Assembly: GCA_903813345.2 (NCBI GenBank)
Contig: CAIIXF020000010.1
Span: forward strand, 35,081,425-35,145,424
Length of the DNA stretch: 64,000 nt
Source of the DNA: Owenia fusiformis
Lineage: Eukaryota > Annelida > Polychaeta > Sabellida > Oweniidae
Direction: 5' to 3'
Position numbers and translations under genes: made by a program. Under the pieces are notes generated by a model. The model was not told where the DNA came from, ran no database searches, and was given only the letters and a program-made list of their open reading frames with translations. Positions 1 through 64,000 of this stretch are shown here, piece by piece. The number at the start of each line of letters is the position of its first letter. Position 1 is the first letter of the stretch.

Positions 1-709
1 GCAATGAGACAATTAAACGTGTGTTATACAGGCGTAATGGAGGGGAGTTTGTATTTGTTTCTCCAGACAAATCATGTGAGGACCGTAATCTCAGTCAAAT
101 ATATGACATGCACCTTGGATTTATCGAAGGGTTAAATACCGCATTGAAAAATCACAAATTAACATTAGACGATATTTACTATCAGGACGAATTTCCAATC
201 TTCGAAAACAAGCTCCCCTCGAAAGGCCGTACGCGCAAGGGCACCAAGCTCTATGCTCGCTCGGCATACAGACCCACCCGCTAAACATGTTCTGCAGTGA
301 TATACAGCACTATAACCCACAAATTGAAGCAAAATTGGAAGAAGCAGGGATAAACGTGGTAATGCTCCCCCCTAAAGGCCATCTTCTCAACCCTTCCGAA
401 TTGTTTAACAATTGTATCCAGCAAAAAGTAGTACGTTGGCGACCGCCAGGTGACCCCACCGATGAGTACGGCCATGCAATCGTTGGGCCACGGTCGTTTG
501 ATGAGTGTGCTATGGCAGTGAATGATGCCCTGGATGAAATGAAGGATAAACCTGAAATGTTTCACGAGTTTTTTAATAAAAGAGCAACTGGAAGGGACTT
601 TCTGAATCGTGTTGCAAAAAGCTCTGTGGCAAAGAATGTAAAGGCTCGAAGGTCCAGGGCTGGCATTGCCAATCGCCAAATATTCTCATGGCCAGCACGT
701 CGCAATTAA
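1..709 (+). pseudogene. Broken DDE-superfamily transposase (IS630/Tc1-mariner-like)
   Basis: Two consecutive open frames (21-284, frame 3; 287-709, frame 2) read as one transposase with a frameshift. The first contains a QDE motif (about residue 55) followed by a basic GRTRKGTK stretch, as around the first catalytic Asp of IS630/Tc1-like enzymes. The second contains SDIQHYNPQ and then LPPKGHLLNPSE, corresponding to the second Asp region and the third catalytic acidic residue (NPSE, the equivalent of SPDLNPIE). The usual 70-90 residues between the first and second catalytic strands are missing at the junction near 280, so there is an internal deletion as well as the frameshift. The gene begins before the window. 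It is surely non-functional. The exact superfamily is uncertain. Confidence 0.6.
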
Positions 710-1020
710 GAGTTGAACCCGTGGACGGATTTATTAGAGTTTAAAGCTAATATGAACTGAATTTGCAAAATACAAACTGGAATTTTCATTATAGAATAAC
801 TTCAAATATAGCCATGGTCAGCTAAACAGTAGTAAAAGTACATTTACTTCGCTAATGTAATATACAACATGCAAAACTAAAACATTCAAGAATACAGTTA
901 AAAATGCTAAAATAGCCTAATTTGAGGCAATTTTGCAAAATGATACTGCATTTTGAAAATGTTGTTAAAAAATAAATAATAAGTTTTATGTTAAATAAAA
1001 AAATTTGAGTGTTGGAAATA
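710..1020. other. AT-rich spacer, no gene seen
   Basis: No coding or structural signal recognised. It may hold the 3' untranslated end of the transposase relic to its left. Confidence 0.5.
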
Positions 1021-1398
1021 TGCAAACAACCCACCCACATGTTTTTTCTGAAATGTTTTCCTGATTTTCAACCCCTTCCACCCCTGCTTTTTTTTAATTT
1101 TTCTTGCATCAATATGTTGCGTTTTGACACACAGTCAACCCCTTTAAGGGAATAAGTGATTCCTTTTAGATAAAGTGGAAAACAATATTTCCCATGTTAT
1201 TTTCCCATAGGGAAAACTCATAAAAACCCATAATGGATATCTTTAAAACCCCTGACGGAATCACTTATTCCTTTAAAGTGGTTAACTGTGTGTCAAAACT
1301 CAATATATCGATACAACAAGAATTGAAAAAGCAAGGATGGAAGGGGTTGAAAGTCAGAACAACATTTCAGAAAAACAGGTGGGTGGGTTGTTTGCACC
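1021..1398. mobile_element. Foldback (palindromic) MITE-like element
   Basis: The two halves are inverted copies of each other. The outer arms read GCAAACAACCCACCC at about 1022 and GGGTGGGTTGTTTGC near 1381-1395. The inner arms read GACACACAGTCAACCCC near 1127 and a diverged inverted counterpart near 1280-1297. The small open frame at 1233-1454 is a by-product of the repeat. No transposase is encoded, so this is a non-autonomous element; its superfamily was not determined. Confidence 0.65.
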
Positions 1399-1753
1399 TC
1401 CCCTGTCTCAAAGTCGAAATATGTTATCTCTGTGAGTGCTTTTCCTGGAGGTAATGTATTGATCTAACATATGCACCTGTTTAAATCCTCAGAGAATAGC
1501 CACAATCCAACATATGACTGTCCGAAATCTGTTGCGATACTTTCCCTCCTCCTTTGACATCAATTTTTGACCTATCGTAACGGAGAGGTTAAATCGAAAA
1601 TTTTATGAAATGTAGAAAAAAGAGTGAAGGTATATATCCATTTACATAATCTGTTTTGTCTTTTGTTTCAGGCTAAGCAAATAGAGTTCAGACATACATG
1701 GGGTTTAACATGTAAACCTATGACGAACAAGACTGGTCCTTAACTTTTTTTAG
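1399..1753. other. Spacer, nothing recognised
   Basis: Unique AT-rich sequence with no ORF or repeat of note. Confidence 0.5.
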
Positions 1754-3655
1754 GAGTATATTTCATACATTGACCTTATAGCTTCGCACAATACATTGAT
1801 GTTCTGTGCAATGATGTTAATATTTCATACATTGACTTTATTGTTCTGCACAATACATTGATGTTCTGTGCAATGATGTTAATATTTCACACATTGACTT
1901 TATAGTTCTGCACATTACATTGATGTTCTTTGCAATGATGTTAATATTTCATCCATTGACCTAATAGTTCTGCACAATACATTGATGTTCTGTGCAATGA
2001 AGTTAATATTTCATACATTGACCCAATAGTTCTGAACAATACAGAGAAGTTCTGTGCCATGATGTTAATATTTCATACATTGATCCAATAGTTCTGCACA
2101 ATACATTGATGTTCTGTGCAATGATGTTAATATTTCATACATTGACTTTATATTTCTGCACATTACATTGATGTTCTGTGCAATGATGTTAATATTTCAT
2201 ACATTGACTTTATATTTCTGCACATTACATTGATGTTCTTTGCAATGATGTTAATATTTCATACATTGACCTTATAGTTCTGCACAATACATTGATGTTC
2301 TGTGCAATGATGTTAATATTTCATCCATTGACCTTATATTTCTGCACATTACATTGATGTTCTTTGCAATGATGTTAATATTTCATACATTGGCCTTATA
2401 GTTCTGCACATTACATTGATGTTCTTTGCAATGATGTTAATATTTCATCCATTGACCCAATAGTTCTGCACAATACATTGATGTTCTGTGCAATGATGTT
2501 AATATTTCATACATTGACTTTATATTTCTGCACATTACATTGATGTTCTTTGCAATGATGTTAATATTTCATACATTGACCTTATAGTTCTGCACAATAC
2601 ATTGATGTTCTGTGCAATGATGTTAATATTTCATACATTGACCTTATAGTTCTGCACAATACATTGATGTTCTGTGCAATGATGTTAATATTTCATACAT
2701 TGACTTTATATTTCTGCACATTACATTGATGTTCTTTGCAATGATGTTAATATTTCATACATTGACCTTATAGTTCTGCACAATACATTGATGTTCTGTG
2801 CAATGATGTTAATATTTCATACATTGACCTTATAGTTCTGCACAATACATTGATGTTCTGTGCAATGATGTTAATATTTCATACATTGACTTTATATTTC
2901 TGCACATTACATTGATGTTCTTTGCAATGATGTTAATATTTCATACATTGACCTTATAGTTCTGCACAATACATTGATGTTCTGTGCAATGATGTTAATA
3001 TTTCATACATTGACCTTATAGTTCTGCACAATACATTGATGTTCTGTGCCATGATGTTAATATTTCATACATTGACTTTATAGTTCTGCACAATACATTG
3101 ATGTTCTGTGCAATGATGTTAATATTTCATACATTGACTTTATAGTTCTGCACAATACATTGATGTTCTGTGCAATGATGTTAATATTTCATACATTGAC
3201 TTTATAGTTCTGCACATTACATTGATGTTCTGTGCAATGAAGTTAATATTTCATACATTGACCTTACAGTTCTGAACAATACAGAGAAGTTCTGTGCCAT
3301 GATGTTAATATTTCATACATTGACCCAATAGTTCTGCACAATACATTGATGTTCTGTGCAATGATGTTAATATTTCATACATTGACTTTATATTTCTGCA
3401 CAATACATTGATGTTCTGTGCAATGATGTTAATATTCCTTTTAGTTTCGCACAATACATTGCCGTTCCGTGGAATGATATAAATAGTTCATGCAATGAGC
3501 TCTTAGTTTTGCACAAAACATTGCTGTTCTTTGCAATGATATTAATATTGTTGACCTTATTGTTCTGCATAATACATTGCTGTTCTTTGCAATGATGTTA
3601 ATACGAGTAAGTTGACCTTATAGTTCTGCATAAGACATTGCTGTTCTGTTCTTTT
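1754..3655. repeat. 62-bp tandem satellite, about 30 copies
   Basis: The unit is 62 bp and can be recognised by TGTTAATATTTCATACATTG, then a variable TTATAGTTCTGCACA core, then ATTGATGTTCTGTGCAATGA. Two subtypes occur. One has TTTATATTTCTGCACATTAC with TTCTTTGCAATGA; the other has CCTTATAGTTCTGCACAATAC with TTCTGTGCAATGA. Between about 2516 and 3075 they follow a strict order (one of the first, two of the second), giving a 186-bp higher-order unit repeated about three times. Units become degenerate at the right edge (3430-3655). No ORF is conserved across units. Confidence 0.95.
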
Positions 3656-4457
3656 GTCTGTTGTTTTAACTTATTTTAGTGTACATAGGACAAAAACCGA
3701 TGGTGGGAAGTGGATGGACATTTTGCAAAGATTAAAAGAAAAGTTCGCTAGATACAGCTAATCCGCTACAGTCAAAGTTCCAAAAGACAAAGATTAGGCA
3801 GGACTACCCCCACCACTACAATATATATACTACAAAATATAATCCGTTATACTATCAGGTTATTAGCTAGAAGGCTGATGAGTAGCCTGTGACTGACAAG
3901 TGAAGTCGGAACTCCCTTCTCACTACATAAAATACTTTTACATTTTTACATTATCTCGCCGTTCCTTCACCTAATAATGCACGGAAGCCTCTATTTTTTC
4001 ATACAGTTGTTTTTACATATTTTCGCTGTCCATTCACCTAATGATGCATGGAAATCACCATCTTTGCATACAATATCATAGATACGTTCTTTTTGCTGTT
4101 GTTTTAACTAATTTTAGTTTTCCGACGGCGTCTGCAATTATATAAACAAACAAATGTAAACAAATTTCAATGTTTTGTAAAGTTGAATGCCAACCAGGTA
4201 TCGTGTTGTAATATGTCAATGCATTTTGTTAACGTTTATTTATGAATTGCAATGAAATATGAATTAAAACATCACATCAGAAATTCATAGTTTGTTATCT
4301 TTACAGAATAATTAATCTATAAATCTATAAAGCGATAATGTTTTTTGAAAGTCCATCCTTCTTAAATTGACAATCACAATAGTGCGGTTAGAATAATACA
4401 ATAAATGATAATAATACTGGATTAATACTCCCATCGCCTAGATGCAAGATAAATAAT
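3656..4457. other. Intergenic or intronic spacer
   Basis: No gene is visible. Two diverged direct repeats of about 65 bp lie near 3955-4070 and share the words TTCACCTAAT-ATGCA-GGAA. The rest is unique AT-rich sequence. Confidence 0.5.
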
Positions 4458-4547
4458 GTTATGCCTGAGTCACATTTGCTCCGATTCATTGGCCGACACC
4501 CGGCCTATTGAGTATTTGTTCAAAATTGTCTGTCACTCAGGCATAAC
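4458..4547. mobile_element. Short Harbinger-like MITE (90 bp)
   Basis: Perfect 13-bp terminal inverted repeats GTTATGCCTGAGT / ACTCAGGCATAAC enclose a body with GGCCGACACCCGGCC and TTGAGTATTTGTTCAAAA. The body matches the element at 57484-57623 and a fragment near 32795-32825, so this is a family dispersed in the genome. The flanks do not give an unambiguous target-site duplication. Confidence 0.7.
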
Positions 4548-4942
4548 TGTGTCTTGAAAATGGAATTGTTAAATAAGGTTTTCGATTTAGAATGGAGTAT
4601 TTAATACAAAGTTAAATTTTCTTTTTTCCGGGGAAAATTCAATTATATCGACTAATAAAAGTTGTTGTACCTCGTGAAGATGGTGATCAATGTTCGGGTG
4701 TTTATTCGACCGGGACTTCCTTGAACTGTACACAAAACTTGCCTCTGCAACCTTTACCTGCCCACATGGTCCCTGTATCGTAATTGAAGCCCCATTTATC
4801 GTCCTTTATGCACTTTGTTCTGAATCATATATGAAAAGTCTCCATCAAACACAGAGATTTACTATATCGTCTGACATCAAGTTGATCAAAAATCTCTCAT
4901 TCAACTAGATACAGATTTTTTCAAAAAATCCATTGTCACTAA

Positions 4943-5596
4943 CACCCCAGTCACATTTCCTACGGCGACCGTGCGGTCTATCATTTCTGCGGTCAGTAAC
5001 TTTTCTACGCTCGCCGTTGAATTTCTGCGGTCGCATACTTTTGCAGGCACATTTCCTACGGCAACCGCACGGCGAGCTTTTGAATTTCTATTGATTTAAC
5101 GTTAATTCTTATTTTTATCTACATGAGTACAATTTATAAATGTTGTTTGTAGTGTTAGGATATAGTATCGAATAAAAAGTGCAAGTGAAATATAAGTTGC
5201 TTTGGTATCAGTTGCCTTACATCAAAAAGTATACGTATTGTGCTGTGTTTACAGCAAATATATGACCGAAAACTGACTTAAAAACTGTTTCCAAAGGTAC
5301 ATTACCCATCAAACCCTACAGAACACGCAAGTCAACGGCAAACCCGACGTGCGGCCACCGTTGGAGCTTTCTGCGGTCTGGCAACGGCCTGTTGATTTCT
5401 ACGGGGACCGCACAAATGAACAAATATTATAACACCGAGTTATAATTTCTGCAGCTACCCACGGCCTGTAAAAATCTGGACACACCGTACGGAGACCGCA
5501 AGGCGAGCGTAATTTTTCTAGGCTCGCCGCTGAAATTCACTGATAATTGATCTGCGGTCGACGCACGGCCTCCGTACGACAAATGTGACTGGGGTG
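4943..5596. mobile_element. Harbinger-like MITE with TAA target duplication
   Basis: The termini CACCCCAGTCACATTT and AAATGTGACTGGGGTG are exact inverted repeats. The element is flanked on both sides by TAA (4940-4942 and 5597-5599), the 3-bp target duplication typical of PIF/Harbinger elements. The body is rich in GCGGTC/CGTACGG words inverted between the two halves (subterminal repeats) and has no ORF. The termini share GTCACATTT with the elements at 4458 and 57484, so these may be related families mobilised by one transposase. Confidence 0.8.
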
Positions 5597-5599
5597 TAA

Positions 5600-6370
5600 G
5601 GCTTGATGTAATGATTAGATGTAGTAAAACTCTACTGCATACTTTACTTATAAAGATCTAGACTCATTTATGGTAGGCACATGGTGTAGAATGCACATGG
5701 TGATTGTCGTAAATAAAGCCCACTTCTATAATTAATCATTAAAACTGGTAATTCATTCTTTAAAATTAGGGAAAGTGACTACCCGGCAAGTAAACCTTTT
5801 AGCCAACTGAAGTAACTGACAGCCGATTTACTCTTTAAAAAGGACTCTCTCTCTCTCTCTCTCCCCCTCCTCCTCCCTCTCCCTCTTGTCCCACTATGAC
5901 AAGAAAGGTAATAATAAAGAAAACTAAAAAACACCTTGACAGCTGGGTCTCAAGTGTTACGTCATACAAAGACATCGATTTTAAGGATGGTCTGTTGTCA
6001 AACACGGGACACGTGATATTCCTCCATCTTCTACTTGCACAGAAAAAGCAGTGTTCTCCTAGTAGAGAAAATACAACAATTTTGATTATAATACACCCCT
6101 CGTATACTTCAATAGTAATTGGCTCAACTCTCGAATAAGTCGAATAATTAATTTTTGAATGGCTTTCGGAGATGGACAATAGTTTGTGCATTTTTTTTTA
6201 TTTATCTGCATTTGCTTTTAAATATAGCACATCTTGAATGGCAGAATTTCGATTCCTTTATATATACAATTAATGTATAACCATTAACTTCGCCGCTTGT
6301 GATTTGACTTTTTTGTCTTTTTAAAACATGTAAAAAGATATGGCTACACTACTAGAATCCGGGTTCTTAC
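5600..6370. other. Spacer with CT microsatellite; probable intron/downstream DNA of the EGF gene
   Basis: A CT-rich simple repeat occupies about 5846-5885. Overlapping ORFs on both strands at 5835-6191 have no recognisable features and I do not call them genes. The rest is unremarkable. Confidence 0.5.
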
Positions 6371-6487
6371 CTTTACCACAACGATCACCTTCTGTCCTCG
6401 GTGGGCATAAGCATTTATAATTCCCGCCAAATGTGTTGATGCACACAGCGTCCTCTCCCTGGCAGGGTGCTGAGGCGCATGCGTTTT
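6371..6487 (-). CDS. EGF-like domain exon of a secreted/transmembrane protein
   Basis: The minus strand gives an acceptor (pyrimidine-rich tract then TTGTAG at 6488 and above), a 117-bp coding exon and a GTAAG donor at 6370. The 39-codon exon is phase 1-1, the usual arrangement for shuffled EGF modules. The translation runs NACASAPCQ...VCINTFGGNYKCLC...DRCGK and shows the six-cysteine EGF pattern (C1 in NAC, C2 in APC, C3 in AVC, C4-C5 in KCLC, C6 in DRC) with the conserved aromatic before C4. Such domains mediate extracellular protein contacts. It lies downstream, in the gene's direction, of the exons at 15.9, 19.0, 37 and 38 kb, and plausibly belongs to the same gene; flanking exons are outside the window or unrecognised. 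Confidence 0.8.
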
Positions 6488-6591
6488 CTACAAAAACAAA
6501 AAACAGAAAATTGTAACTGGTACATAACTACTAAGCACTGACGCCAATAAACTGAATGAAATGGTGAATTCTAAAATATTTTTATAAATAC

Positions 6592-7563
6592 TGTAACGGT
6601 CTGCTTAACGAAATTATTAATGCATAAAGCTTTAGCAGTTGCTGTTGTATGATATTTTAATGTCTATTTCACTGAAACACAAAAACGGAGCAACACTTTA
6701 AATATGAATCCTGTGTGGTAGACTAATAAGAAATAAACCGGTTTTTAACTACGAAGAAGCAAACCATGACGGAAAACGCAATTCGAACGCGAGTTGGAAA
6801 TTATTATCTATAATCTGATTGGTTGATTTTGTATCAACTCACGATGAATCGAATGCTAGATCGCCAGCGTTGTAGGGCGTCAGACGATATCGGGAGGTAC
6901 GACTACAAGGTAGGGCTATGCACATTTTCTAGGTGAACAACATTCCTGTTTCTGGACTGGGCGTTACTTCGGCTTACAGACTTCATCAACAGCAATATGC
7001 AGCAATGAGCAACCCAAAATAAGGATTCGTAAGCTGTGAATACAGCAGTCCATTGGGGTGCCATAACGGCTGGAATTCGCTGAAGGAATAGCGTTACTAC
7101 GGGAGTTGAGACCACACAGTCAGCCAAGAGCAGCCAGTCTCCGAAAGTCGAGAGCCTTCACTCTACGCAAGTCCCCTATCATCGTGATCAAGTCCACGAC
7201 GACTTCAAGGGCCAGTCCCACAACCGGTTGCCTCTTATCGTCTCGCATAGCTTTTATTATCTTTTATAGACATTTTAAATAGACATTTCTGTAGTATTAT
7301 TTTGAAAGACATTTTATAAAGACATTTACATATCTAGAGTAATAGATTAAATTAAAAGCATCATAAATACCATTGTTCTTTCTCTCGGTGCAATATTACT
7401 ATTTTGATCATACTGTTGTCTATGTTGATTTTAAATAAATAAACCTTGTACATATTGTTATATTTTACATCACTTGTCGTGTTGCATATGTGTTGCATGT
7501 TATATATGATCTATTAGGTTCTGTCAAAAAGTCCCATTCCCCTCCACGTTTCGTCCGGTTACA
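6592..7563. mobile_element. Solo LTR of an LTR retrotransposon
   Basis: A 972-bp segment begins TGTAACGG and ends CCGGTTACA. It is flanked by the direct repeat ATAC (6588-6591 and 7564-7567). It has an AATAAA-type polyadenylation signal near 7434-7441 and no internal gag/pol, as expected for a solo LTR left by recombination. TG...CA ends and a 4-5 bp duplication fit Gypsy-like or related LTR elements. Short ORFs inside (for example 6903-7127 minus) are not considered genes. Confidence 0.7.
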
Positions 7564-8069
7564 ATACATTTGTTGTCCCAAAGAATGATCCAATTTTTTA
7601 AAGATCATCTGAATTATGGGATTTTTTTAAAAGAGAATAAAATAATTTCCCATTGTGAGCAACGTTAAAGCAAAATATATTTTTGGAATTAATTAAGCGG
7701 CCTATCTTTCTAATTTTCACATATTTTGTTATTTCTATAGTCTTTGCATTAGTATATCTTCTACCAAGATTTTTTTCCAGAAAATCTAAATCGTAGAAAA
7801 GAATCATACACTGTGAAGTTATTTTCAACTCTCGAGAAATCAAATGGTGCAAGTAAAAACGCCAACAATAAAAAAGGTGCACCCAAATGTTCAAGTGGAC
7901 TAAAAACATCCCTAGAATTTTTCAAGTGGTACAATAATACCTCCTGGAAACATTCTAAGAGGTGTTACAACGTATCAAACGCAGTGAAACCAATCATCAA
8001 AACAATATGTCGTCATATCTTAGCGGTCACACGTTCTTTGTAGTCAGAATGTCATCAAGGTTTCAGTTG
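7564..8069. other. Spacer, nothing recognised
   Basis: Two small overlapping plus-strand ORFs (7813-8043 and 7962-8192) have no motif, and the second runs into the inverted repeat of the next element. I do not support them as genes. Confidence 0.5.
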
Positions 8070-8655
8070 CTACAACCTCACTGTCCCACAACTAGTTACT
8101 TTGACGGAACTTCCTGGATACGAGTTTTTTGTTTTATCGATTTAAACTTACGTATAGGACATCTTGCGGATTATCATCTGGTACAAAATTAGACAATATA
8201 GTCTAGCTAGTCTAGAAATGCTCTCGGTTTGGAATTTGATTTTTAAATAAAGCTGTAATTCATGCATTTAGACCATCGCTTTTGTTACATTGACGCACAA
8301 GTCTTCAAAATAACGTACATTTATTCCAGCAGAAATATAGGGTATTTTGACAATCAATCGTTTTCTTCGGATTACAATGTTTTTTTAGCTTTTCAGCATC
8401 AATAGAGGGTTGGGACCTCAAAACCACGGAATGCCGGAGCGGCACCCTCGGGCAACTCTCTACAGATCATTTTCTATACCCCCAGGTAAAATTTACAGGG
8501 GGTACTATAAGATGCCTTTATATCTCAAACACTAATAAAGATAGAGACTTGAAATTTTCAGCAATTACTTTTGATATGATGGTTGATCTGTATGACAAAA
8601 ATCAAGAAAAAATCTCAAGCGGTTGCTATAGCAACAGGAATTCCACACCATTTCT
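8070..8655 (+). repeat. Left long terminal inverted repeat
   Basis: Pairs with 14180-14770 in inverse orientation. It contains a near-perfect palindrome at about 8480-8505 (CCCCCAGGTAAAATTT followed by ACAGGGGG), a motif echoed in the termini of the 13.2-kb element. Confidence 0.8.
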
Positions 8656-9180
8656 TACATAAGAAATGTGTTGTTTTAAGGGATTTTGTTGTTTTCTGCA
8701 TATTGCTGATTCTAAATATGTTGGTACATTGTAGAATGTTTTAAAATGTATTGTTTATGTAATAAATGTAACTTTAGTCACTATGGCAACATCACAGGGA
8801 TCATAATTTTATTTTCACCTGATGGGGATACCCTTGATATTAGAGGGAATTCCATGGATTCCCCTTTGTCATGGGAATACAATGTCAGAAAGAGGCTATT
8901 AAGACAGGAAGTCATATCAACTGAAGCATGAATATTGCTGACTTTGTGATAATACAACATTTCCAGGTAAATACTCATATTCCATTCTGTATACCCATTC
9001 TAGGAAAAAGCTATATATATTAGTAAAAATGAAATATATCTCTGACACCTATATTTGATTCATCCATGGCCGTGGCATTTGGTAAAAATACATTTTAGGT
9101 TCTACATCAAGTATTACACAGTGTGTCTTTTTCTTTAGATTATGCCATTTTATCTTAATAGAAGGTTATATATTTCACTA

Positions 9181-9261
9181 CAGTAAAACCTGTAAATCAG
9201 AACATTTCACAAATTCACTTGTGGCAGACCTAGTTTTGTTCAGTTAAGACGGGTTTTACTG
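9181..9261. mobile_element. 81-bp pogo/Tigger-type MITE in 5' intron
   Basis: The ends CAGTAAAACCTGT and (C)GGGTTTTACTG are inverted and flanked by TA on both sides. It has the same terminus type as the larger element at 35296-36143. It lies within the probable 5' untranslated intron (donor GTAAATAC at 8967, acceptor TTTTCCAG at 9324) of the nuclease-element gene. Confidence 0.7.
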
Positions 9262-9325
9262 TACTTGGAAATGTGCAGTTGCCTGGATAAGTTGTGATAA
9301 TAATCAATTAATCATATTTTCCAGG

Positions 9326-12157
9326 ATGTCAACTTGTCTCTTTGGTTGCTCAAAAGAAGGTCAGACATACATAACTGTCGGGCCAAAGAGGATACTGTCA
9401 ATAATAGAATCAAGTAAATTAAGGGGAGATTCTCTTCATAAAGACTTAGAAAAGCAACTTAGAGACAATCCATCCTTAAATATAGAAGTACATCGAAATT
9501 GTGTTAGTGCATACACATCCAAAGAACATGTAAAAAGACATATTCAAAGAACTCACAAACGGTCCTCAAGTGCCCCACCTGCTTCAAAGCGTTTAAGAAG
9601 TTCAAGCACAGACATCATCTCACAGTTTAGTTTTCTTACTCACTGCTTCTTTTGTGGAGACATTGCCCATAAGAAAGACACAAAACACCCAAATCGATGG
9701 AACAGAGTTGTTGAATGTAGGACAGCATCATTACCAGATGGGAAATCTTTCAAACAACATATTCTTGACATTTGTAACACAAGATCTGATGTGAAATCTG
9801 AATCCATACGAATCCGTTTACAAGGAATACCATCAGATCTTCATGCTGCAGATGGTCGCTACCACCAAAAGTGCTATAATCATTTCATGAAACCATTCCC
9901 AAGTTCTTCTAAATCATCAACTGAAAGGGATACAAGTCAAGCAATCATCTCTGTAATAAAACAGATGCAAAAAGATGACACTGTTATCTGGAATTCCATA
10001 GACTTATTTGAACTGTATGTTTCCTACGGTGGTGATAAAAGTAGAAGATGCATGATGCAAGAGCTTGGAATGATTCTCGCTGATACTCACGTTATTCTAT
10101 CTGGAAAGCCATATGCCAGTCTTATTGTACACAAGACAGCTTCTCACAAAGTCATCAAACTGAATGACAGTGCTGAGGCAGCTAATGACAGTGCTGAAAA
10201 TGAAATCAAGCAGGTCGCTTCACGTATATTAAATGAGACAAAGCAAATACAGCCATCTAGTACAGTGTACAAATCACATTTGAATAAAGATATCGCTGGA
10301 GAGTCTGTGAGTGGTACATTAAGTGCACTTCTCCAAGCAATTTCCCCAAAGCTAAGTCAAATGTCCCTCCCTGCAATACTCATAGGAAATATTGTTACTA
10401 GTATACTTAGTTGTAAGTACACCCCACTACTAATTGACCTTGGAGTGAGACTGAGAGATAAAAGCATAATAAATACCATGAATGATTATTATGCATGCTG
10501 TTCATATGATGAAGTCCAACGATTCAAATCGTCAGTTGCTCATGCAGAGGCCAAAAAGATGACACGTCAGGGAATGTATGATGCCAGTGATGGATTGATT
10601 CAAATGATGGCTGACAACTTTGACGCAAATATCAGTTCGCCAAATGGATTGAAACAGACCCATGCAATAGGCATGATCATAACACAAAGCAGTATGATGC
10701 AACCTGAAGATGAGTCTCCTATTGATACAATACCCCGCTTGTCAAAAGTAGATGCAGCAGAGCCCCCTATGCCAGAGGTAGTTCAAATTTATGATGGTCC
10801 TAAAAAACCTGAAATGCCATTAGAAGCCTTGAAGATAGGAGAACAAACCCTGAGTCCAGATATGATTGAAATACAAACTGTATCATTAAATAGGTCATTA
10901 CATTTAGACTTCACTTTCCTCAATGACATAGTGAAAAATGAAGAAACACCAGAGTATAATGGATTCAACACTAGCATAGCCAGAAACCAGGGCCACACTA
11001 TAAAGCCAGCAACAAAGGTTCAATATCATCCATTAATAGACTTGAAACCAGCAGATCCTAGTACAATACTAACTGTTATGGTAGAAAGTGAGGAGATAAC
11101 AAATGCATGTGGTCAAACACACACAATATTAACTTTAGACCAGCAGCTCTACAAGATTGCTGTTGCACTGAAGTTTCACAATCCAGACAGATTCCAAAAC
11201 TTTGTCATACGTCTTGGAGGGATGCATACTCTTATGTCCTTTGTTGGCTGCATTGGCATACTTATGGCTGAAAGTGGAATTGAAGAGTTACTTAGTGTGT
11301 CCTTCGCAGGTGTTAAGAAAATGCTCACTGGAAAAAACTTTCCAAACAATGTTCGTGCTCTGCGAATGCTCACTGAAGAACTACTGAGGACATCTATTGA
11401 GCATTGTGAGTCCTTCGATGACCTCCTCAAAAACCTAGAAGAGAAGTCAAGTCAAAGTCCTACAACAAAATTATGGTTAGAAAACCTCATTAAGCCTACT
11501 CTCATAATCATGCGCTTCATCAGAGCTGAAAGGGAAGGAGATTGGTTACTTCACCTATATGCAGTGGAGGAAATGATTCCATACTTTTTTTCGGCTCGTC
11601 ATTTCAATTATGCCAAATATGCCTTATATTACCTACGTGATATGCAAAATCTCCCAAATGAGGTACTTCAGGCATTCCTCAGAGGTGAACATGTCAACCG
11701 CCATCAACCAGGCATCTGGAATGGAATATGGAGTGATATGATGGTGGAGAGTACCTTCATGAGATACGGACATGGTCCCTCAGGCATCATTGGGAATACC
11801 CTCAATCCAGCAACAGTCAAGAGATGGGCACTGAGTATGCATGTTTGTAGTAGAATTGCCAATGATCTAAATAACATGACAGAAATTGAAGAAAAAACTG
11901 TCATGAATCATAAGGAAGAAAGTAATGGACGAATAAAATCAGATGGTGTAGACAGATCGAAATTGCGTGAGAAGCTTAGCTCAGTCATAGATCCCCTAGA
12001 TCCTGAATCGCATCCACCTGCCTTGGTCAACATAGTTACTGGTAAACTCAGTCCCGAGATGGTAAATGCTCATGAATCTGTGAAACTTGGAATGGAGCAA
12101 TGGGAAGTATATGAATCATCGTGGCCCCTAGGCTTTTATGGATCTCTCACTACAAAG
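9326..12157 (+). CDS. Element-encoded protein, exon 1 (zinc-binding N-terminal region)
   Basis: The reading frame is open from ATG 9326, one base after a good acceptor (TATTTTCCAG), to 12190. The coding exon probably ends at 12157, where AAAG/GTACTT gives a phase-0 donor; reading on would add only 11 unrelated residues. The N-terminus has two similar Cys/His modules. One is C4, C8 with H56-x2-C59; the other is C107-x2-C110, C131 with H180-x2-C183. Each ends in HxxC plus aromatics (HRNCVSAYT, HQKCYNHF). A basic stretch (SKRLRSS, about 87-93) could be a nuclear signal. The middle (200-900) is predicted mainly helical. It includes FDANISSPNG and GDWLLHLYAVEEMIPYF, which I recall from uncharacterised invertebrate repeat proteins. 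Whether it hides an RNase-H-like transposase fold cannot be decided by eye. Confidence 0.75.
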
Positions 12158-12384
12158 GTACTTTTTTATCACAATGACAATACAAACTAAATAAAATACC
12201 AAGAACTTGATTTTTTCATTTTAGGGACCCATCATTTAATAAGGGCCCATGGGCCATTTATTGGACTTGCAAAATGATAATTTAAAACATCAAAATTATG
12301 ACAAAATTTAGATTAAAATTAATCTGATATCATTAGGATTGAATTATTTGATATCTCATAATTGAACATGTATGTTGCTTACAG

Positions 12385-13975
12385 GTGATAACCATGGCTG
12401 TATCAAAAAAGAAGATCCAAGTCGAGGGGATATCTTCATATGACACTGAACTTATCTACTCACGTATAATTGGTCTCATGGCTACAAGATCTATGGACAT
12501 GAACAAAATTATCGCCCACGAACTTTCCCCTATTCCCACCTCAATGTTTGATGATAGCGGTGATATGAAAATCACAAGTTCGAAATCTGTAATGAAAACC
12601 AAACTTCAAGTAGAGAAATCCACACGGGGTCAAAATTGTGATTGTCAAATCATAGATGGTTGTGATAATTCCCTGGCCCTCAAATGGAACTGTAGGAGAT
12701 TTTTGTTCAGCCTTCAGCAAATACATCCAGATGAAGCTAAGATTTTCTGATGTGCACCTTGTGTTCGATAGGTATAACTCCACTAGCATTAAATCCAGCA
12801 CAAGACAGTCTCGAGCAAAGTCAGCCACCAGAGTATTCAAACTAAGTCCCACGACTGAATTACCAGCGCAGAATGTAGTGTTAAATGTTACAGAGAACAA
12901 AACACAGTTGATTGACCTCATAGTAGAGAGATTGTCTACTGAAATTACAGGAAACCAATTCAAACTGGTGTTAACTGGAAAAGATCCTGTCCCAATTCAA
13001 CTTCAATTGGGCGAAAAACTCCAACGACATGATCTTGCAAATACCCAAGAAGAGGCTGATGTAGTCATGATTCACCAAATGCTTAAGATTGCAGAATCTG
13101 GAGCAAGTAACATCACTGTAATTTGTGATGACACAGATGTGCTACTACTACTTATGCACCATTATGATAAGCACAACCTGAAACCTGTGAATGTTACAAT
13201 GGAAGGCACATCAGCTGGGAGAGCAAAAATTGACATATCTGCCTCAATAGATGCTGTCATCAAATCCACAAATGACAAAGATGTTATTTCACAATTATTA
13301 GCTACACATGCCATAACAGGGTGTGATACAACGAGCAGTTTGTATGGAATTGGAAAACTGAAGGCAATTAAAACATTATTTGGTGCATCAAAGCTTACAG
13401 CTTTGGGGGAATTAAACTCTGACCTAAACACCATTATATCTCAAGGAACCCAATTCATTTCCCGTTGCTATGGCATCATTTCAAAGGAGAATGAGACCAT
13501 GTCTGATGTAAGGTACATTGTACGGACCAGAAAAACTGCTGCAAAACATGTAACCAAGGCCCCAGATCTGAAGTCACTACCACCAACAAAAGAGGCCTTT
13601 GAGCAACACTTAAAGAGGGCTCACTTTCAAACGTGTATCTGGACCCACCTTCTCTTGACCCACAAGACTGGATGGGAACAAGTAAATGGATCACTTCGTC
13701 CCATATCCTTACCACAAGGTGTCCCATGTGCTCCTGATGACATTCTCAAAATGATCAAATGCACATGCTCAACCAATGATATGTGCAATAGCAACAGATG
13801 TTTTTGTAAGCAGACCCCTCTACCATGCACAGTCTTCTGCAACTGCAAAGGAGGCCGAGACTGCAATAATGAACATTCAAAAATATCCATTAACATTGAC
13901 CAAGATGTAGATATTGATGAGGACACTCTTAGAGAAATACTTGACGAAATACTTATTAAAGAAAGTGAAATGTAA
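12385..13975 (+). pseudogene. Element-encoded protein, exon 2: FEN/XPG (PIN-like) nuclease region plus CXC tail, one frameshift
   Basis: It follows a 227-bp intron (12158-12384, acceptor TTGCTTACAG) in phase 0. The frame beginning at 12385 reads to CQIIDG (about 12643-12660) and must shift one base between 12658 and 12668 to continue as VIIPWPSNG in the frame open to 13975, so this copy carries a single-base lesion. Ordered acidic motifs match FEN/XPG nucleases. They are an N-terminal Asp (IIDG), VFDRYN (about 12765), EADVVM (about 13050), DDTDVLLLL (about 13130) and GCDTTSSLYGIGKLKA (about 13320), the last resembling the Asp plus helix-hairpin GIGxxxA of FEN1. The C-terminus (about 13758-13872) is a cysteine cluster (CTC, CNSNRCFC, CTVFCNC, CN) like CXC/tesmin zinc-binding repeats. 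A DNA structure-specific nuclease role is inference. Confidence 0.65.
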
Positions 13976-14179
13976 AAACTTGAACATGAAGCAAAATTTA
14001 CGTTTTGGAACTTTGCACTGTTGCCATGGCAGCTGATGAGTTAGAAACATTTCATGAACCATTTTATGAATCATTCTATCTTTATTTCTCATCATGCTGT
14101 ATGTGACAGGGGATTTAAGAGTCAAGAACAAGAGAAAATGATGAAAACCCACAAAATAGAACATTTACGAGGTAACAAA

Positions 14180-14770
14180 TGGTATGGAATTCCTGTTACT
14201 ATAGCAACTGCTTGAGTTTTTTTTTTGATTTTTGTCATACAGATCAACCATCATACCAAAAGTAATTGCTGAAATGTTCAAGTCTCTATCTTTATTAGTG
14301 TTTGAGATATAAAGGCATCTTATAGTACCCCCTGTAAATTTTACCTGGGGGGTATAGAAAATGATCTGTAGAGAGTTGCCCGGGGGTGCCGCTCCGGCAT
14401 TCCGTGGTTTTGAGATCCCAACCCTCTATTGATGCTGAAAAGCTAAAAAACATTGTAATCCGAAGAAAACGATTAGCTCTTAAGATTCTGCCAGACTAAT
14501 TGGTAATATAACGGGCTTTCGTCAATCTAACAAAAGCTAGGGGCTAGATATATGAATTACAACTTCATTTACCAAACAAATTCCAAATCGAAGAAACTAA
14601 CTAAAACTAGACTAAAATATTTTCTAGCTTTGTGCCAAATTATAATCTGATTCATAATAGTAGGTTTAAATCTAGAAAAGAAAAAACTCGTGACCAGGAT
14701 GTTCATCCATTTTGTTACATTGACATTCCGTCAAAGTAACTCGTTGTGGAACAGTGAACTTATATGATGT
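14180..14770 (-). repeat. Right long terminal inverted repeat
   Basis: Reverse complement of 8070-8655. It begins about 200 bp after the stop codon of the element gene. It shares the CCCCC-AGG / GGGGG palindrome and the AAGCTAAAAAACATTGTAAT stretch with the left arm. Confidence 0.8.
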
Positions 14771-14904
14771 TCTCAAATTTTGTAGTCGGGGAATTCAGTA
14801 TAAGACTTGACGAATCTTAAGAACACTTTGTTAAGGAGTCGGCAGCTATGAATCATACTTCTATGATGAAACTATTTTACAAATGTACATTGACCCTGAC
14901 TTAA

Positions 14905-15737
14905 AGGCCCCATATAAAGTTTAAACCACTTTGGCTTATATTGTAGTCTTACCCAATGTTATCAAAGTGTGAAATGTGAAACTTTTTTTTTAAATTTCAA
15001 AAAGTGGTTTTTGACAGACGTTTTGTTCCAAAATTTGTGAATTTATTTAAAACCAATTTTTAGAGGTCACTCATATATTCTAATTAGCAACAATTCATAC
15101 CAATGCATAGCATCCATCCTCCCATGTTTTTTGCCGAAAAAATTAAGAAAATCGGTTCATAAATAAGCGAGAAATGAACTTATCAGTGCATGAAAATGGT
15201 TCTGAGAAAAATGCATTTCAAAATTTTAGTTCTCGTAGAAACCAATGGTACAATGATATCTAAAACATAATTTATTCTTCCTTTTAACCTGGTTAGACAA
15301 TCAACATTTTTTTATGAAAGTCTAACATATTTAGAAAAGATTGACGACATCGAAAAAAAAATTTCAATTTTTTTCAAAAGTTTTTGGTACCATAGTGACA
15401 TCACAAATGTTTCAAAATATTTTTGATATGTTAAAACATTGAAGTGGCCCATTAAATATGGCATTTTATTATTGAAATAGTGTGTCCTTTGTTCAACCTT
15501 TGTATTGGTGTTAAAAAGATAATCTTTTTTGAAATGCATTAAGAAATATTTGATGATTAAGAAATTTCAACTTTTTTTTGAAAAATGGCGGGAAATTTGA
15601 ATATTTGAGAAATGAAATGCTCACAACTTTTTTTTCAAACTTTTTTTTTTGTTCAAAAATCTCTAAAATCACTTTTTAAGTCCTGACAAATAGTAAATGA
15701 ATGATAAAAATATATTTTCAAACTTTAGACGGGGACT
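14905..15737. mobile_element. TTAA-flanked MITE (piggyBac-like target)
   Basis: The ends are AGGCCCCATATAAAGTTT and, inverted at the right, AGTCCCCGTCTAAAGTTT. They are flanked by TTAA at 14901-14904 and 15738-15741, the duplication expected for piggyBac-type insertion. The body is very AT-rich and has homopolymer runs. The minus-strand ORF 15312-15539 lies in low-complexity sequence and is not a gene. Superfamily assignment rests on TTAA only. Confidence 0.55.
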
Positions 15738-15920
15738 TTAAAAATACAGCGGCTGTGCCTCAATGAAGTATCATAATTTAATTAATTCATCATTTTCTAG
15801 TTTTTGTAACGTTAATATGTATTTAGACAAAAATACAAGAATATGGAGGTTCCATGCTGGTAATACATAATAAAATAATCTTAATACAATAACATATGTT
15901 GTTTTTTATAATCGACTTAC

Positions 15921-15959
15921 CATTACCAGGCCAGGTACAGTTTTCAGAATCGGGAACAT
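15921..15959 (-). CDS. Small (13-codon) phase 1-1 exon, probably linked to the EGF gene
   Basis: The minus strand shows acceptor TGTCTTCAG, a 39-bp coding stretch (VPDSENCTWPGN) and donor GTAAGTCG at 15920. Both boundaries are phase 1, like the EGF exons at 6.4 and 19.0 kb, so it can be spliced between them without loss of frame. It contributes one cysteine. Because it is so short the call relies on the good splice sites and matching phase. Confidence 0.5.
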
Positions 15960-17261
15960 CTGAAGACAGAAGCATTTTAAAATTTGTGAAACCAAGTAGG
16001 CCAGTAACAGGACTAAAATAGGAAGGTCAAATCTCACGTGTAGATCAATGGAAAAATTAATTCGATATTCACACAAATATAGCAAGGCAACGTTTATAAC
16101 ATTCTATAATTAACCATGTTAACATACATAACAAGCTCTCATAAATTACCAAACACATTAAAACGTTAACTTGGATACTGGTATGTTGTTTAGTGCTTTA
16201 ACTATTAAATAATTGATCATGTGGATTGTGTGATGTCATAGGGGACGTTTCCATGTGTCATGAGATGTGATACCAGAGTCTGAGACTCAAAGCTAATGAT
16301 CAGAAATGACTGGGAAAGAGAATGCAATGGATGCAAAGATCTTCAGAAAAGTAAAATCCATACTGATAAAACGTTATATTAATTTGTAAGATCCTTTGGT
16401 CAGACTAAACATGATCTAAAACAAATGTATTGCTAAGATATCAACAAAATTACACCCTGTGAGTGGTCTGAACATATCCAAAATGAACTAAAGGGGCAAA
16501 ATCAAATTTCCTCGGGATATTTGACAAACCAGTCATGGGGTCTAACAATCACTTCAAATGAATCATAACAATCATCCGTTATGAGATCACACAATTCAAT
16601 TGACTATTACAATAGTTCAAAACAGTAGTCAAGAGCACATAGTATTTGACAGTTTAATGTGTCTTATTATTTAATATCTAAACATGGTTAATGTGGACTT
16701 TTCTAGCTAGTTTTTCTTATTTCCCCCAGATGCCTTGATTTCAATTTACTATGACAAGCATTTTTTATCTAATGTTTCTGATATTCTAGATATTTTTGCT
16801 GGATTAATAAAATATTCTATGCTGCACATTCTGTAAACATTTCAAAAGAAAACATCGAAAAATAAAGAAATTAGAGATATACAGTATGATGAGAACTTTA
16901 TGCTCAACCCTCGTATATATATATAATTTTAATAAAAAGGCCGGTGCATTTGAGTGGTATAATGCAATGCAACTATTTGAAATGCCGTGTTATAATTTGT
17001 TGGACTTTGACACATGTTGCCTTGCTATATTTGTTTGAATATAGAATTAATCTTTCCATTGGTCTACACATGACATTTGACCTTCCCACTGTCATCAAGA
17101 TCTATGAAGCATTTTCCATGTATGCCATGTCAAATGCAATATACTAATGCACCTATTCATTTCCCTTATATCAAAGTAGAATTATTCAAATGAAAATAAT
17201 CTAACTGGTGTTTCCCACCATGCTTAGTAATTTAAATCGTCAAGCTAATTTGACAAAAAAA
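15960..17261. other. Probable intron of the EGF gene
   Basis: AT-rich unique sequence; no exon with matching splice sites recognised. The plus-strand ORF 16944-17147 has no features that support it. Confidence 0.45.
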
Positions 17262-18975
17262 CTCCTTTTTATTCTCATCTTCACTAAAGTTATTGCCTTG
17301 TTTGTTGGGTGGATTAATGTACTGGTAACCACCGTTCCAAAGAATGGAAATACCAGAATTCAAATATGTAAATATTGGGTGTTTCTACTCTTTCAAATTG
17401 CTTACCTTCACTGCAGTTTTTGCCATGTTTGTTGGTGGACAAATGTACTGGTAACCACCATACCAAAGAATGGAATACCAGTATTCAACTATGTAAATAT
17501 TGGGGGTTTCTACTCTTTCAATTGCTTACCTTCAATGCTGTTTGCCTTGTTTGTTTGGTGGACAAATGCACTGGTAACCACCAATCCAAAGAATGGAAAT
17601 ACCAGTATTCAAATATGTTAATATTGGGTGTTTGTACTCTTTCAAATTGCTTACATTCACTGCAGTTTTTGCCATGTTTGTTTGGTGGACAAATGTACTG
17701 GTAACCACCATTCCAAAGAATGGAATACCAGTATTCAACTATGTAAATATTGGGGGTTTCTACTCTTTCAATTGCTTACCTTCAATGCTGTTTGCCTTGT
17801 TTGTTTGGTGGACAAATGCACTGGTAACCACCAATCCAAAGAATGGAAATACCAGTATTCAAATATGTTAATATTGGGTGTTTGTACTCTTTCAAATTGC
17901 TTACCTACTCTGCAGTTTTTGCCATGTTTGTTGGTGGACAAATGTACTGGTAACCACCGTTCCAAAGAATGGAATACCAGTATTCAACTATGTAAATATT
18001 GGGGTTTTCTACTCTTTCATGTTGCTTACCTTCACTGCAGTTTTTGCCTTGTTTGTTAGGTGGACAAATGCACTGGTAACCACAGTTTCAGGGAATGAAA
18101 ATACCAGAATTCAAATATGTAAATATTGGGGTTTTCTACTCTTTCAAATTGCTTGCCTTCATTGCAGTTATTGTCTTGTTTGTTTGGTGGACAAATTCAT
18201 TGGTAAACACCGTTTCAGGGGATGGAAATACCAGTATTCAAATATGTAAATATTTGGGTTAGTTTTTGCCTTGTTTGTTTGGCGGACAAATGCATTGGTA
18301 ACCACCGTTCCAGGGAATGGAAATATTAGAATTCAACTATGTAAATATTTGGGTTTCCTACTCTTTCAATTGCTTCCCTTCACTGCAGTTTTTGCCATGT
18401 TTGTTGGGTGGACAAATTCACTGGTAACCACCGTTCCAGGGAATGGTAATACCAGAATTCAAATATGTAAATATTGGGGTCAGTTTTTGCCTTGTTTGTT
18501 TGGCGGACAAATGCATTGGTAACCACCGTTCCAGAGAATGGAAATATTAGAATTCAACTATGTAACTATTTGGGTTTCCTACTCTTTCAATTGCTTACCT
18601 TCACTGCAGTTTTTGCCATGTTTGTTGGGTGGACAAATGCACTGGTAACCACCGTTCCAGGGAATGGTTATACCAGAATTCAAATATGTAAATATTGGGG
18701 TTTCTACTCTTTCAATTGCTTACCTTCACTGCTTTTTTTGCCTTGTTTGTTTGGTGGACAAATGCATTTGGTAACCTACGTTCCAGGGAATGGAAATACC
18801 AGTATTCAACTATGTAAATATAGGGTTTTCTACTCTTTCAATTGCTTACCTTCACTACTGTTTTTGCCTTGTTTGTTTGGTGGACAAATGCATTGGTAAA
18901 CACCGTTCCAGGGAATGGAAATACCAGTATTCAACTATGTAAATATTGGGGGTTTCTACTCTTTCAATTACTTAC
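17262..18975 (-). repeat. 126-bp tandem array made of a truncated EGF exon plus its intron start
   Basis: About 15 units repeat with a 126-bp period, two of them shortened to 90-98 bp. The count includes the final intact exon at 18976-19068. In minus orientation each unit holds about 85 bp of the EGF exon (from AATACTGGTATTTCC through YQCICPPN and KNCSE), its GTAAG donor and about 40 bp of intron ending TTTACATAG. The unit has lost the acceptor and first bases of the true exon. If every unit were spliced, the exon piece of about 85 bp would shift the frame, and reading straight through meets TAG. So the array looks like an exon-derived minisatellite rather than functional exons. Long plus-strand ORFs here exist only because 126 is a multiple of three. 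Confidence 0.8.
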
Positions 18976-19068
18976 CTTCACTGCAGTTTTTGCCTTGTTT
19001 GTTTGGTGGACAAATGCACTGGTAACCACCGTTCCAGGGAATAGAAATACCAGTATTGCAAGGAGAAT
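18976..19068 (-). CDS. Intact EGF-like exon at the head of the array
   Basis: On the minus strand TTTTTTCTAG acceptor, 93 coding bases and the GTAAGT donor at 18975 define a 31-codon exon with phase 1-1 borders. The product reads SPCNTGISIPWNGGYQC, then IC, PPNKQGKNC and SE. It has the second half of an EGF domain (C in SPC, then YQCIC and NC), with the aromatic before the CxC pair. The first two cysteines would have to come from an upstream exon that I did not find. This is the only copy in the 17.2-19.1 kb array with a credible acceptor. The next exon downstream in the gene would be at 15921-15959. Confidence 0.7.
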
Positions 19069-19575
19069 CTAGAAAAAACAATGAGTAGTATTTACTTACA
19101 AGAAGTAATCAGAGTTTGTTTAAGATGTCTTACTTGCAGTTAACAGTTCTAGCAAATTATATGTAATTGAAAATTTATATAACAATGTACATTGGATTAA
19201 TTTCATTTCCAAAATTATACTTCGAAATCAGATTTAATCCTAATGTTTGGAGGATACAAAATATTGGACAACAAAACTTGAAATCACCACAAAAATAACA
19301 AATACTTTGTCTGATGTTTTCGTTGTCTGCCTTTAAAAAGTATCCCTAATGACAACAAATGATGTATAAACAATGCATAAGCGATGCTGATTAAATTCTT
19401 TATTATTGTCTATTATATCAGGAGACAAATATCAACAGAATCGATTCACTGCGTTTGCTGTTATCCGGGTTCGTATTGTAACAAACTGAACTAAACTTTT
19501 CTTTTATCAAAAGTTCATCATTTGAGCTGTTTTTGAGAAAAAATAAGCAATATTTTCAATATACTATAATAACTA
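19069..19575. other. Probable intron, nothing recognised
   Basis: Unique AT-rich DNA upstream (in gene orientation) of the EGF exon. Confidence 0.45.
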
Positions 19576-19930
19576 CAGGGTGACCCCAAAAAATGCAACC
19601 CTCCATTTCTTCAATATTTTTCTTATATGGAGGTAAATTGCTCTGAGATTTGGCACACAAGGACTTCATTCAATGTGGAACCCTCTAGCAAAGTTTTAAT
19701 AATCATAGTCTTATATTGATAGAGTTATGGTTGTTTCAAAATATGCTCCAGATGTCGTCAATTTCGCTGAAAACAAACTGGCAATGTTCAAGGAAAACTG
19801 TTCATAACACGGATGCATTTTTCCCCATGGGTATGGCTCAAATTTTTGCAGCCATTGCTTGTTGGAGTTCTGCAATTGCGGTATAGTAGGGTTATTTTCA
19901 TACACATTATCCTTTAAATAACCCCATATA

Positions 19931-21095
19931 ACCCCAACTCAGTGATTACTAGGTGTAATAAAATGTTAAATCCATTAAAAGCACTCAAATTTTCAGTAAG
20001 ATCAAAACACTTACAGACAATTTACATGGCATTCATTCTCCCACATCTCGAATATGGCAATATTATTTTTGACAGCGCAAATCTCAGCCCCTTAGCAAGT
20101 TTAGATAGAGTCCAATATAGAGCGGGTCTTATTGTAAGTGGTTGCATCCAAGGGTCAAACTCTGAGAAGGTGATGGCATGTCTTGGATGGAGATCCTTAT
20201 CCAATCGAAGAAAAGAAAAAAAAACTAGTTTTTATGTTTGACTTTGTAAATAATTATAAGATGCCTTCATATGTTTCAAATGTTTTTGAACAGTATAAGA
20301 ATCAGGTAACCCACCAAAGACTTCGTCGTAGCAATGATTTTAAGATCCCATTCAAAGCATCTGCTAAACTTAGAAAGTTTACAGCTTTATCCAGTATTAA
20401 ATTATGGGATAATTTACCTGATGAACTGAAACAAGCACACTCACGCAACTCATTTAAGTATAAAATTAGAACATTTTTGAATGGGAAAAAGAAAGAATTC
20501 ACAACCCCAAGATTAAACCTATCCAGAGATAAAGAAATTAAATAAAACGAGATGTGATCTCATTTTTCGGCAGCATCTTTTTACACATAACTTCAAAAAT
20601 ATTCCAAATGCCAAATGTAAATGTGGTCACTCTACTGAATCAACCAAACACCTATTGCTCCATTGCCCTCTTTTTAACACTCAAAGACTCAATTTTCACA
20701 GAGAACTAGGGGGACTGCCATCCTTTAATTTAAACTCTTTTAATAATAGAAAACAGGAGGACAGGGTAGACTTTCTACTTTTTGCAGATCCTTCTCTTGA
20801 CACAATTACAAATAAAAAGGCTATTGAATTAACAGCCGAGTTTTTACACTCTATTGTCAAGGAAGTTAAATAGTCCAATATTCATTAATTTATACATATA
20901 TCTCTGACCTGTCTTCATGTTTTCTAGATTATTTTCATGTTCATAAATATGTTCTATATCTATCATTTTTACATTATGACCTACTTTAACTTATATTGTA
21001 ACTACTTCAACAGGGCCAATAATGCTTCGGCGTAGGCCCTGTATCTGTTTGTATGATGTATTATGAAATAAAGGAAATATAAAAATTAAAAAAAA
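19931..21095 (+). pseudogene. 5'-truncated LINE (Jockey/CR1-type), C-terminal part of ORF2
   Basis: The insertion is flanked by the 13-bp duplication ATAACCCCATATA (ending at 19930 and 21110) and ends in an A-rich tail (about 21080-21098). The coding remnant spans 19942-20873 with frameshifts near 20215-20240 and stops at 20543. It shows the post-reverse-transcriptase region (FILPHLEYG, DRVQYRAG, LGWRSL) and a terminal zinc knuckle CKCGHSTESTKHLLLHCP (about 20617-20670). The RT catalytic core is missing. It is related to, but not the same as, the minus-strand LINE at 50-52.5 kb. Confidence 0.85.
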
Positions 21096-21110
21096 AAATA
21101 ACCCCATATA

Positions 21111-22213
21111 CAGGGTGGTCCAAAAAAATCGGAACATTTGATAATTGAACTCAAATCGTTATTTTTTCTCTAAAATGCATCAAAATTTCACTAAGTATTG
21201 TTCAATCACTTATTTATCTGATGTAAAGTTTATAGGTGCAAACAACAAAGTTAATGCATTAAACTAGAGAATGTTTGATATGACCCCTTTTCTCCTGAAT
21301 TACAAGTTGAAGCCTGGGACTCAGTTTTGAAATGATTCATTCACCTTGCTGTTCGTTTGATTTTGTCCAAGCCATCTTGATCAAAATTCAGCTTGAACAA
21401 ACTACTTTTATGTTTGCCTTAGAAGATCAAATATATGAACATATTCAACATTTTTTACCTAAATTGATGGGTATCAAGCATATTTTGATGGCTATTGTTG
21501 GATATATTACTGATTGAATATTCTCCAGAAAGAGGCCAGGGCAGTCTGTTTTGACTGGTGAATGAACCCCCTCCCCTTTCTTGTTCTAATATGAATAATA
21601 TTCATTGAATATATCAATATATGTATATCAATATCATAAAGGAGTTTCCAAGAACACAAATGATATACATGTATTATATTATGTGTGCTTAGAGATGGTC
21701 TTTAATAAAGCCTTGTAAATAACTAGTCAGTTTCCCCTCTACTGAAAAGTGGAAACAATGATTTTGTCAGTTTAGTAGCTGTATGGGTTATGCAATCACT
21801 CACCTCTGACATGTTCTTTCTTTCCTACTCTTAAATAAGAATAATGATTTGGGGTATTCTTAAGTTGACAATGACACAATAGTTTTCCAGTAAACCATAG
21901 ATGTTAATATCTCATTTTATCTTAATATGATTTTATAAAATGTGTATAGCAATCAAAATGTTCATTAAAGCTTTGAAATAAAGAATACTTGAAAAAGTAG
22001 CCGCGAAATTGTCAAGTGTATATTTAAGAAAAGGGGGTCATATCAAACATTGACTAGTCTAATGCATTAAATTTGTGGTTTGCACCTATAAACTTTACAT
22101 CAGAGAGATAAGTGACTGAACTATGCTCAGTGAAATTTTGGTGCATTTTAGAGGAAAAATAATGGTTTTGTGTTCAATTAACAAATGTTCCAATTTTTTT
22201 TTGGACCACCCTG
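21111..22213. mobile_element. Mariner-type MITE nested in the older mariner
   Basis: Long inverted ends (about 190 bp) begin CAGGGTGGTCCAAAAAAA at 21111 and end TTTTTTTTTGGACCACCCTG at 22213; TA dinucleotides flank both sides. The arms include inverted TGCACCTATAAACTTTACAT. No transposase ORF is present. It sits immediately beside the right target duplication of the LINE insertion, so it used the same short interval. Confidence 0.85.
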
Positions 22214-22776
22214 TATAGAAGTCAAGGGCATTGAGATCAAGACTGTGGGATGACCATGGATTCTCCGTCCTAGGAGAGATAATCTTCTCATAGAAATGAC
22301 TAGTGAGCCAGGCTATGCTATCATTCGAAGTGTGAGGAGTAGCTCCATCCTTCTAGAACCACTGTTCTTGTCTATTGAAGCCTCTATGTCACTCTAGAAC
22401 TTCCTGGGAACGCCAATATTGCGCTGTGTGTTAACAATAACAGTGTTGCCATTATCAACCTCAAACCAAAAGGGGCTGATGATTTCATGTTTGGAAATTG
22501 GCAGCCCAAGTTGTGCATTTAACAGAACGAACGGGCCTTTGAAGCACTTCATCTGGAATTTGTGATCCTAGAACACATTATTTCTTGAGTTTACATGTTC
22601 AGAAAGAAGGGAATGTGATATTTTGGAACGACCATAACTCTATCAATATAAGACTATGATAATTGAAACTTTGCCAGAGGATCCCACATTGAATGAAGTC
22701 CTTGTGTGCCAAATAAACCTCAATTTAAGAAAAATATTGAAGAAATGGAGGGTTGCATTTTTTGGGCCACCCTGTA

Positions 22777-23635
22777 TATCGCATGGTCATGATAATCAGC
22801 TGTGTTGTCATCAAAGTAGCAGATTAAATGTTGTCAATATCAACATTTAACAGGCAATACTACAATAACAGTATTTTAGGATATTAGTAACCATAAAAAA
22901 GGTGTCAATAAAAATTATTTTTTGTTGATGTATACTGTTTTGGTTAAAATATGTTTGCAAAGTATTCAATCAATTTGCTGTGTCTGTATGTACCTATACA
23001 GCTGCTCCCGTTTGAGAGCCTATAACCTGTCTTCAAGAACATTGTAGCTCCCGTCCTTATTTGCCCATATGTGTCCAAAAGCACGAAGTAAACGAAAGGC
23101 CATTTTGAATTTGTTCAGGACAACACGGAATTTTAAATTATTTTTTCAGAAATGTTAGTGTTGTTTGACAGAAATTGCTGCCTTGATTTAAAACGGGTAA
23201 AACTTAATACAAATATCCAAAATAACATGTACTTAAATCCTTCATGACCACAGAAGAAACATCAAATCAACTTTTTAGCTAATGAAATTCTGCCCTAAGG
23301 GCTGATTTTGGAAATCAAGGCTGTACTGAGGCACATTATATGCGTTTGAGATTTCATAATTGATGTAGACTATTATATTAGATAGACTTATATAAAAATG
23401 TTACAATCATGTTAAATTCTTGTTCCACAAATGTAAACAAAGGCGGTTGGCCCACACAAATGCTGTTTTGCTTTCTTAACTTAATTTAACGATTGCACAA
23501 ACCCATTGATAAATATACATGATAGAGTGAGGGAGTTTTGTATTTGATTTAGACGACATATGTAGACTTTGCAATGTATTAGAGAAATTTCAAAACTAAC
23601 TTATGAAGGGTTTTATTAGGTCAACATTTATTGCT
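22777..23635. other. Probable intron, nothing recognised
   Basis: No ORF or repeat of note. Unique AT-rich sequence between the mariner nest and the duplicated mucin-exon flank. Confidence 0.45.
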
Positions 23636-23815
23636 CAGCTCTACGCCCATAAGTGTGATATTCTTATAAATGGTCGTCTATACGTAATGAATTGACATCC
23701 ACGATGGGGCCTCCTAATAACTGAAGAATAAATGAATCAAAACTAAGAGAGCCTCTTGCAAAGGCTTTCCTGAAAGAATAGAGAAAACCTTAGAAGAATC
23801 ATGCAGGAGGCATCC
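23636..23815. repeat. Left half of a segmental duplicate flanking the mucin exon
   Basis: Matches 38165-38340 at high identity in direct orientation (for example GATATTCTTATAAATGGTCG and CTTGCAAAGGCTTTCCTGAA). Its natural continuation is at 36986, where the duplicate resumes with TCCCTTATTGGG-CTCCTAATGATAATG. The 13.2-kb element separates the two halves. Confidence 0.9.
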
Positions 23816-24375
23816 TAGACAGGTTCCAATTTCAGAATATCTCAAGGGAAAGGGTTTTTGAGGCATTTTTTAGAAAAAGCAACAGACCTATTTCCTCTGG
23901 ATCAGTTTTTCATGCTGATAAAGATATTAAAAGATGACAGCTCAACGGGGTGGTCACGACACTGAATTTTAGCGTTTTTACCCCCCTAGGAAAATATTCT
24001 AGGGGGTACTATGAAACTAGTTCATAACTCAAAGGATATATGAGCTATTGTTCTGAGTTGTACACCATACATTGCTAGTACAAATATGAATACTACCCTA
24101 AAGTTATAGGTTGATATCTTTGTTGGTTTCGGAAAAATACAATTAATTAGAAAAAAATATGCAATTTTTGTCATTTTTTTCTTGCTTATTTTATATTTGT
24201 AGCTTCAAGCAAAATATGATAACTTAAACAGCTCAAAATAGTATTCTAACAACATTCCCAAGCTATGTGTGATATTGTAATACATCTATTATAGTGATGA
24301 AGTACTATTTTGTAATTTTAATATGACTTTATAGTGCCCTACCCCTGGTAAATAGAAGAAAGTTGGTGTGGTTTT
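23816..24375 (+). repeat. Left terminal inverted repeat of the 13.2-kb element
   Basis: Inverted match to 36450-36985 and direct match to 63399-63920. It contains a palindromic core CCCCCTAGGAAAATATTCTA plus GGGGG near 23982-24006, and ends near GCCCTACCCCTGG, beyond which the left copy diverges. Confidence 0.9.
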
Positions 24376-24389
24376 CTTCTGGTTTTATA

Positions 24390-25230
24390 ACATTTTATTG
24401 TCTTCTTAGTTGAAGATACAATCAATTCTGTCAGTTAACCATGAGAAGCTTTACAATGGTTAACTATTCCCATGAATAGAGGGTTGGGACCTCAAAAATA
24501 CTGTTAAGTGGCATCCTTGGGCAACCCTCTTCAGAGCATTTTCCTTGTTATACTCCGATAAAATCTGCAGGGGATACTATAAGAAACCTATATATCTAAG
24601 ATACTAATGAAGATACTGAATTCAAATTTTCAGGATTTGGTCCTGGTATGATAGGTAATCTGTATGACAAAAATGACAAAAAGAAAAAACTTTGTTGCCA
24701 TAGTAACAAGAATAGGACACTATTTGTTTCCTAAGAAATGTGTTTTAAGAGGTTTTGTCATTCTCTTCATATTTTTAATTCTAAATATGTCTACAATGTT
24801 GGATGATTAAAATTATGGTAAAGTAATCTTTTCTATTGTTCTATTGTTCTCTAAAACAGAAGTTGCTAGGGCGACACATAGATCATAGAAAAATCCTGAG
24901 ATGATCGCTCTATTTGTCAGGAAATTAAAATGGAAACTGAAAAATGAGTTTCTTCCTACTGAATAGCAATTTGGTAGACCATGGTTGACACGCACAAGAG
25001 AAAACGTCTATCAGTTCTATGTCATTTTGTTATTTTTATTTATTTATCATGCTCTGAGACTTATAACACCTAATGCCGAATCTTTTCAACTGCAAAGGAA
25101 GGCAAGATTTTAATAATAATGAACATTCATATATCTCAACAAATATGGCCTAAGATTTGGACAATGATGATGAAACTCTGAGGGAAAATTAGACGAAACA
25201 TTAATGTGAGTGGTCCAAAAATAACACTTA
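24390..25230 (+). pseudogene. Internally deleted relic of the FEN/PIN-like element
   Basis: 24470-24790 aligns with 8395-8720 of the intact element (AATAGAGGGTTGGGACCTCA, then a mutated CCCCC/GGGG palindrome, ATCTGTATGACAAAAAT and CCTAAGAAATGTGTTTT). About 25090-25200 aligns with the last 110 bp of its coding region (CAACTGCAAAGGA-GGC, then AATAATGAACATTCA and GATGAGGACACTCT-like words). Nearly all of the coding region between them is gone and stops interrupt the rest. It shows that this element family has been in the genome for a long time. Confidence 0.75.
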
Positions 25231-25724
25231 CATGTTTTGAAAAAGTTATGCTCTCAAGTGAATCAGTGCTCATTTAAGGATAGTCTGAATCAGGTGAATT
25301 GTTTAACCTAATTGTAGCCCTCCCCCAAACCCCCAAATGTTGACAATTGTCAGAAAGTGGCAAACAACAATTAAACAAACATCATTAAAGTTCAATATGG
25401 CTATTTCGCTTCTATGTCATAAAGATGTGGTACGATCTCAGGTCAATCAATAAATTTCACAAGTGACACTCTATCTTATGAAGAAAATATTATCGTGACC
25501 ATTTAAAAAGAGAATGAACCGTTTAGTCCCTTTTTGTAAACCCAAAAACGTAAAAACAGCAGTGCATTTCATGTATTTCAACCGTCAATGTTTTATTATC
25601 ATATTAGATTTACAATATTTATACAAAGTATATGAATATTTCATCAAACCAGATAAAGGTAAAATCATTTTATCAATACATATTCATGTTAATGTCTAGT
25701 AAAATTGTGTTTCTTCTTATCGTA

Positions 25725-26250
25725 TAGAATTTTCTATGTAACTTCAAACTATATTTTCAAATACACTATCCTCAGATAGAAATTTCTATACAAAAGACTC
25801 CGTTGACTTTTCGTATAGAAATTTCTATGCGGATGGGGCTGGAAATATTAATTTTGTTATTGATGAACATTTGGTTATCGGTATAGAAATTTCTCTACCG
25901 ATTAAGCAGAAGATTTAAAACTGAATACCTCTATAGAAATTTCTATGTGAAGGCCGTCGGAAAATACTAATTCTGTTACCAGAAAAACATTTCTCCCCGT
26001 ATAGAAATTTCTAGGCCTTTCTAATTAAAACAAGTGTTCGTATAGAAACTTCTATGCAGGTGTAAATATAAATTTTGGTTGCCGGTATAGAAATTTCTAT
26101 AGGGAAAAGATCGATAAATAAAAATGCTGTATAGAAATTTCTATGCGGCGCAGAAAAATAATTTTGCTTGATGGCCAGTATAGAAAGTTCTATATGGTCA
26201 AAAAATGCATGTATAGATATAAAAATCCTGTATAGAAATTTCTATGCGGG
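25725..26250 (+). repeat. Left array of TATAGAAATTTCTATA palindromes
   Basis: Copies occur at roughly 25728, 25777, 25817, 25881, 25933, 25999, 26040, 26085, 26129, 26180 and 26231, with a few single-base variants (for example GTATAGAACTTCTATG forms). The intervals are of different sequence and length. The mirrored array is at 33900-34450. Confidence 0.9.
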
Positions 26251-29200
26251 TGTAGTACATTTTAATTCACTTATTCATTTAAATATATGATAAAATGTGG
26301 TATCAACCACACATGCACAAAAACGTATGCAACATGTTTACTTCATAATTTTCCTCACAATGTTTTTTGTTCACGGTGACGGCTCCTGGTGAACAATATG
26401 GACGTTGGAATGTGTGCTCTTTTCGGCTATGCCAGAGTAACTGTCTATCAGTAATCTTTAATATTCATTATGAACCGCCATTACTACGTCCCGCCGTTAT
26501 GACGTCACACATTGCACTTATTACCAGGGATTTTGTTCGCGAATATACCCCGGGTGAAATGTTGACTTTGTTTACAGTTTATAGAAGGCGTGAATACAGT
26601 CATGTTCGAATGAATTATATAACCACGCACCCTCTGCATATATCTTTACATAATTGATGGCAGCTTCTTGTTAGAAAGAGATCTGAGTTTTAAATGACTC
26701 TGCCTGTTTACAGCACACAATAGGTATCAGGTATGAAGTACAAGACTTGTAGGATAAATCCAGTGGTTACTCGAGTCTCTTGCCAATTCTTGGAATGTCA
26801 TGGAATAGGGCAACACAATAGTTCACTTAATTATTCACACAGATAAATATTGTCGGCCCTGTTTACCTGTCTATATTACGCAACGGTTGGTCTACTCAAG
26901 TGGCGAATGAGGCTGCAATGACTCCATCTCTTTTTATCTCTTTTCTGCCTGGAAGCAAAGTCAATTCTTCTCTAGTAGAATTACATAGCTAAAAGCCTTA
27001 AGGTAGGCAATAAGGTCAGTTTCATCATTCAGACATTATTAAAAGGTGGACAAAGCGAATGGCATTCTCTAAATCAAAAATCATTCGATTGGGGTAGGAA
27101 AAGCGAATAAGTTTCTTTCAATCGAGCATCATTTGATACCAAGATGGTTCCATTAGCCCATCCATAAAGTATCAAGCTTGGTCTTAAAAATTCTTTAAAT
27201 ACATGATTGATGTTAATACTTTTGTATTTGTTTGAACCATGGGCTTTCAACTAATTGAAAGCCCATGTTTGAACATAACTCACTGCTTGCGTATGCGACA
27301 CATTAATTTTGCTTTTTTATCAAAAGATAAATTCTCAATAAAATGATATAGGCTTAGTTTTTGTATTTTGTATTTTGATGAAAGTCCTAAAATGTGGTCT
27401 CGTACTCTCATACTTGGTTATACCATATAGAGTAGGTAGTATTCGATATAGTATTTAGTTCTGTAGATGATACCAAGCGTTCAAAACATGTGTGGTCATA
27501 TGAATGATATGCATCTAATATGAATGAATTTTCCCTTCTTGATAAATCTTGAAGGAGTTCTGTGAATCAACCACAACATTCATTTATTAAATCATATATT
27601 GCATTTGAGGTTCATCCTACAATGAAATTATTTTGTTGAAATTATTTTGATTCTTTTATTTCCTTTATCTTTTCACCATAATTTGATTATCAATGTTAAA
27701 TGTATTTGTAAGGGCTGACTCTTAAGACAAATCTATAAATAAGTATATTACATGAAATGACACCATTGAACTTGTTAATCATACAATCTACATACTGTGT
27801 AATATTTGGAAAATTACCACACTTGAGGATTGATTTAACACAATAAATTTATAATTTCTGAATTGAAGTATTCATTTTAATCATGGAAAACTTTATCCAT
27901 GAGAAAGCTTTATATTTATCTACTATGAAAACTGTACATACAAAATATTAACAAAACATGACAAATTAGATGATATACTTTAAAATGACAATTTCACTAA
28001 TCTACCATTCTATTTTACTATTATCTTACTGGTTTCGTTTTTTCTAATAGTGTCAATCTTTAGTTTCATCCTTTTGTGTCAAAAAATATATTTGAATTCA
28101 AAATCGTTTCTGCTCATAGGCAATTCAAGGGTCAACATCATTCGCAAAGCCGTCGCTGATTGTAATGTTGTATTTTTAAATGTATGAGTCTCTTTTTCTG
28201 AACCACTTTCCTGCGTTTGTGAGTTCATTTCTCTTTCGTTCCCCAAACAATTGTTATAATTTTCCAACATAAAATAGATCAGTATACATGTATATATATA
28301 TGCTTGCAATCGATGGGATTTATATTATCACTGCTTATTTAATGTGTTTGACAACTGACAACAAAATCATTCAAAATTAGTTGAGAATGTTTCGAAGAAA
28401 AAGTCCCTTCAGAAGAAGTTTTCCATATCAAATATTGATATCATTGTGTACGACTACAACAAGTGGCTTTATCTGGGTCTTTAAAATCCTATTAACATAT
28501 TGAGTGGGATTACAAGATATAGCATTTCAAACCGTGAAATTAACACCACCTCGTGACTGTCTCAGATGTATCAATGCAAATTGCTTATGTTATCCGCTTG
28601 TACTTATGACATATCACATCAGGTTCAAATTCAAAAATTGGTGTACGAGGATTGATCCAAAAGGTCTCCACTGTTTGCTCTAAAATCTTTATCTTTGACG
28701 AATAATATACATATTTTGCCTTAATCGCCCCCTGCATTGTAGCTTCATTTTGTGTATAGATAAACCATGAATTCAAAATTCAACATATGCATCTAGTTAC
28801 CATAGTAATACAACAACAGGGTATGTGGAGCTTGAATGAATTAAACCGTATTGGTAATTTCAGCAACTGAAGCGCTATTTCATTTTCAGAAAACTATGTT
28901 ACTGATCAAATGTATTGCTTATTTTACGCAGAATGAAACTACTACATATGGGGTGGATGAGATAGGATATGAAAAATACTCATAAAGTATTAAGATTTTT
29001 AGAGCACACGATGCAAAACTTTTGGATCGACCCTTGTAAGCTATATTTTCTGAAGAAGCAACTTTAGGCATATGTGAACGGTTTTATAATTATTCAATTC
29101 CACTGAGGTACCCATTCACCTTTAAATTATTATTGTATGATGTATTCCCAGATGCCACACGTGTGGATTAGGAATACGCCTTCTTATTTTTAGCTCAAGT

Positions 29201-29289
29201 TAGAATGGGAATATCACAATAATATTATTCTTAAAGATATGTGCAACTATTTAAATAAGTTTAACTTACAAGTTTATCTTCCACCAGAA

Positions 29290-29420
29290 TCAATTCATTA
29301 TATTGTTAGCAAAACAACGAACTTGCTTCTCGTATAACTCTTCAAATAACTTGCCAACGTGCTTCAAAATACACTCTTTATGGACAAGCGTATCGCTGTA
29401 CTGGATCGCTACATACGTGG
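29290..29420 (-). CDS. Candidate terminal exon of an unrecognised protein inside the 9.2-kb element
   Basis: On the minus strand, TTGTTTTCTAG is followed by 43 coherent codons (...VAIQYSDTLVHKEC, ILKHVGKLFEELYEKQ, VRCFANNIMN, stop). A matching upstream exon fragment lies at about 29547-29638. It reads TVYAREETIFTRLGIT, then IQRKRLEGNAKLK, and ends at AAAG/GTACGA in phase 1. That is exactly the phase needed to join. The start of the upstream piece was not found, because a stop lies just before it in that frame. No domain is recognised. It could be an element gene, a captured host gene or chance. Confidence 0.3.
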
Positions 29421-30160
29421 CTAGAAAACAATAATATACATTATGTATCAGTCCCAAACGTACATGCATAGCATAAGGTATCCTAATGTGTTTATGGTGT
29501 GTCTTATTTGATCAATTTCGACATCATAATACTACTTAAATCGTACCTTTAAGTTTCGCGTTTCCTTCTAAACGTTTTCTTTGTATCGTGATTCCCAATC
29601 GAGTAAATATGGTCTCCTCCCTTGCGTATACGGTAGCATTTTACCACTTTGAAACGATGAATCAGGTCTCAGGTATATAATGCTCACTATATTATAAGTC
29701 TGGTTCAAATTTTGAGAGTGTTTGCATGTTTAGTTGATTTAACAATGTTTAATAACTTCATTTAAGAGGTAACCGTGAACTCCAATAAAAAAAATATTCA
29801 TCAGTCATATTTCTATCTCCAAACATGATGAAAGAATTGCCTTTGACAAATTAGAATATTTGCCTGTTGTGTTATCTGATTTTATGGGAAATAAATTGGC
29901 TGGATCGAATTGAGATATCAGGCCCGTAGCTTCGGTCATACATCCTTTCAAAATCATGCAGTACCCCCTGTTCTGAGCACTTGTGAATGTTACATGTGAA
30001 CCGATCTGGAACCCTTTCCTTGATGTCTGATTTAAATCTGTAGAAGTGTATATTGTGCCAATGCGCTTCTCTATTTATTTCAATTGACCTCACCATTTTA
30101 ATCCACAAGATAAAACATGCACTCGTATATAAGTTGCTCAGTTTTTGTCGTGACTGTATC

Positions 30161-30540
30161 ACGCGGTCTATCTTCGACCGTTAATTTGAAAATCAAGGAT
30201 TGCGAGTCTCATACTGCACCGTTTTTCTTCAAACCTTTACCATTAAAAGCAGAACAAAATTGCCTTTCTGTCGGTGCATTACTTTATTGTAAAGAGTCCT
30301 TCGTTCTAGCAGCGTTTTGGTCCCCAGCTGTTAGAAGGCCTTCCTACAACTGGGGACCAAAATGCCGCTGGAAGTAGGGACTCTGTTGAAGAGAATAATG
30401 TACCATCAGAAAGGGATTTGTGTTATGCTTTGAATGGAACAAGTTTGAAGAAAACGGTGCAGTATGAGACTCGTAATCCTTGATTTTCAAACATCCGGTA
30501 GGTCAAAAATTCAAATTAACGGTCGAAGTTAGGACCGCGT
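30161..30540. repeat. 380-bp inverted repeat (foldback)
   Basis: Left arm words (ACGCGGTCTATCTTCGACCG, AAATCAAGGATT, AGTCTCATACTGCACCGTTT, TTTTGGTCCCCAG) recur inverted in the right arm up to ACCGCGT at 30540. The apex lies near 30325-30350. The plus-strand ORF 30117-30377 lies within it and is not a gene. This looks like a non-autonomous element or a hairpin derived from one. Confidence 0.75.
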
Positions 30541-32218
30541 GTGTATCTTATTTGATCATTGAGATATTCTGTTTGATTTTAATGGGTTAAGAATGACAAG
30601 TGTATTCAGGTAGATTTCATAACAAAAGATACATTTACGCATTGCAACACCATGTACGGTTTAACTATTGCGTATACCTAATATTTTAAGTCCTCTATAA
30701 TATGTAGTTTATTTTTAGTTTTGAGATCATCGTTACAATATTCTTGCCATTGTTATTTAACTATTTTCCATATGCTCACCACTGCCAATCAACATTGGAC
30801 TGACGAATAATATTGTGAGTAATGATATAAAGTTTCCAGCTGTTTATAATATAATGTTTTTGTATAAAAGAGTATTGGACACAGGCACGAAAACACGAGT
30901 TTATTGAGGGGGAAGCCAGCTTTTGGCAATGTGATGGGGTTTGCTCTACTTTGATAAAAATCGTACGAAAAAGTCTAGACCCCTATACTCCAAATGTTTA
31001 GTTGCTTGAAAATTAAGAGGCCGATTAATGACAAAGCAGGCCATTATTAGCCCAAATGGCCTACTTATCGAGACCCTTAAAATAGTTTAGGCCTGCACTT
31101 TTTATCATCCTTTATTGACTTGTTGAGGTTTTGATCCGAGAAGGATGACTCTTGACTAAATTATCTTTTTTTACCCTGACATATGAATGATCTTACCGTG
31201 GTATATACACAAGGTTTTAATGTAAAGGTCTCAGGGGCTTACAATGCATGTGCATGAAGTCAACTGATAAAACCATTGAATCTCCCAAATTACATTAAAT
31301 CATGCCTTAAGGCAGATATTTGTACATTTAATACATTTCTAGGTTGAGTGAATCCGGAAAGATAAAGGGAGGAGCTCCTTTTACATAAATCATACAATAT
31401 TGAAATGTGCTTTTCTATCTTGTGGGCTATTGTGTCAATTTCAATCTGAAGAGATGCGTAACATTGTATGTTAACAAACCGCAAGCCTGAGTTTACTCAT
31501 CAAACAGACTCCTACTTGACCAGTTGACCGATCATTGTAATTTGTAATACTGCGCATAACGTCCACAGGTCACAGTTAGTTCAAGTTTATATCCTGAATA
31601 TGCAGTAATTATAACCAACTTGGAATTTAAGAACAACAAACGTAATGTACTATCAAAGCATTTTAATCGTTGCACAATAAGCGATTTGCATAAAATGGCG
31701 TAAGAATTCAAAATACCAGTGCCCATTACGAGTTGTCATTTAGAGTCAAATGCGAATGTGAAACGAAAGGTGAGATATATCACTGCGATTAATCATGTTA
31801 ATTGTCGGTTGCTGTGTGGGGGATTGACTGGTCGACCGGTGTAAACTCAAACCATGATCATACGAGGTAGGTTTTTAATAAAAACACATTATACAATAAT
31901 AAGCTGGGTTATGATATACATGTATTTTATAACAGATTTTATGAAAATGTATTTTAAAACGAAACAGTACATCATTCTGTCCTCGCAATGGAAATCCTGA
32001 ACTTTTTATACATTATTTTATAGCTTCCGTTCATTAATGTTTCAGTCAAAAGATATCTTCGATGAAAACACAAACGCTCATCTTGGAATATCTAAATACC
32101 ACGCCAGAGGGTACACACATGGTACTCTCGATTACATATCAAGAAGACAAATATTGTTTGATTATTGGGCGAGGAATATGACACAACAGAGGAAAATGAA
32201 AACTTCCTTCTAACACTT

Positions 32219-32940
32219 ATAACAGACTACGATACCTGGAATTGTTCAGATCATATGGCGATTGCATTCTGATACTCATAGCATCTTTCGGTTTCACCTT
32301 TCTCAGGGCTGAGAAGAAATGAGATGCCATGGTTTATCATCATGATGGGCGATTGTGGAACGTTTATATCTACATGTACAGAATACGAGGGTTGTCCCAT
32401 AAGTCCTGAAATGTTTGCTCTAACATCTTAAAATGATATACAGAGAACTATTTTGGACGACGTTCGAAGGACGAGAAAATGGATGATACAAAGGCTCAAA
32501 AAGTAAACTAGTAAACTAAAATCTAAAAGTAAGATCATGACATCTCTAATGGCAATATAAGTAAAACTAAAATAGAGCGTGTAGGCCATGCAAGTCATCT
32601 CGCAACATTTAAATTAGAATCAGGTGTAGATTGAGTACGGGAAGTAAGGCCATATTTGCTTTTAACCACAATATGTAAATTAAAAATGATCTTGATTGTT
32701 TTATTGCGGTACGATAACAACTTGAAATGTTTGTAAATTAATTTGATACACATTATTGCCCAAAGGGATAGGAATTTGACGAGGAAGCTCGTCCCCGCGC
32801 CCGGCCGATTGAGTAGTTTGTTAAAAAATGATTACACTTATACCAGACTACGGTACCTGTAATTGTTCAGATCATATGCTGATATATGGCGATTGTGGAA
32901 AGTTTATATCTACATGTACAGTATACGCGAGTTGTCCCAT
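32219..32940 (+). repeat. Duplicated segment carrying a mariner-type end
   Basis: 32219-32403 and 32831-32940 share CTTATAxCAGACTACG, ATTGTTCAGATCATATG and TTTATATCTACATGTACAG, then GAGGGTTGTCCCATAAG (GCGAGTTGTCCCATAAG in the second). The last words resemble a mariner terminal repeat. The first copy has an extra block of about 80 bp. Between them is unrelated sequence plus a Harbinger-like fragment. Confidence 0.5.
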
Positions 32941-33894
32941 AAGATCAACATACTCATCGTATAGTAATGGAAATCGAAGCAAATGTGACCCATATTATCT
33001 CTCAACATTAATGAGTATAGTCTCTGGCAAACTTTTGAAATGTAATTAGAATCAAGTTGATTTTATCATTACGTTTGCATTGTTGTACGAAATGACAGGA
33101 TGATCATACGATATCACCGAAAGCCGTACGTACGATAATCCTACGGTGACCGTACGGGCGCCGACAGGGTAGGGTCCGATGAGTTTAATGGAGAGTTGTT
33201 GGTTATAGAATGTAATGCAGTTATATGAAATACTGTGTTTTGATTGGCTAGACTAAGTTTGTCAAATTACACTATGCCTACACTACCCTCCATTAGTCTG
33301 GAATTCACACATAGCTAGACAAGGTGTGTCAGATTTCAGCCAATCCGAACACAGTATTTCACATAACGCATTGTGCGTGAAATAACCAATAACGCATCCA
33401 AGGTCATTCCTTAGGTGGTTGCAAAGGTGACAAGTTCACTCAATGGATAAAAATTGATGGTTTGCCAACTTGATCCTTGCAAAAAGTTTCATTTAATATA
33501 TGTCATTTTAGTGATTTCGTATCTTTTAGGTGACATGGTAAAAATATTTTGCAATGTGTGAAAAGAATTTAAGCCCGAGACTCAATGCATTTTGTAATTA
33601 CCAACATCTTCAAAGAATGATCATTCCACATTGCACTCAGTCAAGGGCTTAAATCCTTTAACCTTTTCCCCATGTGCCAGAGCCACTTAATGTTATATTT
33701 TTAATTTTCATAACTTTCAGCGACAAAAAACCATGTAAATCAATAATTTTTCTGGCTGTGATGTAATTTGACTGCATTGGCTATACCTCCAAATATTTTC
33801 TAATATACTATTTCAAATAGTATTACAATAGGCCGAAAATTTAAGACTAATTACAAACATTCTTTATATAATTATTCGATTTTAATTTTTTGAA

Positions 33895-34450
33895 TTTATT
33901 CATATAGCAATTTCTATACGGACAAACTTAATTCTTGAGCACCAAAGGTTTTCGACTACACCCGCATAGAAATCTCTATATAGGCATTCAATTTATATTT
34001 TTGACCATATAGAAATTTCTATACAGCAGGCAATCTAGGAAAATAATTTTTCTGGGCCACATAGAAATTTCTATACAGCGTTTCGATTTTGATTTTTCTA
34101 CTCTATCCTTATAGAAATTTCTATACCAGCAAACATAATTTAAATATGCACCCATATATATAGAAATTTCTATGAAGCGTTTCAATTTTTATTTTTGACT
34201 AAATATCAGTATAGAAATTTCTATACGAGGAGAAATGTTTTACCAGTAACATAATTATTATTTTCCGACGGCCTTCACATAGAAATTTCTATACCGATAA
34301 CCAATTAAAATGACAAAAACTGATATTTCCAGAGTCATCTGCATAGAAATTTCTATACGGAAAGACAATGGAATATTTTGTATAGAAATTTCTATCTGAG
34401 AATAGTTTATTTGTAAGTCTAGTTAGAAGCTACATAGAAAATTCTATACG
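33895..34450 (-). repeat. Right array of TATAGAAATTTCTATA palindromes
   Basis: Mirror of 25725-26250 with about 11 copies, e.g. near 33905, 33966, 34006, 34060, 34109, 34159, 34211, 34279, 34341, 34380 and 34434. The minus-strand ORF 33988-34185 here is a by-product of the repeats. Confidence 0.9.
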
Positions 34451-35295
34451 ATAAGAAGAAACACAATTTTACTAGACATTAACATGAATATGTATTCATA
34501 AAATGATTTTACCTTTATCTGGTTTGATGAAATATTCATATACTTTGTATAAATATTGTAAATCTAATATGATAATAAAACATTGACGGTTGAAATTCCT
34601 GAAATTCACTGCTGTTTTTACGTTTTGGGATTTTCAAAAAGGGACTAAACGGTTCATTCTCTTTTTAAATGGTCACGACTGTATTTGAAGACATGTCAAA
34701 AATTTGGTGGAAATAATTTTGTCACTCCTGATTTGACCTGGAAAGGTTCAGGTAAGTAATCACAAACAATTACATACAGTTATATCTTTCTTTTATTATG
34801 ACTATGTTCTGACCATGAAGACAGGTATACAGGGATAATAAAGTCAATCGGACTCAGAGATATTTCACTAGCAATCAACCCATCAATATATTTTTTCAAA
34901 GTTGTTGACCTCATTTTCACCAAAAATGCCATCATTTTAACAATTTTAACAATTCGGTGTCTTTAAAGTCCCTGGAGCAATCCACTTTTCCTCTTAGGAA
35001 ATAGAACATGTCTCAAAGCATATTCTAATTATGCATTCAACAATATAATTAAAGGTTGCATCTTTGGTAAAAATTAGGTCAACATTTTTAGTAAAAAGTA
35101 TGTTGATTGGGCCATTCCCTTTAATATCACTTAGGTCTGATTTCAATCATTATATTTACTTTTCTTAAAGATAATGAATAGATCTAAAAGATATACCCAT
35201 GTTCATGGTCAGAAAATATTCATTATTCAAGTTAGAATTGTCTGAAGTTGTTTGCGATAACCTACATGCTCCTTTATAACATTATTATGTAAATA

Positions 35296-36143
35296 CAGTA
35301 GAACCTGTGTAAGTGGAACACTCTCCTTTCTGCCACAAAGCGTTCCACTTAGAAGGTGTTCCACTTATGGAGGTTTTGGGTTCGCAGGGAACATACAAGA
35401 TCAAATATAGAATTTATATGTATCATTGGAAATATGATTCTCCCTTCATTACAGGGCAGGTATATACCATTAATAATCCATTTATTTTACTCAAAAAGGT
35501 ATCTGACATTCTAAATCCTCCTCATTCTGCCAAAAATGTTTTCTGACATTCTTAATCCTCCTAATTGTGCCAGTCTCGGGTACAAAGATTAGGCAATTAA
35601 GTTTTAAAGACTTGTTCCTACTGCTAATAATTCAATTGTTTTTAAATGACATTTTTAATCTTACTTATTAAGTTTGAAACAAACAGCAAGGGATATTAAT
35701 TAGTGGTAGCATCACGTGTCCAGTTCTACAGGAGGTTAATCCAATTTTCTGAATGATAATCTTATGAAATCCTAATTTGCTGATTATCAAATTAATTATT
35801 GGTTGCATCACATGTTGACCTCTACAGGAGGTTAGTCCATTAAAATCCATTAAAGTCCTAATTTGCCAATTATCAAAGTATTACCTGTTTTCATACCCAG
35901 ATATCATTGAAGGAGATTAATTCTTTTTACATATATCAATATTGAAATCTATGGAAATTGACTGTTCCACTTAGCAGGTTAATTTTTCAATTTGGGGTGT
36001 TCACTGTTCAAGTTTGGAGGTGTTCCACTTACAGAGGTTCAATTAACATTAAGTCAATGGGTTTTTAAAACGGGACTTTGAAAAGGCGTTCCACTTGGGA
36101 GGTGTTCCACTTACAAAGGTGTTCCACTTAGCAGGTTCTACTG
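35296..36143. mobile_element. Pogo/Tigger-type MITE, 848 bp
   Basis: The termini CAGTAGAACCTG and CAGGTTCTACTG are exact inverted repeats flanked by TA. Subterminal GTTCCACTTA words repeat several times in both halves (for example 35338-35370 and 36085-36130), typical of transposase-binding repeats. No transposase is encoded; the small ORFs inside are not genes. Confidence 0.8.
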
Positions 36144-36449
36144 TACATTACTTGTGCATGATGACCACCATAGTCTAGTTGCTCAAATGAGATCAATTGA
36201 TGATTATAATGTTTAGACTTTATGTCAATGTCCAGACTGTATGCCAACCTCTCTAGTATGTGATTACACTAGATTTCATTATGATACATGTACTAAATTG
36301 AAAACTTACATATAAAATATCTTAAGTCCTATATTCTAGTAATAAATGAATTAGAATGTCACCTAACATTTGATGATGGTATGAATTTATTGATTTGGTG
36401 TCTATCAATACATGTTTAAAACTTAATGCTGCAAAATGATAAAATTCAC

Positions 36450-36985
36450 CACATCCACTTTCTTCTATTTTCCAGGGGTAGGGCACTATAAAGTCATATT
36501 AAAATTACAAAATAGTACTTCATAACTAAAATAGATGTATTACAATACCACACATAGCTTGGAAATGTTTTTAGAATACTACTATGAGCTGTTAAAGCTG
36601 TCATATTGTGCTTGAAGCTACAAATATAAAATTGGCAAGACAAAAATTGCGTATCTTTTTCCTGTTTTTTGTATTTTTCTGAGACCAATAAGGGTATCAA
36701 CCTATAACTTTAGGATAGTATTCATATTTGTACTAGCAATGTATGGTGTACAACTCAGAACAATAGCTCATATATCCTTTGAGTTATGAACTAGTTTCAT
36801 AGTACCCCCTAGAATATTTTCCTAGGGGGGTAAAAATGCCAAAATTTAGTGTCGTGACCACCCCGTTGAGCTGTCATCTTTTAATATCTTTATCAGCATG
36901 AAAAACTGAACTAGTAAAAATAGGTCTGTTGCTTTTTCTAAAAAATGCCTCAAAAACTTGAATTATTTGAATTGGAACCTGTCTA
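36450..36985 (-). repeat. Right terminal inverted repeat of the 13.2-kb element
   Basis: Inverted copy of 23816-24375, including CCCCCTAGAATATTTTCC plus TAGGGGGG. It continues further left (to about 36370) in agreement with the copy at 63399-64000, so the true arm may be longer than what the left copy preserves. Confidence 0.9.
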
Positions 36986-37074
36986 TCCCTTATTGGGCCT
37001 CCTAATGATAATGATAAATAGATATCTTGTGCAGTTGTTGTAATTGGTCTAAATGTTGTTACTGGTGTTGATAC

Positions 37075-37413
37075 CTGGTGTATTTGGTGTTGGTGTACCT
37101 GGCGTTGATAATGTTGTATTTGGTGTTGGCGTACCTGGCGTTGATGTTGGTGTATTTGGCGGTGACGTTCCTTGCGTTGATGTTGGTGTATTTGGTGGTG
37201 GCGTTCCTGGCGTTGATGTTGGTGTATTTGGTGGGGGTGTTCCTGGCGTTGATGTTGGTGTATTTGGCGGTGGCGTTCCTGGCGTTGATGTTGGTGTATT
37301 TGGTGGTGGCGTTCCTGGCGTTGATGTTGGTGTATTTGGTGGTTGCGTTCCTGGCGTTGATGTTGGTGTATTTGGTGGTGGCGTTCCTGGCGTTGATGCT
37401 AGTGTAGTTGATA
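37075..37413 (-). CDS. Mucin-like Pro/Thr/Ser repeat exon, copy A
   Basis: The minus strand has acceptor CTCTGTTTCCAG, 339 coding bases (113 codons) and a donor CACCAG/GTATC at 37074. A second in-phase donor (CCA/GTAAC) 12 bp further on is equally possible. Both borders are phase 1. The product is a tandem array of about eight 12-residue units TPGTPPPNTPTS, a pattern suited to dense O-glycosylation as in mucins. It has no cysteine and no hydrophobic segment. It belongs to a tandem duplicate together with copy B 1.35 kb away. The 13.2-kb element begins 89 bp into the intron downstream of this exon. Plus-strand frames with GVFGGGVPGVD repeats are antisense shadows. Confidence 0.7.
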
Positions 37414-37711
37414 CTGGAAACAGAGTAAATACAAGATAGATCAAACAATTAGTTTTTTGCTTGGAATGGTTGATTTGCGTACTGCTCAACCAAAAAACTA
37501 ATTTACGGGTTTATTTATTGAAAAATCCAGTTGATGCGGGTTGTAAAACTTTTTTATTGAAATTCCCGGGTTTTTGTGGGTTGAATTTTAATAAAGTGTG
37601 TTATTTTAACTCGTGGTTTTCCAAGCAAATTGCGTATAAAAAGGCCGAGATTGAGGGATCGAATCATTCGTTATTCCAACTGATATTTATATTGATATAT
37701 AACGGGGGCAT

Positions 37712-37751
<40 letters not shown>

Positions 37752-38164
37752 GAATCACCGGTTGGTTTGCCTGTTTGTGTAGAAATGTCGTCTTTTATAC
37801 AAATGTTTGAAATGAAAATTTGGAAACAAAAAAATGTTTCTTCATAGGACACAACAGGATGTTCCAAAAGGTACTTTGAAGAAGTGCAACTCAAATCGTT
37901 AAGTTTCAGAAAAAATGATAAAATGCGGGTAGAGTTATGGATACTTTAGTAACATGACATCACAATACCCGGGGCAAATTTTTCATGGAAATGTAGTATC
38001 TAACATTTTTGTATTACTGAAAAGAGTATCTTATTCACCTTTTACTATACAACATGTCTAGTTTGTTTTATTAGTTGCTTTGTATTGGTGTTGCTATACA
38101 ACTCAGATTCAAGTATGATTTCATAAAAATAATATTTATTCAATTTCCTGGAATATCACTATGT
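37414..38164. other. Intron between the two mucin exon copies
   Basis: The first 95 bases (to about 37510) match the segment after copy B (38876-38975). A GA-dinucleotide microsatellite lies at about 37712-37746. No other features. Confidence 0.6.
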
Positions 38165-38340
38165 ATAACGCCCATAAGTGTGATATTCTTATAAATGGTC
38201 GTCTATACGTAATGATTTGACATCCGCGATAGGGCCTCCTAATAACTGAAGAATAAATGAATCAAAACTAAGAGAGCCTCTTGCAAAGGCTTTCCTGAAA
38301 GAATAAAGAAAACCTTAGAAGAACCATGCAGGAGGCATCT
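38165..38340. repeat. Undisturbed copy of the mucin-exon flank (empty insertion site)
   Basis: Direct match of 23636-23815 joined without interruption (at TCT, 38338-38340) to the sequence found after the 13.2-kb element at 36986. The target lies 88 bp from the donor of copy B, against 89 bp for copy A. Confidence 0.9.
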
Positions 38341-38428
38341 CTTATTGGAACTCCTAATGATAATGATAAGAATAGATATCTTGTGCAGTTGTTGTAATTG
38401 GTCTAAATGTTGTTACTGGTGTTGATAC

Positions 38429-38875
38429 CTGGTGTATTTGGTGTTGGCGTACCTGGTGCTGATAATGTTGTATTTGGTGTTGGCGTACCTGGCGTTGATG
38501 TTGGTATATTTGGCGGTGGCGTTCCTTGCGTTGAAGTTGGTGTATTTGGTGGTGGCGTTCCTGGCGTTGATGTTGGTGTATTTGGTGGGGGTGTTCCTGG
38601 CGTTGATGTTGGTGTATTTGGTGGTGGCGTTCCTGGCGTTGATGTTGGTGTATTTGGCGGTGGCGTTCCTGGCGTTGATGTTGGTGTATTTGGTGGTGGC
38701 GTTCCTGGCGTTGATGTTGGTGTATTTGGCGGTGGCGTTCCTGGCGTTGATGTTGGTGTATTTGGCGGTGGCGTTCCTGGCGTTGATGTTGGTGTATTTG
38801 GTGGTGGCGTTCCTGGAGTTGATGTTGGTGTATTTGGTGGTGGCGTTCCTGGCGTTGATGCTAGTGTAGTTGATA
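38429..38875 (-). CDS. Mucin-like Pro/Thr/Ser repeat exon, copy B
   Basis: Same structure as copy A: acceptor CTCTGTTTCCAG at 38876 and above, donor CACCAG/GTATC at 38428, phase 1-1. The exon is 447 bp (149 codons), which is 108 bp, or exactly three 36-bp (12-residue) units, longer than copy A. The units are TPGTPPPNTPTS with few variants (LELMLV-type changes are seen only in antisense frames). Whether one or both copies are spliced into the mature mRNA cannot be told; symmetrical phases permit either. In a membrane or secreted mucin this would be a stalk next to EGF modules. Confidence 0.7.
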
Positions 38876-38975
38876 CTGGAAACAGAGTAAATACAAGATA
38901 GATCCAACAGCTAGTTTTTTTGCTTGGAATGGTTGATTTGCGTACTGCTCAACCCAAAAAACTAATTTATGGGTT

Positions 38976-39960
38976 TATCATGAACTATTATGTTTTGAAA
39001 CATATTCATGCATTAATTTCATTTGAGAAATGTTTTGAATGTTTCAAATCGTCTCATTCTTAAACTAAATAATTTCCATAATATGGTTGAATATGGTTGA
39101 AAATAGTTGCAAACATTTGGTAAAATGCAACTGAAATAATCAATGGTTTGTAATCGTTGCAAATGCTTGCATTATTTCAATGATCCGCAACCAAAGTTTT
39201 TAACCAAATGTTAATGGTTGAAATGTAATGGTTGGAAACCATTTCAAATGGTTGCAGTAATGGTTACGCAATGATTTTTAATGGTTACACAATGGTTTTT
39301 AATGGTTGCAATTCGGAAAAAATGTTTTTTTCTAAGGGCAATGAGGAAAAAGCGTAAAGACATTTTCATTCATTTTTCTTGGACTAATGATGCTGTTTTA
39401 AGCGGAGAAATTGTCAATCGTGTCATTGAAGTCCTTAAGCAAGTGAATACTTGTTAATATCGAGTTGAAGTCGTACTTCATTGATTTCAAGCTATTTCAA
39501 TTAGTTTTTTTGTAAAACAAAGCGTAGTTTTGCACAGTTTGTCACTTACAAAATATAACTAGAACTAATTGCGTCCTTAGTACAATCGGATCCATGGCCA
39601 TTTATACTCGGATCCTCTCAGGAAAAAGAAATTTGCCTGTAAAACTGAGATTTGGGGAATTGCTCCAGTTTAGCAGTACTTTCAAGAGTAATAATCATAC
39701 ATATATATTTATATTCCATTTAATGACCGTGTCTTCACAACCGATGAAACTTGGATTCTAAGGACCGATTATACTCATTTACACTGTAACAGGTACTGCC
39801 CCATGCAGATACTAGAAATCTAATAGATGGCAGTTGATATTGTTGTTTTTTATAACAAAGGCTCCCACAAAAAAGTCGATTATCTAAATAACGTGGACAT
39901 GTAAACGTCTTTTGGATGAATGTACTTATTCATGAACATCCATGGATTAACAGGACTACC
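38976..39960. other. Spacer with degenerate AATGGTTG repeats
   Basis: 39090-39310 is a low-complexity run of AATGGTTGCAA / TTGAAATGGTT-like words in both orientations. The remainder is unique. No gene seen. Confidence 0.55.
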
Positions 39961-40042
39961 GATATCTTAAGACAAAACATGGATTATCGTCGTTTTTCGA
40001 AGGTGATAAAACTGTAAGTTATCCTTTACTCTTGAAAACAAG

Positions 40043-41601
40043 ATGGCGTCCGTAAATGGAGCCCACGTATCCCATGAAGCAATAAGTGACTTAGATATTT
40101 GCGTGGTTCGTATCTTGTCTAATACTGACTGTATGCCAAGACATGAGGTTACGGAACAACTAGTGCTAGATATTGATGAAACTTTGTTAAATGAATCCAG
40201 GAATTTGTTGTTTGATCTTGCGAAGTTGAAGCTGTCGTTACAATGCACGAAGGAATACGGGCCAATTGCCACAAGAGGCTATGATCAAATTGAAGAGGTT
40301 AAACCTAGAAAACGCACCGGTGAAAGAAAAAATGTTAGTTTAGCAAATGACATTTATGACCTCTATTGCTATAAAATGGATTATACTGAATCGTTTCCCA
40401 GGAACGTCACCTCTCAAGCAAGCCATATTCCAGAGTTAAAGAGAAAAGCTCAACCCCCGCCAAATGCGCTTGAAATGGGCACGAATCTTAAGGTTATTGA
40501 ATTAACTGCTGAAGTGGTTGAAATGCGCAAGCAGTTAAAAGAGATAAAAAGGGATCATCAAGTGGAAATTGATAGACTGAATATAACGGTAAACAAGTTA
40601 AAAATTGAATTGGGTCAACACACATGTATGTCCCTAAGCCCACGGTACGGAAAAATGCCAATTAGTTCGGACTCTGTTTCGGGTAATAAGCCACTCTCAC
40701 AGTCAAATACGCGACCTAGAGCCAATTCCGAGCCCGTCCAGACGTATGCTAATGTAATAACAAAGAAATCAGCTGGAAGAGAAACTGCACTTGAAACAAA
40801 CAATAACAAACCCGAAAAAAAAACAATAACAATGAAACTGGCTCAAATACAGAGTGTTCAAAAAATGACAAACCCATAGGTCCTATTTCCTCTTCAAAGT
40901 CATCTGTTAATGAAACCCATAAACCTGCTCAAGTACCCAATGACACGGTTCCCAATGATGATGAAGGGTTCACGCTCGTAGAACGAGGACGGAACCGGAA
41001 AGACTCTGTTACAAGATTTGGTGAAAGGCGACAAGTTAATCTTCAATCCTTAGGGCATTTGAAACAAAGAAGCACATCTAACTCTAAAACGCTCATCACA
41101 TCCAAAACTCGCACACTTAAAGGAATCGCGTATGAAAAAACTCAGACCCTATATTTGGAAAATGTAGGGGTTGAATATGGTGACACGGATAGTGAAATTG
41201 AAGACCTCGTTAGGGAACACATCAAATCAAACATTGGCATAAACGTCACGAAAATGTATGTTGTGCGAAATAAATATTCGACGATTCGCGTAGGGATAAA
41301 ACTCATAGTTCCCCAATCTGCAGCCAACAAGGCGATAGAATCTGATGCATGGCCACATCCTGTAACGTGCCGTCCGTGGGAATATAAACCGAGCTCACGT
41401 GGAAAACGCATCCCTCCCCACATCACATACAGGTCAAACAGATATCGTGACGAACAGGACCCAAGCTCATATGCATATGATGAAGATTACATTAACAACG
41501 ACGATGCCTACTATAGTGACATACGCGACTCTACTAAAAATTACGAGTCACGATTACATAAATACTCTCTGCGAGCAACAGAGAATAACTGTTCATATTA
41601 A
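40043..41601 (+). pseudogene. LINE ORF1 protein (coiled coil + RNA-binding-like domain), one frameshift at A9
   Basis: Reading starts at ATG 40043 and is open to 40879. A run of nine A residues at about 40817-40825 allows a switch to the frame that is open from there to the stop at 41601, giving a continuous protein of about 519 residues. Residues about 150-190 (VIELTAEVVEMRKQLKEI...) form a heptad coiled coil. The C-terminal part (LYLENVGVE..., MYVVRNKYSTIRVGIKLIVP, PVTCRPWE) looks like the RRM/C-terminal RNA-binding region of LINE ORF1 proteins. The N-terminal 100 residues are unrecognised. Either a one-base indel or slippage at the homopolymer explains the shift. Confidence 0.65.
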
Positions 41602-41632
41602 TTTTTACAACTCAAGTCAGGTAACATTTGTG

Positions 41633-44600
41633 ATGCTTTTTGTCACTTTAGTACTGTTCCTTGTAACACGGTTGTTACGGCCTATGTTCATGACAGGGCC
41701 AGAAACACGTGTTACAGTATTATATTCTATTATATTCACATTAAGTTTAGTTTATCAATATGCATATACTGTAACTGATCTTCATTAGAGATCTTAGGTC
41801 AAGTCAAGGTCACAATGACATTATATCTTGTAAACATAACTGAACTGAATGACTCATTAACTCTTGGCCTTCTAGAAAGTACTGGAACTGTAATCATTTA
41901 ATCAAGATTGAATCATGTGACTTAAGATGTCCAATCAGTGTTATTTTCTAGAAATCGTAACTTCTTGAAACATCTGGACTATGCCTTTGCACTATATAAT
42001 GAGAGAGCTGATTTGGACTGTCAGCAGAATTTCAAAGTCTATCAAAAGGACATCTTCTTAGCAGAAAATTACAGACACCTACTTTGGGAACATTTATAAC
42101 AGTGCAAGCATACAACCTGAGGACTTTATATGGACATATATTATAACACACACTATATACGGATTATCATATACATTCGTGGATTATCATAAACATTTGT
42201 GGATTATCGTTAAACATTTGTGGATTATCATCAAACATTATTGGATACGAACATTATAGGATTACAACAAACATTATTGGATTATTACAAACATTGGAGA
42301 ACTATTAACGATTATTGAAACTTTCGTGATCTGGAACATTCTCAAGGAACATCACGGATATTCATCGACATCCAGAATAAGCCGTATCATTGATTGGACA
42401 TCACTTAAGTATTAAACCTCCTTTATATTATTGTTATATTATTTAGTTTTCAAAAAATAAATATATTGTTATCATATTTTAATTGCTGTTTTTACTTTCT
42501 GTTAGTTTCGAACGTAACACACGTAACATTGTTATAACGTCTTGGAATGCAAATGGGCTCAATGCCTCGAGCCCATACCTTTTTAACCTACTGTGCAAAT
42601 CTGATATACTATGTTTGAGTGAACATTGGCTCTACCCTGGTGCCTTAAATGTATTAAATAAAGCCCATCCAGATTTCGTATGCATTGCTGAAAGTAGCAA
42701 CTCTCTTGATCCCTTAAACCAAGGTCACATTATTGGGAATGGAGGAATTGCTATTTTCTGGAGACAATCGCCAGACTTGAATATTGTAAATGTAAAGAAA
42801 TTCAGATGTGATAGATACATAGTCATTAAGGTTCTGCAGCCTGGCTGTCGTGACTTACACATAATTAATGTTTACACTACCCTCCATAAGTTTGGCAACC
42901 TTTTTTCTCCATTGAACTACGTGTTAAAGCCTCTTTACGTTTGAATTTTTATTTACTTAACCGGCGATATATTAACGTATAATATTGATGGAAACGTAAC
43001 TTGACTTTATTTCCAATAGCTCCAAATTTTCTCAATTTTTTTCCTCAATTACAATAGGTCGAAAATTGATGATAGATTTGATGAATTTTTGAAAATCGTC
43101 ATTCCCATGTAATCCAATGGGAAATTGAGGGTTCGGGGCAAATCAGAAATCAGGATATCTTTTCAGTAAAAGATTCAGCAAAAAATATTTTTATATAGAA
43201 AATTGAATTGTCTAACCTTTTTGAACACTAAGTGTTTAGTTTATTTGATGAATATTAAAGTTACAGCGCTTCAAAGTCATTTTTGAAAATAATTTTTCGC
43301 CTCCTGTGTTATTTCAATGGGAGAGGTTTTTTGAAAAACAATTTTGACTTTAAAGCCCTATAACTTTGTTGAACCTGAAGGAACATATCAATTTTTTGTT
43401 AAATAAAGTTAGCAAATTCAATTACCTGCCTAAATTGTATTTTTTGCAAGGATTCGGATAGATGGATATTCTGTCATATGACTTGCGGCAAACCTACTAT
43501 TTCCCATTGGATTACATGGGAATGTCGATTTTCAAAAATTCATCAAATTCATCATCAATTTTCGACCTATTGTAATTGAGGAAAAAAATTGAGAAAATTT
43601 GGAGGTATTGGAATTAAAGTCAAATTAAGTTTCCATCAATAGTATAAGTATTTTCATCGCAGGTTAAGTAAATAAAAATTCAAAGGTAAAGAGGCTTTAA
43701 CACGTAGTTCAATGGGGGAAAAAAGGTTGCCAAACTTATGGAGGGGAGTGTATATGCCTCACGCAAATTGTAAAAATGCAAATTTCCTAGAAGTCTTAGA
43801 TAGACTTGAAATAATAACCGAGGAATTGCAGAATGATGGCGATGTAATTATCACTGGTGATTTTAACGCAGATTTTGGGAATACAGTGGGAACAAGAGGG
43901 TCGGGTGAAATCACACAAAATGGCACTCATTTGCTCAACATGTGCACAAGGACAAATCTCGTTCCCATTGATATGTTCCCACAATGTACTGGACCAGTTT
44001 ATACATTTTTTCGAGACTACACTGGTCAATCCTACATAGACCATTTTTTAGTACCCGAACATGCAATAGGTCAATGTGTTAACGTGAATGTTATTGATAA
44101 TGAAATGTTAAACCTATCTGACCACCTCCCGATTAAATTAACCGTTTGTCAAAAGCAAGAAGTCTTTTTCAAAAACAAACCTGTTAAAAAGAATGAAACA
44201 GAACGAGTCTCGTGGAAAAAATCATCCTTAGAACATTTAAATGATTATTCCAATGAAGTTCATCGCTTAGTAGAAGAGCGCCTTATGCCTTTGCTAGCTA
44301 GATCGAGTGAGTTACGTGATAAAAGGTTTATCGACGACTGTTTTAATCTGCTAACTTCGATATTTCACGAGGCAGCAAATAAAACTCTCCCTAAAACCAA
44401 ATACTGTAAACATTTAAAACCGTACTGGAATCAATCATTGAAAGCTCTAGTAATTCAAAAGAAATCCACGTGGAATCAATGGATTATGCATGGAAAACCG
44501 CGCTCTCCGGGAAATGTTCAATGGGAAGCATATAAGGATGCAAAAAGATGTTTTAGGCGGGAATTGAGAAAATGTGAGCAAAACTATGAAATCCGATGTC

Positions 44601-46885
44601 AGAAGGAGATTGACGAGCTAGAAGAAATATCTTTAAACCAATTCTGGCATCTGGTTAAAAAACGGAAGCCACGATCAGCTCCGAATATTGCAATCAAAAC
44701 AGATGATGGAGTTATATTGACTGATGATAACGACGTCACAAATGAATGGAGATCTTATTTTATGAAATTGGTGTCTGCTCATGGAAGTGATCAAGATGAC
44801 TATGATAATATGTTTTTTCAAAATGTTAATAATGATATCGCCAGAATGGAGCATGAAAGCTTTCTAAACAATGATCTAGCATTCGAACAACCTGTTTCTG
44901 TAGCAGAAATTGAAAAGGTTATTTCCAAGCTTTCAAAAAATAAAGCCCCTGGTTGGGACCAAATATGCTCAGAACATTTAAACAAAGGAGGTACAATCGT
45001 TTTAAACGTACTTGTAGAATTATTTAATTGTATAATATCTTTGGAACATATCCCTGAGAATTTCAAATTGGGTGTCTTGATTCCGTTATTTAAAGGCGGT
45101 GTAAAAGATCCCTTAAATAAGGATCACCACAGGGGCATCACACTGATGACGTCATACATGAAAATAATGGAACGGTTAATGATGATAAGAAGTGAACAAT
45201 GCAATTGTCTTGAACCCAAGTCTGAAATGCAAGGTGTTGGTCTTCCAAAATGCTCAAGCATACACACGTCACTTCTAGCCAGAGAGGCTATATCCCATGG
45301 ACTTGAGTTAGGCAATGACGTCATCGTGACGTCACTAGATATTAAAAAAGCCTTCGATAGTGTGTGGCACGATGGTCTATTATATAAATTATACAATCAA
45401 GGTATTAATGGCAAGTTATGGAGGTTAATCAAATTATCATATAATGGCTACAGATGTACAATTAAGGCTTCTCCAAACTGTCCCATGTCTGAACCTTTTG
45501 TTGTTGAAAAGGGGGTCCACCAGGGCGGAATTTATTCTATGGAATTGTATGCCAGATTTACAAATGAATTACTAAATGAAATACAAAAATGTAACATTGG
45601 TAGCACTATATGTTGTATTAACTCAACAAGCCCCACATTTGCAGATGATACTGTCTTAATTGCATATCATGCCAAATCAATGCAGCAACTATTGGATAAG
45701 GTGTATCGATACAGTGTTAAATGGAGATTCCAATATCACCCAGACAAATGCCAAACAGTCGTTTTTAGTAATCAAAGGGATCCGCCTAAACCCCACTTAC
45801 TACTCGGGGGGAAACAGTTACAGGTAGTTGATTCAATGCAGCATGTAGGATTACACCTTACACCAAAATCAGATTTAAGCTATGTAGACAATGCCGTCTC
45901 TAAAGGAAGGCGTACTATGAATGCCTATATTGGTGTGACATCAACGATCAACAACCCCACGAACCCTTTAACTGCCTCAAGATTGTACTGGTCGATATGT
46001 ATGCCATCTCTAACATATGGCCTGGAACTAATTTCTGTGAACGAGCAAGCATTGAGTAAACTGGAAGGAGGGCATAGAGAAATTGCTAAAAAGATTCAAG
46101 GAATTTCAGCAAAAACTTGTAATCCCGCGTGCACAGCAACACTAGGGTGGCACTCAATATCAAGTAGAATTTTCATTAGTAAACTGATGCTACTTTGGCA
46201 GCTGTTAGCACTTCCTATCACAAATGTGTATAAGAAACTGGTCATAGTAAGATTAACCTTTGCAACGCACTATAACCTTCATAAACTGTCCCCAATTGGA
46301 GATTGTCTTAAGATAGCTAGATCGTTTGGACTTCTGGGTGATGTATATGAAATGCTTAATGTTGGAACTATTCCAAAATTGCAATGGAAAAGACGTGTGA
46401 AAAATGTTGTGTATGAACGGGAATTAAGCAATTGGAGAGTACAGTGTATTTTGTTTGAAAAGTTGTCTTTATTCAGAATGGTTCAAAAAGAGATAAATCC
46501 CCTTGTATGGTGGACCCTAGCAAAATGTAATCCCATGCTACTTAAACCATGTAGAACCATGGTTAAATTATTAACGGGTGAAGGAAATCTCATGGTTAAC
46601 TGTAAACGGTGGTCGGGTGGCAAGATAAATGATCTATGCTTGGTATGTGGCGAAGCTATTGAGAATTTAGTTCATATGGTACTAGAATGTCCGGGGCATA
46701 AGGCAAAACGAAAGGATATTGAGAATATTCTTATTCAGATGTACCTTGATACCCCTCTCCCACCGAATGACGTGTTATTACCGATTTTATTTGGCGAAAA
46801 TAATGTACTGACAGAGGATCAATATATTAAGATAGCTCTGTCAATTTATGGAATGTATGAGGCAAGACCAAATGTAGATTTTTGA
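41633..46885 (+). CDS. LINE ORF2: endonuclease + reverse transcriptase + zinc knuckle, interrupted by two insertions
   Basis: It begins with ATG 41633, 31 bases after the ORF1 stop. It is interrupted by a solo LTR after VTR and by a MITE within INVY/MPHAN. The coding parts are 41633-41672, 42525-42874 and 43753-46885. The APE endonuclease motifs are ITSWNANGLN, LCLSEHW, ITGDFNAD, SYIDHFLV and LSDHLPI. Reverse transcriptase motifs include KNKAPGWDQI, SLDIKKAFDSVWHDGL (about 45337), GVHQGGIYSM and the catalytic FADD (about 45640). A C-terminal CCHC knuckle (CLVCGEAIENLVHMVLECP, about 46636-46695) completes it. All visible catalytic residues are present. As it stands the ORF is broken only by the inserted elements. 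Confidence 0.85.
41673..42519. mobile_element. Solo LTR inserted at the start of LINE ORF2
   Basis: Begins TGTTACGGCC and ends ACGTAACA, 847 bp. The flanks are CACGGT (41667-41672) and CACGT (42520-42524), a 5-bp duplication with one extra G at the left. The interior has a degenerate tandem GGATTATCATAAACATTTGT repeat (about 42160-42300) and AATAAA-like signals near 42459. Its removal rejoins the ORF2 frame (FLVTR-NIVITSWN). It is distinct in sequence from the LTR at 6592. Confidence 0.75.
42875..43750. mobile_element. 876-bp TA-flanked MITE inside the LINE endonuclease
   Basis: The ends CACTACCCTCCATAAGTTTG and, inverted, CACTCCCCTCCATAAGTTTG are flanked by TA (42873-42874 and 43751-43752). 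Long inverted arms (TTAACACGTAGTTCAATGG and others) cover much of the element. Removing the element and one TA restores the coding frame of the endonuclease (INVYMPHANC). A related end is present near 33290. Confidence 0.9.
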
Positions 46886-47339
46886 TTAGTTAACCATAAT
46901 TTTAGGTGGAGAACTTGTTTTTCTTATTGCATGTAACAGATAGTAGTAACTTGACGGCGTCAACGCGGTAGCCTGACGTCCGTCAACACCAGGGATTGGT
47001 TGTACATAAACATTTTAATTGTTGTTTTTTTTATTATTGTATGTAACATAATAATCTCAACCCCTTATGTAATACTTTATATAACACATGTAAACACACC
47101 AAGTCTGGTGGATAAAATAAACATAAATAAATAAATAAAGGGAGTGTGCTCATTGAATGCCACGTGTTGGAAACCAACCCAGGGAAACAAACCCAGGACC
47201 ATCTGACGCTTTACCGCTATATCGAATAGGGGTAATTCACTACAGCCAGGCAGTAACAGCGAATTCATTTTAGGTTCATACAAAAGGTAAAGGTAATAGA
47301 ACGTCTTCAAAACAGTCATTCTAATCAAATCATGAACAT

Positions 47340-48570
47340 TCTATCAAAACCATCTTGTGTAACCCCACTTTATTGCCTTTTGCCCCTGTTTCTATCAATA
47401 TATCGATGTTTTAAAAATTCATTTGATACCATACACGAAATATGTACTTGATATGTGGTTTCAAGTAAAGAAATATAGCTAACGTTGTCTTTAAAATACC
47501 ACCTTATGTAACCCCACTTTCGTACCTTTTGCCCCTGTTTCTATCAATATATCGATGTTTTAAAATCATTTGATACTATACACGAAATATACACGAAATA
47601 TCCACTTATGTGAAATAAAATAAAGGAAAATAAAGTAAGAAGTGTCTTGAGAATGCCACCTTGTGTAACCCCATTTTAGTGCCTTTTGCCCCTGTATATA
47701 TCAATATAAAAGATGTTTTCTATATGAGGGAAGTCTGTTCTATCAAACAGTACAATCAATTCTGTGGGAAAGTATAAACACAAAATGCATTTATGTTGTA
47801 TAAAGTACAAAAACAACATGTGTGAAAATTTGGAGTAAATCCATCTGGTGGTTTTCCTGGAATCATGATGACAAGAAAATGAGACTTCAGAATGCCACCT
47901 TGTGTAACCCCATTTTAGTGCCTTTTGCCCCTGTATATATCAATATAAAAGATGTTTTCTATATGAGGGAAGTCTGTTCTTTCAAACAGTACAATCAATT
48001 CTGTGGGAAAGTATAAACACAAAATGCATTTATATGGTATAAAGTACAAAAACAACATGTGTGGAAATTTGAAGTAAATCCATCTGGTGGTTTTCCTGGA
48101 ATCATGATGACAAGAAAATGAGACTTCAGAATGCCACCTTGTGTAACCCCATTTTAGTACCTTTTGCCCCTGTATATATCAATACAAAAGATGTTTTCTA
48201 TATGAGGGAAGTCTGTTCTTTCAAACGTTACAATCATTTTATGTGGGAAAGTACCGGGCAACAAACTCCTTTTCTAGAACCCTTTTGAAAATCAGACCAG
48301 GGACTATCTTCTTGACCTATATTCAGCACTGAATTGATGTATAGGCCACTTATTAGGGTCATAATTCAAATATATCAATACAAAAGATGTTTTCTATATG
48401 AGGGAAGTCTGTTCTTTCAAACGTTACAATCATTTTATGTGGGAAAGTACCGGACAACAAACTCCTTTTCTAGAACCCTTTTGAAAATCAGATCAGGGAC
48501 TATCTTCTTGACCTATATTCAGCACTGAATCGATGTATAGGCCACTTATTAGGGTCATAATTCAATCATG
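47340..48570. repeat. Tandem array of about 240-bp units plus a second 200-bp duplication
   Basis: GCCACCTTGTGTAACCCCAT starts units at about 47652, 47890 and 48130 (period about 240 bp), with shorter diverged units at 47347 and 47498. The end section ATCAATACAAAAGATGTTTT through ATTAGGGTCATAATTCAA is duplicated (about 48175-48368 and 48371-48565). No coding function is seen. It may be an unusual minisatellite or a broken element. Confidence 0.8.
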
Positions 48571-48809
48571 AAGTGTAGAGGCATAGATTCCAGCCAAGGA
48601 AGTATTTTTGTGTCTATCGATTTAAAATCCATTTGCATCCTATACATCCCTACATTTTATCCAAATATGTTACTCAATAATGAAATAATCTTTGGTTTTA
48701 CAAAGTTATGATAAATAAAAGTAAAATTTGATAAGTAAAAGATGTTGTTGGAACATTTTTCTATAGCCATTTTGTAGGTAAAAAATGATGAAAAAATGAA
48801 TTTATTATA

Positions 48810-48909
48810 TGACCTGGATCGATTGCAAACTTCATATTTGCACATTTGATGAAATAAACCATTGCTGTCATATGCTGAAATTATTAAGTTTGCAATCGAT
48901 TCAGGTCAT
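48810..48909. repeat. 100-bp hairpin
   Basis: The arms ATGACCTGGATCGATTGCAA and TTGCAATCGATTCAGGTCAT are inverted with one mismatch around a loop of about 60 bp. Probably a small MITE or foldback relic. Confidence 0.7.
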
Positions 48910-49849
48910 AGTGTATTTTTTTGTGAAAATCAATGGGAACCAATGGCCTCTATTGGGATCTGCTGATTCATTTTGACCATGGTGGTTTTTGCCAATTAAC
49001 GCACCTCTTCCTTTGGGGACTTATATTTTAACTACCTCGTGTATCTGCCGTCGTGGTCACTTCAAGTATCACAAGTAACATCAGTAAGTGATGTACTGGA
49101 GCCATCTTACGACCTATCTTTCAGCTTTGAATTATCACAAATCTGAAAAAACAATATTATATTTGGTAAGTATATATATAAAGTATAGGTGTGTTTAAAT
49201 TACCGTTTGTGTATTTATTAGATATGTTTTCAATTAATAAACGGAACATGTGTTTTTATGAAAAACGCAAATACTAACTTTGTTTAACTACGTTTTAAAT
49301 AACTATAAACATGGTTGTTTTGATATATAAATTATATAATAAAATAATCAGTTTGTTATTTTTTGGCAGTTTTTCTCCATTACTTATCAATCAATCATTA
49401 TAACCACCTACCGGGCCTGTTCTAGGGGTATTAGTTCTAGTTCAGAAGACTTTTATTTAACTATATTGACCTGTTTAATATGTAACGTTATAGTGGCGGG
49501 GCAATATTAGTATTTGAGCCCGCCAATACTCCCTGGGAAATGAGATATCGTTACTAGTGCGTATAATTTTCGTTCAGTGGCAGTCCGTTCTTGCTATTTC
49601 AGCTCTGGGCATAAACGGGTTTAATAATAATAATAACGTCATTTCTTCGGGCAAAATCGTGAATTTTTTTCCATTTCTCATTTATTCCATATATAACATA
49701 AAATACATTACAATATTATTGCCTACGTTTTTCAACATTGTCGGCAATATACAAAACATATAAAGATGGAAACAATGAAAATACAATAGATAAGGTACAT
49801 AATATTAATGGCAGGGAATGTTAGAGGCTTTCGGGGGGGGGGGGGTTAA
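48910..49849. other. Spacer with 13-G run
   Basis: Unique AT-rich DNA. A run of 13 G residues lies at 49833-49845, just before the end of the minus-strand LINE. No gene seen. Confidence 0.5.
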
Positions 49850-52528
49850 TCTAAAATATCAAGAGCCTGGCAGATGTAATGGCTAACTATATGAATAATT
49901 TGTTCATTATCAGTTACTGTGAGATTTCTGTCTCCAAATAATAAAAATTGAATTTTTTCATAAGAGTTTAAATTTTGGAAACATTGAAAAATCCTAAGGT
50001 TTTTAGTCCTGCTAGGAGAGTGCATCTTTCTTGTTGCAGCAGAGGGCAGTTTAATAAAAAGTGATGCATTGTTTGTTGTATGTCACCACATACGCAGAAA
50101 GGGTCATTTACTGTCACAAAGTTATGGGAATATAAATGTGCTTTTAGAATCAGAATTTCAATTTTTCTTGGCATTGTCATATTCATTTTAGTAGTGGATA
50201 CTCTGGAGTCGGGGCTCATATTTCCTCTTACTAACCTTTTAAATCTAGATATTGGTTGGCCTTTCCTGTCCTCATATGGTATGTCATCCCACAGGGTCAG
50301 AGCCCTGATAATGGTTGACTTTTTGAACGAATTACTGATTGGAAAGGGTATTCTATAATGCCTTGGTTGTCTTAGGGGCCGATTTGGAATATTCTCGTAT
50401 GAACTAACTAAATCACAAATGAAAGGAGGGAAACAATGGTATCTAGCCTTGAAAGCAAAAATTTTAAGATGTTCTTCTCTCCTGGAAGCTAACGTTTTCC
50501 AGTTGAGTAATGATAAAACTTTCGATGTGTTTGAACCGTGTATTGCTCCTGACACATGGCAAGCTGCTTGATAATGAAGTCTATCCAATTTTAATAGTTT
50601 TGAAGTTGATGCCTTATCATATATTTAAGGAATAAATAATGATAGGCCATTCAATATGGTGAAATTCAGCACGAGTTGGACAGAATGTTGTACAAAGCAC
50701 GAACCGAAGGTGAGTGCATTTGTACTAACATTCTGTCCAACGAGTGCTGAATTTCACCATATTGAATGGCCTATCATTATTTATTCCGATTCAAACATAA
50801 AAATTAGAAAAAGCCGTGTCTGTGGAACGGGCATGAAGGAAGAATACGCATGCTGTCAAGATTCTGAAGTCGGCCGGAAAAATTTTAGAATTTGTTTGGG
50901 CTGTTCTATTTTTCTCCCCGTTTTAGATTTTATACGGTGTATGCAAACATGGGGTGTAGTAGTTACGGAGGGAGTAAAAAAGAACAGCTATCCCCGGACA
51001 GAGTCCCAGATGTGCAGCTGAGATGTGACGTCACTCAAAACAATGCAAATTGCAGATTGAATAGAGCATGGTCGTGCATCTATGGAGAATTAGAGAACGT
51101 TCTATATTGGCTATGCTGCATTCTGATTGGTTGAGAAATTCGAATAGAGCACGGTCATGTTTGAATGTATCACAGTAGTCGAAATGTGGTAGTATAAATG
51201 AATTATATATAATATTCTCTAGGTATTTACTGTTTAGTATTTTAGTTAACTCTTTCAATGGTCTAATGAGAAAGATTACTCTCTCTATGAGTTGGTCAAC
51301 ATGTGAATTAAAGTTTAGATTTTGATCAAGCACTAAGCCCAGGTGCTTGTGTTTGGTACAACTAGGTATGACATCTCCTCCTAGTTTTAAAGGGACTGGC
51401 TCTTGTAATAGTCTTCTATTTCCTGATACAAAGGTCAAGTCAGCACTTTTTTTGTGCCTTAGAAGTCATCTTCCAAGGCATGGCCCAATTTGCCAAAATG
51501 TCAAGATCTCTTTGAAGTGGTTGGTGAATGTTTAAAATCTGATCAAAACTGTCATGTGCACTATAAATAGATGTATCATCAGCAAAAATAAATGTTTTGG
51601 AAAGGAGATCATCTGGTAGGTCATTAATGTAAATAAGAAACAGGAGGGGCCCGAGGACTGGTCCTTGTGGTACACCTGCATTGATTTTATAGTTATTTAT
51701 ATTGTGATCATTGTTATTATTATTGTTATTTATTCCATTATTAAGATTTCCATAATTATCAGAGGACCAATCAGATAAGCTGTTGTTGACTTTGGCTCGA
51801 ACCCTTCTGTCTTTTAAATATGATGTCATTAGCTGTACAAAATTGAAATTACAACCATAGCCTTTAAGTTTCTGTATAAGTAATCTATGCGGGACTAAAT
51901 CAAAAGCGGCTGTTAAATCTAAGAAAGCCGAGCGAACATATTTATTTTCATCTATATTTTCATGGATATTGTGAGCAATGTTAATTAACTGGTTAACGGT
52001 GCTGTGCTTCGGGAGAAAACCACTCTGGAATTTGTATAAAAGGTTGTGTTGAAGCAGATGAGCCAAAAGATGTTTGTGAATGATGGTTTCAAGAACTTTC
52101 GAAAGGTTACTTAGGAGTGTCACCGGTCTATAGTTGCTGACAAGTTCCCTGTCTCCTTTTTTATAAATAGGAACAATAATACCTTCTTTCCATATATCAG
52201 GGAGAGTGTTCTCTTCTAATATCCTATTAAATAGTTTACTGGTTGGTAAAGCAAGAGATCTGGCACATAGTTTTAACATTTTGTTATTAATTTCATCAGG
52301 CCCTTGAGATTTAGTTGTGTCAAGATCATGTAAAAGTTCAAAGACTTCTTCAGTTCTAAAATTTTGCATGGTATGTTGTGTTCTAAGTTGGAAGGGAGGA
52401 GTGTAGTCATCATTTATGTTAATTATGTTTTTTCCAACAAAGTATTTCATAAGAGCATTGGCTTTTTCATAGCTGGTACAGGCTGTAGTATTTAAAGTGG
52501 GATTTCTCAATACTGGTATTGTTGACAT
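49850..52528 (-). pseudogene. 5'-truncated LINE ORF2 (Jockey/CR1-type), interrupted
   Basis: Three minus-strand frames make one reverse transcriptase: 52528-51440, about 51438-51160 and about 50628-49968. The RT carries KSQGPDEINNKML, PIYKKGDRELVSNYRPV, SGFLPKHSTVNQL, SAFLDLTAAFDLVPH, NAGVPQGPVLGPLLFLIYIN and the catalytic FADD (about 51565-51580). The second part has LGLVLDQNLNF and FILPHFDYC; the third ends with a zinc knuckle CVCGDIQQTMHHFLLNCP. A frameshift at a T-rich run near 51445-51455 separates parts one and two, and an insertion at 50629-51165 separates two and three. The endonuclease is absent. An Asn-rich run (about 51690-51740) inside the RT is unusual and probably microsatellite expansion. 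Confidence 0.85.
50629..51165. mobile_element. Hairpin-bearing insertion in the LINE
   Basis: It starts with an almost perfect inverted repeat (50629-50700 against 50715-50787) with GGAATAAATAATGATAGGCC and ATATGGTGAAATTCAGCAC in its arms. Its right part contains a partial direct repeat TAGAGCATGGTCGTG / TAGAGCACGGTCATG. Removing about 540 bp rejoins the LINE frame (DYCDTF to NIYDKAS). The borders are approximate. Plus-strand ORFs here are not genes. Confidence 0.65.
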
Positions 52529-52711
52529 CGTGAAATATTGCCCTTTGAAATGACGTTATTGTACTATTCAGTGGCGTATATTCGATCATGCGAATTTTAA
52601 TAATTATACTTCATTAGGACTCACCCTATGTATAGTCTGTCACGTGACTTTATGGATGATGGGTGGGCGAACCGTTCGCGAGTCTTTTCACTACAGTTTT
52701 ATGATGATACT

Positions 52712-52833
52712 TTTAACATGGTTTTAGACTTTTATCTCCGTGAAACTTGTCCCAAAACTTGTAAATCGTCTTTAGACATTGATGGTACGGGACAAGTTTC
52801 ACAGAGGTACAAAGTCTAAAACCATGTTAAAAT
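52712..52833. repeat. 122-bp hairpin
   Basis: AACATGGTTTTAGACTTT and GTGAAACTTGTCCC recur inverted as GGGACAAGTTTCAC and AAAGTCTAAAACCATGTT. A foldback relic without coding content. Confidence 0.75.
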
Positions 52834-54989
52834 GTTACATATATAGGATTGGCCTAAAATGCGAATTTCTATTTTGCATAAACTTTTTTGGCAACGCATG
52901 AATTTGCGGGAGACGTATTATCAATTTTACAACTGATATTTTAACAAACAAGATAACGAAACACTTTGTGACAAAAAATAGAAGAACCTTTAAATAGCAA
53001 CTTACTTGATTTCAGGCAAAAATAGTTGATTTCATATTATTCCATAGTTAGCATGATATTCATAGGATAACATGTGAAAATAAAAACGGTATTTTTGTAA
53101 TCAGTGGTAAAATATGATATTTTTGACATTATCTATTAATAAGGTGGAAATGTATGGGATGGTATGGCATTTACACTCATTCATGGGATCCGTCTGTCTG
53201 ATCTGCAGCATGTGTACAGGTGTCAGATACCCCAACTATTACGTAATACTTTGTTACGTGACACATGATCCTAGCTTGAGAACGAACATGGGTTTGAATG
53301 CTATTGATACATGTTTAGTTAGCATCATGTATCAAGTGCCGCCCCAAGCCAAAGTAAATCAATGTTAAGTTTTTGTATTTAATTGCTTTAATTGTACTTA
53401 TCTACTGATCTAAATAAATCTGTTATTTAAATATTCTGCTTTTGTTATTTATAAATCATTATTTTAACGAAATTTAAACCAACCTCGTAATACAAAACGA
53501 GTCAGCTGTTTATCTTAATTTATTCCTAATTCTTCATCAGAGAGTGAGAGAATTGTTAAAACGTATTTATGATTAGAAACCAATTAAAACTCCTAAATAT
53601 TCATTTTAATTTATTCATAATTCTTCATTAGAGAGTGATGAAATTGTTAAAACGCATTTATGATCAGAAAACGTTACCTTATAAACCCAGCAAAACTCCT
53701 AAATATTCATTTACTGAAAAACGTATATTCTTATATTTCATCATATAATTTAAAAAATGCTTGCCCAGGCCACCGCCTCGCCCGATATGTTTTCTCGAAT
53801 AAGTAAGCTGCTATATCTAGCTCCTGAGCAGCCAGTATTTGTATAATACTTTAATTAGCATTTTCTTTTTACAGCCACATTAAAACTCATTAATTTAACA
53901 GTTTGTTTACACTAACTAAAATAAAAAGGTTAATGATAAAATCATTATACTTAATCTACTTATGAAAAAATATTATCAATACATACATATTATCCAACGT
54001 ATTTGTTGAATGGGTTTGTTTTGTCCACTTGATGTTCAAAATGGAACGATATGCTGATCAAGATTAAACCCTGCTTGGTGATTTAAACGGTGACCTCTGA
54101 AATGATCTGACCAATGAAACTCCCAACTCATCGGAGGAACATCGCCAAAATCACAATATAATTAATGGTATATGGTGTGTCTATTGTTGCCATGTGTATA
54201 ATCTCGTATGACTCTTTTCCAATAGAAATACAGGTTGTCGAATATGCAACGGTAATCTTTCTTTCAAAAAATATTTGGCAAAGAAATAATATGTACGGTA
54301 CAGGTAGGTTATCGCCAACAATTTCAAAAGTTATATCATGGATTATGACTATTTTCTGACCATGGCTTTTACTGCCAAAAAAATTTGAAGTAACAACAAT
54401 TTGATCTGTAGAAATGAAATCATCTGGAAATCTTCTGATTTGAAAGTGAATTAAATAATAACTTTTCGAAATTGAAGAGTTGTTAGTCTTAAAGTTATCT
54501 AAGCTGACGTTTGGGAAATACCATGTGGTCTACTATAAATGTGAACAGAGTACAGTGGATGATAATTGACCTCTGGAGACGCCAAAATATGAATGGAAAG
54601 TGTGACGTTCCATCAGTTCTCCATATCATAAATACGACATTGCATGGCCATAAAAACCGTAAAAAGGGTAGAACGAGTGATACTTAACACGGACATTTTT
54701 CAAGGCAGGTCTTAACAAACTTAAAGGCTCAAAATGTTCTTTACTTGGCTCGCTCACTTGGCAAGGAAAGAGTGTATATAGTTTAAGTGTGTAATTGCTA
54801 ATAAAACCAGACAACGTTATATTATACAACTTTCCAAAAGTCAGACAATGTTATTTAATTTTCCGAAAGAAATTTCAAAATATATATCCTAACTTGAGTC
54901 AGTATCATATCATCAAAAATTGAATTATTCCGAAACAAACAGATAAGCCGAATTGATTCAAAAAATTAAAAAATTCACAAAAACGATCT
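52834..54989. other. Spacer; one direct repeat
   Basis: About 53513-53604 and 53605-53712 are diverged direct duplicates (AATTCTTCATxAGAGAGTGA and AACTCCTAAATATTCATTT). ORFs 53114-53368 and 54165-54359 show no recognised motif. Nothing else seen. Confidence 0.45.
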
Positions 54990-56720
54990 GGCTTCGTTGA
55001 CATTACAATTATAAAACTAAAAATTGGTATTGAACAAACATAACATGCTACCTTGGCACCTTCAACCATATGTCGAAGTAAAAGTTAGTCAGTATTTGAT
55101 AGAGAGCTTTCGATGTAAGTTATTTGGAATACGTATGCGCAAACGTGTACGCATATGTGGATATCTCGTGGTGAAAACACCCTTGAAATCTTATGTATGT
55201 TACACAATGGTTTATCTTATGCAAATGATTTGTTCTGAGAGTGCCTTGCACACCAGATTTTTGAAAATCACCACAACCAGTTGCAGCATAAATTTAATGA
55301 AATTCCACTTCAAGTTGAAGATCACCATGCTAGTTATTTAAAGTGGGTAAAGTTTGTTTGTAATTGGATAAAAATCACAAGGGCATTTAAAAGTGCTTTT
55401 GATAGATTATACAGATTGTGTGGTGAATGTTACATAGTAAAAATATATAAGGCCCAACCATGTATATCAATTCAGGACACATTGCAAGTTATAATACCAA
55501 GTGTACAATTAGACACGCAAATTTCTCTGTGCCATCCGTCAAAAATCTGTCAGAAAAGCTATAATGCAGGAAGAAAAATATAAATATATTCAGGAGTTTT
55601 TGATCAAACACTAAACATCAAGATTGAGCAAACAAATAATAAATGGAAATACAATGAGAATTAAGTACCAGAAATAATGTATGTTGGGTGTGTAATAAAT
55701 ATGCTGATAACAACTGCCTGAACCCAAAAAGACAACAAATACAAAGGCATTGCATTAATTTGAAAAAGACTTTAATGCCAGTGACATAACAGATACTTTG
55801 AGGAGTACACCAAAAACATGAAACTCCAAAAGCCATGTGTAAAATCGTTGAACTTGGTATGACACCTGGTCGTGCCAGAGATCCAAGTATTTTCAAAAAA
55901 CGTGGGCCAAAGCTCCATTTTATTCATTGCTACTCAGATTGTCCCCTCTATATCAATATTTTCTGTACTGCTATGGACATTGTATTTCATTCATGAAATA
56001 AAAGTGTCTACTTTGAAATAATGTTTTTAGAGCAAGTCAAAAGTGATATTTATCACTGGTACTTTACTCGATGACGCCGGTTACTTAAACGTTGTGATGG
56101 CTCTCCCTGAAAGTAATACCATCATATCAAAATTTAGGATTACTTTCTCAGTTGTTGAATCACAAATTGTATGGCTTTATCGACAGTGCGAGAAAAATTT
56201 CGTTTTGAATAGCGAGTTTTGCGTGTCATTTAACTTATTTCAACCGTAAAAATTACTCCTTATTTTCGGACAAAGATGGAATATTAGAAATATCGTAAGA
56301 GGGTATTGCAACACATGTTGAAGAATACATTCAGAATTCATTACCAATACTCATAACATAAAATATAGCGGTAGACTAGTATTCATACAAGATATCTATC
56401 ATTCTGTCTCAAATGATGTGGGACAAAGAAAAGCCAATATTGAAGTCCATAAGCGAATCAAAAGGTCAACATTAACCCGGATCCGCAACGCCCATGCCAA
56501 ACTTCATACTCCATTAAAATATTTCAAGACTAAAGCTAAAAGTGATAGTGGAGATAAGTTTGGTGATTTATTGAGGCCACACATTCAAGAACTTGTTTGT
56601 TCTTTGAAACACATATTAATGCATTTGGTCTACCAGTTTTTTTTAATGTTAAACCGGTGTGAAAGAAATGATTGTCCCTCAGGGATTATGGTCCCCCTTT
56701 CTAACAGCCCTAACTGACCC
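54990..56720 (+). pseudogene. Scattered decayed coding fragments, unrecognised
   Basis: Several plus-strand fragments read like protein rather than noise: 55281-55583 (PLQVEDHHASYLKWVKF, AFDRLYRLCGECY), about 55850-55930 (MTPGRARDPSIFKKRGPK) and 56418-56640 (KRSTLTRIRNAHAKLHT, DKFGDLLRPHIQEL). They lie in changing frames with stops between, as in an old transposon gene. I do not recognise the family. They could also be exons of an unknown gene, but no splice sites convincingly link them. Confidence 0.25.
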
Positions 56721-57483
56721 TGATTGCGTATAAGATAATGAGGGAAAGAGTTGTATTTAGGTCACCATATATCAATGGAGAGTAGGACCATAATTTGATA
56801 GGACCTCCTACCCCTTTACACCGGCCCATGCGTCTTTATTGGTCTCAATACACCAACAATGCTTCAATTTTATCAGAAATATAAATTACAATTATAGTAT
56901 ATAATAACTACGCTATATGGACTTGGATTATGTGTGTCCCTCGCCATTTCAATATCTGGTTTAAAGAACGACGTTGAATTAAGTTCACCATATTGTTTCC
57001 AATTCTCTCTGAAGGAGCGCGATTCGCGAATACTTAAGGATTTAGCCCTGAACTCAGTGTAATGTGGAATGGCCATTCCTTGAAGGTGTTGTTTTCCACA
57101 CGAGAGTAGTTTGTTTGTCTCTTCTTCAGCTGTCCAGTGCACAGTAGGAGAGCAATGCGTTTCAAAATCTAACATGACTCTCTAAGTGAGTAAATGCCAA
57201 GAACTTCAGACTTTTGTAGAGGACCGAAAGACATATACGGATTGATTATAATGAATGTAAGTAAATAAGGCTTATTCAGCTCATTTTATCATTCAAAATT
57301 GGATTTGACAGTATTTTTTGAAACTAATTAATAGCTCAGATGTAGTAGGTGAAGCAATATTTTCGATTTCACATTATTTGATATTAGAAGACTGTTAAAC
57401 TAGATCATCACTTTTTGACGTAAAAGGTTGTTATATAAATGGGACTATACTGCCCAGTTTTTATAGTCTATAGACAAATGTAA
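56721..57483. other. Spacer, repeat fragments
   Basis: 56780-57000 shares words with 60160-60570 (GGACCATAATTT, TTTACACCGG, and ATGGTGAACTxAATTCAAC on the minus strand), suggesting remnants of one dispersed repeat. The minus ORF 56873-57175 overlaps it and is not supported as a gene. Confidence 0.4.
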
Positions 57484-57623
57484 TACCTGGGTCACATTTG
57501 CTGCGATTCATCGGCCGGCGCCCGGCCGATTGAGTATTTTGTTCAAAGTTAAATACATTTCTGAACAAAATACTCAATCGGCCGGGCGCCGTATTGAAAA
57601 TCGGAGCAAATGTGACCAAGGCA
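57484..57623. mobile_element. 140-bp Harbinger-like MITE, TAA target duplication
   Basis: The ends TACCTGGGTCACATTTGCT and AGCAAATGTGACCAAGGCA are imperfect inverted repeats flanked by TAA (57481-57483 and 57624-57626). The whole element folds on itself; the GGCGCCCGGCCGATTGAGTA core is mirrored as ACTCAATCGGCCGGGCGCC. It is a relative of the element at 4458-4547. Confidence 0.85.
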
Positions 57624-57626
57624 TAA

Positions 57627-60600
57627 GCAGACGACATAATCCCCCTGGGCATATAGAAAAAGAATGATAAGTTGTCTCGGGGACAGAGGCAACCAGAAAA
57701 TATAGTCCGCTTGGACATGAACATCTAGAAAATTAAGAATAAGATGTCTCAGGGACAAAATTAACTTGAAATCATTGTCTCCTGTATTTGCATTATATCA
57801 AAAATGATCTCATGAAAACGAGGGAACGAATTTATGCCAATGCATTTTAGTTCCATCTTATGCAGAATATGCGTAAAGAAAAAAAGGTCAGACTGTGAGT
57901 CGATCCAGACCATAGGCAACACTCAGAGGACAGTTCTTACGTTAACTGGTCAACTCGTACCCAAGACAAGTCGTACCCAAGACAACTGGTACCCACGACA
58001 ACTCGTATCCCAGTATATATTTTGTTTTGAATCAAGCGCGTTGGACTTATGGATTTTTGTTACTTCAGACTCAAAACGAGGCTAATTAGTGTCAACATCG
58101 CCGGATCGTTTGGAAAATTCGAATTAAATCACTTAATTAATTTCCGACGATTCTGATGATGACTTTAACTATGGAATAAAAAGAACATCCTATGATTTAC
58201 TCATGGATATTGATATCTGCACTCTCTCGCTACGCTTGCTCGTGCAGATATCATATCCATTCGTGGATAAAAATCATATCACTCATATCCTCTTTATATT
58301 TTGATAGTACTTCGTTAAATATTTTGATAGTATATGAATTATTAAAGGAATGAATCTATAATAGATAATCATGGTAAAGGTAAATATTCCTATTTGAATC
58401 ATATTTGATTAATGCAAGGAATTTCTTCCCTAATTCAAAAAGTTTATTGCATTGAGAAAATTTACTGTTTTATACAAATCCCAGTCACCCTAATGTTTGA
58501 GACGAACTGTATATTATATGATATGCAAAACATCAACGTCAAATTGTAGATGATTGGCTTACGTTGTCAAAAATATTAGCACTTCTTTTTGATTGGTTGT
58601 TCATTTTCCGAAATCTGCAATATTAGTAAACATATTTGAAACGTTTCAAAACGCATGAGGATCGATTGCTATTATAGCAAGTATTTGTTGATTAAGGAGA
58701 GCTCCAGGTAAGAAATATAGTATTAGGTAGTTATTTACATTTATGCTAAAACAGTAGATTTTATATCCTTTGGGAGTTTTTCTCTTCTCAAAGGTCATGT
58801 CTTTATACAGAGTGGCTCTTCTGCATGGGAAGTATACGCATTGATGTCTTTTAGTTTCAAAATAAAATCAATCAAAAGATTTATTTGCAATAAACCACGC
58901 GGGGACGGATACTGAGTAGCCTAGCATGCTATTAAATCGTAAGGTAATGATTAGAAAAACTAGTCCTATTTTTGTTCTATTTTAGTTCTATTTTCACATC
59001 ACATTCTCAAACTTTTTTCATATAGTAAGTTAGACATTAAAGGTCATTTTTAACCGCATCAAAGGTGTTATAATGAAAACGTTTCTTTTTTTAACCTTTC
59101 AAGATTACTTTCTTTCAAAATAATAAGGTTGCTAGTTGCTTATGTATGAGACATTTTTGCATTTCTTATAACTTGTGAAGAGGAATAAATAAATCTTAAA
59201 GGAGTGGTATCGATACGGTGAACTTCTTGAACATGCGTTTCTCTTAAACCATTCATCAAAAAATTCTGAAAATTTTACAAATCGTCAATTTAATGGTCAT
59301 CTTTTGGATGGTTATTTGAATTATATATATACCTTTCTCTATATTGTTTTAGAAACACACCAGACACTTTTGTTCTTGGTATCATATTATTCCACGCAAA
59401 TTTAAATCAAACTTAACAAAAAATCAGTTCAATACTCTCGAACAATAATATGAAACAAACTACCAACTTCCCTTCAATATTTACCATCATTTGACTCCAT
59501 TAAATACAATTACAAAAAACATTAATAAATTGTTACTGAGCCATGAGCATGTACTGTTATTTTTCCACAAATGTACTATGTTTGTATTTTTCACTTTTGC
59601 CTTGTTTATGTGCAGGCATTTTTGTATATTGTTGTATTTTATGACTTGAGCTGGCATGATATCTATCTTGCTTCATTCAATTCATATTAATTGTAACATA
59701 TTTTATAATGTTCAACTTTTGATTTTTGCACTGATAATACTAAATGAATATGATAATACATAAATAAATAAATGTTCGGAATGAAATGAAACATCTATCC
59801 GAACCTAATTGGAACAAAATAACATAAACACAACGTGTTTGTGTCTCTCAATATTGTAATTGTACAAAGCAAAGTTTGTTTGATTTAAAAAAAGTATCTT
59901 GTTAATGGAATACAAGGTCTATCTTAATTTTTATCTGTTTTGGGGGGTTTTGTCTTTGCATACTTTTTGTGAAATCAACCAAATTTCCTTTGTATAACTA
60001 TAATATTGAGAGGTCTAAGAAAATGTTGTATATGCTATTTTATTCCAACAAAGTTTGGAAAGACATTTTATTTTATTCTCAAGAATTGGTAAAAAGGAAA
60101 AAAAGAATTGCATTAAAAAACAAAAAATGATTACAAAAACAGTTATATAAAATAAATATAAATACTTTTCGAATGTTGAATTCAGTTCACCATATCGATA
60201 CCTATCCTTTGAATTCATTGGTTCGCATGCCAAAATAATTATAATATACGTGTAGATCTTACTTGGATGAGCTGAAATCGATTTGAACGACTTCCAGCAA
60301 CTTGGATGATACAAACTCCAGTTGTTGACCAGTGATAATGAGGCACATGGGGCAAAAATTGATTGAAGGGTGTTCTTCCTGCTGTGAACTAAACACAGTC
60401 ATAAGCTTGATGAAGCGAGATTTAACCCTGAGATGAACCAGCAAGCCATTTACGATATGAAATACTTGGCACAAACAACAATATATCAATGTGGAGCCAG
60501 AAACATAACATTTAAAAGTTGATGTAATATATGTGGTACCATGGTGTGCCATAATTAGGGGACCATAATTTCTTTTACACCGGTATGTCCTAGCATTTTA

Positions 60601-62018
60601 ACATTGTAACATTGTAATTTTAAAATGCCTTCCCACATAGCTACTAGTCTTTTGGTTATATACAACAGTGACTCTAAACGAATGGATACAAGAAAATATG
60701 CCAATAAATAATAGAAAATATTGAAAATCTCAGATACATTTGAAGTATCAAATTTTGAGGAATTTTCACCGGGGTTCGCACGAAATGCTCGAATCCCCGG
60801 TCGCTACAGGCATGTATTGTGTGCGGTATTTGTTGATAAACCAAAAATACGTTTTCCGCATATCAAGATTTAGATCAAGTCTCCTGTTAGTCTAAGATAT
60901 TATCAAAAATAGCTAGCCATTAATCATAGAGTTAGATGTAGCGAAATTCGTAGGAAGTTGTACCTGACTGTTGTTGGATAGGACGGGAAAGAACGGTAGA
61001 GAGAAGGGTACATCCGACTGAATCTGCTTGTTTTGCCTAATTGTGTTTTAAAATGCCCCTAAGTATATTCACAAGTAAACTTGGCGATAATTTGTATTAA
61101 CTAAATTAAAACACATTACTCCGAAATCCAATACTCAAACGAAAAGTAAGGTTAATCTTTAAAATATAAAGATACATTTAATCAATATTTTCAGATCAAA
61201 ATAAATATATTAAATTGGCCTGATGTATCAATGTTTTCAAAGTTTATTGCGCGTTTTATCTGCTTTGAAAACGCCTTTCTTTTCTCATATCGTGATATGT
61301 ATTTTCTTCACTTAGAATCAACGAGTCGATTAGCATTGCCAATATATTTTCAAAAGACGGGATGAAATTGCCAAAATGTTTAAATAAGTCAGCGTGTATG
61401 CAAACGAGTCGAGTCTGTTTGATATTTCTACTTTTATATGTTCTCAAACAGACTGCGAAAACATGAATAAATAGAAAAAGATCAAAATTAAAAGTACCAG
61501 AGAAAATACTCGGAATATTTCAATACTACCATTAGTAAAAAAAAAATATACCGTTACCTATGATTACTTTATTATAAATACTGTATGTATTGCTTTTAGT
61601 AATTAGGTTAGTTGTTTACACAAAATCATGTTCAGTGTGCCAAGAGCGCAAATACTTTTTGGCATGGTCTTTGCACTGATTTTCACGGTGTGTGCCCAAG
61701 AAGTGCATAGAGGTGTAAAGAGTTTGATTCATCGCTTGTTAAGAGTCGTGCAAAGCCGCTTTGCATGCCGCATTAAAGCGCCATCAAAGCGCCGTTGGTG
61801 TGAACTTAGCTTAAATGAACTTAGGCGGAGTGAAGTTTGTCATTAAAATAATAAAATAGAAGCACGTGTCAAAGAATAGACCAAATGTATCTCTAAGGTG
61901 ATCTTAGATTGTCCGAAGTCAACCATTATAAATATTTGGAATTGCTATTTGTACTCGAGATGTTTTATAAATGTTTACTACATGTAGGTCCTAGAGCATA
62001 TATTTTTCTCATCTTCAG
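57627..62018. other. Long spacer upstream of the ATP-grasp exon
   Basis: No confident gene. A degenerate tandem repeat CAACTCGTACCCAAGAC (4 copies) lies at about 57945-58013. A hairpin lies at about 58203-58262 (GGATATTGATATCTGCAC / GTGCAGATATCATATCC). Minus-strand ORFs 60015-60314 and 60259-60552 show no motif. ORF 61628-61846 begins with a hydrophobic, signal-peptide-like stretch but turns into sequence that looks repeat-derived. Further 5' exons of the ATP-grasp gene may lie here or beyond. Confidence 0.4.
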
Positions 62019-63307
62019 TTGCTTTCAGATACCACAAGCAAGGCGCTGGACATCGGAGGGTGAAACGTGACAATTTTTGTAAGATGTCAATAATTGCTGA
62101 TGGAAGACTTACCAGATGTAGACTTGGCGATTTCTTAAAACAGGATATCGCAAATCCTGTCGTTTTTACAATGTATCCTAGCTCTGCGTTGAATACAAAC
62201 TATCCTTTGAAAAATCTCAAGAAGTACCAAACGATGGAGTTCCCATTTTATTCATTTGATTCGGCTGCTGTCTGGGCAATGGTGACCATTGCAACAATCG
62301 GCTCTGAGGTACCTGTTATGGTGTTGGAGATCCCCAGAAATCTGGATTCGCTGAAGGCACACTGGAGCCGATGGATGCCCTATTATGAAGAATGTACGGA
62401 TATTAGGGTTCTAAATGATGACAATCTTGCTAAGGTTGATGATGGCTCGTTATTTACTCAAATGCCATGTGAACAAATCTCAGATCAAAAGTACACAATT
62501 AATCCTGATACATTCTACGAAATCTACTCTAAGGCATTTATCCCCAAAATAAAAATTAAACAACCAAGAGACATGGTGAGAAAAGAGGCAAAGGCTCCAT
62601 GTGTGATCAAAGTTCCAGTTGCCGCTGGTAGTGATGGTGTAAAGATTGCGACAACTGATCGAGAAATTCTCGAATATGAAGAAAGGGTTATGAAAATGGG
62701 TTGGAAAGGAGAGTTAGTCTTTCAAGAACGTTTAACTGACGTAATAGGTGATCGTGGAGTTCAGTTATACATTCATAAGGATGGCTCTGTCAACCTTGGA
62801 GGTTTCAGCAATCAGACTTTTAGTAGTAGCCCTGCGAGGAATTGGACTGGAGGTATCTTTTATAGGACTCCAGAAGAGGAAAAAATTAATCTACGTATGG
62901 TGAAATTCCTGCAGCCTGCGATCAAGAAGCTTCACGAGATGGGCTACTTTGGTTATCTTTGTTTTGATGTCATGGAAACACGTAACGGGGAACTGTTTCT
63001 GACCGACATAAATCCAAGGGTCTCGGGATCGAATCCTCATGTTTCGATGATAGATGGAATGGCAGGAAAAGGATTTCCAATATCGATGTTCGTGTATGCT
63101 GAATCAAAAGATTTGACAATCAGCGTCGAGCAGTTGATATCTCGAGCAGACTGCCTAAATAAGGGCAACGATGATGCCGTTATAATTATTCTTGCGGCAC
63201 AAGCTACGAAGAACGGCACATTGAAAACGGTGATTTCTATATTTGCAACTACCAAGTGCTACCTACTAAAAGCTAAAGAAAATGCTTTTAATTTCTCCCA
63301 GGCGTAA
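62019..63307 (+). CDS. ATP-grasp-fold enzyme, last coding exon
   Basis: The frame is open from an acceptor (TCATCTTCAG, exon from 62019; a second AG at 62028 is possible) to TAA 63305-63307. It starts ...AFRYHKQGAGHRRVKRDNF and ends NFSQA. About 428 residues are seen, so earlier exons supply the N-terminus. ATP-grasp hallmarks are CVIKVPVAAGSDGVKIA (a Lys and Gly-rich nucleotide loop), VFQERL (the segment contacting the adenine), GVQLYIHKDGSVNLGGFSNQ, YFGYLCFDV, and ELFLTDINPRVSGSNP with the metal-binding Asp-x-Asn-Pro-Arg. Such enzymes join a carboxylate to an amine or thiol through an acyl-phosphate using ATP-Mg. The substrate cannot be named. No signal peptide or membrane segment is in this part. 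No frameshift or premature stop is visible, and the gene is likely functional. Confidence 0.7.
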
Positions 63308-63398
63308 CAGTGATAAGAATACATATCGGCATTTTCACGAATAAGTGACATTTTTTCAGTATTGTTTTGTGTAAGGGAATATTCAATTGAAGGTATAT

Positions 63399-64000
63399 TA
63401 GACAGGTTCCAATTTCCATAATTCAAGTTTTGAGGCATTTTTTAGAAAAAGCAACAGACCTATTTTTACCAAATCAGTTTTTCATGCTGATAAAGATATT
63501 AAAAGGTGACATCTCAGCGGAATGGCCATGACACTGAATTTTGGCATTTTTACCCCCCTATGAAAATATTCTAGGGGGAACTATGAAATTAGTTCAGAAC
63601 TCAAAAGATATATGACCAATTGTTCTGATTTCTACACCATAAATTGCTAGTACAAATCTGAATACCGTCCTAAAGGTATAGCCTGATATCCTCATTGGTC
63701 TCAAAATAATACAATAAATAGGAAAAAGATACGCAATATTTGTCTAGCCAAATTTACATTTGTAGCTTCAAGCAAAACATGACAGCTTTAACAGCTCAAA
63801 GTAGTATTCTAACAACATATCCAAGCTATGTGTGAAATTGTAATACATCTATTTTAGTGATGAAGTACTATTTTGTAATTTTAATTTGACTTTATAGTGC
63901 CCTACCCCTGGAAAATAGAAGAAAGTGGACGTGGTCAATTTCATCATTTTGCAGCATTAAGTTAATAAAATGTATTATTAGACACCAATCAATGCACTCA
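63399..64000 (+). mobile_element. Left end of another copy of the 13.2-kb element family (runs off the window)
   Basis: Starts TAGACAGGTTCCAATTTC and follows the left arm at 23816 and the inverted right arm at 36985 for 600 bp, including a mutated CCCCCTATGAAAATATTCTA palindrome. It lies 92 bp after the ATP-grasp stop codon, so it may disturb or supply that gene's 3' end. The interior is outside the window. Confidence 0.85.

Follow-up and report, generated by a model that had tools for sequence, protein, structure and literature searches.

DDE transposons generally move by means of a transposase that cleaves the 3′ ends of the element and links them to target strands cut in a staggered way, which gives rise to a short duplication of fixed length. 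A possible parallel, with labor divided between such an enzyme and a second nuclease, is offered by TnsB and TnsA of Tn7, although TnsA is a restriction-like enzyme, whereas the nuclease considered here is of the FEN type. The nucleases of Academ transposons are generally regarded as being of the XPG type. The Academ superfamily and its AcademX lineage were reportedly described by Kapitonov and Jurka in 2010 and by Kojima in 2020.

AcademX shares this superfamily with AcademH, as stated in excerpts of two papers (PMC10045372, PMC10799480). In the excerpts of PMC10045372, target duplications are given as 9–10 bp for AcademH and 3–4 bp for AcademX, a difference that seems related to the encoded helicase and nuclease; the assignment of the nuclease to AcademX is our reading of that sentence, and the word XPG does not occur in that paper. 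The whole words “Academ” and “XPG” did not occur together in any paper of the collection searched. Kolobok, another DDE superfamily, has lineages with different nucleases encoded downstream of the transposase; according to the excerpts of PMC9587614, however, these are PD-D/ExK, DEDDh, or His-Me nucleases rather than FEN/XPG enzymes, and the target is TTAA.

The locus described here lies in a stretch of 64,000 bp of the genome of the annelid Owenia fusiformis (contig CAIIXF020000010.1, positions 35,081,425 to 35,145,424 of the forward strand), referred to as the window; coordinates are counted from its first base. The window very probably contains a DNA transposon with terminal inverted repeats (TIRs) that belongs to the AcademX branch of the Academ superfamily and lies near the center of a foldback MITE that was already in place. 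This assignment was made because architecture and duplication length fit the published description of AcademX, and it rests on that description rather than on a comparison with any reference Academ sequence. Like AcademX as portrayed in the excerpts of PMC10045372, the element has TIRs, a transposase plus a nuclease, and target duplications of 3–4 bp. The nuclease is encoded together with the transposase, as seen from single-frame fusions, its carboxylates, and its similarity to Exonuclease 1. The length of 6,177 bp is near the mean of 5,565 bp given for bivalve Academ consensus elements in the excerpts of PMC10294476. The links to a LIN54-like CXC domain and to DUF6589 differ from the AcademX description in that they come from the present analysis. 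AcademH, in contrast, is set apart by its helicase and 9–10-bp duplications, since the window element has a nuclease and 3-bp duplications, and Pfam named no helicase in the proteins scanned. Similarly, varied 3-bp duplications were found rather than the 4-bp TTAA duplication of Kolobok.

A sequence-only reading of this DNA had proposed a TIR element moved by, or relying on, a structure-specific nuclease, with no named mobility mechanism. A lineage with this combination of transposase and nuclease had already been named, however, going by the excerpts of PMC10045372. What appeared to be an unnamed nuclease transposon then probably belongs to a superfamily known from the literature, now with exact ends and target duplication. 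The window element likely adds to an already described kind, with corrected boundaries.

Ends of the element and the repeat it interrupts

Inverted arms of about 590 bp had been reported around the gene. The arms themselves are present: their local alignment scored 833, whereas none of 20 simple shuffles exceeded 176. Their reported length did not hold: they consist of two nested inverted repeats, namely the TIRs of the element itself, of about 355 bp, and, in the outer 243–255 bp, the halves of an unrelated foldback MITE. When the genome (498,259,871 bases in 525 contigs) was searched with the whole left arm, at least 41 matches were obtained (40 of 1084 candidates scored), and among the matches listed nearly all covered the inner part only. 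Searches with the outer parts of the arms alone (40 of 696 and 40 of 752 candidates scored) found a different, abundant repeat, the halves of which adjoin in many copies.

Eight of these MITE copies, chosen for fetching by their adjoining halves, were compared with the joined flanks from the window, and all ran uninterrupted through the junction. ATT was present at the insertion point in 6 of the 8, once next to a short tandem duplication (L033), while L030 and L034 carried variants in its place. The search for empty sites that had been proposed succeeded, and gave both the ends of the element and its ATT duplication. Because the uninterrupted copies join both outer halves across the ATT junction, the element proper was set at 8322..14498 (plus strand). 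It is flanked by the left copy of the duplication at 8319..8321 and the right copy at 14499..14501, both on the plus strand and both recognized by comparison with the MITE copies. The left half of the MITE (8079..8321, with the CACTG... end) and the right half (14502..14756, with the ...CAGTG end), both on the plus strand, were placed by the outer-arm searches and alignment with other copies, and are bordered by imperfect 5-bp flanks, AACCT and AACTT. The window transposon entered this pre-existing MITE near its midpoint.

Alignment of the arms placed the left TIR, with the end TATTCCAG, at 8322..8677 on the plus strand, and the right TIR at 14140..14498 on the minus strand, with the end TAGTCTGG on that strand, the inner limits of both being approximate. 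The two TIRs are identical in 269 of 280 inner aligned columns, but in only 21 of the first 40. A 9-bp direct repeat beside the arms, TTTGTAGTC, considered by eye as a possible MULE-like duplication, was dropped as a candidate because the MITE copies end at CACTG...CAGTG.

The inverted arms are nearly unbroken across the inner boundary, as would be expected if the whole block from 8079 to 14756 were one transposon with 590-bp TIRs. In all 8 MITE copies, however, the outer halves meet with no element between them, and the inner ends agree with the TAGTC(C/T)GG-like termini seen in related elements with 3-bp duplications of their own. In our view, the uninterrupted copies have already refuted the single-block explanation, which we consider to have next to no probability.

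Target duplications and the palindromic insertion site

Target duplications were surveyed in 33 insertions, comprising 12 fetched loci, 20 further pairs of ends, and the window. Matching left and right ends by eye had given 25 pairs: 4 of these corresponded to existing loci, 20 were added, and one, of about 225 bp, was omitted. Two right-right pairs fell outside the survey, as did L014–L026 and L075–L082, and L005 was excluded because its ends are unclear. An exact 3-bp duplication was found in 31 of the 33 insertions, with 4 bp in one (L004) and none in one (L008), and the duplicated sequence varied between insertions. As a control, flanks from different insertions were paired together, and 115 of the 1056 pairings had 3 or 4 bp in common.

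The position of the window insertion, close to the middle of a palindrome of 0.5 kb, could also mean that the MITE was chosen since the nuclease recognizes cruciform or hairpin DNA, with palindrome centers as preferred targets. In line with such targeting, the symmetry of the window flanks scored 151 (maximum of 35 among 1056 mismatched pairs), and one MITE copy folds into a long hairpin (z −19), the centroid structure of which leaves the insertion site unpaired. For none of the other 32 insertions, however, was the best flank match a palindrome centered on the site; 31 of them scored 25 or less, and the remaining one (L043/044), with a score of 44, was off-center. Palindrome targeting was rejected as a rule because none of these 32 insertions lies at a palindrome center, and it is very improbable as an explanation for the choice of the MITE.

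A fused gene with a candidate DDE core

Between the TIRs, frames of 980 codons (9248–12190) and 439 codons (12656–13975) were found. Exon 1 (9326..12157), delimited from the reading frames and the alignment, carries the putative transposase part, composed of an N-terminal region with conserved Cys/His residues and a DUF6589-like core. It is followed by an intron of 227 bp (12158..12384), placed from its splice sites, and by exon 2 (12385..13975), which carries the EXO1/FEN-type nuclease and the CXC domain; all three lie on the plus strand. The splice sites read AAG/GT at the end of exon 1 (12157) and AG/GT at the start of exon 2 (12385), and the same junction is common to L001, L002, and L004. 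Both halves are joined in a single open frame in 11 other loci (L005, L014–L022, and L024), with lengths of 1,254 to 1,598 codons, some of which run to the edge of the fetched stretch. The two-exon gene originally proposed is borne out by these features, and, in view of the single-frame fusions, its product is probably one protein.

Exon 1 was aligned in 15 rows including the window (alignment A3, which leaves out L003, L006, L023, L025, and L026). The only acidic residues invariant in 15 of 15 rows were D430, D605, D804, and E808. At the N-terminus, C107, H180, and C183 were each kept in 12 of the 15 rows, in agreement with the Cys/His modules noted there from the sequence. Candidate catalytic residues are D430 (in ADNFD, 10613..10615), D605 (in TLDQ, 11138..11140), and E808 (in DMMVE, 11747..11749), all on the plus strand.

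The Pfam model for DUF6589 (PF20231) matched the window with an E-value of 0.0061, which is below the cut-off, and among 11 relatives bearing exon 1 it matched L014 only (E 1e-4, also below the cut-off), leaving the other 10 unmatched. When the exon 1 alignment was compared by hhalign with four proteins of the DUF6589 type from the same genome, two of which are 99% identical, the E-value was 5.5e-35. The resulting alignment pairs D430, D605, D804, and E808 with D, D, D, and E of the DUF6589 proteins, and the G and H of a GGxH motif with identical residues. The same proteins also align with the element nuclease (E 1.1e-34). Judged by these alignments, exon 1 and the DUF6589 proteins are homologous, with D430, D605, and E808 retained as a candidate DDE triad; the conserved residues suggest an RNase H fold. 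This conserved, DDE-like set of residues strengthens the earlier suggestion of a transposase concealed in exon 1.

Eight DUF6589 loci were found in the genome (L075–L082), and the nuclease profile matched all 8, in L081 split over two frames. The exon 1 profile matched 6 of the 8 and missed L080 and L081, where DUF6589 and the nuclease are both present. L075 and L076 are not independent, because they are 99% identical; in L075, DUF6589 was placed by the genome search (E 2e-11), yet was unmatched in the later Pfam scan. Unlike the window element, 5 of the 8 loci lie in longer frames (1,952–2,641 codons), and an OTU domain is present in 2 of four long DUF6589 proteins scanned. The loci were also tried as an AcademH anchor within the same genome, but Pfam named no helicase in 11 frames from seven of the 8 loci (all but L082). 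As all 8 loci match the nuclease profile as well, DUF6589 gains a likely identity as a transposase core. The term “DUF6589” occurred in no paper of the collection searched.

The FEN-type nuclease and its possible role

The seven ordered carboxylates of the FEN/XPG family are present in the nuclease of these elements. Five columns are Asp in 18 of 18 aligned proteins, the first Asp (IIDG) is found in 17 of 17 rows having a letter there, and the Glu column of EEAD contains Glu in 15 rows and Asp in 3. In the window, this first Asp is encoded at 12655..12657, in the upstream frame, and the stretch with the other six carboxylates (FDRY, EEAD, DDTD, and GCD), recognized from alignment and profile, at 12767..13327, both on the plus strand. 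The motifs listed in the sequence-only reading (IIDG, VFDRYN, EADVVM, DDTDVLLLL, and GCDTTSSLYGIGK) do occur in that order, but IIDG lies in a different frame (12385–12750) from the rest (12656–13975). Since the frame changes just after the first catalytic Asp, separating it from the remaining motifs, the window copy is broken and makes no intact nuclease.

Besides A3, two alignments were used, A1 without L003, L007–L013, and L025, and A2 (16 rows) without the window and L006. When the A2 nuclease profile was compared with PDB sequences at E-values up to 5, five distinct sequences were returned, all of them Exonuclease 1, with a best whole-sequence E-value of 3.3e-4. The aligned stretches VFD..S-K..R-RR (E 6.5) and GCD..SSL-GIG (E 1.3) are each weak alone. 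The assignment to the FEN/XPG family is upheld by this profile, whereas the profile search that had been suggested for it gave nothing, as the Pfam XPG models matched none of the proteins scanned. Plain Pfam and single-sequence PDB searches missed the nuclease, which the family profile alone detected. A CXC domain of the tesmin/TSO1/LIN54 type, with its spaced cysteines, was placed at 13760..13864 (plus strand) with a profile of the Cys-rich tail. Its only match in the PDB at E-values up to 5 was the lin-54 homolog (5fd3; E 8.2e-5, with a high composition bias of 17.7 bits), which agrees with the CXC-like cluster reported at the C-terminus. The Pfam TCR model matched solely in L081, below the cut-off (E 0.002). 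The nuclease thus shares with EXO1, FEN1, and XPG the order of carboxylates, and with Exonuclease 1 the two aligned stretches, the second as GCD..S-GIG, but differs in lying downstream of a transposase, to which it is fused, and upstream of a CXC domain. Among viral contigs, 11 pattern matches were found, none of them a relative by tblastn; the alignment of exon 1 offered no segment of sufficient conservation for such a pattern.

These results raise the question of why a putative DDE element retains a FEN-type nuclease under selection, and whether the nuclease shapes the many foldback copies. In pairs at 49–69% amino acid identity, synonymous differences were saturated (ps 0.75–0.84), while nonsynonymous differences (pn) in the same pairs were 0.19–0.36 in both halves of the gene. 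In the only close pair, L001–L006, dN/dS of the nuclease was 0.38. Both halves therefore appear to be kept by selection. The nuclease is probably needed by the element, because it is present in every row of the alignments with its active site kept.

Foldback copies were seen at L007, L008, and L009. In each, the end downstream of the gene, of the L001/L006 type, occurs twice in inverted orientation, once over about 2.0 kb and once over about 1.3 kb. All three are joined at the same point to within 2 bases and carry a stop in common in the nuclease frame; they appear to be non-autonomous and of a single origin. L007 and L009 are each flanked by a 3-bp duplication, and L008 has none.

Conservation of the nuclease carboxylates equals that of any part of exon 1, and numerous foldback copies retain mainly nuclease sequence, both of which would suit a new class of recombinase in which the FEN/XPG nuclease alone moves the element and exon 1 is only DNA-binding or regulatory. 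Against this stand the four acidic residues invariant in exon 1 and paired with the same residues in a DUF6589 protein, the seemingly non-autonomous nature of L007–L009 with their interrupted nuclease frame, and the regularity of the 3-bp duplications, which by general knowledge fits DDE strand transfer. We therefore hold such a nuclease-driven mechanism to be highly unlikely, and the nuclease is no longer the only possible mover, given the conserved DDE-like residues in exon 1.

In the mechanism we favor for this AcademX-type element, both the 3-bp length of the duplications and the conservation of D, D, and E are in keeping with DDE strand transfer. The DDE-like core would cut the element ends and join them to a target with strand cuts staggered by 3 bp. 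Binding to the TIRs would fall to the Cys/His modules and the CXC domain, and the fused nuclease would process the 5′ strand, a flap, or a hairpin at the element ends or the donor site. Such processing at the ends is the most likely role of the nuclease. A broader proposal, which we put forward tentatively and regard as rather unlikely, is that Academ-type elements in general employ two fused nucleases. The DDE core would produce the transferred 3′ ends, the EXO1/FEN-like domain would cut or trim the complementary 5′ strand or open hairpins, and errors in this second step would repeatedly generate the foldback derivatives with two inverted copies of one end, which are abundant in this genome.

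The foldbacks likely had several origins. At least 104 matches to the nuclease exon (96 of 683 candidates scored) were grouped into 59 clusters with gaps under 4 kb, some of which could be neighboring insertions. Among the matches listed, both strands were matched in 29 of the 59 clusters, with several breakpoints.

Nuclease-bearing relatives of the window element

The FEN-type nuclease, which in the Academ-type window element is encoded by exon 2, was present in all eight loci of the same genome assigned to the Pfam family DUF6589 (L075-L082). Two of the four long proteins scanned from these loci also carried an OTU protease-like domain.

Foldback arrangements and shorter relatives

Nuclease sequence was also found in a foldback layout, in the genomic loci L007, L008, and L009 and in at least 26 other clusters of nuclease-exon matches. 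In L007-L009, one end of an Academ-type element occurs twice, as inverted copies, and the breakpoints differ in the other foldback clusters. The terminal inverted repeat of the window element is common to four shorter relatives of 3.6-4.8 kb (L010-L013), which have inverted arms of approximately 0.7-1 kb. A search for a frame of 250 codons found none in L011-L013; L010 contained a single frame of 290 codons.

Other repeats and open frames in the window

The window element is flanked by the halves of an abundant foldback MITE with CACTG...CAGTG ends (8079-8321 and 14502-14756), for which duplications of approximately 5 bp were read by eye in several copies from their alignment. A 439-codon open frame on the forward strand (61988-63304) gave no matches in a Pfam scan at an E-value of 0.001. 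Two further frames encode reverse transcriptase domains (43676-46882, forward strand, and 51443-52555, reverse strand), the former together with an endonuclease domain, an arrangement found in non-LTR retrotransposons. Finally, two tandem arrays that share one 36-bp unit were located at 37076-37410 and 38430-38872, where the GC skew is strong.
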